This document shows, one piece after another, positions 1 to 54,231 of a DNA stretch of 54,231 bases (the stretch's first letter is position 1; every line of letters starts with the position of its first letter). The position numbers and the translations under genes were made by a program. The notes under the pieces were generated by a model. It worked only from the letters and a program-made list of their open reading frames with translations, did no database searches and was not told the DNA's origin. The DNA comes from Lojkania enalia. Taxonomy: Eukaryota > Ascomycota > Dothideomycetes > Pleosporales. The stretch is from NCBI GenBank assembly GCA_010094045.1, contig ML986834.1, positions 1-54,231 of the forward strand. Direction: 5' to 3'.

Positions 1-1979
1 AGATGCTCTTTAAAAAAGAAGAAGGATAGCTAAGTTATTCTAAAGTATAACCTTTATATAAACTTTCTAGTTAATATAGCTACCTTTACCTAGTTTTCCT
101 TAAATTAAGGTTTTTTATAGGTGTTTAATAGCACTATTACTAGACTAAAGTTATATAAATAAGGTTTAAGAATAAGTACCTATAAAGTTAGCCTTATATA
201 TTAATATAGGTTCTTTAGTAATTATAAGAAGTAGTAATTCCTACTATTAATACTAGAAGGACTGTATTATAGCATATTATAGACTAGAATAGTATATAAG
301 AGGCGGAAATATTATATTATTCTAAATATAGTACTAACCTAGGCTATAAGATACTTAACCGGAGTATTATATCTATAGAAACGCCGGAGAACTAGTTAAT
401 ATCCGAAAAAACTACTATCAACTAATATTTATACTTTACTACAACCTTTTCCCCTACTATAACTCGGTTAAGCCTTTTTAATAGGGCGAATAGGCTAAAA
501 GCATTAGTATAGAATAATATAGTATAATATAGTCCGGATTAACTTATAGAGGATTTTATTTCCTTTACTTCGGCATATTTATTATTATCTATATTAAGAA
601 GATCCTCCTCAGCCTTACACTTACGCGCTATACTAATCTTAGTACAGTCCCGGCTAGTAAGTTTAATTCTAGATAAGGTCTTCCTATCCTTACTATTATA
701 GGCGAATAGAAAGTTAGAATCTTTCTTGCCAAGTCTAGATATTGCTATTAGTGCTAGAATATGTAAAAAAGGGCTAGAACGTATATTTAAGTCTACTCAA
801 CTACCGTTTAGGTAGTATCTTAGACCCTTTAAGCTAGTTAGATCTTGTTACTGCTAATGCGGGCGGTAATAAGAGCTTTAATAGCTTAATTAACCTTTAT
901 AATATACTCTAGTATAGATAGGTCCGACTATAGACACGTTAGCTATAAGAAGGTTAGAGTATATTATATTAGCCTAGAATGTACTTTAAAACAATCCTTA
1001 TTATTCTTTTTAAGGTAGTAGAGATAGATATTATATTAAATGCCTTTATAGAGATATTCTACTATAAACAGGTCTGAAGAAGTAAATTTACAGTTACTAT
1101 CTACTTCGTATAGCTTACCGTAAGCTAGACGCTTTAGATAGTAAAGATAGTAGATAGTATAGAGCTCTTTACCCTTAACCTCCTCGATATAATACTTCTA
1201 GACTAGAGCAAGTACTATATTACGCGCTATAAACCTGTTAGGCGCAAATTAGCTATTTATAGACTAGAAAGGCGCTGAGGAGGGCATAAGAGGGGTATAT
1301 ACAGAGAAGTATAGCAAGAATAGAAAAATGGGCGGCAGGCGGCGCGGGCAGTAAGTATATATATCTACTAGCCCTTATTAGCTACGAAGTGCTCTATTAT
1401 ATTCTATATAGAGCTATAACAACTATACTAAATGCGTAGCTAAAGATTGAGGGAATTATACTTATTAAGGCGGTTAAGGAAGTATAAGAATTAAAGAAGT
1501 AGGATGGGCGGGGAGAGTAGCATTTTTATAATTAGCGTTTACTCTACTAGCGCCGTTTACTTACACTGCTCTAAGCAGCGAGTAATAAAGATTCCCTAAG
1601 GGTAGACCTTACTAGGTAAAGGTAAAAGTAGTAGTAATAATATACTACTTAACCTAGAAGAAACTCTAGATTATATAATAGCACCTACCTTAGGGTGGCT
1701 CTACTAGTCTATTCTAGCAATATTTGTCCTCTATAAGCTGTCGCGACGATAGCCTTCTAAGAAGAAAGATAATATAATATCTTATAGCTTTAAGTTACGG
1801 GTTAATAATATAGAGTTACCTAACCTAGGGTTAAAATAGCTAAATTACACCCTGCAGGGATAGTAGCAATTTATCTCTCTTTTATTAGCTATCTTTCTTC
1901 TAAGAGAACTGAATATACGAACATTTTAGCTCTACTACTCTATCTATTATTACTATGCTATAATCTATTATACTAGCCT
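1..1979. repeat. TA-rich degraded repeat DNA, no gene recognised
   Basis: This stretch is dominated by TA dinucleotides with stops in every frame, the look of RIP-mutated repeat DNA. I recognise no protein family in it. A few patches keep more G and C (for example around 1330-1350 and 1500-1520), but they do not extend into an open frame. It is the host sequence into which the Gypsy element starting at 1985 inserted: the five bases 1980-1984 (ATTAC) match 9150-9154 (ATTAT) apart from one C-to-T change. Confidence 0.6.
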
Positions 1980-1984
1980 ATTAC

Positions 1985-2238
1985 ATCTAAATACAGCACG
2001 AATCTACTTAGAGGTATATAAAAGTATATAGAAGTTTAGAGACCTAAGAATTCTATTAACACTTATAAGCCTTATATGAAAGGATATAGAAGAACTATTA
2101 AGCTACTTATAAGGGAGTATATAACTATATATAGAAGGGAAAAGGGGTAGAACTAGGAGTAGGATAAGATAAGTAAAAAGCTTTAAGATAAGGTTATATA
2201 TAAAGTTTTTTATAGAACGATTTCTTTATATTATTATA
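1985..2238 (-). repeat. 3' LTR of the Gypsy element
   Basis: 254 bp, paired with 8896-9149. The two copies align along their whole length and differ mainly by C/T and G/A transitions. The inner border is set by the adjacent polypyrimidine run (the polypurine tract on the coding strand). The conserved terminal TG now reads TA on the element strand, as expected after RIP. Confidence 0.8.
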
Positions 2239-5200
2239 CTACCCCCCTTCTTATAGGCTGATAGTTCCTATTTATACTAGTTCGGGAGGGAATTAGGACT
2301 ATTATAGATGGGTTCTAATATAAAGAAATTTCTTTAAAGAGGTATTTACTAGTAAGAGCTAATATATATAGTTACCTATAGAGATGCGTTTATTAATATA
2401 ATATTAAGTAAGGTTTTTATAGTAAGTATAATTAACCTATATATCGGCTAGTAACTACTATTATAATAGTTTATTAATATTACAATTTCGTTATATATAG
2501 TAATAAGCGTTTACTATCCTTAGTATATTACTAGGTTGCTGTTAACTAAGCTTCCTTAACTAAATAATAACTTCTACTCTATACATATTATTACGCGTCC
2601 CTAGTACTATTAATTATTAAAGTATTACTAACGTCTTCTAGAAAAAAATTAATTAATATACTATTCCGCCCGCTTTCTAAAACCTCTTTAGAGGCCTTCT
2701 AGGTTATCTACCTTTAAGCTATATATACGCTCGCCCGCGGGTAGTATATAATATTTACCTTTTAGTTTTTAAGATTAAAAAATTGCGAGTATTACACCTC
2801 GTAAAATAAAAAGTACAACCCTATACGAATTGCATCTAATACTAGTAGGGTACTTACTACTAACGTACTTATAAATCCCCTTCTACTATAAGGAGGAGTT
2901 TCTAGTCCTCTAGAGCTATTTTAAACTATAAGCGGCGGCCTGATATATAGGAGATAAGAAGGATAAAAAGATAGCCTTTAAGGCTGTTTTAGAATCCGCT
3001 TACAGCCTAACGCTTATAGCCTAAATTATAAGAAGTTAGGAAGATAGTCTTCTTACGGCTAGTATCTAGGTAGCTTTATTCTACTAGAATACTAAGTTGC
3101 TCTATTAGATTTCGGCCCTAAAGGCTCTAATATCTAGCCTTTAAACTAATATTGCGGCGCTTTTAGGCGGCTAAAGATAAGGTAGAAGAGATTTAAGAGG
3201 AGTCCAGAGGGAAGAAAGAAGAAGGAGGGTAGAGGAGAAGAGAACTAGAGAGGTATCTAACAGCCTACTATTAGACCCTCCAGATTCTATAGAGGAATAA
3301 TTTCAGGCCTATACTTTAGTTTTTAAAATCTACTACTTAACTCTTATATATTATTATCTACTAGGTAATCTATATTCTCTATACTATTCTTATATACCTT
3401 AATCTATTTAATTAGAGCTTTTAAGGGTTCTAGGCAATTTAGATACTTATTATAAAAAGCTTTTAACTTATAAGGCGAACTTATAAAGTTTAAGACTTTA
3501 TACTAGATTAGATTAGAATTATATCCTACCTATTTTATACGGTATTTAAGGGTCTTATAATATAACTTACTAGCCAGTATTTCCTCAACCTCCTACTCTT
3601 CTACTCTATTAATAGCGATAGCGGGTGGTTTTAGAGCTTTTTATCTAGGTAGAGGGTCCTAGGGGTTCTTATATAGTAGGTTTAGTACGAAGATATTATA
3701 TATACTTAACCCTAGGGGTAGCTATAGGTAGTATAAGTTTCTAACCTACTCTAGTACTTTAAAAGGGCCCTTCTATTAATTGGATAGCTTTCAGCTCGGT
3801 CTCTAAACTATAAGGTTCTTAGTATTTAGGTAGACTATATTACTAATCTACTAATTAATTAGTTACTAGTAATAGTTAATAATAGATTATATACGATCCT
3901 AAGCCTTTTTAATATTAGCGTTTATAGTTTCCTAGACTGTATATATACGAGTTACTAGAACTAAGACGTTCTTACAATTTAATTTATCTGTTATAGTAAT
4001 AGGATTAACAGAATATTTCTAATCCTAACTTTAATAGGGCTTAAATTTATATAGGATCTAATATAGGGATATTCTAATAGTTATATAGAGTAGAGTTACT
4101 TATATTCAGTTGATTATAGATATTAGAGAACTCTAGTTATTCTAGTAGAAGAATATAAAAGAGCGTAGTCTCTAATTAATATACTTATTTATAATCTCTA
4201 TCTATCTATCAGTCTCTTTATAATAAGTAGTAGATAGTTTAATTTTTACGCCTAAAATATAGCAGAATTCGGACTAGAAACTAGATATAAACTAAAGTCT
4301 TTAGTCTAAAATAATAGTTTCGGGTGTATAGCTAAAACGGTACACCTATTAAATAAATAATTCGGCTATTCTCTATATATTAATTATACGATAGTAGGAA
4401 ATAAATACTACTTATTTAGACAGGCGATTAATTACTACTATAATCTAATTATATCCAGACTTATTTATAGAGAAATTCTTAAAGTTAATATATAGGTACT
4501 ATATTAGTTAATTTAGTATAAGAAGTAGGTAGATAAAACCTAGGGTTCGGGTTTATATCAGATAAGCTTTATAGTATAAGATGCAATTCTATATATATCG
4601 TTTATAAGTAGCCTCTATACCCTTCTAATAGTACTTTTAAGATAGTAACTAATAGGTTTTAGTAGCACTTAGGTATGTAGAGGATACTTAGTTATAAGCC
4701 TCTTATATAAGTCGCGTGTAAAGGCCTAAATCTAATAGAATATATAAGTAATTATCGTAGAGGAGTAGTCCGTTCTCTATCTAATACTTGTAGGGTAAGA
4801 GGGTATATTCCTACGCGAAAGAGGCTTAGTTTTCCTATAGTAATATATTAATTAACTCTAGAGAATCTAGTAATATAATCTACTCTTAGCTTTTAATAAT
4901 ATTTAATATAGCCGCTTAAGTTATTATTTAGGTAATATAGGACTAAGCTAATTCGGTATTAATTTAGGGGTAAAGTTAATACAGTCTAAATAGGACTTTT
5001 AACTAGTTATTAGTTTAAACCGCTTTTAAGTTTTTTATATCTTATTTATAACGGCTAAAGATATCTACTCTAATATTATTCTTACCTAGGGTGTACTCGA
5101 TTTAGAACTAATACTAAGCTAATTCCTCGGTCTAATAAATCTAACAAGTATTAAGTACCTTTATAGTTATAAAATATTTAAGTAAGCGATAATCAGTATA

Positions 5201-5899
5201 TACTAGAGTCCTAATAGCTATAGAAGTAAGTTCTATCCTCTATTACTTAAATATAGTAATAATTGCGAATAGTTTCTTATTATAAATCTCCCAGTTTAGT
5301 TTTAAACTAGATAGAGCCTTATTATAGAACGTTATAGGGTACTATTTTCTGTTAGAATATTTCTATAATAGTACTCCTACAACTACTCTATTAGAGGCGT
5401 TAGTTTCCATTTTTATTTCTAATATAGGGTTAAAGTAGTAGAGTATAGGTATACTTAATAGGGCTAACTTTAATTTATTAAAGGTAATATTACATTTTAA
5501 AGTCTATATAAAAGAGGTCGTAGAGCTCTATAGTATAATAATTAGCTTTATAACACGCGAGAATTCTAGTATAAACTATTAATAGAATCTAGTAAAACCT
5601 AAAAAGAATTTTACACCTATTATAGTAGTAGGTAACTACTAGTTACGTAGTACTTCTACCTTCTCTAGATTAACCTTAAAGCTTTTATTTAAGAGGATAT
5701 AGCTAAAGTATTTAGTTTAGGTAATATAGAATTTACTCTTCTTAATATTAACTTATAACCCTACTTAACGTAATCTCTTAAGAACTTTCTTAACATAGAT
5801 AGCATGTATTACCTCGTCTTTAGAGTAGATAAAAATATCGTCTAGGTAAGTAATATAGAAATTATCTAGGTAGTTAATTAGTACGTTATTTATATAGTA

Positions 5900-6103
5900 C
5901 TAGTAAGTTGTTAAACCGTTATATAATCTAAAAAGTAGAACTTTATACTTATAGATTCTATATCGAGTCTGAAAGGTAGTATATTCCTTAGAACTAGGGT
6001 CTATTCTAATCTTATTAAAGGCTACGCAAATATTAAACTTAATAAAGATTACTACTTTAGTAGGCTTAAATAGAAGTTTATCTATATATAGTATTAGATA
6101 CAC
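5900..6103 (-). pseudogene. Gypsy reverse transcriptase fragment
   Basis: The longest open piece of the Gypsy pol gene. Its translation keeps the order seen in Gypsy reverse transcriptases: a segment like KIDxxxAFxxIR (here IKFNICVAFNKIR), then TTFQTRYxxYKYKVL and F-R-L-Y-N-G-L, the counterpart of the family's FGLxNxPATFQ. Several catalytic-domain residues are altered in the RIP manner, for example Asp to Asn in the first motif. Flanking sequence continues the domain through stops. It is a dead fragment, not a gene. Confidence 0.75.
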
Positions 6104-8895
6104 GTTCTTATAGGTAAGAGTATTAAGTTTACAATAATCTATATAGATACGTAGGTCGCTATTAAGTTTATAGATATAAAGGATTAGAAATATAAAAGAG
6201 CTCTAACTCTACTTAATATACCTATACTATAGATTATTTATAATATACTTCTTAGTTACTTCTAGCTCTTTAACATTCTACTTATATAACAGGCTATAAC
6301 TATTAAGAAGGAATTCTATAAGAATAATCTTATAATTATAAGAGTAGTATTCTAGTAATTAATAAGCCGCAGTTTTATTAAATATATTCTAATACTTATA
6401 GTATTTAGATAGTAATCGGAGATTTACTAGTACTTTATTTTCAGCCTCGTCTTCCAGCTCTAGGGCTTACTTATCTTTAATCAGCCGCTTAATTTTATAT
6501 AGAGATGTAGAGAAAAACTCGTTCTCTTTTCTCTTTATATTAAAGTAGAAAGTATTAGCTAAGATAAAAGTAATAATAGAAGAACGGACTTTCTTCGGAT
6601 TAGGTTTAAACTTTATTATATACGGGCGTACAGAAGCTCTAAGCTTATTTAAACTATAGGTTATAAGAGACTAATATAGTTTTAGTAGTTTTAGTAGATC
6701 TTTAATACAATAGATAGTCAGACTATAGGACTACTAATACTAGTCCTTTTCCTATAGAGTATTATATTGCTAGATATTTAGCTCTACTTCCTTATTATAT
6801 ACTAGCTAAGTTAATTATATAAGAAGAGGAGGTGAAGGATTATAAGTAGTAAGATACTTAGAGGGCTATATAATCCGATTCTTATCTATATCTAGCTGGA
6901 GTTGAAAATAATATAACTATTTAATACTAATAATATAATTCTAAGTATCTAGATCTATAATAATAAATAAATAGTTTTAGATAGTTCTTCTATTAATTTA
7001 CAGGTATAAGCGGATATACTAATTAACTAGAATTTAGGTTCAGTCCTAAAAACCTTTAATAGTAATTTTAAAGGGTAAATACTATATTAATATATATAAG
7101 GTTTAAAAGAGTAATCTAGCTACTATAGAATTAAAAAATAGAAAGCCTTAGGTGCTAGTATTAATAAGGGCGTTTAGTTATATACTAACGCCTTTTAAAT
7201 ATAGAATAGTAGAGATTTAGAAGTACTTTCCTCTAAATAAATATAATAAATCGATATTTAATAAGTCGTACTTATTTAAGCCTAAGATAGAGAGTTTTTC
7301 TAGACGTTTCTATTTCCTACCTAAGAACTATCTAGGTAGTACTTATTTACGTCTAAAAACTCTTCTTTCTTAATCTCTTCTTATTTAACCTCTATCTCTT
7401 ATACTCTAAGAACTATATATTTATTTGCGAAGTATTTTAGTTTACTATAATTATAGTAATTACTTAGGGTCGTATATTTTTTAGGTGCGGAAGTCTTACT
7501 AGGTTATTAGAGAGCGATTATAGTAGAATAAGGTGTTAATACTGGGGTAGATTAGGGTAGTATTAAATTATAGGTTATCTTAGATAAACTCTTAGAAACC
7601 TTCTAGTACCGATCTAAATTTATTTTAGCTGCAACCTATAGGCTAATAGTTTATTCTAAGAGGCTAAGAACGCTCCTCCTTTCTATATTATAGGCTATTA
7701 AGTAGGCGACTATAATATTAAAAGAGCCTTTCTATATAAGCTTAAAGCTAAAGTTTAGTATCCTTAAGCTAGGGAGAATCTTATCCTATAGGTAGAAGAA
7801 CTACTTAGATTAGGATATGGATCCCCTAATAGGTGTACTAATAAAGTAAGCTTTAAAAGTTGGGAACGTTTCTCCCTTATTTATTCTTAGGATCTAAAAC
7901 GCCTATCATACTTCTATCTCTTTATTATCTATAATATAATATAATTATAGAAGTAAAATTATTTCTTTAGCATTTTTAAACTAATATTAGTCCGATTTAG
8001 CTAGGTATTTTAGCTCTAGATACCTATTTATAGTACTAGAGGTATATTTCTATACTAATACTATACGTGTATATTCTATCGAATAGTAATCTATATTAAT
8101 CTTAAGTTAGTCTAAGATTAAGGCTTACTATTATTTAAATATAGGTTTACTACTATCTATAAAACTTTCGATCTTAGGTATATATTTAGTAAGGTAGGCT
8201 TAAGGGGGCTTAGAGGTAGCTAAGAAGTTTCTTACTAGGGGAGTTATAAAAGTTTCTTAATATATTATTAGTTCTAATTCGGTGGTTTATAGAGGTTAAT
8301 TAGGACTAATAGTTCTCTATTATATTAAGCGTATAATCTCCTCTTATAAAATTATAATTTATTTCTTAAAGGTTAGTTTATTCTAATTTCCCTCTAAATT
8401 AGATAGGTTCTTTATTATAGACCCTATAGAAAGGAGTCTACCTATTATAGGGCCCCCTATAAGAGGTAATAGTTATTCTATACGTGTAGATAAAAGTTTA
8501 CTCTTACTATAACTTATATATATATCGGTTCTAGTATAGGAATTAAAAGGTAAATTATAGTTAGATATCAGCGGTTACCTCTAATTCTAATAGATTATTA
8601 GTAGTTTCTAAGTTTCTACCTAAACGTACTCTACGCGGCTTTTCTAAAAGCAATCCTAATTATAGAGGATAGGAAGTTCTAAACTTAAAAGCTTTAGTTA
8701 ATAAGAGGTTTCTAAAATCTTATCTAGGTAACTAAATAATTTAATATAATAATATATAAGTATTATAACTTAAACTAAATTAGGTATATCTTAGACTTAG
8801 ATATAGTTAAATAATTAATGCGATATTATTAAAGAGGCTGTTACTAATAGTATTAAATTCTTCTATATAATATAATAGTATAGGTAAGATAATAG

Positions 8896-9149
8896 GTCCG
8901 AATACGGTACAAATCTACTTAAAGGTATATAAGAGTATGTGGGGGTTTAGAGACCTAGGAATTCTATTAACACCTATAGGCCTTATATGAAAGAATATAG
9001 AAGAACTATTAAGCTACTTATAAGGGAGTGTATAACTATATACGGAAGGGAAAAGGGGCGGAGCTGGGGGTAGGATAAGATAAGTAAAAAGCTTTAGGAT
9101 AAGGTTATATATAAAGCTTTTTGTAGAACAATTTCTTCGTATTATTATA
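8896..9149 (-). repeat. 5' LTR of the Gypsy element
   Basis: 254 bp, paired with 1985-2238 and closely related to 50790-51043 and 52633-52867. It is somewhat less mutated than the left copy: several CG and GG positions here read TA or AA there. The inner (left) edge adjoins the gag leader of the minus-strand element. Confidence 0.8.
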
Positions 9150-10445
9150 ATTATAGGCTATTTATATTATAGATAATAGTTTAATCTAATTATCTTATTA
9201 TTTATTAATATATATCTTTAAATACGTTTCTAGATTCTAGTTAACTTATTCTATCTAACCGTCTATTTATAGGTAGAAACTAGTTAACATCTATTATTAA
9301 ATTCCTATCTTTTCTATCTATTCTTACTAGTATTTAGATGTAAATAACTTATCTCTATCTAAAATAATATACTTTAGAATTCTATACTCTATAAATACTA
9401 TATATAATAACTTATATACTAGTTTAGGTACTTTATTATTTCTAATACTAGTCTAAAGTGTGTATACTTTATTAGTTAATCTACTATATTTATAATCGTA
9501 TTATATCTTCTTTCTAATTCTAGTTCTATTAACTCTAGTAACTTAATTATAAAGTTGATTATAATCTACTTCTATAGTTCTTTAGGTGCTTCTAATAGTT
9601 ATAAGAATCTATAAAACTTATATTTTATAGCCTTATTCTTTCTATATTTTAAGTATTTATAGAGTATATCCTATACTTCTTTTCTTATATTAGTAAGAAT
9701 AAAGCTCTTTCTTAACCTTTGCTCTATTTCTACTATTTCTAAGTATTTTTATTCTAGCGATTTATATAATTCTTTTATTATCTACTATTATATATAAGTA
9801 TATATATAGTTGTTTTTAAGTTATATTTTTAATTACTTTTACTTCTTTACTACTTATTAGATATCGCTCTATTATCTATATATCTTTTAACTTTTACTAC
9901 TAAGTTTACTCTAGTATAGTTAGTTTTATAACTTAGACAACTTATAGGTAGTTATATATAAGAGATCTATCTAATTTCTATTTTAGGATTGTATCTCTTT
10001 TATACCTTTCTTTAGTTATATAGTTAGCTCTATAACTTAGTACGTCTATAGCTATATTTTCTAACCCTTTCTAGTATATTATCTTAAAGTTATAGTCTAC
10101 TAGTCGTTCTATCTATTATATTTATCTTTCTATAAGTTTCTTTATTATTATAAAATATATAAAGTTTTTATAGTCTATTTAAACTTTAAATAGGTATTTA
10201 ATTCTTACTAAATATACCTACTATTCTCTTAACACTTTAACTATTACTAATAGTTCTTTATTATATATATTATAGTTGAGTTCTTCTAGTTTTATTTTTC
10301 TTAAAAAGTAGGCTTATAGCTTCTACTTTCTATCTTCGTCTTACTAACTTAAGTAAGCGCCTATTACTTTATCTAAAGTATTAGTTTCTACTTAGAATTA
10401 TTTCTCTAGGTCTAGTATTTTTAGTATTAATACTAACGTAATCTA

Positions 10446-12277
10446 CTACCAAGCGGTTAAAACTACCGAGTAGTTAGTAACCTACCTAATTTTAATCTTA
10501 AAGTAGGATATCTCTATAGTTATTAAAGTAATTAATTATATAGTAATATCTATATAATTCTTACTATTTAGTATTTCGATTGGAGCTATTTTATACGTTT
10601 TAATACGGTAGTCTAGCTCCTAATAGCGCCCGTAGTATCTTAATTAGTATAGTCGACTGTAACTATTTAGGTCTTTTTATTCTATTTAACGGCCTTTTTA
10701 TTATTACTTTACTAATTGCAGCCTATATAATATAGAGACGGTGCTTGCGCCCTTAATTACCTTATATTTACACTTCTTACACTTTATAAGCATCGTATTT
10801 GCCGCCCGGAGATTTCTATTCTCTATCTCTAAAAATAACTGCCTATATACTATAAACGTAATACTCTTTATAAAACTTATAAGACCCTTAAGTATTAACA
10901 TTAGTAAGCTATCTTAATATCGTTCTACGCGCTATTATATGTATTACGTCTAGTATTCTACCTCTAAGCGATTATATAGTATTTATAACTACTATTTAGT
11001 AGGTTCTAGGAACGGTAGTATTAGAATTTATAAAGCTTAGATATTAAGCTTTAAAATAATACAATCTAAACTAAATAAAACTAATCCGGACCCTTTAAAG
11101 CTTCTAGCTATATTTTTATTAGTAATAGCATTATTAAAGGCCGCTTTAAATATAGGTAGAAAGTCTTCTTTAGTTATATAGTTAATACGGTACTAAATTA
11201 AGCATTTAATCTTCTTACTATATATACGCTTTAATAGACTAAAACAGCCTATATTAAGTAGCTATAGAAGATAAGATAAGTATAGAGGTATATAAAGTAT
11301 AATAATATTACATTCTTTATAATAATTATAAAATTCGATAGAATTATAGCTATTATAACCGTCTATAATAAGTAGTTAGTAGACGCTAGTAGTACTAGCT
11401 TTAGTATATTTATTAAAGTACTTAAGCTATTTAAACCCGTATTTAATAGATATCTAACCCTTCTTACTAATAGATAAAACCTACTAAGGCTTATCTACAA
11501 TTAACTAGTACTAGATATTATATTATTACGCGCCCTTAAGGATAATAAATAGTAGAACTAGCTAGCTATATATATTTACTACTATAATTGCTATTACCTA
11601 CTTAATATTATTATACTAGATAGATTTAGGTATTTATCGCCTCTTAATACTAGTAATAACTATTCTTAGGCCAATTTTACCTATTTAGAAGCTGGTCTCG
11701 TTAAAATTATATATATCTTTATTAAAAATACTATACTTAACCTTAATATTATATATAAGATAGAACTAGCTTTAAATAACTTTAGAATCTTTATTTAGAG
11801 TTCTTTAGTAGTTATATTATTAATTAACGCGTAATTTAAGCTCTAGAACGCGTAAGATAAAGCAATTAGGCTAATTTTTGCCGATAGATTGCTGACCGCG
11901 ATTAAGAAGTAGTTTATTAGCTATATCTCGTAGTATATTAAGATTAAGCTAAAACCCACGCGTATCTATATTAAGTATATAGTCTATAATCGACCTCTCC
12001 TCCAGCTCTATAAGATTCTTCGAATTAGGGGTATAATCGGCCCTATAAGGTCTCCTATTACGGCGCTCTTTTAGGGTAGTATAGCTGACTTTAAACGCCT
12101 ATACTATAGCTAGATTTAACTTAAATTAACCTTATTTAAAAGCTTTATTTACTATAGTTATATCGGCTTTAGATAAACGTATTCTATTATATAGTTGTAG
12201 AGATATTACGAAAATTAATAGAGTAGTAGAGATTTTAGTAGGTTACTAACCGCTTGGTGGTTTTAACCGCTCAGTAG
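10446..12277 (-). mobile_element. pogo/Fot-type DNA transposon, RIP-inactivated
   Basis: An 1832 bp element with imperfect terminal inverted repeats of about 42 bp (10446-10487 and 12236-12277, both starting CTAC and containing AGCGGTTAAAAC or the like) and a TA target duplication at 10444-10445 and 12278-12279. Transposase remnants read on the minus strand. The TA duplication and inverted repeats are those of the Tc1/mariner-pogo superfamily. Confidence 0.85.
10704..10901 (-). pseudogene. pogo transposase C-terminal fragment
   Basis: A 65-residue open piece whose sequence resembles the C-terminal helical tail of fungal pogo/Fot transposases: a run with LEIENRNLRAAN followed by a basic stretch (KCKKCKYK) where the family has a Lys/Arg-rich segment. 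The DDE catalytic core upstream on the minus strand (towards 12200) is riddled with stops. It belongs to the transposon at 10446-12277. Confidence 0.6.
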
Positions 12278-13308
12278 TAGATTATATTAAGGTAAAGTAG
12301 GCTTTTAGTTTTTTAAAGGCTTTTTACTATACTTCTTACTACTTAAACCTCTTTTCTTTCTTAGAAATCTCTATTAAGGGTACTACTACTCTAGAATACC
12401 CGCTTATAAATTTTCTATAAAAATTTGCAAAGTTTAAAAAAGATTAGACTTATTTAACTAAAGTAGATACTAGTTATTCTAGTATTACTTTAACCTTTTC
12501 TTATTCTATTTTAATACTATTTCTAGATATCTAAAATTCTAAGAACTTTATTTCTATTTTATAAAACTTATATTTCTCTAGAACTATAAGTAATTTATAC
12601 TCTTATACTTTTATTAATACTTTTCTAATATATTCTTTATACTTTCTTAGTAATCTATTTATATAGACTAGAATATTATCTAGATATACTATTATAAATA
12701 TATCTAAGTATTTTCTTAATATATTATTTATAACCGCTTAGAAGGTTACTAGTATATTTATAAGTCTAAATAGTATTACTAGATATTTAAAGAAACCTTC
12801 TTTTATCTTAAATACCGTTTTCTATTTATAGCCCTCCTTTATCTAAATTTAGTAGTACTCTTCTCTTATATTAAACTTTATAAACTAATTAACTTCTTAT
12901 AGTTAACTTATAAGTTCTATTATCCTAGGTAATAGATATCTATTTTTTTTAGTTATATTATTTAGTTGTTTATAGTCTATATACAACTTTAGTTTACCGT
13001 TTTTCTTAGATACGAATAATATTAGTAATACTATTTTACTCTAGTTTAGTTATATATACCCCCTTACTAAATTCTTTTAAATATACTTTCTAAGTTTCTC
13101 TCTTTATTTTTAGTTTAAGTTATATATTAGACTAGGTTTTAGTTTCTTTTTATCTTTAATAATAATCTTATAGTTGTATTTCTCGTACTTAAATAATCCT
13201 CTATTCTCTACTTCTTTATATAACTCTATAAATTTACTATAATCTTCTTAGATTTTTTAAAGTATACTTTTATTCTATAGTTCTTTATATACTTTTTAAA
13301 CTACGATA

Positions 13309-16300
13309 ACATACTATATAAGTAAGCTAATTACCTAAATAAGCTAATTATAATACTAAAATTCTACTAAAATTATAATAATTATACTTTATAATATTAT
13401 AACGTATAGTATAAGCGAGCTAATTACCTAAGCGAGCTGATTATAATACTAAAACCCTACTAAAATCGCGATAATTATACTTTATAGTATTATACTATAA
13501 TTAAAAACTGCAGAATTAATTTAGAAAGAAGCTAGAATACAGCTTATACTTTAAGCTCTTTAATAAGATGTAATACTAACTATACGTCGCGTTGCATTAA
13601 TCTATAATATCTCTTAAAGTATACTTAGTATATAAAGGCGAGGAACAGCTCTATAACGCGATTGCCGGCCTAATTTAATAAAGCTTAGTAAGACTGAGGA
13701 GTGGGTAATTGTTTAGCATATACTAGATCTAAATATAAGAGGATTTCTACTGCGGCTTACTACTATTTAAGATATAGCTAATTTACTGCTAGTTGCACGC
13801 TCTACTAGCCAGGTTAAAAAGAACTAGGTAGAGAACTTTATTAAACGTACGCCTAAGCTTAAGGTCAAATTTAATTAAAAGTACGACTATTTAAGAGCTA
13901 AATGCGAGGATCCTAAGGTTATAGAAGACTGGTTCTACCTTATATAGAATATAAAAGCTAAGTATAGTATATTAATAAAGATACGTACAACTTCGATAAA
14001 TTAGGCTTTATAATAGGCGTAATATCGATAGGAGTAGTAGTTACTAGCTCTAAGAGATAGAATTGACTAAAGCAGCTCTAGCTAGGTAATTATAAGTAGA
14101 CTATAGTTATCTAGGGTATTAACGCGATAGGATAGACAATACTACCTTTTATTATCTTTACAGGTACCTACCACCTCTCTATATAGTATAAAGAAGATAA
14201 TATTCTACTAACCTAGACTATATAGGTTACTAATAACGGCTGGATAATAAATAATATTAGTATTAAGTAGTTAAAGCACTTTAACGCGTATATAAAGGAT
14301 TGTACTATTAGTATATATTAATTACTAATTCTCGACGGCTATAAAAGTTACAACTCGCTTAAATTTAGGCAGCTCTATAAGGAAAAGAATATTATTACTT
14401 TCTACATACCTCTATATTCGTCGCATCTACTACAGCTACTAGATATAGGTTATTTCTCGCCTTTAAAGACTGCGTACAGGCGCTAAATCGAGCAGCTAAT
14501 ATACAGTTATATTAACTATATTATAAAAATCGAGTTTTTATCCTATTTTAAAGTAGCTTTTAACGCAGCAATTATAAAGAGTAATATCCTAAGTAGCTTT
14601 TAAAGCGCTAGTCTAGTTCTATTTAACCTAGATGTAGTACTATCGAAGTTTAAAGTTCGACTATATATACTAACACTCCCTATAGTCGAAAATACCCCTT
14701 AGGAGTTAAAAACACTAAGTAATTCTATCGAATTTAGGTCTTAATCTACGTACGTTCGATTAAGAGTTTAAAAGTACTTAGATAGCTCGTCTATTTTAAT
14801 AGTAGAGGCGTTTAAATAGTTTATAAAGGGTGCTACGTATATAATATATAAAAATGTACTATTACGCGCTTAGGTTATTAAGCTTTAAACAGCTAATAAG
14901 ACTGCTACACAACGTTAATCGTATAAAAGAAAGCGTATATAGAAGGAAGGCAACCTAACGATTAAAGAAGGCGCTTAATTAACTACTCTAAAAGAGTTTA
15001 GCGCTTGTACTAATAGGAAGAAGAGTAGGAAGAAGGCGCGTGTTAATGGAAACCAGCCAACTTAAAGGTGCTGTAGGTAGTATAGCGAGGTTGAGCATAA
15101 CTCGCGGACGTGTAAAAATGATGCTATAGATATAGAAGAATAGGCTACTATACTATATAGTATAATAGAATGTAAGAAAGTATAATATTTTGCGAAAAGT
15201 AGTCGCGATTTTAATATAGTTTTAGTATTATAATCAGCTCGCTTGAGTAATTAGCTCGCTTATACTGTACGTTACTACAACTAATAACTATAGAATTAAT
15301 TTAGAAAGAAGCTAGAATATAGCTTATACTTTAAGCTCTTTAATAAGATATAATACTAACTATACGTTGCGTTATATTAATCTATAATATCTTCTAAAGT
15401 ATACTTAGTATATAAAAGTAAAGAATAGCTCTATAATACGATTACTAGCCTAATTTAATAAAGTTTAGTAAGATTAAGAAGTGGGTAATTATTTAGTATA
15501 TACTAGATCTAAATATAAGAGAATTTCTGTTACAACTTACTACTATTTAAAATATAGCTAATTTACTACTAGCTATACGTTCTACTAGCTAGATTAAAAA
15601 GAACTAGATAGAGAACTTTATTAAACGTACGCTTAAGCTTAAGATTAAATATAATTAAAAGTACGACTATTTAAAAGCTAAATATAAGAATTTTAAGATT
15701 ATAGGAGGCTAGTTCTACCTTATATAGAATATAAAGGCTAAGTATAGTATTATTAACAAAAATATATATAACTTTAATAAATTAAGCTTTATAATAGATA
15801 TAATATTAATAGAAGTAGTAGTTACTAGCTCTAAGAGATAGAATTAACTAAAGCAGCTCTAGCTAGATAATCGCAAGTAGACTATAGTTATCTAGGATAT
15901 TAACGTAATAGGATAGATAATACTACCTTTTATTATCTTTATAGGTACCTATTACCTCTCTATATAGTATAAAGAAGATAATATTCTACTAACCTAGGCT
16001 ATATAGGTTACTAATAACAGCTGGACGATAAATAATATTAGTATTAAGTAGTTAAAGTACTTTAATATATATATAAAGGATTATACTATTAGTATATATT
16101 AATTACTAATTCTTAACAGCTATAAGAGCTACAACTCGTTTAAATTTAGGCAGTTTTATAAGGAAAAGAATATTATTACTCTCTATATACCTCTATATTT
16201 ATCGCATCTACTATAGCTACTAGATATAAGTTATTTCTCGCCTTTAAAAACTACGTATAGGTGCTAAGTTAAATAGTTGATATACGGTTATATTAACTAT

Positions 16301-17036
16301 ATTACGAAAATTAAGTTTTTACCCTACTTTAAAATAGCTTTTAATATAGTAATTACGAAGAGTAATATCTTAGATAGCTTTTAAGGTGCTAGACTAGTTC
16401 TATTTAACTTAAATATAGTACTATCGAAGCTTAAAGTTTAACTATATATACTAATACCTTCTATAGTTAAAGATACCTCTTAGAAGTTAAAAATACTAAG
16501 TAATCCTATTAAATTTAGGTCTTAATCTACGTACGTTTAATTAAGAGTTTAAAAGCATCTAGATAGCTCGCCTATTTTAATAGTAGAAGCGTTTAAATAG
16601 TTTATAAAAGGTGCTGTGTATATAATATATAAAAACGTACTATTACGCGTTTAGATTACTAAACTTTAAGTAGCTAATAAAGCTGCTATATAATATTAAT
16701 CGTATAAAAGAAAGTATATATAGAAGGAAGATAACCTAATAATTAAAGAAGGCGTTTAATTAACTACTCTAAAAGAGTTTAGCACTCGTATTAATAGGAA
16801 GAAGAGTAGGAAGAAGGCGTATATTAATAGAGGCTAGCCAACTTAAAAGCGCTGTAAGTAGTATAGTAAGGCTAGATATAACTCGCAAACGTATAAAAAT
16901 AATACTATAGATATAGAAGAATAGGCTACTATACTATATAATATAATAGAATATAAGAAAGTATAATATTTTACGAAAAGTAGTCGCGATTTTAGTATAG
17001 TTTTAGTATTATAATCAGCTCGCTTATATAGTACGT
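13309..17036 (+). mobile_element. Outer pogo/Fot element containing a second copy of itself
   Basis: The outer element runs from 13309 to 17036 with TA duplications at 13307-13308 and 17037-17038. Its first ~90 bp are at 13309-13399; the rest resumes at 15275 after an inner copy. Joined across the inner copy, its sequence is colinear with the inner element's own left end. It is more heavily RIP-mutated than the inner copy, so it is older. Its right terminal repeat has lost about 17 bp of an internal AGCTCGCTT duplication that the inner copy retains. The transposase reads on the plus strand, with stops. Confidence 0.8.
13402..15272 (+). mobile_element. Inner pogo/Fot element, nested in its own family
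   Basis: An 1871 bp element with terminal inverted repeats of about 60 bp (each holding two AAGCGAGCT-type motifs) and TA duplications at 13400-13401 and 15273-15274. On the plus strand the transposase reads from about 13560: an N-terminal helix-turn-helix region, then a DDE_1 core with recognisable NFDETGF-like, GNREWTTVI-like and LDGHESH-like blocks, now mutated and stopped. About 90 percent identical by eye to the outer copy (estimate). Confidence 0.85.
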
Positions 17037-17088
17037 TAATACCTAGTATCTATTTTATCTTCTTAAAATATCTAGCTATTATAACGTA

Positions 17089-18584
17089 TTTTACAAGCGA
17101 GTCGCCCACCTAAGCAAGTCGCCTACCTTATCAGCTATCTCTATATTTAGAAGCGTATATTACGATAACACCTGCAGGTATTACTATAATAATTTAATAG
17201 GGAATAGATATATTATTTATCTACTACTATATAAGTTCTAATATTATATCTAGGCTTGCTGTAGCAGCTGTAATACTTCTAGTATAGTATACCCGCTCTT
17301 CTACGCTTCTTACCTACGCGTACTTTATCCTCTAGCTGCTTATCTACCTCCTTTTAAGCAGCTATCTCAGCAGCTTCAGCCTTAGTAAGACTACCTTACT
17401 TCTATAGAACCTTTTTTAATCGCTTTTTACGCTGTAATAGAACCTTATTTACTTTCTAAAGCTGACCAATCTAACGCTGAAATAGTATACATAAATAAGC
17501 TATCTATACAGCACCTTTAGTAAGCGAATTAAAAGAATTATTAATTATAGTAGGTGAGCTATTCTAATACTTAGTAATACGGTCTTAAATTAGTATTGTT
17601 TAAGACTCTAGTTCGACGGTGTTAGTTGGTGTTTTTAACTCCTAGAGGCAACTAGCTGCTAGTAGTAATAATAGAGTATAAAGCTTAATATTAAGCTTTA
17701 ATAGTACTATATTAGGATTATATAGTTCTAAACTAGTACCTCGAAAGCTTATATATATATTAGCCTTAGTAATAGAGCGCTGATATACTATACGAAAGGT
17801 TAGTAGAAAGTTAAGCTTTATAATATAGTAGATATTAGCTTATATAAGCTTATTAATCTTGCGCCTATATACTTTCTTTAATAGTAAGAAGTAGCCTATA
17901 TCTAAAAGCTGTAGTAGATGCGATAAATATGCTGCTATATATAATAGAATAATATCCTTCTCTTTATAGAGCAGCTGAAACTTAGTAGACCTATAGCTCT
18001 TATAGCTATTAATAACTAGTAGATAATAAGCGCCTACTATATACTACCTTATATATTAAAGGTTAAACCAACTACTAATAACTTTAGAATCCTTATAGAG
18101 AGCTCTTTAATAGTTATATTTTCGATAGAAGTATATTTTAAGCTTAAGAATGCGATTAATAAAGTTTATTAGCTAGTTTTTACCAACCTAGTCTATAGAG
18201 CGAGCTCTAAGTAAATAGTTAGCTATATCTTATATACTATCGATTATAGGAGGGTATCTACGAGATGATAGGTCTAGTATATACTGTATTATAGTTGATT
18301 CTTCTAGCTTTATAAGCTTCTTTAAATTGGGCTTACAATCGCGTTATAAAGGTTTACTAGTATATCGGTCTCTAAGCGTTGTTTAAATGATACTATAGGT
18401 AGCTATAGCACTTTATACGCTCTAAATTTAATCTTAATTAATAGCTAAGATAGCTAGTAATATCTAACCTTTTTAATAGATTAATTAAGGTTAAGGTAGT
18501 TGCTGTATTATATTGTAAGTAGGTAGAGTATAACTTCTTAGTAAAAGTAGGCAACTTACTTAAATAGGCGACTCGCTTGTAAAA
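17089..18584 (-). mobile_element. Third pogo/Fot element, minus strand, RIP-inactivated
   Basis: A 1496 bp element with inverted termini: 17089 onward reads TTTTACAAGCGAGTCGCC and the right end is its complement ending at 18584. TA duplications lie at 17087-17088 and 18585-18586. Transposase remnants read on the minus strand. It is a different subfamily from the 13.3-17.0 kb pair (the terminal motif is GCGAGTCGCC instead of GCGAGCTAATT). Confidence 0.8.
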
Positions 18585-18586
18585 TA

Positions 18587-18975
18587 TATTATATATTTTC
18601 TTCTTCTCTTTTATCTTTCTACTTACCTCGCGTATAACTTACTCCTTAGCTATTCTCTTATATAATACCTAAGATCTGTATATAGTATATTATACTAAGT
18701 ATTAGATAAGCCTTATTATTCCTACTTATAGCCTCTTATAATATTAGAATAGCTCGTCTAGTTATATAGTAATAGCAGCTAAATAGCTGCTATAGATCTC
18801 TAGATAGAGATCTTTATTATTCCCCGTCCGGATTTTTTTCTTCCTTCCTAGCGATATCTAGCTAGAATACCAGCCTAATAGCTATTCTACTACTCGTATA
18901 GCAGCTGTAGTAGAAGCTTTAGAACTAGTAATCTAAAATCTAGTAGCTTTAATCTAATCTCGACTTAATATATAT
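18587..18975 (+). mobile_element. Left part of a gag-bearing LTR element (LTR and gag start)
   Basis: 18590-18760 is an LTR that matches about 25205-25370, with shared landmarks CTTACCTCGCGTATA and AGATCTGTATATAG. It is followed by leader and the start of a plus-strand gag. The element is interrupted at 18975 by the Copia element and resumes at 24275. The outer left edge is obscured by the pogo element ending at 18584, which may have inserted in or beside the LTR. Confidence 0.65.
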
Positions 18976-19100
18976 TATTAGAGCTAGCTAGCTTTAATAA
19001 GGGTTAGAAAACTGCGTCTATTAACTAGAAATGCGAGATATATTATATATATATTCCTAAACCTGCTAAGAAGCTAATTATAAATAGTTTAGCTATAATA
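18976..19100 (-). repeat. 3' LTR of the Copia element
   Basis: 125 bp, the same length as its partner at 24145-24269. It starts TATTAG where the partner starts TGTCAG, two RIP-type transitions at the conserved TG end. Confidence 0.8.
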
Positions 19101-22100
19101 TACCCCCCTAGCTATAGTAAATAGTAAAGCTGCCTTTTAGTTAACTAGTCTAAGTACCTTTATAAGACTGAGCTACTTTAAAAAGATAAGGTACTTCTAC
19201 TTAGGCAGTACCTTTATAAGACTGTCTACTAGTATCTGGTTCGTCGGCTTCCAACTAACCTATAACCTTCCTACTTTAACTTCTTATTAAATCTACATCT
19301 AATAAGTATCTATATAATATAGCCTAGTCTATAGTCTATCTACTACTTTAGTAGTAATATCTACTATCTGCTGATTGTTATAAAATAGTATAGGGACTAT
19401 CTCTATACTAAACCCTATATAATTAAAGACTCTAGTCTACTATTACAACTTACTACCTGCTATAGATAGAGCTAGCAGCTTAGCCTTAGTTGTTAACTTA
19501 GTAACCGAGCGCTATATTATCGCTTTCTAGTTAATAGGTAGGCTATAAAGCTTAAATAGGTAGCCCTGCAAGCTATAACACATCTCTTAATTATCTGCGA
19601 ATACTACGTCTAATACTCTATAGAATAGTAGCTTATACTTATTACTAAGGTAGATTGCGTTTTCCTAATCTAGTCTAGATACTTATAAGCCTAGCCCTCT
19701 CGTACTAATTATATATCTCTAGACGTGCTCTACTACTTAAATATAACTCTATCTTAGATTCTTAAGATAGGTTACTAAAGCTAAATAAGCTCTTAAGATG
19801 TCTAGGCGCGTGTAAACTGCTAGATATCTTAGAGATCCGACTAGCTACTAATAATATTTAGTTCTCTAATAGTTTAGCTCCTCTATACTTAATACTAGGT
19901 GGTTATCGACTAGAGGTACTATAAGATAGCTTCTCTACCCCTACTTCTATAGTCTATGCTTAGCTGCGACCTTATTAATAAACAAGTCTTAACTAAGCTA
20001 GATTCTACCTATATCCTAGTCTCGAACTATTCTAATTCTTAAGAACTACTGGAGCTGTTTAAGTAAGTGTAGCTTATACTACAATTTTAAGCCTACTTCG
20101 AATTACTAATATATAGTAAGATAGTCTAGATAGACTAGGATAACTATATTATTAACGTAGAAGAATACTATTAGGCTCTTACTTCTAAATAGATATAGGA
20201 CCTCTTAAATCGGCTGCAGTCCTAGCTTAAGTAGCGAGCTCTTAAGGTGCTTATACTAGAGTAGAGGAGTATCTCTTAGGCTATAGAGAGCTTTCCTTAT
20301 CTCTAGTAGCTTATCTAGTTTCTATATAAATCCTTCTAGCGTATAGGCGTATATTAGTCTATCTAGCGGTATATTTAAGAAAGCGTTGGTGATATCGTAT
20401 TAATAGGCGTATAGTCTAAAAGCTGCTGCTAGAGCGACTAGGAATCGGAATACTTATACTACTAGAGTAGCTATATATATATCTCCCTAGTCCTATTACA
20501 GGTCTCCTCTAACAACTAGCCTAGCTTTAAACTTATATAGATATCTATTCTTATCGAATTTGTATATAAATACCTATATTAGTAGTAGAAGCTTAATCTC
20601 TAGCTATATACTAGCTCTAGTTTCTATTATATAAACTAGACAGCCCTTGCTACAGCAGCTCTAAAGCTCTACTATTACTGCTTTCTTAAATTTAATTCTA
20701 AATAGATACTTCTTAAGCTACTTCTATTACTTTAGTAGAGGTAGCAGCTAATCTCTATATAGACTGATCCTGGGCTAATCAGCTAGTATATTACTACTTA
20801 TCTTCTACTATAACGCTTCTATAAACGCTGTATAGTATATGCGGGGTATTTTATAAGTTCTAGTCTTCGTAACATTTCTAGTATTAAGCTGACTGCTAAT
20901 TTTATCGCGTCTGTTCGTATTATTTAATTATCGGTCTAAAGCCTCTACTTCTAGTTTAATCTAATACCAGCTTTTAAAGAGGCTAGTTATTACCTCTAGA
21001 TACTCGTCGCGATTATCTTAACTGTATAGTTCTAGGGTATCTTCTAGCGTTATAATGCTACTAACTACTAGATACTCTATTCTAGCCAGCTTACTTAATT
21101 ATTACTAACCTAGCTTCTACTTAAGCTACTACTTAATCTACTGCTTAAGCTTATTATCTAACATCTCCTTACGCGATTAAGGAGTTAATTAATCTAGTAT
21201 CTGTTTAAGCTCTATATTATTCAGCTTACAGCTCTCCTTAATATTAAATACTACGGCTGCTAGATGCAGCATCTACTTGTCTAAAAAGATAAGATCTTTA
21301 TGCGATTCTGTAGGTAGCAGGATAATATTTCTAGTTCTAATAACTCTATCTAGCTCTAGCATCTAGATGCGATAGATATTTGTAGAGTTATATCTTACAA
21401 GGCGTCCGATTAACGTGTAAGATTATAGCTTCTCTCTCTAGTATAGGTAATAATTCAGGATATATACCTTAACTTCTAGTACGCTAAAATAAGCTACTAA
21501 CGGTCTAGTTCCGCGTACTACCTTATACAGAGTATACTAGTCTAGAGCTTTGGTCGGCGTGCGATTAAGGAGATAGACTGCTAAGAGTAGGTACTTGTTT
21601 AATACCTCTATTAGTAGCCCTGCGTCTATTCTTATAGCTCTTCCCTATACGACTAGTAACTACCCTACTCTCTCTATTAGACTATTCTACTCCTTAGTAT
21701 ACTCTACTCGTAGTTCTACTAAGATTCCTAGGTTTTTAAAGATATTAAGTATCTTAGAATATCCGCGCTTACTATTAAGCTTAATAGCTTTAACCTACGC
21801 GTTAAACTAAGCTTTAAGCTTAACTAGTAATCTCTATACTATATATTGTAGCGTTATTATATTCTTGTTCAGCAGGTAGTAGGCCTTATACTATCTACTA
21901 TACTAGTAGACTATATAGAATATCTAGAGGTCTCTATTATAGTAGTACTTTAACCGATCGCGTATCTAGACTAAATCTATCCCTAGTCTCTTAAATAGTC
22001 CCTAGGCTAGTTCCTAAGGAGCTCTCCTACTTACTATCTTATAGAGCTTAGACTGGATGTAGACGGTGTATTCTATCTACTTTAGAGCTTGATTTCTCTA

Positions 22101-24144
22101 CTGCTGCTGCTTCTACACCCCCTACTACTACTACTACTTTACCCCCTACTATTACTTAATCAACTTAAGCCTGTTAATATAAGTAGGTAGATAAGTGACT
22201 ACCTTCTAGCTAGTATAGCTAAATACCCTATAAGCTTATATAGGTATAAGTTCTAGCTACTTATAAGCTGCGTAGGAAGGCCTTAGTTTATACTACACTA
22301 TATATACTAATAGAAATAGTTGTATACTATCCTCTATATCTATTAGCTAATACCTAGACGTACGCCTAAAATAATATATAATATTCGATAGATCTATCTA
22401 ATATAAATAGTCTCGTCCTAAGTTAAAATAGATCCCTACTATACTATAGTATAAGAGACTAACTACGCTTATAAACATCTCTAGGATATATATTATGTAT
22501 AAGAGTAGGATAATCTTAATTCTAGTAGGCGTCTATACCTATAGCTAGACTTTTCCCTATTCTCGAATTAGTAGTAGCTGTCCCCCTATATATATATAGT
22601 CGTCTGGTCTAGACTACTATATTATTCTCTAGCTATAAGACTTGCTATTAGTAATATAGATATTTAAGCTAGGGTTTATAATCTATCTATTAAGTAGCAA
22701 TAGCTAATACTAATACTACTCAACCTATATAGTTCTAAGCTATAGAGTTAAAGCTGCTATAGAGCTTACTAATCGATTTAGGTTTAGAGCTACCGTCGCA
22801 GCTAGTTCTAATAGTTAACGCCTGTTATCCCATCTTTTTATTATACTTAATACTGGCGCTAAGACTATTATAAAGCCTATAGAACCTGCTAATACTACTA
22901 GTTACTTCTTAGTATTATAAAGCACCTTTAACCTAGAAGATCTTAATATCCTGAGCTCCTAGAATCTCTACTTAATATCTTAATCCGGCTGCCAGCCTAA
23001 TAGGTGTAACGCTAAGTTAATATATAGATACTGCTTAAATTGTAACTATCTCTATAGAGGTAGACTATCTATTTTAATTGCTAAGGTTTCTAGCTACTTT
23101 TAGTCTAGTACGACTACTATAGTTATTATAGTACGACATTAAGCGTCGCGAACGTCCCTAGCTCTAATATAACTAGTCTAGTACAACGATAGTATAACGT
23201 ATACTGCGCTACCAGGTCTAAAATACTTATATATAGCCTATTATCTACTTTAGACTTAATAAGCAGCGATAGCTTATTTACTATCCAGCTATCGTCCAAG
23301 CTTTTAACTGCGAGAATAAAGTCCTACTAAGCTCGATTCCTCTATACTTCTAGTATACTTACTAGGCTTATAACGCGCGTCGTTTTAAGCTAATCCTTAA
23401 ACTAGGTATCTAGGTTCCTCTTTCTTAGTCGTATTTTAAGCGTCTAGTATCAAGCCTACAGCTGTATACTGTGCTCAGCTTTACTTAGGTAGAGATACTT
23501 CTTAAGGGTCTATAGTTAATTGTACGCAGTCTTATAGTCTATAATTAGATGGATATATTAAGCTGCTATCGTCCTCGATATCTCCTACGTGAATTCTCTA
23601 AGAGCTTTTTCTTTCTACAGCTACTGCGCCTCGCTACAGTTATACGTTCTATACTAGACTTTATATCTTACCAATTCTTAATTAGTCAGATTTATAATAT
23701 CCACTTCAGTATCTACTGCCTTAGTATTACTATCTGTCCTGTAGAAATCTCCGAACTACTTCTTAATCAGCTTCTTAGCGTCTAGTCGAAGGACTAGCTC
23801 CTTACTAAGATCTGGGTCTACGTATTTCTAGAGCTGGTTCTGGTCCGCGCTGTCCTTCTGCAGAAACAGCTACTATATCTAGTACTCTAGCTTATCGAGA
23901 ATAACCGTAGCTTTAGTAATAAGCAGGTCTGATTCTATTATCTTTTTGATATACTATATCGCGTTAATCTGTCGAGGTCTCTGCTACGACTAGTTCTAAG
24001 CTCTCTAGCTTCCTAGCTAGCCTAGCAACGTCGAGGTGACTAAGGTCTTAATAAATAAGATATAATTAACTAAGCCTATATTAATCAGCTCTAATCTATC
24101 TATGTGGAACGTAGTAGTAGTTAAAGGGCTTCCGGGCTTATAAC

Positions 24145-24269
24145 TGTCAGAGCTAGCTAGCTTTAATAAGGGTTAGAAAACTGCGTCTATTAACTAGAAA
24201 TGCGAGACATGCTATATATATATCCCTGGACCTGCTAAGAGGCTAACTATAAATAGCTTAGCCGTAATA
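24145..24269 (-). repeat. 5' LTR of the Copia element
   Basis: 125 bp, less mutated than the left copy. On the element's strand it ends in GACA and is followed by GTTATAAGC. The related LTR at 27516-27664 is followed by GTTATGAGC at the same place, so the two Copia elements share a primer-binding-site design. Confidence 0.8.
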
Positions 24270-24274
24270 TATAT

Positions 24275-25370
24275 TACTATTTTCTAGCTCTAATCCTCTA
24301 CTACCTCTTATTCTTAACTCCTAGACCCTCTATATTTCGACGGCAAACTATATACGCTTTATATATAGCTCCTATCTATTAAAGCTAAGCTATATTTAAA
24401 CTAACTTAATAGAGCTAATATATTTAACTACGTCTAGAACCGACTTAAACAGCTATAGTAGATATTAGTACTATACCTCTACTAGACTATTAAGGATAAC
24501 CAGTCCTAGAATTCTAAGATAATCTTTTTATTCTTCCAGCGCCTCTATTATAATCTATATAAGAAATAGAAGGTAGTTTAATATTTCGTATTAGTATATT
24601 AGAAGGATAATAAGTTGCTTCTTACATACCTTGCTTATTTTAAATATCTCTCGTACGAGGTAGATATCTAGTTATAGCCTAATGCATCTCGAATCTCCTC
24701 TCTCTACTATAGTCTCTACTCTTCTTTCTACTAACTCCTTAAAAAGTTAAACAACTCCCTATTCTATTAGTAATATAACAACTATATTAAGCTTGTTTAA
24801 CATATCGATTATTATACTAGACGCTAGCTAGCTAGCTAGAAACAGTTCTCTTAAACTAATACTTAGCTAGTTAAATCTTCTTCTCCTAAGCGTATAGATA
24901 TTAGTAATATCTAGATAAGATTACGCTCTTCCTCTATATTATTAGCCTACTACTATTACTATTATAATTATAACTTCTACTATAGTTGTAGATTTAGGTA
25001 TTATTAGATTAAGGACTATAGTTAGATTAAGCCGCAGCTCCTTCTAACAAATATAGTACTTTCACCCCGTACGAAATAGATAGCTAGTTATACTAGGTCC
25101 CCGTATTACAGCTACAATTGTTAATTGCGGCTACTTTCTGAAAGGGGGTACTATTATAGTATTCTTACGTTCCTCTCTAACACCTGTATATAGCGCGCTT
25201 ACTTCCGTATATATACCTTCTTTTTCCCTCTTATCTTCCTACTTACCTCGCGTATAGCTTGCTCCTTAGCTATCCTCTTATACAACACCTGAGATCTGTA
25301 TATAGCATACTATACTAAGCGTTAGATAAGCCTTATCGTCCCTACCTATAGCCTCTCGTAATATTTATAG
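24275..25370 (+). mobile_element. Right part of the gag-bearing LTR element (gag and 3' LTR)
   Basis: This continues the element broken at 18975. Gag reads on the plus strand to about 25130, then a G run (25144-25149, polypurine tract) and an LTR to about 25370. No protease, reverse transcriptase or integrase fits between the gag and the LTR, so with the Copia insert removed the element is only about 1.6-2 kb: LTR, gag, LTR. It looks like a non-autonomous element or an internal-deletion derivative. Confidence 0.65.
24330..25130 (+). pseudogene. Retroelement gag with a ruined zinc knuckle
   Basis: The plus-strand translation begins with a stretch like PLYFDGKLYTL and IKAKLYLN, matching the start of Gypsy-type gag domains (FDG, then ..KA.L). 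Around 24965-25030 is a zinc-knuckle-like region with WIKDC-type context in which the expected Cys and His codons read Tyr (TGT to TAT, CAC to TAC), the RIP pattern. Stops at former Gln/Trp codons. It is not functional. Confidence 0.6.
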
Positions 25371-26922
25371 TAGAGCTTTCTAATAAAGTATAAAAGCTCT
25401 AAATATTTACTAGAGAATATTAGAGGGTTAAATAAATAGTTAGAACGGAAATATATATTATATATTATTTTAGGTAGACTAGAAGTTAATATAAGCGTCT
25501 ATTTAGAAGCTAGAGTTATAGGCTAAATTAAGCTAAGGATAGATAATAGTTCTATTACTATTAATATACTAGTAGCTAGTAGAGGGATAGCTATTTAATA
25601 GCTACTAAATTTCCTTTAGATTGCTTTAAAGTCTAACTTATAGTAGTTCTCCTAGATAATTAAAGCCTCTACTAGCATCTTATTTTTCTATTATAAAGAG
25701 TCTAGTTTACCTTAAATCTTTTTAAGTATATTAATAAGCGCGTTCTTATCTATAGTATAAAATATTTGATAATATAATATAATATTACAAATATTTATAT
25801 ATAGTTAGTTAATTATACTTTAGATAGTTAACTCTATTACTATATACTATATATAGATATTATAATATTATATAAAAAAAAGAAATATCTCTATTATATA
25901 GGTTTTTATAGAAACTAGATCTATACTACTATACAGGCTAGCTAAGTTAGTAAAACCTTCCTCTATTATAGTTATAATAAGTCGGTTATATTCTAGCTAG
26001 TAGTTAATAGCTATTACTAACAGCTAGTTTAAATATTATAATAGGGGTAGTATAGGTATAGAGGTATTACGGTATTACTATAATATTCCCCTACTATATT
26101 TTAACTAAGAGGTTAAGGAAATACTATAGTATACTATTAATATATCTATCTATACTACTCTATATAGTTTCTATCCCCTTTTACTTATATAAGCTAATAA
26201 AGGCTTTAGCTACTACTACTAACTACTAGCCTACTACTAATAATAATAGGCTATTATAGATAGTATTAGCTTCTTATCTAAGTTTAGAGTTATTAGCTGG
26301 GTTTTCTTTAAACCTCTACTTAATATAAGATATTTCTTACTAGATAGGTAGTTTCTACTATAAGTTAATATAATAGTATCTATTCTATTGATATTAATTT
26401 CTACAGAATTTATAATTTAACCTTTAACTAGCCTATCTACTCTAGCTTTAGCCTTAACCTTAGTTTTATCCTTAATAGTCTACTATATAACTAGTATTTT
26501 GAGAAGGTAATTAATTAGTTTATTAATTAGCTAAGTCTTCTAACTAGCCTATTTAGTCTAGTAATAGTAGTTGGTTTTAAAGCGCTGCGAATTCTATATA
26601 TATAGTTCTTAACTAAGAGGCTAGCTACCTTTTTTTACTAGGCCTTAAAGAACTCTAGATAGGATATTATAAAGTCTAGAAGTACTATACTAGCCTATTC
26701 TAGTTATATAAGAATTAATTATAGAGTAATTAAATAGACTAGATTTACTAGAGCTATAGCTTTAACAAAATTATAGTAAGAGTTAAAATTATTAACTAGT
26801 AGTAGTTTAATAGTTTTAGCTTTAAGGTAGATATTATAGTAGTTTATAATCTAGGAATTAGTTTTAATCCTAGGGTTCTATTTTTAAGCCGCTTAATATT
26901 ACGCTCTAGCTTTTTACTTTAG
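25371..26922. repeat. Degraded retroelement DNA, including an inverted match to 50.3-50.8 kb
   Basis: TA-rich and stop-filled. The part 25645-26090 is the reverse complement of about 50330-50785, with shared landmarks such as a TATAACCGACTTGTTATAAC-like segment. In both places it reads as the 5' end of a gag gene starting near an MEEGF-like peptide (on the minus strand here). Nothing recognisable was found from 26100 to 26922. Confidence 0.5.
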
Positions 26923-27470
26923 CTAGCTAGGTATAAACTCTGGCCTCTTCTTAAGAGCTTTTAATTTAGTATACGGCGTAGAAAGATCCTTAAAGATGGG
27001 CTGGTAGTTAGAATCGACGGTAGATTCGATATAATTATCCAGCTCTACTAGCGCCTTCAATTTCTTCGCATATTCGCACTGTCTATTATTATAATCCTCT
27101 TTTAGAATCTTCCATCTCTTTAGCTTAGTATCCGTGAGATCTGATAGCTGTGTTGCGCTTGCCCTGATACTGCCTAATGTAGGCCGTTTTAGCTCAATCA
27201 GCACCTTTAATGCTAAGGCTGTGGTATCGGCTGTTGTCGCATCAGCTAGGGCCTGCTCTGTAGGCTCTGTAAGCTCAGGATTGCAGTAGTCCCAAATGTT
27301 ATCTCTGCGTGCTCTGCGAGCTGCTGAACTATACCAATTCTGCTAGTCAGCCTTTGATAGTAACCGTAGTAGGGCTGCTGTAGTCGCTATAATAGGTCGA
27401 TTATTCGTACGATGGGCTTCGACAGATAGCAGCGAGGTATATACAACAATAAAGCAATCGGCTATAGTTT
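26923..27470 (-). pseudogene. Copia gag relic that largely escaped RIP
   Basis: The minus strand is open from 27204 to 26923 and the same frame continues upstream to about 27470 through a stop at a former Gln or Trp codon. Landmarks in order: a basic segment RRARRDN with IWDYCNPEL, where Copia gag/DUF4219-type proteins have KIWxYVxP; then a charged helical part (KLKRWKILKEDYNN) and IFKDLSTPYTKLKALKK. Base composition is ordinary, unlike the neighbours. The LTR at 27516-27664 lies just upstream in the right orientation. The 3' part of the element is missing. The family assignment is from memory of sequence patterns. Confidence 0.55.
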
Positions 27471-27515
27471 TCTGTACGCAATGGACTAGTATAGGCGGAA
27501 TTCTGCGCTCATAAC

Positions 27516-27664
27516 TGTCGCGTATCAGGGAGCATCAATCGCCGAGGCAAATATTGGTGTATTGAAGGAGGGTAAGTGGCCTACCTCGGCAGAAGCTGGC
27601 GATGGCGAGACTATATAGGCCTGAAAAACAGACCAGCTATAATAGGATAGTAGAACATGTGACA
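27516..27664 (-). repeat. Copia LTR (149 bp), second copy at 41735-41883
   Basis: On the minus strand it starts TGTCAC and ends CGCGACA, the TG...CA form of an LTR. It aligns end to end with the reverse complement of 41735-41883 with about seven transitions and two single-base indels. It is the 5' LTR of the Copia relic to its left and has landed in the NACHT pseudogene, whose coding sequence resumes at once (GGATTCGTACCGCTGG encodes the SYRW start of the conserved linker). Confidence 0.8.
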
Positions 27665-29140
27665 GGATTCGTACCGCTGGATCCTCGAAAACTCCAACTT
27701 CCAACGATAGCAGGACCATAAGCAAAGCTGATTACTATAAAGGGCGATCCTAGTAAGGGCAAGACAATACTACTCTACGGTATTATCAATAAGTTAAGCA
27801 AGTCAATAACTAAGACAGACCAGCTGACCTACTTCTTCTACTAGGCTACGGACTCGCAGATTAACAACGCCTTAGCTGTACTACGAGGCTTACTGTACTT
27901 GCTCATTAGCCAGCAGCTATCGCTTATCTCGTATATCCAGGAGAAATACAACTATACAGGCAGAGTACTCTTTAGCGACGCGAATACCTGGGTTGCCTTA
28001 TCTAAGATCTTTACAGACATCTTATAAAACCCAGTCTTACACGGGACGTATATAATTATTAATGCGCTGGACGAGCGTATAGCAGACTTACTAAAGCTAT
28101 TAGACTTTATCGTTCAGAAGTCGTGTATATCCTCTTGCGTCAAGTAGATAGTCTCTAGCCGCAACTAGCCTAATATTAAGGAACGGCTTGAGGAAGCGGG
28201 GTATAAAGTAAGGCTATGCCTCGAACTGAAAATAGAGTCTGTTTCTATAGCAGTTAGCATATTCATCCAGCATAAGGTGCTTTAGCTAGCGGACAAGAAG
28301 AAGTACGACGAAAAAAGGCGGAACACTATATTAGACTATCTTTCCTTACATGCGAAGGAGACCTTCCTCTAGGTAGCTTTAGTCTGTTAAACCCTTAAAA
28401 ATATTCCGCGATGGAACACCCTCGCGAAACTAGACGCATTTTCTCCTAAACTGGATTCTCTTTACGAGCGAACAATGGAGCAAATATACATGTCGGATAA
28501 TACTAATCTCTATAAGCGGATACTAGCTTTACTCGCGATTATATACAGACCCGTTACGCTGTGAAAACTAATATCTGTTATCGAGATGCTTGAAAATATA
28601 GTCGACGATCTTAAGTCTTTACGCGAGATTATTGGCCTGTATAGTCCGTTCCTTATTATTCAAGGGGATACGATCTATTTGATATATAAATCTGCAAAAG
28701 ATTTTCTCTTCACAAAAACCTTTTATAAAATCTTTCCCTCTAGAACAGAGAGAGCCTACTACTACATCTTTTTAAGATCTCTTCAGGTCATATCTAGGAC
28801 GCTCCGAAGAGACATATACGGATTACGTGCATTCGAGTATCCTGCCGAGCAAATTAAGCTACCAGACCTAGATCCACTAGCAGCCTTACGCTACCCATAC
28901 ATCTACTGGATTAATCACCTCTATAACTGGAATTCTAACTCTTTTATAGAGAATAAAGTTGATCTGCAGAACAGAGGCGTTGTTAACAGCTTTGTAAAAC
29001 AGAATTACCTCTACTAACTGGAGGCTCTTAGTCTTTGCAAGAGCATGTTAAAAGGAGTTGTATCTATAGCAAAACTTAAGGCCTTTATATAGGTAATCTA
29101 TAAATTTCTAATACTATAAAAAACATCTGCTAAAATAGCC
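27665..29140 (+). pseudogene. NACHT-domain (NLR-like) gene, broken
   Basis: The plus strand reads as the central part of a fungal HET/NACHT STAND protein: a SYRWILEN linker, then Walker A GDPSKGKT at 27743-27766 (intact), a Walker B reading IIINALDE (the family has IDALDE, so Asp became Asn), KIVSSRN-type sensor, FIQHKVL, and a C-terminal helical region that is open at 28586-29017 (CDS-like, ending YLY before a double-mutated Trp codon). At least eight in-frame stops, nearly all C-to-T at Gln codons or G-to-A at Trp codons. The N-terminus was cut off by the Copia insertion at 27664. No effector or repeat domain is left. These proteins act in fungal self/non-self recognition; this copy cannot. 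Confidence 0.8.
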
Positions 29141-29504
29141 TAGGGAAAAACACATACATCTAAGGCGAGTAGGTAATAATAGAGATGCCTAGTAGGTAAC
29201 AGATATATAATAATTGCTAGGCCCCTGCGTACTAGTCCTAACGGACTAGTACTGTAGTCTATACTAAATGTCGGCTGTCTATACTAGATGTATATTACCT
29301 GCACTAGATATCTACTACCTATATTAGGTATGTGCTATCTACTAGGCAGATATCCTGTTACTTATTCAGTACCATATTGCCTTGCTTACTATATAAATAT
29401 ATAGCTAGCTAGATATACTCCTTTAGAAATCAACTCGTGTTTTCAAGTCTATAGTAGCTGTACTATCCTCCGTGATAAGATAGCTGGTACAGGCAAAAAC
29501 GACG
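29141..29504. repeat. Spacer with a 10-bp-arm palindrome and a solo-LTR-like module
   Basis: 29229-29252 is a perfect hairpin (GTACTAGTCC, 4-base loop, GGACTAGTAC). 29257-29300 has a 14 bp direct repeat (TCTATACTAAATGT / TCTATACTAGATGT). 29334-29460 resembles 43400-43520, including a TATATA box followed by AGCTAGATA and CCTTTAGAA. The resemblance fits diverged solo LTRs of one Copia family better than a host promoter. Confidence 0.45.
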
Positions 29505-29807
29505 ATGCCTCTCGAGTATCTCCACTCTACAACTTACGTACTATTAATGCCTCGTTTTCTTAAGACATCTATACATGACGTGCATATTGAGTTACTAGTT
29601 TGTTTATCCTCACACCCATCTCAATGTCCTCAAAAGTAGGAAATATGCCCAAAGTTCCCCAAAGCGGCTCTACCGCAAGGTAATGAGGAGGATATATTCA
29701 ATGGTAACTTACGTTTATATGCATATTATCTCTCAATTTGTAAAGTTGGCTGCTAATAGACTAGTAAAGGGAGGCGCTAATGCATCTAGTGCGCCAGAAC
29801 CACTTCA

Positions 29808-30764
29808 TCACAAACACCAGAGCGTGTTGTTCATAGTTTTAGTCTTAATCCACTCTCGACACGCCTCTCCGACATCCCTGCCGATGGGCGAGGTAGCTAA
29901 GTCGTACCGCCAAATATTCATCGCTTTGCTTGCATCTGCAACTTTCCATCCGGTCGCCGGTATGTCTAGGACAGCCTCGTTCTCGGCATTGACAAGAAAT
30001 AAGTTCAACGATCGACCGCCGGGGAACTGCTCGAAGGCCTTGGTCTTGACACAAAACTCCTGAAGACCAATTGGTCTCACGAGCATAAGCATGTTGAGCG
30101 TCGGCATTTTCCCCACGTTCCTCCAAAACTCTTCGGAAAATTCCGCTCGGTACAGCGCCAGACGCTTCAGATTCGGCCACTGCCGCCACACGAAGGCTTT
30201 CTCCGAGTCTCTCGCAAGGTCGAGAAACAAATCATCCTGGACACTAACAAATTCCTCCAGTCTCTCAAGCTGCGCAAATCCGTCTCTTAGAATGCGCCGC
30301 ACATCAAGTCGATCCTCTTCCGCGCATAGACTCCGTAGCGGAATGTCGATCACCAGCTTTCTCAAGGTCGGAGAAGTATAAAGGAGAAGCTCCCGAGTCC
30401 ATAGCGCAACGGGAAGGTCGTCGATAGTCTCTTTAAATGGTGCTAAGTATAAAGAGGGAACTTTGCAGAGCTCGCTGCCTGGGGAGCAGGGGATGGAGAG
30501 GAGGATTGAACTAAGGTGTATGGAAGTGGAGATATAGATGCAATGCTCGCGGAGGTAGCGGCGAGCTAGCCGGTATGTCTCGAAGCAGACGAGCGTGAAA
30601 GAGAGAAGCATTTTGGTGATGGGGTTTGAGCGTGTGAGGAAGGAGCCGGGGTTGGGAAGGACGCAGGTGATAATGTGAAGGACGAGTTCAATGGGTAGAG
30701 GCATTGGTTGGACCTCCAGACCCTGATATTGGTGCTGAATCTGTTTCTGGGAAAGGGTTTCCAT
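29808..30764 (-). CDS. F-box-like domain protein
   Basis: A single-exon gene of 318 residues starting at the ATG at 30764 (the open frame extends three codons further up but without an ATG). Residues about 20-70 have the layout of a fungal F-box-like domain: PLPIELVLHII at the start, then LLSFTLVCFETYRLARRYL. The remainder alternates hydrophobic LRR-like stretches (LRKLVIDIPL, LKRLALYRAEF, LNMLMLVRPIG). F-box proteins normally recruit substrates to SCF ubiquitin ligases; many fungal ones of this type have no known target. It starts the normal-composition island and has no stop or frameshift. It is 1.6 kb from the dehydrogenase and on the same strand; membership of the metabolic cluster is not supported. 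Confidence is high that it is a gene and moderate for the domain. Confidence 0.7.
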   Translation of the reverse strand: METLSQKQIQHQYQGLEVQPMPLPIELVLHIITCVLPNPGSFLTRSNPITKMLLSFTLVCFETYRLARRYLREHCIYISTSIHLSSILLSIPCSPGSELCKVPSLYLAPFKETIDDLPVALWTRELLLYTSPTLRKLVIDIPLRSLCAEEDRLDVRRILRDGFAQLERLEEFVSVQDDLFLDLARDSEKAFVWRQWPNLKRLALYRAEFSEEFWRNVGKMPTLNMLMLVRPIGLQEFCVKTKAFEQFPGGRSLNLFLVNAENEAVLDIPATGWKVADASKAMNIWRYDLATSPIGRDVGEACREWIKTKTMNNTLWCL

Positions 30765-32377
30765 ATTTGGCAATTACCAGCCTTGCTAGCTGAAAGGATG
30801 AGTTTAAGATTTTCTGGATCATTTCTGACGAGATTTGGATATTACGCGGACCTCATATCCTCCTTGCCCAACCTCACATCGATAGATTCCTCCGGCTTGA
30901 TGACAATCGGACATAAAGAGTGCATTGCTGCACTCGAAAGCTATCGAATGCATGAGAACTGTCCATCTGCAACCATCCACGCCATTATCTCTGCCACGAC
31001 ATGCATGCATCATCCTCAGAATACCGCCGCCCGGTTTCCCTGCTTACTTATCCTTCAGGGGGCTCGGGCAGCAGAAACACGTGGTTGCAGATTAGCGTTG
31101 TTCTCACTTTTCCGCAGCTGCAGATGGCATATACTGGCGCTTTCCTACAGATCATGCAATATTGCAGCATGGTCAACATGTGATCATACCCTAGCTACAT
31201 GACCTTCAATGCGACCTCCCGTCAAGCTGCACAGTGATCTGATAATATGCGTGAGCTTACATCGAATTCGGGCGTGAGGATTTCGCCGTTTTGGAGTTCT
31301 CTAAGCAATTACACGAGATTAAACCTGCAGCATATCTACAGCGGGAAGGTCGGAGGTAGCGGGGGAAGACTGCATGCACGTAGTACGAACACCCATGTCG
31401 GGAATCTCAATCAACTTCTTGCTGCAAGTAAGCATGTAAGCTAAACCCCACCACACCACAACCTAAACCGAAGAACGCCGCCGAATCGGGCTTAATCGTA
31501 CGACCGAGGATATCGAAAGATGCAAGAGTGGGGACAAGACCTAAGTTTTACACGGTGCCATTGAAATATTCCGCTTTGGCAGAGGTTTGGCAGGGCTTGT
31601 GCAGTTTCGCGTCACGTTAAGCAAGAGCTCCTAAGCCAATGAGATCATCTTACGAGGAACCTCCTTCATCTAGCGAAGGTCACTCGACCATCCATCTCCT
31701 TTTGTAATATAGTCATCTTGTGAACTGCCAACCTTCGCATGTACGTTGCATGCAGGATTTATCATCTGATCGTGACTCCGATGTCCATCATTTCATTCTG
31801 CAATATCTCAACGTACAATTACTACGAACGGCGGTTTCCGTTGTCGATGCGGGTGCTTTAGATTCAACGATATTGACGTGTCACGCAAAGCAAATGAGCA
31901 GAAAGTGGCGGTGAAAAGAGTTTCTAATAGCTTCCGAGATCAAGTCTTAGTTAGGGAATCAGCATTAGTCCGGAATTCCAAATATGTTCCTCCATGTCAA
32001 TTCCACGGAGTATTCTACATGGAGAGTCACAAATCCTTAGTCCGACTTGGAAAGCATTGCTTGAGCGTTGACCGAGGGTCTAGGTTCGCTATCGTGCCTG
32101 GCCAGGCTTCAACACCATGGCTAGGACAACTCGAAACTTCTCACCCAACCAATGCCGAGTGCACTCATTATGAAGACAACATGAGATTGTATTGTCGCCT
32201 TGTATACCTCTCTCTCTAGCATTGCACACCAGCTTTCACCAAATCATTTTCTGCCACAAGCAAAGGCGATTTCATCAACTTCATGTTCGACTATCTTTGG
32301 TTACTACTGCTCTACAGAGAAACATCGTATGCGTTGCGCAAAGCCACCTCCGCAGATAGACAGTCGACCCACTTTGC
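30765..32377. other. Intergenic region, no supported gene
   Basis: About 1.6 kb of ordinary composition. Several short open frames occur on the plus strand (for example 31720-31914 and 31878-32219), but none resembles a known protein, they overlap each other, and no intron joins them convincingly. The right end is the 3' flank of the dehydrogenase and the left end is the promoter region of the F-box-like gene. Confidence 0.6.
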
Positions 32378-33535
32378 TCAAGGGATGATTGTAGCCTTGA
32401 TGCACCTTTTCGTCCGCACAGCGTCAAGTGCATCGCCGAACTTCTCCAGAGGAAACGTATGCGTCACCACACCCCTCACGTCCACCTTCCTACTCTCCAA
32501 ATACTCCACCGCACGCGGTAAGCACCACATCTGAGAAAAGGACCCAAGGATCGTGATCTCATCGCGGAAGATCCTGCCAGGCGAAACCTCGATTATATCC
32601 TCCGGTGCATACGCACCATAGAACATCACCTTTCCTGTCTTAGTGCAAAAATCGATAGCTAAATTCAGCATTCTTGGATCGCCAGTCGCATCTACGACAT
32701 TGTCGAATCCATGAGGATACTTTGTTCGCAAATCAGCCCACTTCTGTCTGTTGACTTCTTCGTTGCTGCGGCCGAGCTCAAGATACTCGTCGGCAATTGC
32801 GAGTTTCTTTCCCAGACTCATCTTGTCACCTACGCGGGCGGCAACGACGAGCTTCTGAACGCCATTCAGCCTAAGCAGCTGTGCAAGACAGATGCTGGTC
32901 GGCCCAACACCGAGAAGTAAGGCCGTGGACCCTGGGCGAGGAAGCAGGCGGTCGAGGCCGTGAACAGCACATGCGGCGGCTTCAAACAGCGAAGCTTCTT
33001 CCCACGAGCAGACCGAGAAGTGAAATAGTTTGGCAGCAGGGAAAACGCAGTATTCTGCGAAACCGCCATTCACTGCGAAGTTTATTATGACCACGTGATC
33101 GCAGCTCCGACAAGAAAAGACTTACGGTGGACACCGTGAGCTACAAAATTCTCGCAGAATAGCAGCTTTCCTTCCCGGCAGAAATGGCAATGCCCACATA
33201 GCTCAGAGTTATCACCCGTAACTCTATCGCCGATGGTGAAGCCCGTGACGTTAGATCCAATGGCCACGACCTCGCCAGAGGTTTCGTGGCCAGTCACAAC
33301 GGGCATGCGGGACTCGAAGTCGCCGTCGTGGATGTGCAGGTCTGTGCCACATATTCCACAGGATTTCACTGCGAGACTTATTCATATGTGGCGATCGAGG
33401 TGGGAAAATAAGAAGATTACCTTTGATAAGGACTTCTTCGGGCTTGGGCGTGGGAACTGGAAGGCTAACAAGTTCGTAGTCTTTGATTTTGTTGTAGCGA
33501 ATCGCTTTCATTGTTTGGGGAATTTGATGAGACAT
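32378..33535 (-). CDS. Zinc-dependent medium-chain polyol dehydrogenase
   Basis: Three exons: 33421-33535, 33126-33368 and 32378-33072, with introns of 52 and 53 nt (GTAATC..GCAG and GTAAGT..GCAG), giving 350 residues, the usual length of the family. The start at 33535 (MSHQIPQ) precedes an alternative Met at residue 9. Catalytic zinc ligands are visible as Cys45 in CGICGTD, His66-Glu67 in GHE, and Glu150. The structural zinc is held by Cys96, Cys99, Cys102 and Cys110. The Rossmann motif is GVGPTS at 174-179. CGICGTDLHIHDG resembles arabinitol/sorbitol-type dehydrogenases, so an NAD(P)-linked oxidation or reduction of a polyol or cyclitol OH is likely. It diverges from the sugar phosphate cyclase over a 707 bp shared promoter. 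The cofactor and substrate are not determined by the sequence I can read. Confidence 0.88.
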
Positions 33536-34242
33536 GTTTGTTTCAATGTTTATACGAGCTGTCTCGAAAATGAAGTCGATGAAATGTAGATAGACAATGA
33601 AAAGAAGGATTTGCCTTTTCAAAAAGTCAATTATGGGCTTATATCAATATAGGACATCAATTGACTTGCGTAAAGTACAAGTTTGCCGAACCCAAGAAAT
33701 CTTTGGGTTATGCACACTCTCGTACTGAGTTTCATGTCCCAAGACAGGAAGCGGCCTAAGTTCGCCTCCTCTTCGGGGTTGACATCGGAGTAGACAGTTG
33801 ACCTCTCTCATGCGGGTAAGCTACAGCAATCTCACCTGTACAGACTCTATGCAGAGATACGATATACGCCCAGTGGACGGCAACCTCTATACCTTGTTGC
33901 ACATAAGAGCGGTGAAGCAAGTTGAAGCCTCTTTCCTTTTCCTTGATCGAGTGCATATGCACCCTGCGACATGATGATGATGCAGTATCATGGGTGCGAG
34001 TATCCACTGTATTCAGTTTGGCAGTATTTGCCAATTTTGTATCATCCCATCATCACTCCGGACATGGGTGCCAGTTCTCGCAACGGCACAAAGCAAACTT
34101 CAATATCTTCTTCAAGCCCCTTCCAACGGCAGAGTGCATACACAACCTTTGGAGTCGATACGAAGTCCAAAGTCTCAAAGTCAATCTCGCCCAACACAGC
34201 CCAACTCGTTCCCTTCATCACCTTCGTCTTAGTCTCACGACC
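33536..34242. promoter_or_regulatory. Shared divergent promoter: dehydrogenase / sugar phosphate cyclase
   Basis: 707 bp between the two start codons, with no supported gene inside. Two inverted repeats stand out: AACCCAA / TTGGGTT with a 7-base spacer (33689-33709), about 155 bp upstream of the dehydrogenase, and a perfect 12-base palindrome GTGCATATGCAC (33951-33962) containing a CATATG E-box, about 280 bp upstream of the cyclase. Either could be a transcription-factor site; neither is proven. Confidence 0.5.
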
Positions 34243-35578
34243 ATGGTCGCCGCCAACCAACCAACCATCACCGAGACCGTCGATGGCATAGCAGTCACAA
34301 CATGCATGCCCATCGCGCACGGCTACACTTTTGAATCAGATGTTTTCTCCACGAGCAGCAAAGCTATCGCGGACATGTACCGCGTCCAAGGCCGCTGTCT
34401 ATGTCTCGTAGATGCCAATGTCCACAAACTTCTAGACAGTAAGGTCGAAGACTACTTCAAGCATCACGGCATCCGGGCCATCGTCCGCCCCGTCGATGTC
34501 ACGGAAGAGCGCAAAGATCTCGAGAAGCTGTCTGAAATCTGTGAGATGTTTGTTGAATACGACTTGCTTCGGCGCGAACCTGTGCTTGTTGTTGGTGGGG
34601 GCCTGATGACTGATGTTCTGGGGTAAGATTCAATTAGCGTATTCTCGTAGTGTTGGTTCCTGACCTGGGGTTTAGGTTCGCATGCGCGGTCTTTCGCCGC
34701 GGAACGCCTTATATCCGCGTGCCAACCACCCTCATCGGCCTTATTGATGCATCCGTGTCGAATCGTGTCGCTGTAAATTGGAACGGACTCAAGAACCGTC
34801 TGGGCGGCTACCACGAGCCTGTACACACCGTCATTGATTACACGTTCCTCAAGTACCTGCCTGCGGCTGAAATACGCAACGGTCTTGCTGAGATCTTGAA
34901 GATTACCAGCTGTGTGGATTTGAAGACCTTTAGAGCGGTGCAGACCTATGGGTTGGATTTGATCGCGACGAAGTTCTTCCTCACGAATGGGTTCACGCAG
35001 GAGCAAGCGGCGTTGAGTAACGAGATTATCAGGGCCAGTGAGTGCATCTTTCCTTTACATATGCAAAAGCGACAAACGTTGCTAAATCCTGAGCAGCCAT
35101 CATCGATGTCCTTCGGGAGGAAGTTCCCAACTCTCGGGAGGCCAACCTTAACCGCGTCATGTTCTTTGGCCACACTTGGTCCCCTGTCCTTGAACTCGCA
35201 CCCAAGCCCGTCCTTCTCCACGGCCACGCCATTTCCGTCGACATGTGCTACTCTATCACCATCTCGCAAATTCTCGGACACATTGACGAAGAGCACGCAA
35301 ATGAGTTCCTCAAAGTCTTCTCCGATCTCGGACTTGCGCTGGACCATCCAGCTTTTACGGAGGAGCTGATGCTGAAGGCGACTGCGTCTACGATTGCGAC
35401 CCGTGATGGTAAGCTCCGTGCTCCGATTCCGACGGGGAAGTTCGGAGAGTATGAGATCCTGGCCAATGTGAGTGAGGATGTGCTGAGGAAAGCCTGGGCG
35501 CTACACAAGGAGAGGGTCAAGGGGTTCCCGCGTGAAGGACTAGGTATTGACCCGAACACCTCGGTTAGAGCTTGGTAG
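34243..35578 (+). CDS. Sugar phosphate cyclase, desmethyl-4-deoxygadusol synthase (DDGS)-like
   Basis: Three exons (34243-34622, 34676-35037, 35097-35578; introns 53 and 59 nt) encode 407 residues, the length of C7-cyclitol synthases. The ATG sits in CCATGG. The dehydroquinate-synthase fold is clear: VVGGGLMTDV at 116-125, RVPTTLIGLIDAS at 141-153, LKNRLGGYH at 165-173. Metal ligands are Glu199 (NGLAE), His273 and His289. GHTWSP (272-277) and LHGHA (288-292) are the DDGS forms; dehydroquinate synthase has a second His where this has Pro, and valiolone synthases have HGEA. These enzymes close sedoheptulose 7-phosphate to a C7 cyclitol using NAD. Residue 157 is Arg (SNRVAVN) where the family has a phosphate-site Lys. 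It is convergent with the phosphatase (226 bp between stops). Family sure; exact product not. Confidence 0.9.
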
Positions 35579-35804
35579 ACGTGCATGGATAATTAATGAA
35601 GCGGAAATGGGTGCGGTATTGGCAGGCCAGCGTTCAGGATAAAACTAAGAAAACAACGAGAGGGCTTAGACTAATGCCTTTTCTTATCTAGAATGCACTT
35701 TTCATTCCTCTAGACCCATTGGTGTCATTGTAACTGTTAGTGAATCAATATGTGCGTCACCATCAATTCGGGAACATGCCCATGTTGAATAGTCCAATGG
35801 ATGC

Positions 35805-36930
35805 CTATACATCCCGTCTCAAATCTCCCGACTCAAGCGACTTGAGTTCTGACAAGACATGTGGATCTTGCTCCGGGAGCGAAGCACCCCTCAATTCCCG
35901 GCTCCAGGGTGTCTCAACAATATGCGCTTCCTGCTCTGTAGAGGTGGGCGTGAACTCAAACAGACGGACCTCACAGTTCAGATAGGCAGTCCCTTGCGAA
36001 GGTGTCAGATTTCTTCATCAACGTGTGACCGCGCTCTCTGGTGATTTGAAATAGAGATAAGAGTGAAGTGCTTACCTCTGACGGGATCATCCCCAGTCCA
36101 GTCCTCGGTCAGATAGTGCAGAAATGCTCCGTGGGTGACGAGAAGAATCTGCAGTTCAATGATCAGCATGTAGTTAAGGGGTCATCCCCTGCATCGTACT
36201 AGCTCCGCAAAGACGCCAGCCAGCGTAGCAGATACAATAGGCAAATGCTGATGGATCCTGCTGCTCCAACAATAGCTCTGCCCCCATGGCAAGATGCAGT
36301 AGAGGGTGATCAGAGGGACCTTGCACTCACATGAGCTTCAGCACGCTGGAAAAGCCAGCTTCTCAGGTCTGCCGCACGTTGTGTGACCTTCGATTTGTAG
36401 GGAGCCCAGTAACCGCTCTATCACATACGTGTCAATGGTCGATGCTACACCACACCGAAATCACAACATGCCTTGCTATTCCAGCCCTCTTCGACAGCAT
36501 CGAAGTTGATCTTGCTCAGATCAAACTGCAGAGTCTCGCCAGCAAAGAGCTCAGGGAGCTTTTCGTTGAGCTCCTGCTTCGAATGGCCGATGTCGCAGGT
36601 GAGACCGCTCACTTCTTGGGCCTTTGGGATGACTAGATAGGGTACGTCCTGGCGAGACAGCGCCGGGCCGAAGCTGAGCACTGTGGTCTGTATCGCCCGA
36701 CGGAGAGGCGACGATAAGACGAGGTCGATGGTGTCATGGTAGGCGAATGATTCTTGGAGTTGCCGACACTGGGTTTTGCCGTTCTCGGTCAGGGTAGCAT
36801 CCATGATGTGGACAGCGTTCTGGCTGCGTCAGCTTCTCCCATGTTAGCGATCAAGGACAAGATCAAACACTCTCACATTGACATTATGTTGGCCTTCGGC
36901 GTGTCGAACCAGATAGAGGAGTGGAGGCAT
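35805..36930 (-). CDS. Histidine phosphatase (phosphoglycerate mutase-like)
   Basis: Five exons by my reading: 36877-36930, 36472-36819, 36331-36417, 36076-36148 and 35805-35992, giving 249 residues. The histidine phosphatase core is complete: RHAEGQHN (catalytic His10), SSPLRRAIQT with Arg58/59, acid Glu87, and VTHGAF with the second His169. The C-terminal GTAYLNCEVRLFEF matches fungal members of the family. The border at 36471 needs a GC-AG intron (36418-36471, 54 nt); a GT donor further in would add residues. The intron 36149-36330 is long at 182 nt. Such enzymes remove phosphate from small sugar phosphates; here it lies between a cyclase that uses a sugar phosphate and a P450, so dephosphorylation of a pathway intermediate is a reasonable inference. 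Confidence 0.8.
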
Positions 36931-37650
36931 TGTGCAAGATGCGGATTGCCGGATGTGTACGGATGTAGGAGGGGCGAAGGAACGAACCCTACGTTGTGGG
37001 CCTTTGTCCTCGGTTGGCAGCGTTCGATGTCTTACAAGTGTGCCACGACATATGCAGTCATCAACCATAACGGCTGCAACCCGCCACAACATACTGTACT
37101 AGGAAATCACATTAAGCTTTGCGGGAACCCCCACGCCAGTGAATAGCTAACGGGAGCTAGCAAGGGCCAGCGTTCGCATTTATTGAACCATGGCTTTCGA
37201 AGCAGGCGCCTCTAGTGAGCGAACAGGACCTGATATCAAGCCCAGAGCGAAAGCCGTGAGCATGCTTCCGACATGACACTTCCACTGTCCTCACCCATTG
37301 TAGGGAGCTGACTTTTGGCAGCCGGCAAAGTTGCCATATCCGACGTTCGGTGCAAGCATGTTGAGGAGACTTGACATTGGAAGGTAAGCCGAGGCCGCCC
37401 CCCCGTGCTAGAGCGGTCGGACCATGCGCACCTCAGCCTTCAACCGAAAACCTTATGCGGCCTGCACGCACACATTGAGCCCCAGGACCTTGGCAGTAAT
37501 TACGGATGCTTGTAACATCCGAAACTCGGGCCTCACTAGTACGAACATGGGATTTTGAGAATGGCAACAAAACAGGATATTAATTCGCATTATCTTTGAC
37601 CTGCACTACCCGCCAAGTACAGGAAGTAAGAGATTAATATTGCTAGGCAT
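36931..37650. promoter_or_regulatory. Spacer between phosphatase start and P450 end, with a CGG-type inverted repeat
   Basis: About 720 bp with no supported gene. At 37503-37521 is CGGATG, seven bases, CATCCG: perfect 6 bp arms beginning with CGG and ending with CCG, the form bound by fungal Zn2Cys6 activators. It lies about 570 bp upstream of the phosphatase start. Function is inferred. Confidence 0.4.
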
Positions 37651-39279
37651 TTACGCCACTTCCCTCTGCCAGAGCTTGAGCGGCAATTTGAGCGGCCACA
37701 GATTGAAATATTCGTCAAATTCCAGCTCCCAGTTTAGATCAGGCAGCGCGAATTCGTACCGCTTGACTAGGGTAGCTAAGAAGACTGTTTGCACTACGAT
37801 CGTGATGTTCCTGCCAATACATGCCCTGGTGCCAAGGCTGAATGGGATGAACACAGCACGCATATCCTTGAGTTTATCTTCGCCTCTGATGAGCCATCTC
37901 TCCGGCCGGAATGCCTCTGGGTCTTCAAATATGTCCGGATCGCGATGCGCGGAGTACGCCGAGATTGAGACCGTCGTGTTTCCAGGCACCATCTCAGTGT
38001 CGACTTTGAGGCCTTCGGGCGGCGTCTTGCGAAGAAGATCCGTAGCCACGGGTGGTGACAGTCGCATGGACTCATCGATGCACGCCTTGAGATACTCAAG
38101 GTTCCGGACTTTAGACCAAGGAGCAATACGATCGGAAGGACTGAGCGCATTATCAATCTCCTCGCGCAGCCTGGTAAGAGTGGCGGGATTTTTCACGAGA
38201 TAATACAGTGTACTGCAAAGGGAGATGGCGGGACCATCCCCACCACCGTTGACTAGGAATTATTAGTTCTGCATCTGGAACGGAGCGCCAAGTTGAAAAG
38301 AAGTCGACGTACTCATTTGGTCAGCTTCGGCGATCCGGTCCTGATCACGGATGTCTGGCTCTTCGCCTCTCCTGCCGGTCATCATTGGTTGAAACAGATC
38401 ATCCAGAACTTCACCATTCTTGAACCTTTCCATTCGCTCTCGGGTAATATTAGAGACTGCCTTTCTCCAGTCGGCAGCTTGTTGCAAATGCTCGGCGTAT
38501 TTCTTCGACAGTCTCTTGGCTATACTCTGATACAGCGAGAACCTCTCCGTGTCCCAGACTAAAACTGCTGCTGCCCTCGACCCAGCATGGAGACAGTGCA
38601 CAGCACTAATTTTCTTGGTTGTTCCATCAGCGTTAGTGATCTCAATCAAATCGTTGCCCATTTCGACCCATCGCATATCTTTGCTCATCCCTATCTTGAT
38701 GATCACTTCAAACGTGAAGAGGTTACTCCAGTGCATCGCTTCAAAATTGAGCTCGTTTGGGTCCACATCTTGGCCAGCCTCTAGTGGAGTTGTGCAACGT
38801 CGGTCCATCTGTGTCAGCAGGTGAGTCATAGACTCTGCGATACTCATCTCCCACTTCTCGCTGTGACGAGGAGCGTAGGCGGCGGCAACCATGCGGCGGC
38901 GTGCCGAATGCTTGCTCTTGTCACTGATATTGACGAGGTGCCTGCCACCGCCCGAGAGGGCGTCGTATATCGCCGCTTTCGAGCAGGATGAGGCATAGCC
39001 GTAGATGTCTTTGGCTGCTTGTGCTTTGCCGAATGAAAGCCAGTCCGGACCAACTCGCATGACAGGATGCTTCCCGTGAGCATCGTGAAGCCGACGGGAG
39101 TGAATGTATTTATGACTTCGTGCAATCTCCCAACAGTACCCGAGATATGAAATTCCGGACATCCAATTCTGGGTTGGGTATTTGCGAAAGCCTTTTGGAT
39201 CTCGAAAATAGTGGAATATGGATGGTAATGCAATGAAGAGCGCTGCAAAAGCTAGCAGTGGAGCAAGAAGCTCGATCAT
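37651..39279 (-). CDS. Cytochrome P450 monooxygenase
   Basis: Two exons, 38313-39279 and 37651-38252, with a 60 nt intron (GTACGT..TAG), encode 522 residues. An N-terminal membrane anchor (about residues 4-24) points to the ER. ExxR is E383-S-M-R386, the PERF-type motif is FRPERW (437-442), and the heme loop is FSLGTRACIG with the iron-binding Cys467. The I-helix, which the intron interrupts, reads NGGGDGP (324-330): the usual Thr of (A/G)GxDT is replaced by Gly, then Pro. It needs a P450 reductase encoded elsewhere. It diverges from the sugar transporter. The substrate is unknown; within the cluster it would hydroxylate or oxidise the cyclitol or a conjugate. Confidence 0.9.
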
Positions 39280-40029
39280 GGTTGAGAGTAGTGGTAGAGG
39301 TGGAACTATTCGAATTACAGGAAGTACAAAGATAACTTCAGAAGGTTGAACTTATGCCGGGCGAACTATTTGAGCACCCCACAACTCGGGGTTCTTGATA
39401 TAACCGTCATGTTGTTATAATCGAATAGTGAGAACGGCCGGGGTCGCTTAGAATCTGCTACATTGTATAGCAGGCCAGGGGGTCTTCGGAATTCTAAGGT
39501 GAACATGTCAAGCGTGAACCCGATGACAGGCAGATGTCTGTGCGTCAACAGCGACATTTTCGCCTGTCAGAAGCGTTTCCAGCTACAGGTCCACATTAGA
39601 TTTTCAAACAACCCCACCTTTTTTCCTTTTTTTCTCCTGCCTTAAGTGCGGTACGGTTGCTGTCGGTATTAGGATTGATTTGACAACAATATCGCTGGTC
39701 AGGCATCGGACCGGGACTACTGTCTCTTGCCAAACCTAGACATTCCTTAGGTGGGTTCATAGTGAGCCTGCGAGAATGATTGCACGGAGTGAAATGTACT
39801 TGAACGACAACGCGTCAGCAGACCCACCACTCAACCACCGCCGCGGTTCATCGTATTAGGCCCGTGCTCAATCCTTTGTCGGCTTCTTGCCTTGGGCGGA
39901 TGCTGATAGTGCGGCAATACCGCACGGATCACAAACGTCTGATAAATTCCAGCGAGGTCATGTTTGCACCAGGCGAAACCAAAGAATCCAATCAACCCAC
40001 CTCTCTAATCGTCAAACCTCGACTTCGAT
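39280..40029. promoter_or_regulatory. Shared divergent promoter: P450 / sugar transporter
   Basis: 750 bp between start codons, no gene. A pyrimidine run (39615-39645) lies nearer the transporter. CGG-containing sites are present (CGGTACGG near 39650, ATCGGACCGGG near 39705) but none forms a convincing long palindrome. Confidence 0.4.
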
Positions 40030-41690
40030 ATGCGCGCGCTCTCCGACTTTAGATGGCCCTCGCAGTATATTTTTTCGAGCATCCTCTGCTCCGTTGGCGG
40101 ACTCCTCTTCGGGTGGGTCTTCAATCCGAGATGCAAGCCATGACAGCTAATGAGTTGCATAGCATGGACACTTCGATCATCGGCCCTGTCACAGTCATGG
40201 ATAGGTACATCGCTGACTTTGGCACCGCCTCTGCTACCGTTCATGGGCTTATCATTTCCTCAATATTGATCCCTGCTGCCATCTCATCCTTCTTTGCAGG
40301 CCGAGTGGCCGATGCCGTCGGGCGTCCGAAGGGCATCAGTATTGGCGGTCTCATCTTCGGCATTGGTGCGGCGCTGGAATCAGGTGCTGTACATCTGGCC
40401 ATGTTCGTCGTGGGTAGAGTGATCGAAGGCATCGGGGAGGGCATATTCCTGGGCAATTTGGTTGTGTAAGTTGAATTCGACACCTAAGTGCATCGGTCAA
40501 GTAGCCATCTAACCCCTTAAAGTTACATTTGCGAGATTGCACCACCTCGCCGGCGGGGACCTCTGACATCCGGTCCTCAGCTGCTGAATACTGTCGGTCT
40601 TGTTGTTGGCTTCTTCACTTGCTATGGCTCACGTAACATGGACTCGTCACTCGCATGGCGCCTTCCGTTTGCGCTTCTCGCTGCACTTTCGTTCTTATTT
40701 GCAGCAGCCTCACTGGTTTGGCTTCCCGAGTCTCCAAGATGGCTCCTTCTTCGCCGTCGGGAGGCCGAGGCATCCAGAGCGTGGGATGTCCTCGGAGTAA
40801 GGAGCGCGGATCGAGAGAAGGCCGATCAGGGAGACGAGCGTGCAGTTACAGTCGCCGCCAACTCAACCGACTCAGCCGACCACCTTAGCCCAACAGTTAT
40901 CCCACCTTCTGTGCCGATTAAGGAGAAGTCTAGCTTGCTGGATGCGTTCGCCCCGGATGTTCGCGCTCGCACTATGCTTGGTGTCTTTGTTTTGGGCATG
41001 CAGCAGATGAGCGGCATAGATGGAATCCTCTATGTAAGTTCACCAGCATCATGAATCGGATGGAAGCTTATCACTCTACAGTATGCTCCGTTACTCTTCG
41101 AACGAGCAGGGCTCACCTCTTCCAGTGTCTCTTTCCTAGCGTCAGGTGTATCCGCGATCGTCATTTTTAGTGTCACCATCCCAGCGCTCATCTGGGCCGA
41201 CAAATGGGGTCGCCGTCAGAGTACCATCTGCGGCGGGCTGGGACTGAGCGCCATCATGTTTTTGATGGGCGGCCTCTACGCAGGCAACGCGGTCCACGAC
41301 AGCTATGGGGCCGGCCGATGGGTCATCATCGTTTCGATCTATCTCTTCGCGGTTGTCTTCTGCATCTCTTGGGCAGTCGGCATCAAAATCTACGTTGCCG
41401 AAAGCCAACCGCAGCGTACGCGTGCAAGCGCAACCAGTCTGGCCCATGGGAGCAATTGGATCACCAATTTTCTAGTTGCCCTCACGACACCGATTCTTCT
41501 CGATCGCAGCAGCTACGGCGCGTACTTCCTCTTTGGTGGTTGCACTCTGCTCACCGCCGTGGTGTGCCTGATTTGGATGCCGGAGACCAAGGGCAAATCA
41601 TTGGATGAGATTGAAGTGGCATTCACCCGTAAAGCACCCGGAACGAGGACCTTGTTCATGTCTGCTCGAAGTTTGTTTAAAGGGCGTTGA
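40030..41690 (+). CDS. MFS sugar/polyol transporter
   Basis: Four exons: 40030-40112, 40163-40465, 40523-41033 and 41082-41690 (introns 50, 57 and 48 nt), 501 residues. The first exon starts at the ATG at 40030, has an in-frame stop upstream, and supplies the first half of membrane helix 1; the intron joins GGLLFG to MDTSIIGPVT, restoring the family signature. A start at 40053 in another frame would miss this. Sugar porter motifs: GRVADAVGRPKG (74-84 region), GRVIEGIGEG (112-121), PESPRW (197-202), QQMSGIDG before helix 7, and PETKGKSLDEIE near the C-terminus. Twelve helices are expected at the plasma membrane. It may import a sugar or export a cyclitol; direction cannot be read from sequence. 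Confidence 0.9.
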
Positions 41691-41734
41691 AGGTCCGAAG
41701 GCGCCGCTGTAGTGGGCTACCGAGCGCGTTTTAG

Positions 41735-41883
41735 TGTCACATGTTTCTACTATCCTATTATAGTTGGTCTGTTTTCAGGCCTATATAGTCTCGCCATCGC
41801 CAGCTTCTGCCGAAGCAGGCCACTTACCCTCCTTCAATACATCAATATTTGCCTCAGTAATTGATGCTCCCTGATACGCGACA
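41735..41883 (+). repeat. Solo Copia LTR with a perfect target duplication
   Basis: 149 bp starting TGTCACATG and ending GCGACA (TG...CA), flanked on both sides by TTTAG (41730-41734 and 41884-41888). It is the reverse complement of the LTR at 27516-27664. No internal element remains, so it is a solo LTR left by LTR-LTR recombination. It lies 44 bp after the transporter stop codon and is not RIP-mutated to TA-rich DNA. Confidence 0.88.
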
Positions 41884-41889
41884 TTTAGT

Positions 41890-43395
41890 CGTGGGTTCTG
41901 AGGAGGATGTAGCCTTAATTTCTTGATAGATTTCGAATTTCAATAATTTCCCTGATTCTAGAACGCCTCGCTCCTTCCTGTTTAAGGGCTAGCCTGGTAA
42001 AATTGCCCATGGCTTCAATGATCGCCTGTTACGGTTAGGATACATCACCACGCTTTTCTTCTTCAGGAGATCTGAGGTTGGATAATTTTTGCTATAGTCA
42101 GGGCTTTCAGATGAGCCTAAGATTGTTTAATTAAAACAAGAATTGGTAAAGTTATCGGGGAGGGAAGTTGTGGTGGTCATATTGTTCGGCTGGGCTTCGA
42201 GCCCGATAACCTCACCATGTCAGGCACCGGATTCCTCAGCAGCATCATGGATGACATGCCTACTCTATAGCCTAAAAAAATCCAATTTGAGGACGCTCTT
42301 TTGAATGGTACTAACGCGACAGAGATCTGATGAATGGCTGTGGAGTTGTATTGCAGTTATCGTAGTTGTCAGATTGTACGGCACCTGAAGATGGCTGGTA
42401 TCGCGGTCGTGTCAGGGCTTCAGGAGCTGCCTGGGCCCTACCGGCACAAAGTGGCCCCACCGCGGTGCAGCCATCTCGCCATGGTGTAACAATCTCACCA
42501 TGGGGCATCCTAAGGAAGAAGATTGATTAATCGCTGGTCTCCGGTCTCAATACACGGACACACTCATCTCATACCTCATATCCAATACATACCTTTGTCA
42601 TTCCTTTGATCGCTCCATCACAATACTCGTAAATCTGACAGTAGGAGTTGTTGATAACTCGTGTCAAACTTTGGTATATGTCGACTCTGTACTTCTGCAC
42701 CACCAGAAAGCACTAACCACAAAAGGGAAATAATTAATTGAGCATTAATATCAATTTCTGAGTGCAGCACGATCTAACCGCGGCTTGAATTTTGAAATTC
42801 GGTCAAGAATTCATAGAGTTCTCGCTGGAGGCAGTACGGTATAGCGTACTGTAGAAGGTCGCATCTGAGAGATCTCCAACAACCCTGCATTAACCCTCGC
42901 GCCAACCAGCTCCTAGTTCTCCAAGTCCTCCCTTTTATTGAAGAACTGTAGCTGCACACAGCTACATAGTATAAGAAAAGCAGAACTGGACTTTGTCAAT
43001 TCTGATGCGCTCTTTCGATTGCCGTTTGCAGATTGAGATTGGGTTTGTTGGCTGTAAAGTTATCTCTATGCGCGTAGGGTGAGTCCGTCCGGATGAACAA
43101 CAATTCTGACTGAGCTGACCGAAATGCAGTAATACCAAGCACCACTACGTGCGACTATGCCCTGTGCAGAGGCAGGTCAGATCTGAGCTGCAGAATTGAT
43201 CAGGCAGTTGATTTTGAGTAATTCAAGCCTCTATTTGTCTAACTCGACCCATTGGGTGCAAAGTTATTGCAGAGCGCCGATAGAGAGATCGCATTTTGAT
43301 GTTGAGAACAAATTGCATCAAATTCTGTCACACTCAAGATTTGATTGGTTGACTTATCGTCGACCTCCTGTTGCCTGTTAGTCACATCTTCTGTT
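41890..43395. other. Intergenic region, no supported gene
   Basis: About 1.5 kb of moderate composition. The only local structure I see is CCATGGTG, nine bases, CACCATGG (42479-42503), inside a short direct repeat ATCTC(G/A)CCATGG. Short open frames (42311-42508, 42774-42959 on minus; 43196-43381 on plus) look like chance frames. Confidence 0.55.
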
Positions 43396-43537
43396 GGCTG
43401 CTAGGCATCTCTATTGTTCCCTACTCAGCACGCTGCTGCCTATCTGCCCCTTAGGTATATATAGGCAGCTAGATACAATCCTTTAGAATTCGATTAACTC
43501 CATTCTCTCAGTCCACTACTACTTCTTGCCCTAGTAA
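43396..43537 (+). repeat. TATA-containing LTR-like module, related to 29334-29460
   Basis: It contains TATATATAGGCAGCTAGATA followed by CCTTTAGAA, a layout shared with 29395-29445. The sequence starts near TGTTGGCTGC (43392), which suits a Copia-type LTR. It is immediately before the HET-NACHT relic, so it could have acted as its promoter or be a solo LTR that replaced the gene's 5' end. Confidence 0.4.
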
Positions 43538-43595
43538 TGCAGGCTCATAGATTCCGACAGATGGTTGCGGAGGAATCGTGTGGTAGGGGTAGGAC

Positions 43596-46305
43596 CATTG
43601 GACCCTTTAAGAGCTCATAGCATCCGCATCAGTCGAGTTCTTCTCTTAAGAGGGGATATCTCTTGGCAATAAACAATCGTTAGAGCAATTAGTGCAGAAG
43701 ATAACAGGAATCGCCGTTGAGGCTCTTTGAGGAGGTCCCTTGTCCGAGTTCAGCAAGGACGAGCGATTGTTATGGGCAGCAAAGCGCGAAACAACACGCG
43801 AGGAAGACAAGGCATATTGTTTGCTAGGCATTTTCAACATATATATACCTTTTATATATGGTCAAAGGCAGGAGAGTGCATTAGCCTGGCTTGAGGAACA
43901 ATTCGAAAAGACTTCGAAAGACAAGGCACTGTCGCTAGACAACGACCAAAGGCGGGTACTGTTGGACTCATTACAATTTGACCAAATGAATACACGCCAG
44001 ATAACCATCAAAAACGCTCACGCTAAGTCATGTAGATGGCTATTGACAAAGCTAGAGTACATCAACTGGCTCGATACCACCAAACTATGCGAACACCACG
44101 GCTTCTGGTGGATCAAAGGGATGCCTGGAACCGGAAAATCTACCTTAATGAGATTTGCTCTTGCTAATGCGAGGAAATTAATGAGGGATAGGACTATTAT
44201 CTCCTTATTCTTTAACGCACGAGGTGAGGACATAGAGAAGTCTACAATTGGGACTTATCAGTCACTGCTTCTGCAACTCGAACGGCATCCTACTCTCCAG
44301 TGCGTTTTTGACTCAGCCGGTCTCTCATCGTCGAGTATCAGACCAGATCATGAATGGGCTATCGAATCACTCAAGTCGCTGTTGGAGCAAGCTATACAAA
44401 ACCTTGGGCAATCTTCTATAGTCTGTTTCATTAACGCCCTAGATGAATGCGAAGAAGAGCAGGTCTGAGATATGATACAGTTCTTTAAACGCGTTGGCGA
44501 GTTCTTGGTATTAGCCGGTATCAGATTCCAAGTTTGTTTTTCGAGCCGACACTACCCCCACATCACAACCCAGAAAGGTCTAAGTTTAGTGCTAGAAGGG
44601 TAAGAAGAACAGCCAGGATATTACTAGCGGGCTAAAGATCAGGAATAGCAAAATTGCGCAGCAGATCCGAATTGAACTTCAAGGAAAGGCATCAGGAGTC
44701 TTTATATGGGTAGTTCTCGTTGTAGGCATCCTAAACAAAGAGCATGACCGTAGTCGGACCCATGCACTTCGGCGAAGACTCTAGGAGGTTCCTGGAGACC
44801 TCTATAAACTATTTCAGGATATCTTGACGCGGGACTCGCACAACAGAGACGAACTAGCACTATGTATCCAATAGGTGCTTTTTGCGAAGCAGCTATTAAG
44901 TCCAGAGCAGTTATACTTCGCTATTCTTTCTGGGGTTGAGCCTAAAGCAGTATCAAAGTGGGATCATGACGAGGTTACCAAAGATGCGATCGAGCTATTC
45001 ATACTCGATTCGAAAGGCTTAGCCGAGATAACAACATCCAGGAAACAGACAGTCCAGTTCATTCACCAGTCAGTAAGGGACTTTCTCCTAAAAGAAGATC
45101 GTCTGGGCAACGTCTGGCCTGACCTTAGAAGCAATCTCTACAGCCAAAGCCACGACCAGCTAAAGAAATGCTGCCTCGTCTACTTGAGTATGGATGTTTT
45201 CACTCTTCTCAAGATCCCTACAAAAGTTCCAAAGACTTCATCACAGCCGGCCGCAGACCTACGCAAGTCCGCTAATCATATGTTTCCTTTTCTAGGATAT
45301 GTTGTACAGAAAGTTTTGCACCATGCAGATTTAGCAGGAAGTGGTATTGCTCAGAGCAGTTTTATCCTAAGCTTTCTACGGCCTTCCTGTATCAAGCTAG
45401 CAAACTTATTCGAGAGGCATCAAGTATGTAGGTACACAGAAGAAATGAGCCTATTGCATGTGTTAGGGGAACGTAACATGCCTGCTCTTATTGGAGCCGA
45501 CCCATCCGCTGCCTCCTGTCTTGAGGTCGGAAACGAACGTTATGGACCCCCTCTCCTCGCAGCCTCGGCAATTGGAAGCGAGCAGGCTCTCCAAGCATTT
45601 GTAAATGCTCTCTCTAAGGAAAGCCTTCCTGGAAGTTACCTTCATAACATCCAGGCCCATAATTACGAGGATAGAGTGTATCCAAAACTTGGGCACAATT
45701 TCCAATTCTCGAATTGCAGGAGCATACTCTCTTATTTGGCGGAGCTTGGAAATGAGGTAACAGTTAAGCTGCTGCTTAGCACGGGCAAGGTCGACTTCGA
45801 CGCAAAGATCAGTACGTGGCGACAGACGCCGCTCTTGCGAGCAGCAGCGAACGGAAACGAGGCAGTAGTCAAACTACTGCTTAGCATAGGCAAGGTCGAC
45901 GTCGAGGGGAAGAGCGGTTCGTTGCGACAGACGCTGCTCTGGTGTGCAGCAGCGAACGGATATGAGGCAGTAGTCAAGCTACTGCTTAGTACGGGTAAGG
46001 TCAACGTTGATATAAAGGATAGTACGTGGCGACAGACGCCGCTCTCGCGAGCAGCAGCGAACGGACATGAGGCAGTAATCAAGCTACTACTTAGTAGAGG
46101 TAAGGTTCATATTAAAGCAAAGGATAGTACGTCGCGACGGACGCCACTCTGGCGGGCAGCAGCGAATGGACACGAGGCGGTAGTGAAGCTACTACTTAAC
46201 ACAGGCAAGGTTGACGTTAACGCGAAGGATAAGGATAGACGGACGCCGCTCTGGGAGGCAGCGGCGAACGGACACGAGGCGGTAGTCAACCTGCTACGAA
46301 CATAA
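43596..46305 (+). pseudogene. HET-NACHT-ankyrin NLR-like gene, broken by RIP-type stops and a frameshift
   Basis: The gene reads through a degraded HET-domain end (WTL*ELIASASVEFF; stops 43608, 43647, 43728), the linker LSEFSKDERLLWAAKRETTREEDKAYCLLGIF split here by no stop, NACHT with Walker A GMPGTGKST near 44127-44153, Walker B reading FINALDEC (Asp to Asn), then a stop at 44466, a stop at 44601, a frame change near 44610, and stops at 44782 and 44872. From 44875 it is open to 46305: the winged-helix region with IHQSVRDFLL, then ankyrin repeats to the end. The stops are CGA, CAG/CAA or TGG codons mutated C to T or G to A. Much of the HET domain is missing at the 5' end. Family role: fungal non-self recognition and programmed cell death. 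This copy should be dead unless the 3' frame is expressed alone. Confidence 0.85.
45733..46302 (+). repeat. Near-identical ankyrin repeats, 105 bp unit
   Basis: One partial, four full and one truncated ankyrin unit. The arginine codon of the (W/L/S)R(Q/R)T motif falls at 45820, 45925, 46030, 46135 and 46237, so units are 105, 105, 105 and 102 bp (35, 35, 35, 34 residues). The core AAANGxEAVVKLLL is nearly invariant in protein and close to it in DNA. The last unit stops after VVNLLRT, inside a repeat. Confidence 0.9.
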
Positions 46306-46400
46306 CACGTCTATTCATAAGAGAACCCTAGTCTAGTCACTTACTATTTAAATGGAGATTGCTCTGATTGCGTATAGAAGTTCTATAAAAGCACAGGGCG

Positions 46401-46625
46401 TCGTACGACAGGACAGTCAAGGTCTGGGACGCTAGCACCTACGACTGCCTCTAGACGCTTGCCGTTGGTAAAGCGCTTCCCCGTATCTTATTTGGCGCTT
46501 CTAGCTCATATATTCATACAGATATTGGCATTATCGATATTAGTGTCCTACCAGGTTTGCCCGAGCTTCCTTATATTAAAAACTTTCCGCCCTTGGTATT
46601 AAAGACTCGCTTCAAGTGCAGATAG
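46401..46625 (+). pseudogene. C-terminal tail of a WD40-repeat protein (NLR-type)
   Basis: The frame from 46401 reads SYDRTVKVWDASTYDCL, then a stop at 46452 (former CAG), then TLAVGKALPRI and a tail ending FKCR before the stop at 46623. DRTVKVWDA is a canonical WD40 blade end, and TLAVGKAL.RI.F is the usual sequence after the last blade of fungal NACHT-WD40 proteins. It starts 95 bp after the ankyrin frame ends, on the same strand, with no blade complete upstream. Confidence 0.8.
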
Positions 46626-47452
46626 TGTATGGATAAACTGTTTAGAAAACTTGGTGTGTATGGGGGATGATTAGCCGATGGAGGGACAAAACTAAACCCA
46701 GACCTTTCCCGAGCATTAGATCAATGAATATTATCTAATTTTACATGCAAAATCAAACCATAATACATTCGAACGACGAAGTATGAAGCCTTAAGTGTAA
46801 ATATATATATTACGTAATTCAGTCGCGACTGCCGTTTGTATAATGACGATAGTAAACCACGCCGCCAGCCCTTCTCCCTCTCTCCTCCAGCAGCAGCAGC
46901 AACAGCAACAGCAGTAACAATATGAGTCCCCGTATGATGAACTTGCAGTCTTAAGTGCTTCACTATTAGCTTAGCTAGCTCTCCTACCCCCAACCTTCTA
47001 GTTGTACTGTGATAGGAATTTAGCGAGCCTACTGAGTACTATTCCCGACTATCGTACGGGAGCAAGTTATCCGTTTGCAGGTTGTATCAGATACCGTTAC
47101 ACGATATCAAATCACGCTGGATATCAGCTGATATACCCTTCCTTATATACATAAATATGGCCTGCTGGCCGTCCTCAATCAATCAGTTCAGCTCCTCATC
47201 TCCCTCCCTGAGACAAGATTCGCCTCTCGCCACATGTACGATACTAACTGTGAGCAGGGCTGTTATTCTCTATAATCCGCTGTTGCAGCCGCCGCCTAAG
47301 CTGGCGCTAATGCTAACACTATCCTATATATAGAAGGGCAGCAGTTAGCCCCGCTTGCTTATAGTTGGCAGACTCTTGCAGTGCTAGACCTTCTTAGGCA
47401 GGATGTAGAGTTCGTACGCGGCAGTATAACTCCCGCCTAAATAGCTACGTAT
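46626..47452. other. Spacer with a CAG/CAA microsatellite
   Basis: 46889-46918 is an imperfect CAG/CAA triplet run (CAGCAGCAGCAGCAACAGCA...). Open frames crossing it (46721-46993 minus; 47082-47333 plus) have no recognisable features. Composition falls between the island and the TA-rich flank. Confidence 0.5.
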
Positions 47453-47725
47453 AGGCCGTTATACATCAACGCTATTCTCATATAATATTATAGGAGGCGA
47501 GTGGGTACTGTATATAGCGCTTACCGCGGCGCTATACAAGGACCACGACTCCTCCTAGAGTACCGCCGCGTAGAGGGGCACTTTAGCGGATACTGTAGGA
47601 ACTGTAAGTGGCGAGACCACGCAGCCCGCTACTCTGTACGAGCTAGGAGTGATAATAAGCCAGCGGGTGGACTACTACGACTGGGGCCTGACCCTGGCGT
47701 AATAGAAGCGCTGGTAATGGCTTAG
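47453..47725 (+). pseudogene. Cys-rich fungal zinc-knuckle protein fragment (DUF3716-like)
   Basis: The frame begins RPLYINAIL, crosses one stop, and is open from 47501 to 47725. It contains CRNCKWRDHAARYSVR, preceded by SAYRGAIQGP and EYRRVEGHFSGY. In proteins of this type the pattern is CxxC...C...C..C...C; here several Cys positions read Tyr (TGC or TGT to TAC or TAT), a RIP-type change. It ends GPDPGVIEALVMA. The family call is from the pattern alone. No upstream exon could be joined. Confidence 0.5.
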
Positions 47726-47808
47726 TTGTGCGGCTATTATTAATAGACAATGATAAACCAGCTAGGACTTTAGCTTAAAATACTATAGTTTTAGTATAGA
47801 GGTATATA

Positions 47809-49335
47809 ACGTCGTTTACAAGCGAGCTGCGCACCTCGTCAACGTTCTGCGACGCGTTACCTACAAACTATAATGGCTCAACCAACTTCTACTCAATTAC
47901 CCTATAAAGAAGTATATATCTCCCTTGCTATTCTAGCTATCAATTCTACACAGATTACTAGCGGCCGGCGCGCTGCAGCAATATTTAACGTCCCTGAAAG
48001 TACGCTACGCAGCCGGCGCGCTGGCGTGCACCCTCGACGCGATTGCCAGCCTAAATAGAAGAATCTTACTAAGCTCGAAGAGGAGGTGATTGTTATGTAT
48101 ATACTTGACCTAGATTCGCGAGGCTTTGCGCCTACTCTAGGTGCTGAACGAGATATGGCGAATAAGCTGCTCACTGAGCGCAGTGCAGGCCACGTTAGCT
48201 AGTAGTAGCCTAGGAACTTTGTTAAGTAAACAGACAGACATACTACGCGATATAATTGACCCTACGATTAACAGCGAGCTCTATATAAGGATCCTAAGGC
48301 TATAAGCGCCTGGTTTGAGCTTGTAGCGCGTACGAAGGCCACCTATAGTATCTATAATAAGGATACCTTCAACTTTAACGAGACTGGCTTCCTAATAGGT
48401 AAGATATCCTTATAGCTAGTTGTTACAGGCTTAGAGAGATGTAGCCGGCTAACAGCGATCTAGCCAGGCAATTGCGAGTAGGTAACGGCAATCTATAGAA
48501 TTAATACTACTAGGTAGGTAATCCTGCCCTTTATTATCTTTACTAGCTAGTACTATCTCTTTACCTAGTACGAGGGCGACGATATACTAGGTAATTAGGC
48601 TATCAGTCTTAGCGATAATAGCTGGACTATAAATAAGCTTAGTATTATCTAGCTACAGCACTTTATTAAGTATATAGCAGAGCGTAGGGTAGGCGCGTGT
48701 TAGCTACTTATCCTTAACAGCTATAAGAGCTACAATTCGCTCGAATTTTAGGAGATCTATAAGGAGAATAAGATATATATTCTCTATATACCGCTACATT
48801 CGTTATACCTCTTATAACTACTAGATATTAGCTACTTCTTACTATTAAAGCGGGCGTACGGGCGCTAGGTCGAGAGCCTAATATATAACTATATTAACTA
48901 TATCACTAATCTTCAGTTCCTACCAACCTTCTATATTACCTATAACTAGTTTATTATAAAGGAGAATATCTGCATAAGCTTTTAAGGCGCTAGTCTAGTT
49001 CTATATTATCTAAAGATAGTAATCTTAAAGTTTAATATAAAGCTCTATATACTATTACTAGTATCTCTACTAAAAACTATATAGGAAGTTAAAATACTAA
49101 GTAATATATATAAACTAGAAGTTTAATTAATATTAATTCGCGATTAGATTCGCGTATATAAAAACTTATTATCTACTTCTATTATTAAAAGGCTTAATTA
49201 GCTAGAAAGAGGCTTTTTTAAAGTAATATATTAGATAGTTATTAGGGATATTTCTAATAGAACCCCTATACTAGACCCTATCGAGATCTAGGACTCTATA
49301 TAGTTAGCGGAATAGAATCGGTATAGAATATATAA
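47809..49335 (+). mobile_element. Fourth pogo/Fot element, 5' part moderately preserved
   Basis: The left terminal repeat begins ACGTCGTTTACAAGCGAGC at 47809 after a TA. The transposase starts at ATG 47873 (MAQPTSTQLPYKE) and is open to 48058, with a helix-turn-helix region (GRRAAAIFNVPESTLRSRRAG). It then continues through stops: EEEVIVMYILDLDSRGFAP, a NFNETGF-like block near 48373, LILNSYKSYN-like near 48710 where the family has LDGHxSH. TA-content rises along the element. I cannot find its right terminal repeat; it ends near the hairpin at 49340. Confidence 0.75.
47873..48058 (+). pseudogene. pogo transposase N-terminus
   Basis: A 61-residue open start of the transposase of the element at 47809. 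The HTH_psq-like region binds the terminal repeats in intact elements. The first stop replaces what is probably a Ser/Trp or Gln codon right after the RRDCQPK segment, and the frame goes on downstream. The base composition is less biased than the rest of the element. Confidence 0.65.
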
Positions 49336-49339
49336 CGTA

Positions 49340-49403
49340 CTTAGTTACTTAATTAACTAAACAATTAAGTACGTTTAGCTATTTAGTTAACTAAGCAACT
49401 AAG
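49340..49403. repeat. Imperfect hairpin at a transposon junction
   Basis: Arms at 49340-49361 and 49382-49403 (CTTAGTTACTTAATTAACTA and its near complement CTTAGTTGCTTAGTTAACTA read in reverse) with a 20-base spacer. It lies between the end of the pogo transposase and a Gypsy-type gag relic. Confidence 0.55.
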
Positions 49404-50312
49404 TAGGAAAAATAGTAGAGGAACTAAATTATATTTAATAACCTTATAGCTCTAACCTTTATAACTCTTTATAGTTAACTTAAATATCTTTTATATACTC
49501 TTAATTATTATTCTATTCTATATCTAGCTAATTAGAGGCTGTTATACTTTAACTACCCTCGTAAGATTAGAAGAAGTAAGACTAGTTAAACTACCCTAGT
49601 TATAAAGAAAGAGATACTTTTAGTAAGTAACGTAGGAAACTTACGCAAGTAGAATATTGGGATTAGCTAGTAAAACTACCTCTTTAGAGGTAGGTATAAT
49701 AACTATATTTATAAGAATATAGAATAAGTTAGTATAATAAAGAAACTAGCTAGCTTTAGTAGACAGATAGATTAGAAGCTTAAAGGAGGCTTAAAATAGC
49801 CTTCTTAAAAGTCTTAAAAGAATATAAGAAATAGTTAATAGTAAATAAGGAATAGAACTTATAGAGATTATTTTAAAGCTTAAATAGGTCGAAAAAAATA
49901 CTATAAATAATATATTATTAGCAATAAATTAAGTTAGTACTATTTAATAAGTTTAATAGAACTAGGCCTAAATTTAAAAGATTCCTAGTAGTAGTAAAAA
50001 TTTATATTAATACTAATCTAGATATTATCTAGTATAGGAATAAGAAAGTATTATTTATAGAAGTATACTTAATAGGTAAATAACTCGATTAGTTCTAATC
50101 TTTTCTAATAGACTTTAAGAACTACGTAGAAGAATACTAGAAAAGTAAAACTAAGGTAATATTTATAAGTCTAGTATATTTCTAATAGAAACTTAAACTA
50201 GTATTTAGAAATATTAATAAAGTATAAGTAGTAGAAAATAGACTCTATAATCTAGTTGAACTAGAATTTATTATCTTATATATATTAAGCTTTTAATAGC
50301 TCTTAAATAAGA
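49404..50312 (+). pseudogene. Gypsy-type gag relic
   Basis: On the plus strand from about 49930 the translation contains FNRTRPKFKRFLVVVKIYIN, then VLFIEVYLIGK and a region like LVFRNIN, the order seen in Gypsy gag/retrotransposon-gag domains (FDG.R..LK.FL..V..Y, V.FV.SYL.G.A..W, L...FGD). Many stops. It is cut at about 50312, where a pogo-like terminal sequence (AACGTAGTTTATAAGCGAGC) appears. Confidence 0.55.
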
Positions 50313-50789
50313 TTAACGTAGTTTATAAGCGAGCTATTAGTATAAGTATTATAGTAACACCGTAATACCTCTGTACCTATACTACCCCTACTATAATACT
50401 CGAACTAGCTGCTAGTAATAGCTATCAGCTACTAGCTAGAATATAACCGACTTGTTATAACTATAATAGAGGAAGGTTTCGCCGATCCGGCTAGCCTATA
50501 TAATAGTATAGACCTAGCTCCTATAAAAACCTATATAATATAAATATCTCTATTCTTTATATAATATTTTAATATTTATACGTAGTATATAGTAATAGAG
50601 TTAACTGCTTAAAGTATAATTAACCAACTATATATAAGCGTCCGTAATATTATATTATATAATCTACTATTATATACTATAGACGAGAACGCGCTTATTA
50701 ATATACTTAAAGAGATCTAAGGTAAACTAGACTCTTTATAGTAGAAGAATAAAATACTAGTAGAGGCTTTAGTTACCTAAGAAAACTGC
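50313..50789 (+). repeat. Retroelement 5' end, inverted copy of 25645-26090
   Basis: Leader and gag start (GAGGAAGGTTTCGCCGATCC near 50470 gives EEGFADP) of a retroelement family also present on the opposite strand at 25645-26090. It is interrupted at 50790 by the LTR of the Gypsy family described at 1985. Confidence 0.5.
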
Positions 50790-52867
50790 TATAACGATAC
50801 AAAGAAATCGTTCTATAAAAAGCTTTATATACAACCTTATCCTAAAGCTTTTTACTTATCTTATCCTACCCCCAGCTCTACCCCTTTTCCCTTCCGTATA
50901 TAGTTGTATACTTCCTTATAAGTAGCTTAGTAGTTCTTCTATATCCTTTCGTATAAGGCTTATAGGTGTTAATAGAATTCCTAGGTCCCTAAACCCCTAC
51001 GCACTCCTATATACCTTTAAGTAGATTTGTACCGTATTCGGACCTATTATCTTACCTATACTATTATATTATATAGAAGAATTTAATACTACTAGTAATA
51101 GCTTCTTTAATAATATTATATCGATTGTTTATTTAATTACGTCTAAGTCTAAAATACACCTAATTTAGTTTAGATTATAATACTTATATACTATTATATT
51201 AAATTATTTAGTTACCTAAATAGAATCTTAGAGACCTTCTATTAATTAAAGTTTTTAGGTTTAGAACTTTCTATCCTCTATAATTAGAATTGCCTTTAGA
51301 AAAGCCGCGTAGAGTATGCCTAGGTAGAAACTTAGAAACTACTAATAACCTATTAGAATTAGAGGTAACCGCTAATATCTAATTATAATTTACCTTCTAA
51401 TTCCTATACTAGAACTAATACACGCATAAGTTGTAGTAAAAGTAAGCTTCTATCTACACGTGTAGAACAACTGTTACCTTCTATAAGAGGCCCTATAATA
51501 GGCAGACCCCTCTCTATAGGACCTATAATAAAAAACCTATCTAATTTAGAGGGAAATTAGAATAAACTAACCCTTAAAGAATAAATTGCAATTTTATAAG
51601 AGGAGATCGTATACTTAATATAATAAAGAACTATTAGTCTTAATTAACCTTTATAAACTACTAAATTAGAACTAATAATATATTAAGAAACTTTTATAAC
51701 TCCCCTAGTAAGAAACCTCTTAGCTACCTCTAAGCCCCCTTAAACCTACCTTACTAAACATACGCCTAAGATTAAAAACCTTATAGATAGTAGTAAACCT
51801 ATATTTAAATAATAGCAAGCCTTAATTCTAGACTAACTTAAGATTAATATAGATTACTATTAGATAGAGTATATACGTATAGCATTAATATAGAGATATA
51901 CCTCTAGTACTATAAAAGGGTATCTAGAACTAAAATACCTAGCTAAATTAGACTAGTATTAGTTTAAGAAAAGATCTAAATACTTAGGATTATATTATTA
52001 GTATTAAATAGTTATATTATTTTTAACTCCAGCTAGATACAGATAAGAATTAGATTATATAGTCTTCTAAATATCCTACTACTTATAATTCTTCACCTCC
52101 TCTTCTTATATAATTAACTCAGCTAGTACGCGATAAGAAGGTAAAGCTAGATATCTAGTAACGCGACGCTCTATAGGAAAAGAACTAGTATTAGTAGTTC
52201 TATAGTCCAACTATCTACTATATTAAAGGTTTACTAAAACTGCTAAAATTATATTAGTTTCTTATAATTTATAGTTTAAATAAGCTCGGAGCTCTTATAT
52301 ACCTATATATAATAAAGTCTAAACCTAATCCAAAGAAAGTCTATTCTTCTATTATTACTCTTATCTTAGCTAATACTTTCTACTTTAATATAAAGAGAAA
52401 AGAGAACGAGTTTTTCTCTATATCTCTATATGAAATCGAGCGGCTGATTAAAGATAAGTAAGCCCTAGAGCTGGAAGATAAGGCTAAAAATAAAGTACTA
52501 GTAAATCTCTAATTACTATCTAAATACTATAAATATTAGAATATATTTAGTAAAACTGTAGCTTATTAATTACTAGAATACTACTCTTATAATTATAAGA
52601 TTATCCTTATAGAATCCCTCTCTAATAGTTACTATAATAATATAAAGAAATCGTTCTACGAAAAGCTTTATCTTTTTACTTATCTTATTCTACCCCCGGT
52701 TCTATCCCTTTTCCCATCCGTATATAGTTATATACTCCCTTATAAGTAGCTTAGTAGTTCTTCTATATCCTTTCGTATAAGGCCTATAGGTGTTAATAGA
52801 ATTCCTAGGTCCCTAAACCCCTACATACTCCTATATACCTCTAAATAGATTCATACCATATTTAGAC
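50790..52867 (+). mobile_element. Internally deleted copy of the 1985-9149 Gypsy family
   Basis: LTR at 50790-51043 (254 bp), gag start to about 51985, then a jump: the sequence equivalent to roughly 7980-6960 of the first element is missing. It resumes with the protease-side linker and stops just before the reverse transcriptase (equivalent to about 6300). A second LTR follows at 52633-52867, shortened by about 20 bp. It cannot encode pol. Confidence 0.75.
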
Positions 52868-54231
52868 CTATTATCTTACCTGCGCTGTTATATTATATAG
52901 AAGAACTTAATACTACTAGTAATAGCCTCTTTAATAATATCGCATCGATTATTTATTTAACTATATCTAAGTTTAAGATATACCTAATTTAGTTTAGATT
53001 ATAATACTTATATACTATTATATTAAATTATTTAGTTACTTAGATAGAATCTTAAAAACCTTCTATTAACTAAAGCCTTTAGGTTTAGAACTTCCTATCT
53101 CCTATAATTAGGATTGCCTTTAGAAAAGCTGTATAGAGTACGCCTAGGTAAAAACTTAGAGACTACTAATAACCTATTAGAATTAGAGGTAACCGCTAAT
53201 ATCTAACTATAATTTACCTTCTAATTTCTATGCTAGAATTAATATACGCGTAAGTTATAGTAAGAGTAAACTTCTATTTACGCGTGTAGAACAACTGTTA
53301 CTTCTTATAGGGGGCCCTATAACAGGCGGACCCCTCTCTATAGGGCTGGTAGTAAAGAACCTATCTAATTTAGAGGAAAATTAGAGTAAACTAACCCTTA
53401 AGGAATAAATCGCAATTTTATAAGAGGAGATTACACGCTTAATACGATAGAGAACTATTAGTCCTAATTAACCTCTATAAACTACTAAATTAGCACCGAT
53501 AATATATTAAAAAACTTTTATAACTCCCCTAGTAAGAAACCTCTTAGCTACCCCTAAACCCCCTTAAACCTACCTTACTAAATATACGCCTAAGATTAAA
53601 AGCTTTATAGATAGTAATAAACCTATATTTAAATAATAGTAAGCCTTAATCCTAGACCAATTTAAGATTAATATAAATTACTATTAGATAGAGCGTATAT
53701 ATATAGTGTTAGTATAGAGATATACCTCTAGTACTACGAAAGGGTATCTAGAGCTAAAATACCTAGCTAAATTAGACTAGTATCAGTTTAAGAATGCTAA
53801 AGAAATGATTTTACTTCTACAATCGTATTTTATTATAGGTAATAAAGAGATAGAAGTATAATAAGCGTTTTAGGTTCTAAGGATGAATAAGAGAGAAGCA
53901 TTCCCAACTTTTAAAGCTCGCTTTATTAGTACAGCTATTAGGGGATCCGTATCCTAATTAGAGTAGTTCTTCTACCTATAGGATAAGATTTTCCCCAGCT
54001 TAAGGATACTAAACCTTAGCTTTAAGCTTATATAGAAAGGCTCCTTTAACGCTATAGTCGCCTACTTAACAGCCTATAATATAGAAAGGAGGAGTATTTC
54101 TAACCTCCTAGAATAAACTATTAGCCTATAGGTTACAGCTAAAATAAATTTAAATTAGTACTAGAAAGCTTCTAAAAGTTTATCTAAGATAATCTACAAT
54201 CTAATACTACCCTAATCTACCCTAGTATTAA
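52868..54231 (+). mobile_element. Further copy of the same Gypsy family, running off the window
   Basis: After the LTR at 52633-52867 the gag leader and gag start are repeated, almost parallel to 51044-51985, and continue past the deletion point of the previous copy (53790-54231 matches the complement of about 7990-7540). The right end is outside the window. It shares one LTR with the deleted copy. Confidence 0.75.

Follow-up and report, generated by a model that had tools for sequence, protein, structure and literature searches.

What does a sugar-phosphate cyclase of the desmethyl-4-deoxygadusol synthase (DDGS) family make when no mycosporine tailoring genes stand beside it? The question is raised by a locus of Lojkania enalia at which five adjoining, intact, intron-containing genes occupy positions 32378-41690 of the window, the complete contig C256 of 54,231 bp, at whose ends the readable sequence stops. 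All five can be read as open spliced models (Table 1) and, together with their Pfam domains, these bear out the five intact genes that a sequence-only reading of this DNA had placed here; the order and strands that it gave, two divergent pairs with the phosphatase between them, likewise hold. The genes fit within 9.3 kb, and the island that they form lacks the RIP signature found over both heavily mutated flanks. We consider the best reading to be that the cyclase is a new subtype within a non-mycosporine C7-cyclitol cluster, and we see about an even chance that the five genes constitute a compact cluster around an altered-site cyclase, making and exporting a C7 cyclitol (carbasugar) predicted not to be a mycosporine.

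Table 1. Gene models of the five-gene locus (positions in the window).
Gene	Position	Strand	Exons	Length (aa)	Pfam
Zinc-dependent polyol-type dehydrogenase	32378..33535	-	33511-33421, 33368-33126, 33072-32378	342	ADH_N + ADH_zinc_N
Sugar-phosphate cyclase, variant clade	34243..35578	+	34243-34622, 34676-35037, 35097-35578	407	DHQ_synthase + DHQS_C
Histidine phosphatase (branch 1)	35805..36930	-	36930-36877, 36819-36472, 36417-36331, 36148-36076, 35992-35805 (chosen model)	249	His_Phos_1, 70.6 bits
Cytochrome P450	37651..39279	-	39279-38313, 38252-37651	522	p450, 191.5 bits
MFS sugar porter	40030..41690	+	40030-40112, 40163-40465, 40523-41033, 41082-41690	501	Sugar_tr, 301 bits

The exons of the cyclase were placed by hand on GT..AG sites, the dehydrogenase and the P450 each have a single open model, and the porter model is one of two; least certain is the phosphatase, for which 16 models are open, every one of them with one GC donor. 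Use of an upstream in-frame ATG at 33535 brings the dehydrogenase to 350 aa, the same length as the public L. enalia protein to which it is 100% identical along the full length. Its NCBIfam matches fall far short of their cut-offs, at 183 bits for tdh and 162 bits for scyllo-inosose 3-dehydrogenase, and its next relative in its own genome is at 32%. The P450 is 100% identical over 93% to a public L. enalia protein and has a Massarina relative at 75%; its relatives carry the names CYP5280A1P or benzoate 4-monooxygenase. The porter scores 289.5 bits against the NCBIfam sugar porter family TIGR00879, above the cut-off.

By domains and fold, the cyclase belongs to the sugar-phosphate cyclase superfamily (DHQS fold). 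Its best PDB relatives are 5tpr (324 bits) and 4p53 (208 bits), and it is closer to the solved DDGS than to EEVS. The predicted fold is intact, as judged from the model of the Lindgomyces ortholog (92% identical to the window cyclase), which matches DDGS 5TPR with a TM of 0.94 at 39% identity and which in a Foldseek search retrieved DDGS, EEVS, DHQS and DOIS structures. In a 52-row tree, the cyclase falls within a clade of 11 rows that forms one branch at 99/100 on the DDGS side, adjoining 17 fungal DDGS. Residues D151, N167, E199, K202, H273 and H289 are invariant in both alignments; from DHQS, we take E199, H273 and H289 to be metal ligands and D151, N167 and K202 to be the catalytic Asp, Asn and Lys. 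The variant residues are R157, W162 and F270. At position 157 the cyclase has Arg, as in 10 of 201 aligned rows, in place of the usual active-site Lys, which is kept in the other 191 and is found in DHQS, EEVS and DDGS of solved structure and in six of six further sequences. Position 270 is Phe/Tyr in 11 rows and Ala in the remaining 190, with the solved structures having Ala (DDGS), Asp (EEVS) or Asn (DHQS); the DDGS feature of an Ala three residues ahead of the metal-binding His in GHTWSP is thus not found in this cyclase. At position 349, the second of the sites that separate EEVS from DDGS, 200 of the 201 rows have Thr, the cyclase included. This DDGS-like T349, as well as the conservative nature of the change from Lys to Arg at 157, counts against our preferred reading.

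A plain DDGS was rejected on account of the altered fingerprint site 270, EEVS because F270/T349 stand against Asp/His in ValA and because EEVS lie outside the clade in the tree, and a shikimate DHQS because the AROM-type gene of the genome is a separate match on C16. The cyclase had previously been described as 'DDGS-like'. The family assignment stands, but the term understates the difference, because the enzyme sits in a separate clade with two altered active-site positions.

Whole-genome searches with a cyanobacterial O-methyltransferase (OMT) probe and an ATP-grasp probe gave no match on the window contig at E <= 0.01, which agrees with the earlier claims that both genes are absent from the window and that the cyclase cluster is without mycosporine tailoring genes. 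The sequence-only reading had also allowed for the two lying just outside, as part of a standard mycosporine cluster; neither was matched on C256, which can be read to its ends, and the canonical DDGS of the genome and the sole ATP-grasp match in the assembly are broken remnants on contig C27, the former with its middle gone and four stops, the latter with five stops. A PF01761 profile search of the genome returned two matches and missed the DDGS remnant, which has lost its central part; a protein search recovered it. The single cyanobacterial OMT probe found distant relatives at 28% and 32% in the genome and no remnant on C27, while 61 OMT-like probes from bacterial DDGS loci gave five weak matches on C27 (E 3e-4 to 0.01 per probe). 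These hint at a weak, broken OMT remnant between those of DDGS and ATP-grasp, a call which, with 61 probes used, rests on that position as much as on the score. We also rejected the idea that other loci of this genome complete a mycosporine pathway, since the searches turned up nothing beyond broken remnants and distant relatives of OMT. L. enalia represents a lineage that let its canonical mycosporine genes decay and kept a sister cyclase intact. Massarina has a canonical DDGS besides the variant cyclase, and the two are therefore not interchangeable copies.

These observations bear on whether the cyclase could be a DDGS that evolves fast but has kept its product, desmethyl-4-deoxygadusol, as the precursor of a mycosporine- or gadusol-type compound, the tailoring enzymes being encoded at other loci of the genome or being the adjacent dehydrogenase and P450 themselves. 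Its place on the DDGS side of the tree, its nearness to the solved DDGS and the shared T349 speak for such an enzyme. We nevertheless find it unlikely, given the Phe/Tyr at site 270 where 190 of 190 other rows have Ala, the stop-ridden state of the only ATP-grasp match, the yield of the OMT probes, limited to distant relatives and a weak broken remnant, and the canonical DDGS that Massarina keeps beside the variant.

The extent to which the five genes belong together was addressed in other fungi, where a search for the same neighbourhood had been proposed. Relatives of the cyclase, the dehydrogenase and the P450 were compared, and shared contigs were inferred from equal sizes of the source contigs. 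On this basis, cyclase and dehydrogenase lie on one contig in Lindgomyces and Xylaria scruposa, and cyclase and P450 in Massarina, that is, in 3 of the 10 other clade members; linkage of these three genes outside L. enalia was seen as pairs only, and this comparison showed no other species with the block of five, a point against our preferred reading. For the other seven, five of which are on contigs under 12 kb, there was no contig match for dehydrogenase or P450. Dehydrogenase relatives at 58-68% were found in 13 named fungi without a clade cyclase among the 120 matches listed, and these fungi, like the seven unmatched clade members, count against our preferred reading. A dehydrogenase tree of 36 rows, built by a quick method, neither united the X. 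scruposa and Lojkania/Lindgomyces genes in one cyclase-linked group nor set them apart. The three upstream regions had no promoter k-mers in common beyond chance, which also counts against the preferred reading: seven 7-mers were shared (5.5 expected; as many or more in 36 of 100 simulations), one 8-mer (0.3 expected; 25 of 100) and no 9-mers or 10-mers.

Linkage in pairs and the lack of a shared promoter motif would suit a smaller unit, made up of the cyclase, the dehydrogenase divergent from it and perhaps the P450; the phosphatase and the transporter would then share a small island with them by chance. Both have relatives in their own genome, the transporter a paralog at 53% on C21 and the phosphatase one at 44% on C37. 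On the other hand, the five families suit one pathway and are packed into 9.3 kb of RIP-clean sequence between heavily mutated flanks, and we regard the smaller unit as improbable.

In the C7-cyclitol cluster that we favour, the predicted substrate of the cyclase is sedoheptulose 7-phosphate, which would be oxidised with the help of bound NAD and lose its phosphate at the metal before the ring closes; with Arg for Lys and Phe/Tyr for Ala/Asp in its pocket, the enzyme is predicted to yield something different from desmethyl-4-deoxygadusol. Reduction or oxidation at a ring position would fall to the dehydrogenase, dephosphorylation of an intermediate to the phosphatase and hydroxylation or epoxidation of the ring to the P450, with the sugar porter as the predicted exporter of the product. 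The cluster has no kinase to supply the phosphatase substrate, which counts against this pathway. That the cyclase chemistry is lost or changed and that the cluster serves the breakdown or uptake of a cyclitol rather than its synthesis, as the Arg at a site with Lys in 191 of 201 rows, the aromatic residue added to the pocket and the frequency of sugar porters and polyol dehydrogenases in catabolism might suggest, is highly improbable in view of the intact predicted fold and of metal-ligand and other catalytic residues that are invariant across the clade.

Which features decide what a sugar-phosphate cyclase makes is an active question, and the clade described here varies naturally at a subfamily-diagnostic site, so that enzyme assays and point mutations offer a direct test. 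Conceivably, though rather doubtfully, the replacement of the shared Lys by Arg and the aromatic product-determining site mark a new catalytic class whose ring product differs from dehydroquinate, 2-epi-5-epi-valiolone, desmethyl-4-deoxygadusol and deoxy-scyllo-inosose; the cluster that it heads would be the first for a fungal carbasugar akin to MK7607 or the pericosines. The literature searched yielded no gene cluster for fungal C7 carbasugars, and nothing on cyclophellitol biosynthesis, on L. enalia or on valiolone with Asp281/His360; the L. enalia cluster is a concrete candidate for such carbasugar genes. Pericosine A is chlorinated, and there is no halogenase among the five genes.

Pericosines (Periconia byssoides) and MK7607 (Curvularia eragrostidis) are oxygenated C7 cyclohexenes according to the available part of a review, which asks how pericosines C and E, occurring as enantiomer mixtures, form biologically (PMC2635666); they are known as compounds, and their likeness to the L. 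enalia cluster is one without a gene link. The vertebrate gadusol pathway, as described in the accessible part of its report, is a two-gene route from sedoheptulose 7-phosphate via a cyclase, EEVS, and an oxidase, MT-Ox (PMC4426668), and thus employs another cyclase subtype and other tailoring enzymes, whereas the five L. enalia genes include no methyltransferase. The ValA system resembles the locus in having a cyclase alongside cyclitol dehydrogenases and a phosphatase, but ValA carries Asp and His at the EEVS/DDGS sites that are Phe and Thr in the L. enalia enzyme, and none of the five genes was seen to be a kinase, epimerase or nucleotidyltransferase gene. The best solved relative of the cyclase, the Anabaena DDGS (PDB 5TPR), has T349 in common with it, and Lys, Ala and His in place of R157, F270 and W162. 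As in the mycosporine cluster of Phaffia rhodozyma (DDGS-OMT-ATPG in the part of the report available; PMC10057719), a DDGS-family cyclase heads a small fungal cluster; in L. enalia, however, a dehydrogenase, a phosphatase, a P450 and a porter take the place of OMT and ATP-grasp, and the Ala that precedes the GHTWSP motif in Phaffia (...RVIASGHTWSP...) is Phe.

The five genes that the sequence-only reading had placed together on C256, the complete 54,231-bp contig under study, were borne out as open spliced models of the domain families it named (a zinc dehydrogenase, a DHQ-synthase-like cyclase, a histidine phosphatase, a P450 and a sugar porter), the phosphatase model being the least certain (16 open alternatives, one GC donor). 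The assembly comprises 58.1 Mb in 400 contigs, and the surroundings of the cluster can be followed in it as far as the ends of C256. The dehydrogenase (over its entire length) and the P450 (over 93%) are 100% identical to Lojkania enalia proteins, which puts the source, a member of the Pleosporales, in that species or in a strain nearly identical to it. The cluster occupies a clean island (GC 46–53%, TA/AT 0.59–0.82, (CA+TG)/(AC+GT) 1.22–1.39) between AT-rich flanks that carry a strong RIP-like dinucleotide signature (GC 25–35%, 1.6–2.1 and 0.16–0.34, respectively). Also present are a 321-residue ORF adjoining the cluster, two ORFs with a gap between them that are possibly one gene in pieces and, on contig C21, a sugar-porter paralog. 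By raw count, five CGG..CCG half-site pairs lie upstream of the phosphatase (two) and between the P450 and the transporter (three), with none in the dehydrogenase/cyclase promoter or in three control stretches.

Among solved structures, the cyclase is nearest in sequence to Anabaena DDGS (5TPR, 324 bits), followed by the EEVS ValA (4P53, 208 bits). The best 120 of 3294 homologs were led by proteins of Lindgomyces ingoldianus (92%), Massarina eburnea (87%) and Pyrenochaeta (85%, partial), then by three metagenome proteins and the lichen Brigantiaea (54–56%), Xylaria scruposa (53%) and Trichoderma camerunense (48%). P0087, a further metagenome protein (56% identity, 69% query coverage), groups with these, and the remaining 110 show 43–47% identity. 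In a 52-row tree, the window cyclase, P0001–P0009 and P0087 formed a single branch (support 99/100) beside 17 fungal DDGS (93/100), and the EEVS-type row fell outside both; P0009 and both outgroup rows are long-branched and unsurely placed, and the metagenome protein P0083, grouped as fungal beforehand, fell among bacteria. M. eburnea carries both cyclase types, the variant P0002 and the canonical P0037.

This clade is marked by residues at the active site. Across 201 aligned rows (the window protein, the 120 listed homologs and 80 bacterial loci, the latter being the top 80 among 333 relatives and not randomly sampled, since retrieval used two peptide patterns, one covering position 270 and permitting Ala/Phe/Tyr), position 157 is Arg in 10 (the window protein, P0001–P0008 and P0087) and Lys in 191, while Phe/Tyr270 occurs in those ten and P0009, Ala occupying the other 190; Trp162 is confined to the same 11 rows. 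Solved DDGS, EEVS and DHQS proteins align with Lys at 157 and with Ala, Asp and Asn, respectively, at 270. Lys157 is present in all five cyclases taken from a single actinobacterium and in the AROM-type gene of the window genome; at 270, four of these six have Asn, one Asp and one Ala, and the Asp270 and Ala270 proteins may be read, from these two positions, as EEVS and DDGS. An AlphaFold2 model of the Lindgomyces cyclase (m3c495d234b0a; 26 sequences, mean pLDDT 87.1, pTM 0.87) matched 5TPR at TM 0.94 and ValA at 0.83 (query-normalised), and its weak blocks include residues 151–170 and 261–280 (block means 56–71), the loops bearing the two clade-specific residues. Residues that we take to be the DHQS metal ligands and catalytic residues are invariant in the cyclase alignments. 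F270 and T349 presumably correspond to D281 and H360 of ValA, which we take to be the two EEVS/DDGS fingerprint sites, consistent with the aligned letters. According to one study, bacterial EEVS can be told from DDGS at two already established positions among 14 fingerprint sites (PMC4426668).

The possibility that the neighbourhood recurs in other fungi held in part. Equal contig sizes given for matched proteins, which indicate a shared contig and not spacing, place the cyclase with the dehydrogenase in Lindgomyces (849,911) and X. scruposa (386,103), and with the P450 in Massarina (872,531). Seven of the ten other clade members gave no contig match, five of them being on contigs below 12 kb and one a partial protein, and matches may be concealed by the 90% clustering of proteins. 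If the other genomes are assumed to be as large as the 58-Mb window genome, the contigs with linked pairs represent 0.7–1.5% of a genome, and three coincidental matches are therefore unlikely. Thirteen named fungi have dehydrogenase relatives (58–68%) and no clade cyclase among the best 120 homologs listed, which argues against exclusivity. In Stachybotrys elegans, a P450 relative (P0259) and a canonical DDGS (P0044) are on contigs of equal size (2,138,361), which may be chance.

The absence of OMT and ATP-grasp genes from the window, noted from the sequence, stood up to probing, as the matches of one OMT and one ATP-grasp probe fell on other contigs. A cyanobacterial OMT probe gave only two distant matches in the genome (28% and 32%), both off the window contig, and an ATP-grasp probe matched one place, on C27. 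Besides the window and AROM-type genes, a canonical fungal DDGS probe found pieces on C27 matching residues 5–82 and 300–416 only, the middle being missing. Of the 80 bacterial loci, 61 encode an OMT-like protein immediately downstream of the DDGS gene; when these 61 proteins were used as probes, five matched C27 (E 3e-4 to 0.01 per probe). The DDGS and ATP-grasp remnants are clear, and the candidate OMT piece between them is weak. The canonical mycosporine pathway thus looks broken in this assembly, and the variant cyclase is open. For the Phaffia cluster, a layout of DDGS (+), OMT (-) and ATP-grasp (-) is reported (PMC10057719).

Coordinates of features on the window contig (C256) and elsewhere in the genome
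Feature	Location	Strand	Remarks
Five-gene set	32378-41690		open spliced models
Island	30-45 kb
RIP-like flanks	1-27 kb; 48000-54231
ORF, 321 aa	29808-30773	-	no Pfam match
Two ORFs	43731-46305	+	NPHP3_N (NACHT-like), ankyrin repeats
Half-site pairs	36931-37640, 39280-40029		n=5
Sugar-porter paralog (L118)	C21:242133-243542		53% identical
Canonical mycosporine cluster remnant (L098, L099)	C27 ~298.0-302.6 kb		probe matches with stops
ATP-grasp piece	C27:298137-298760		five stops
Candidate OMT piece (weak)	C27 ~300.07-300.60 kb	-	in-frame stops
DDGS pieces	C27:301932-302509		four stops in first piece

The aromatic residue at fingerprint site 270 speaks against desmethyl-4-deoxygadusol as the product; the absence of OMT and ATP-grasp genes likewise tells against a mycosporine. 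Our literature search, with subscription papers mostly outside its coverage, found neither an account of these variant cyclases nor a gene cluster for a fungal carbasugar; a 2017 survey of C7-cyclitol synthases may mention the clade. We give about an even chance to a pathway, suggested by the gene families, in which the cyclase would make a C7 ring from sedoheptulose 7-phosphate, the dehydrogenase, phosphatase and P450 would finish it and the porter would export the product. Acarbose biosynthesis, as described in PMC9200736, differs in having a kinase that supplies phosphate, none being among the five genes here, but provides a precedent in its combination of a cyclase working alongside cyclitol dehydrogenases and a phosphatase.
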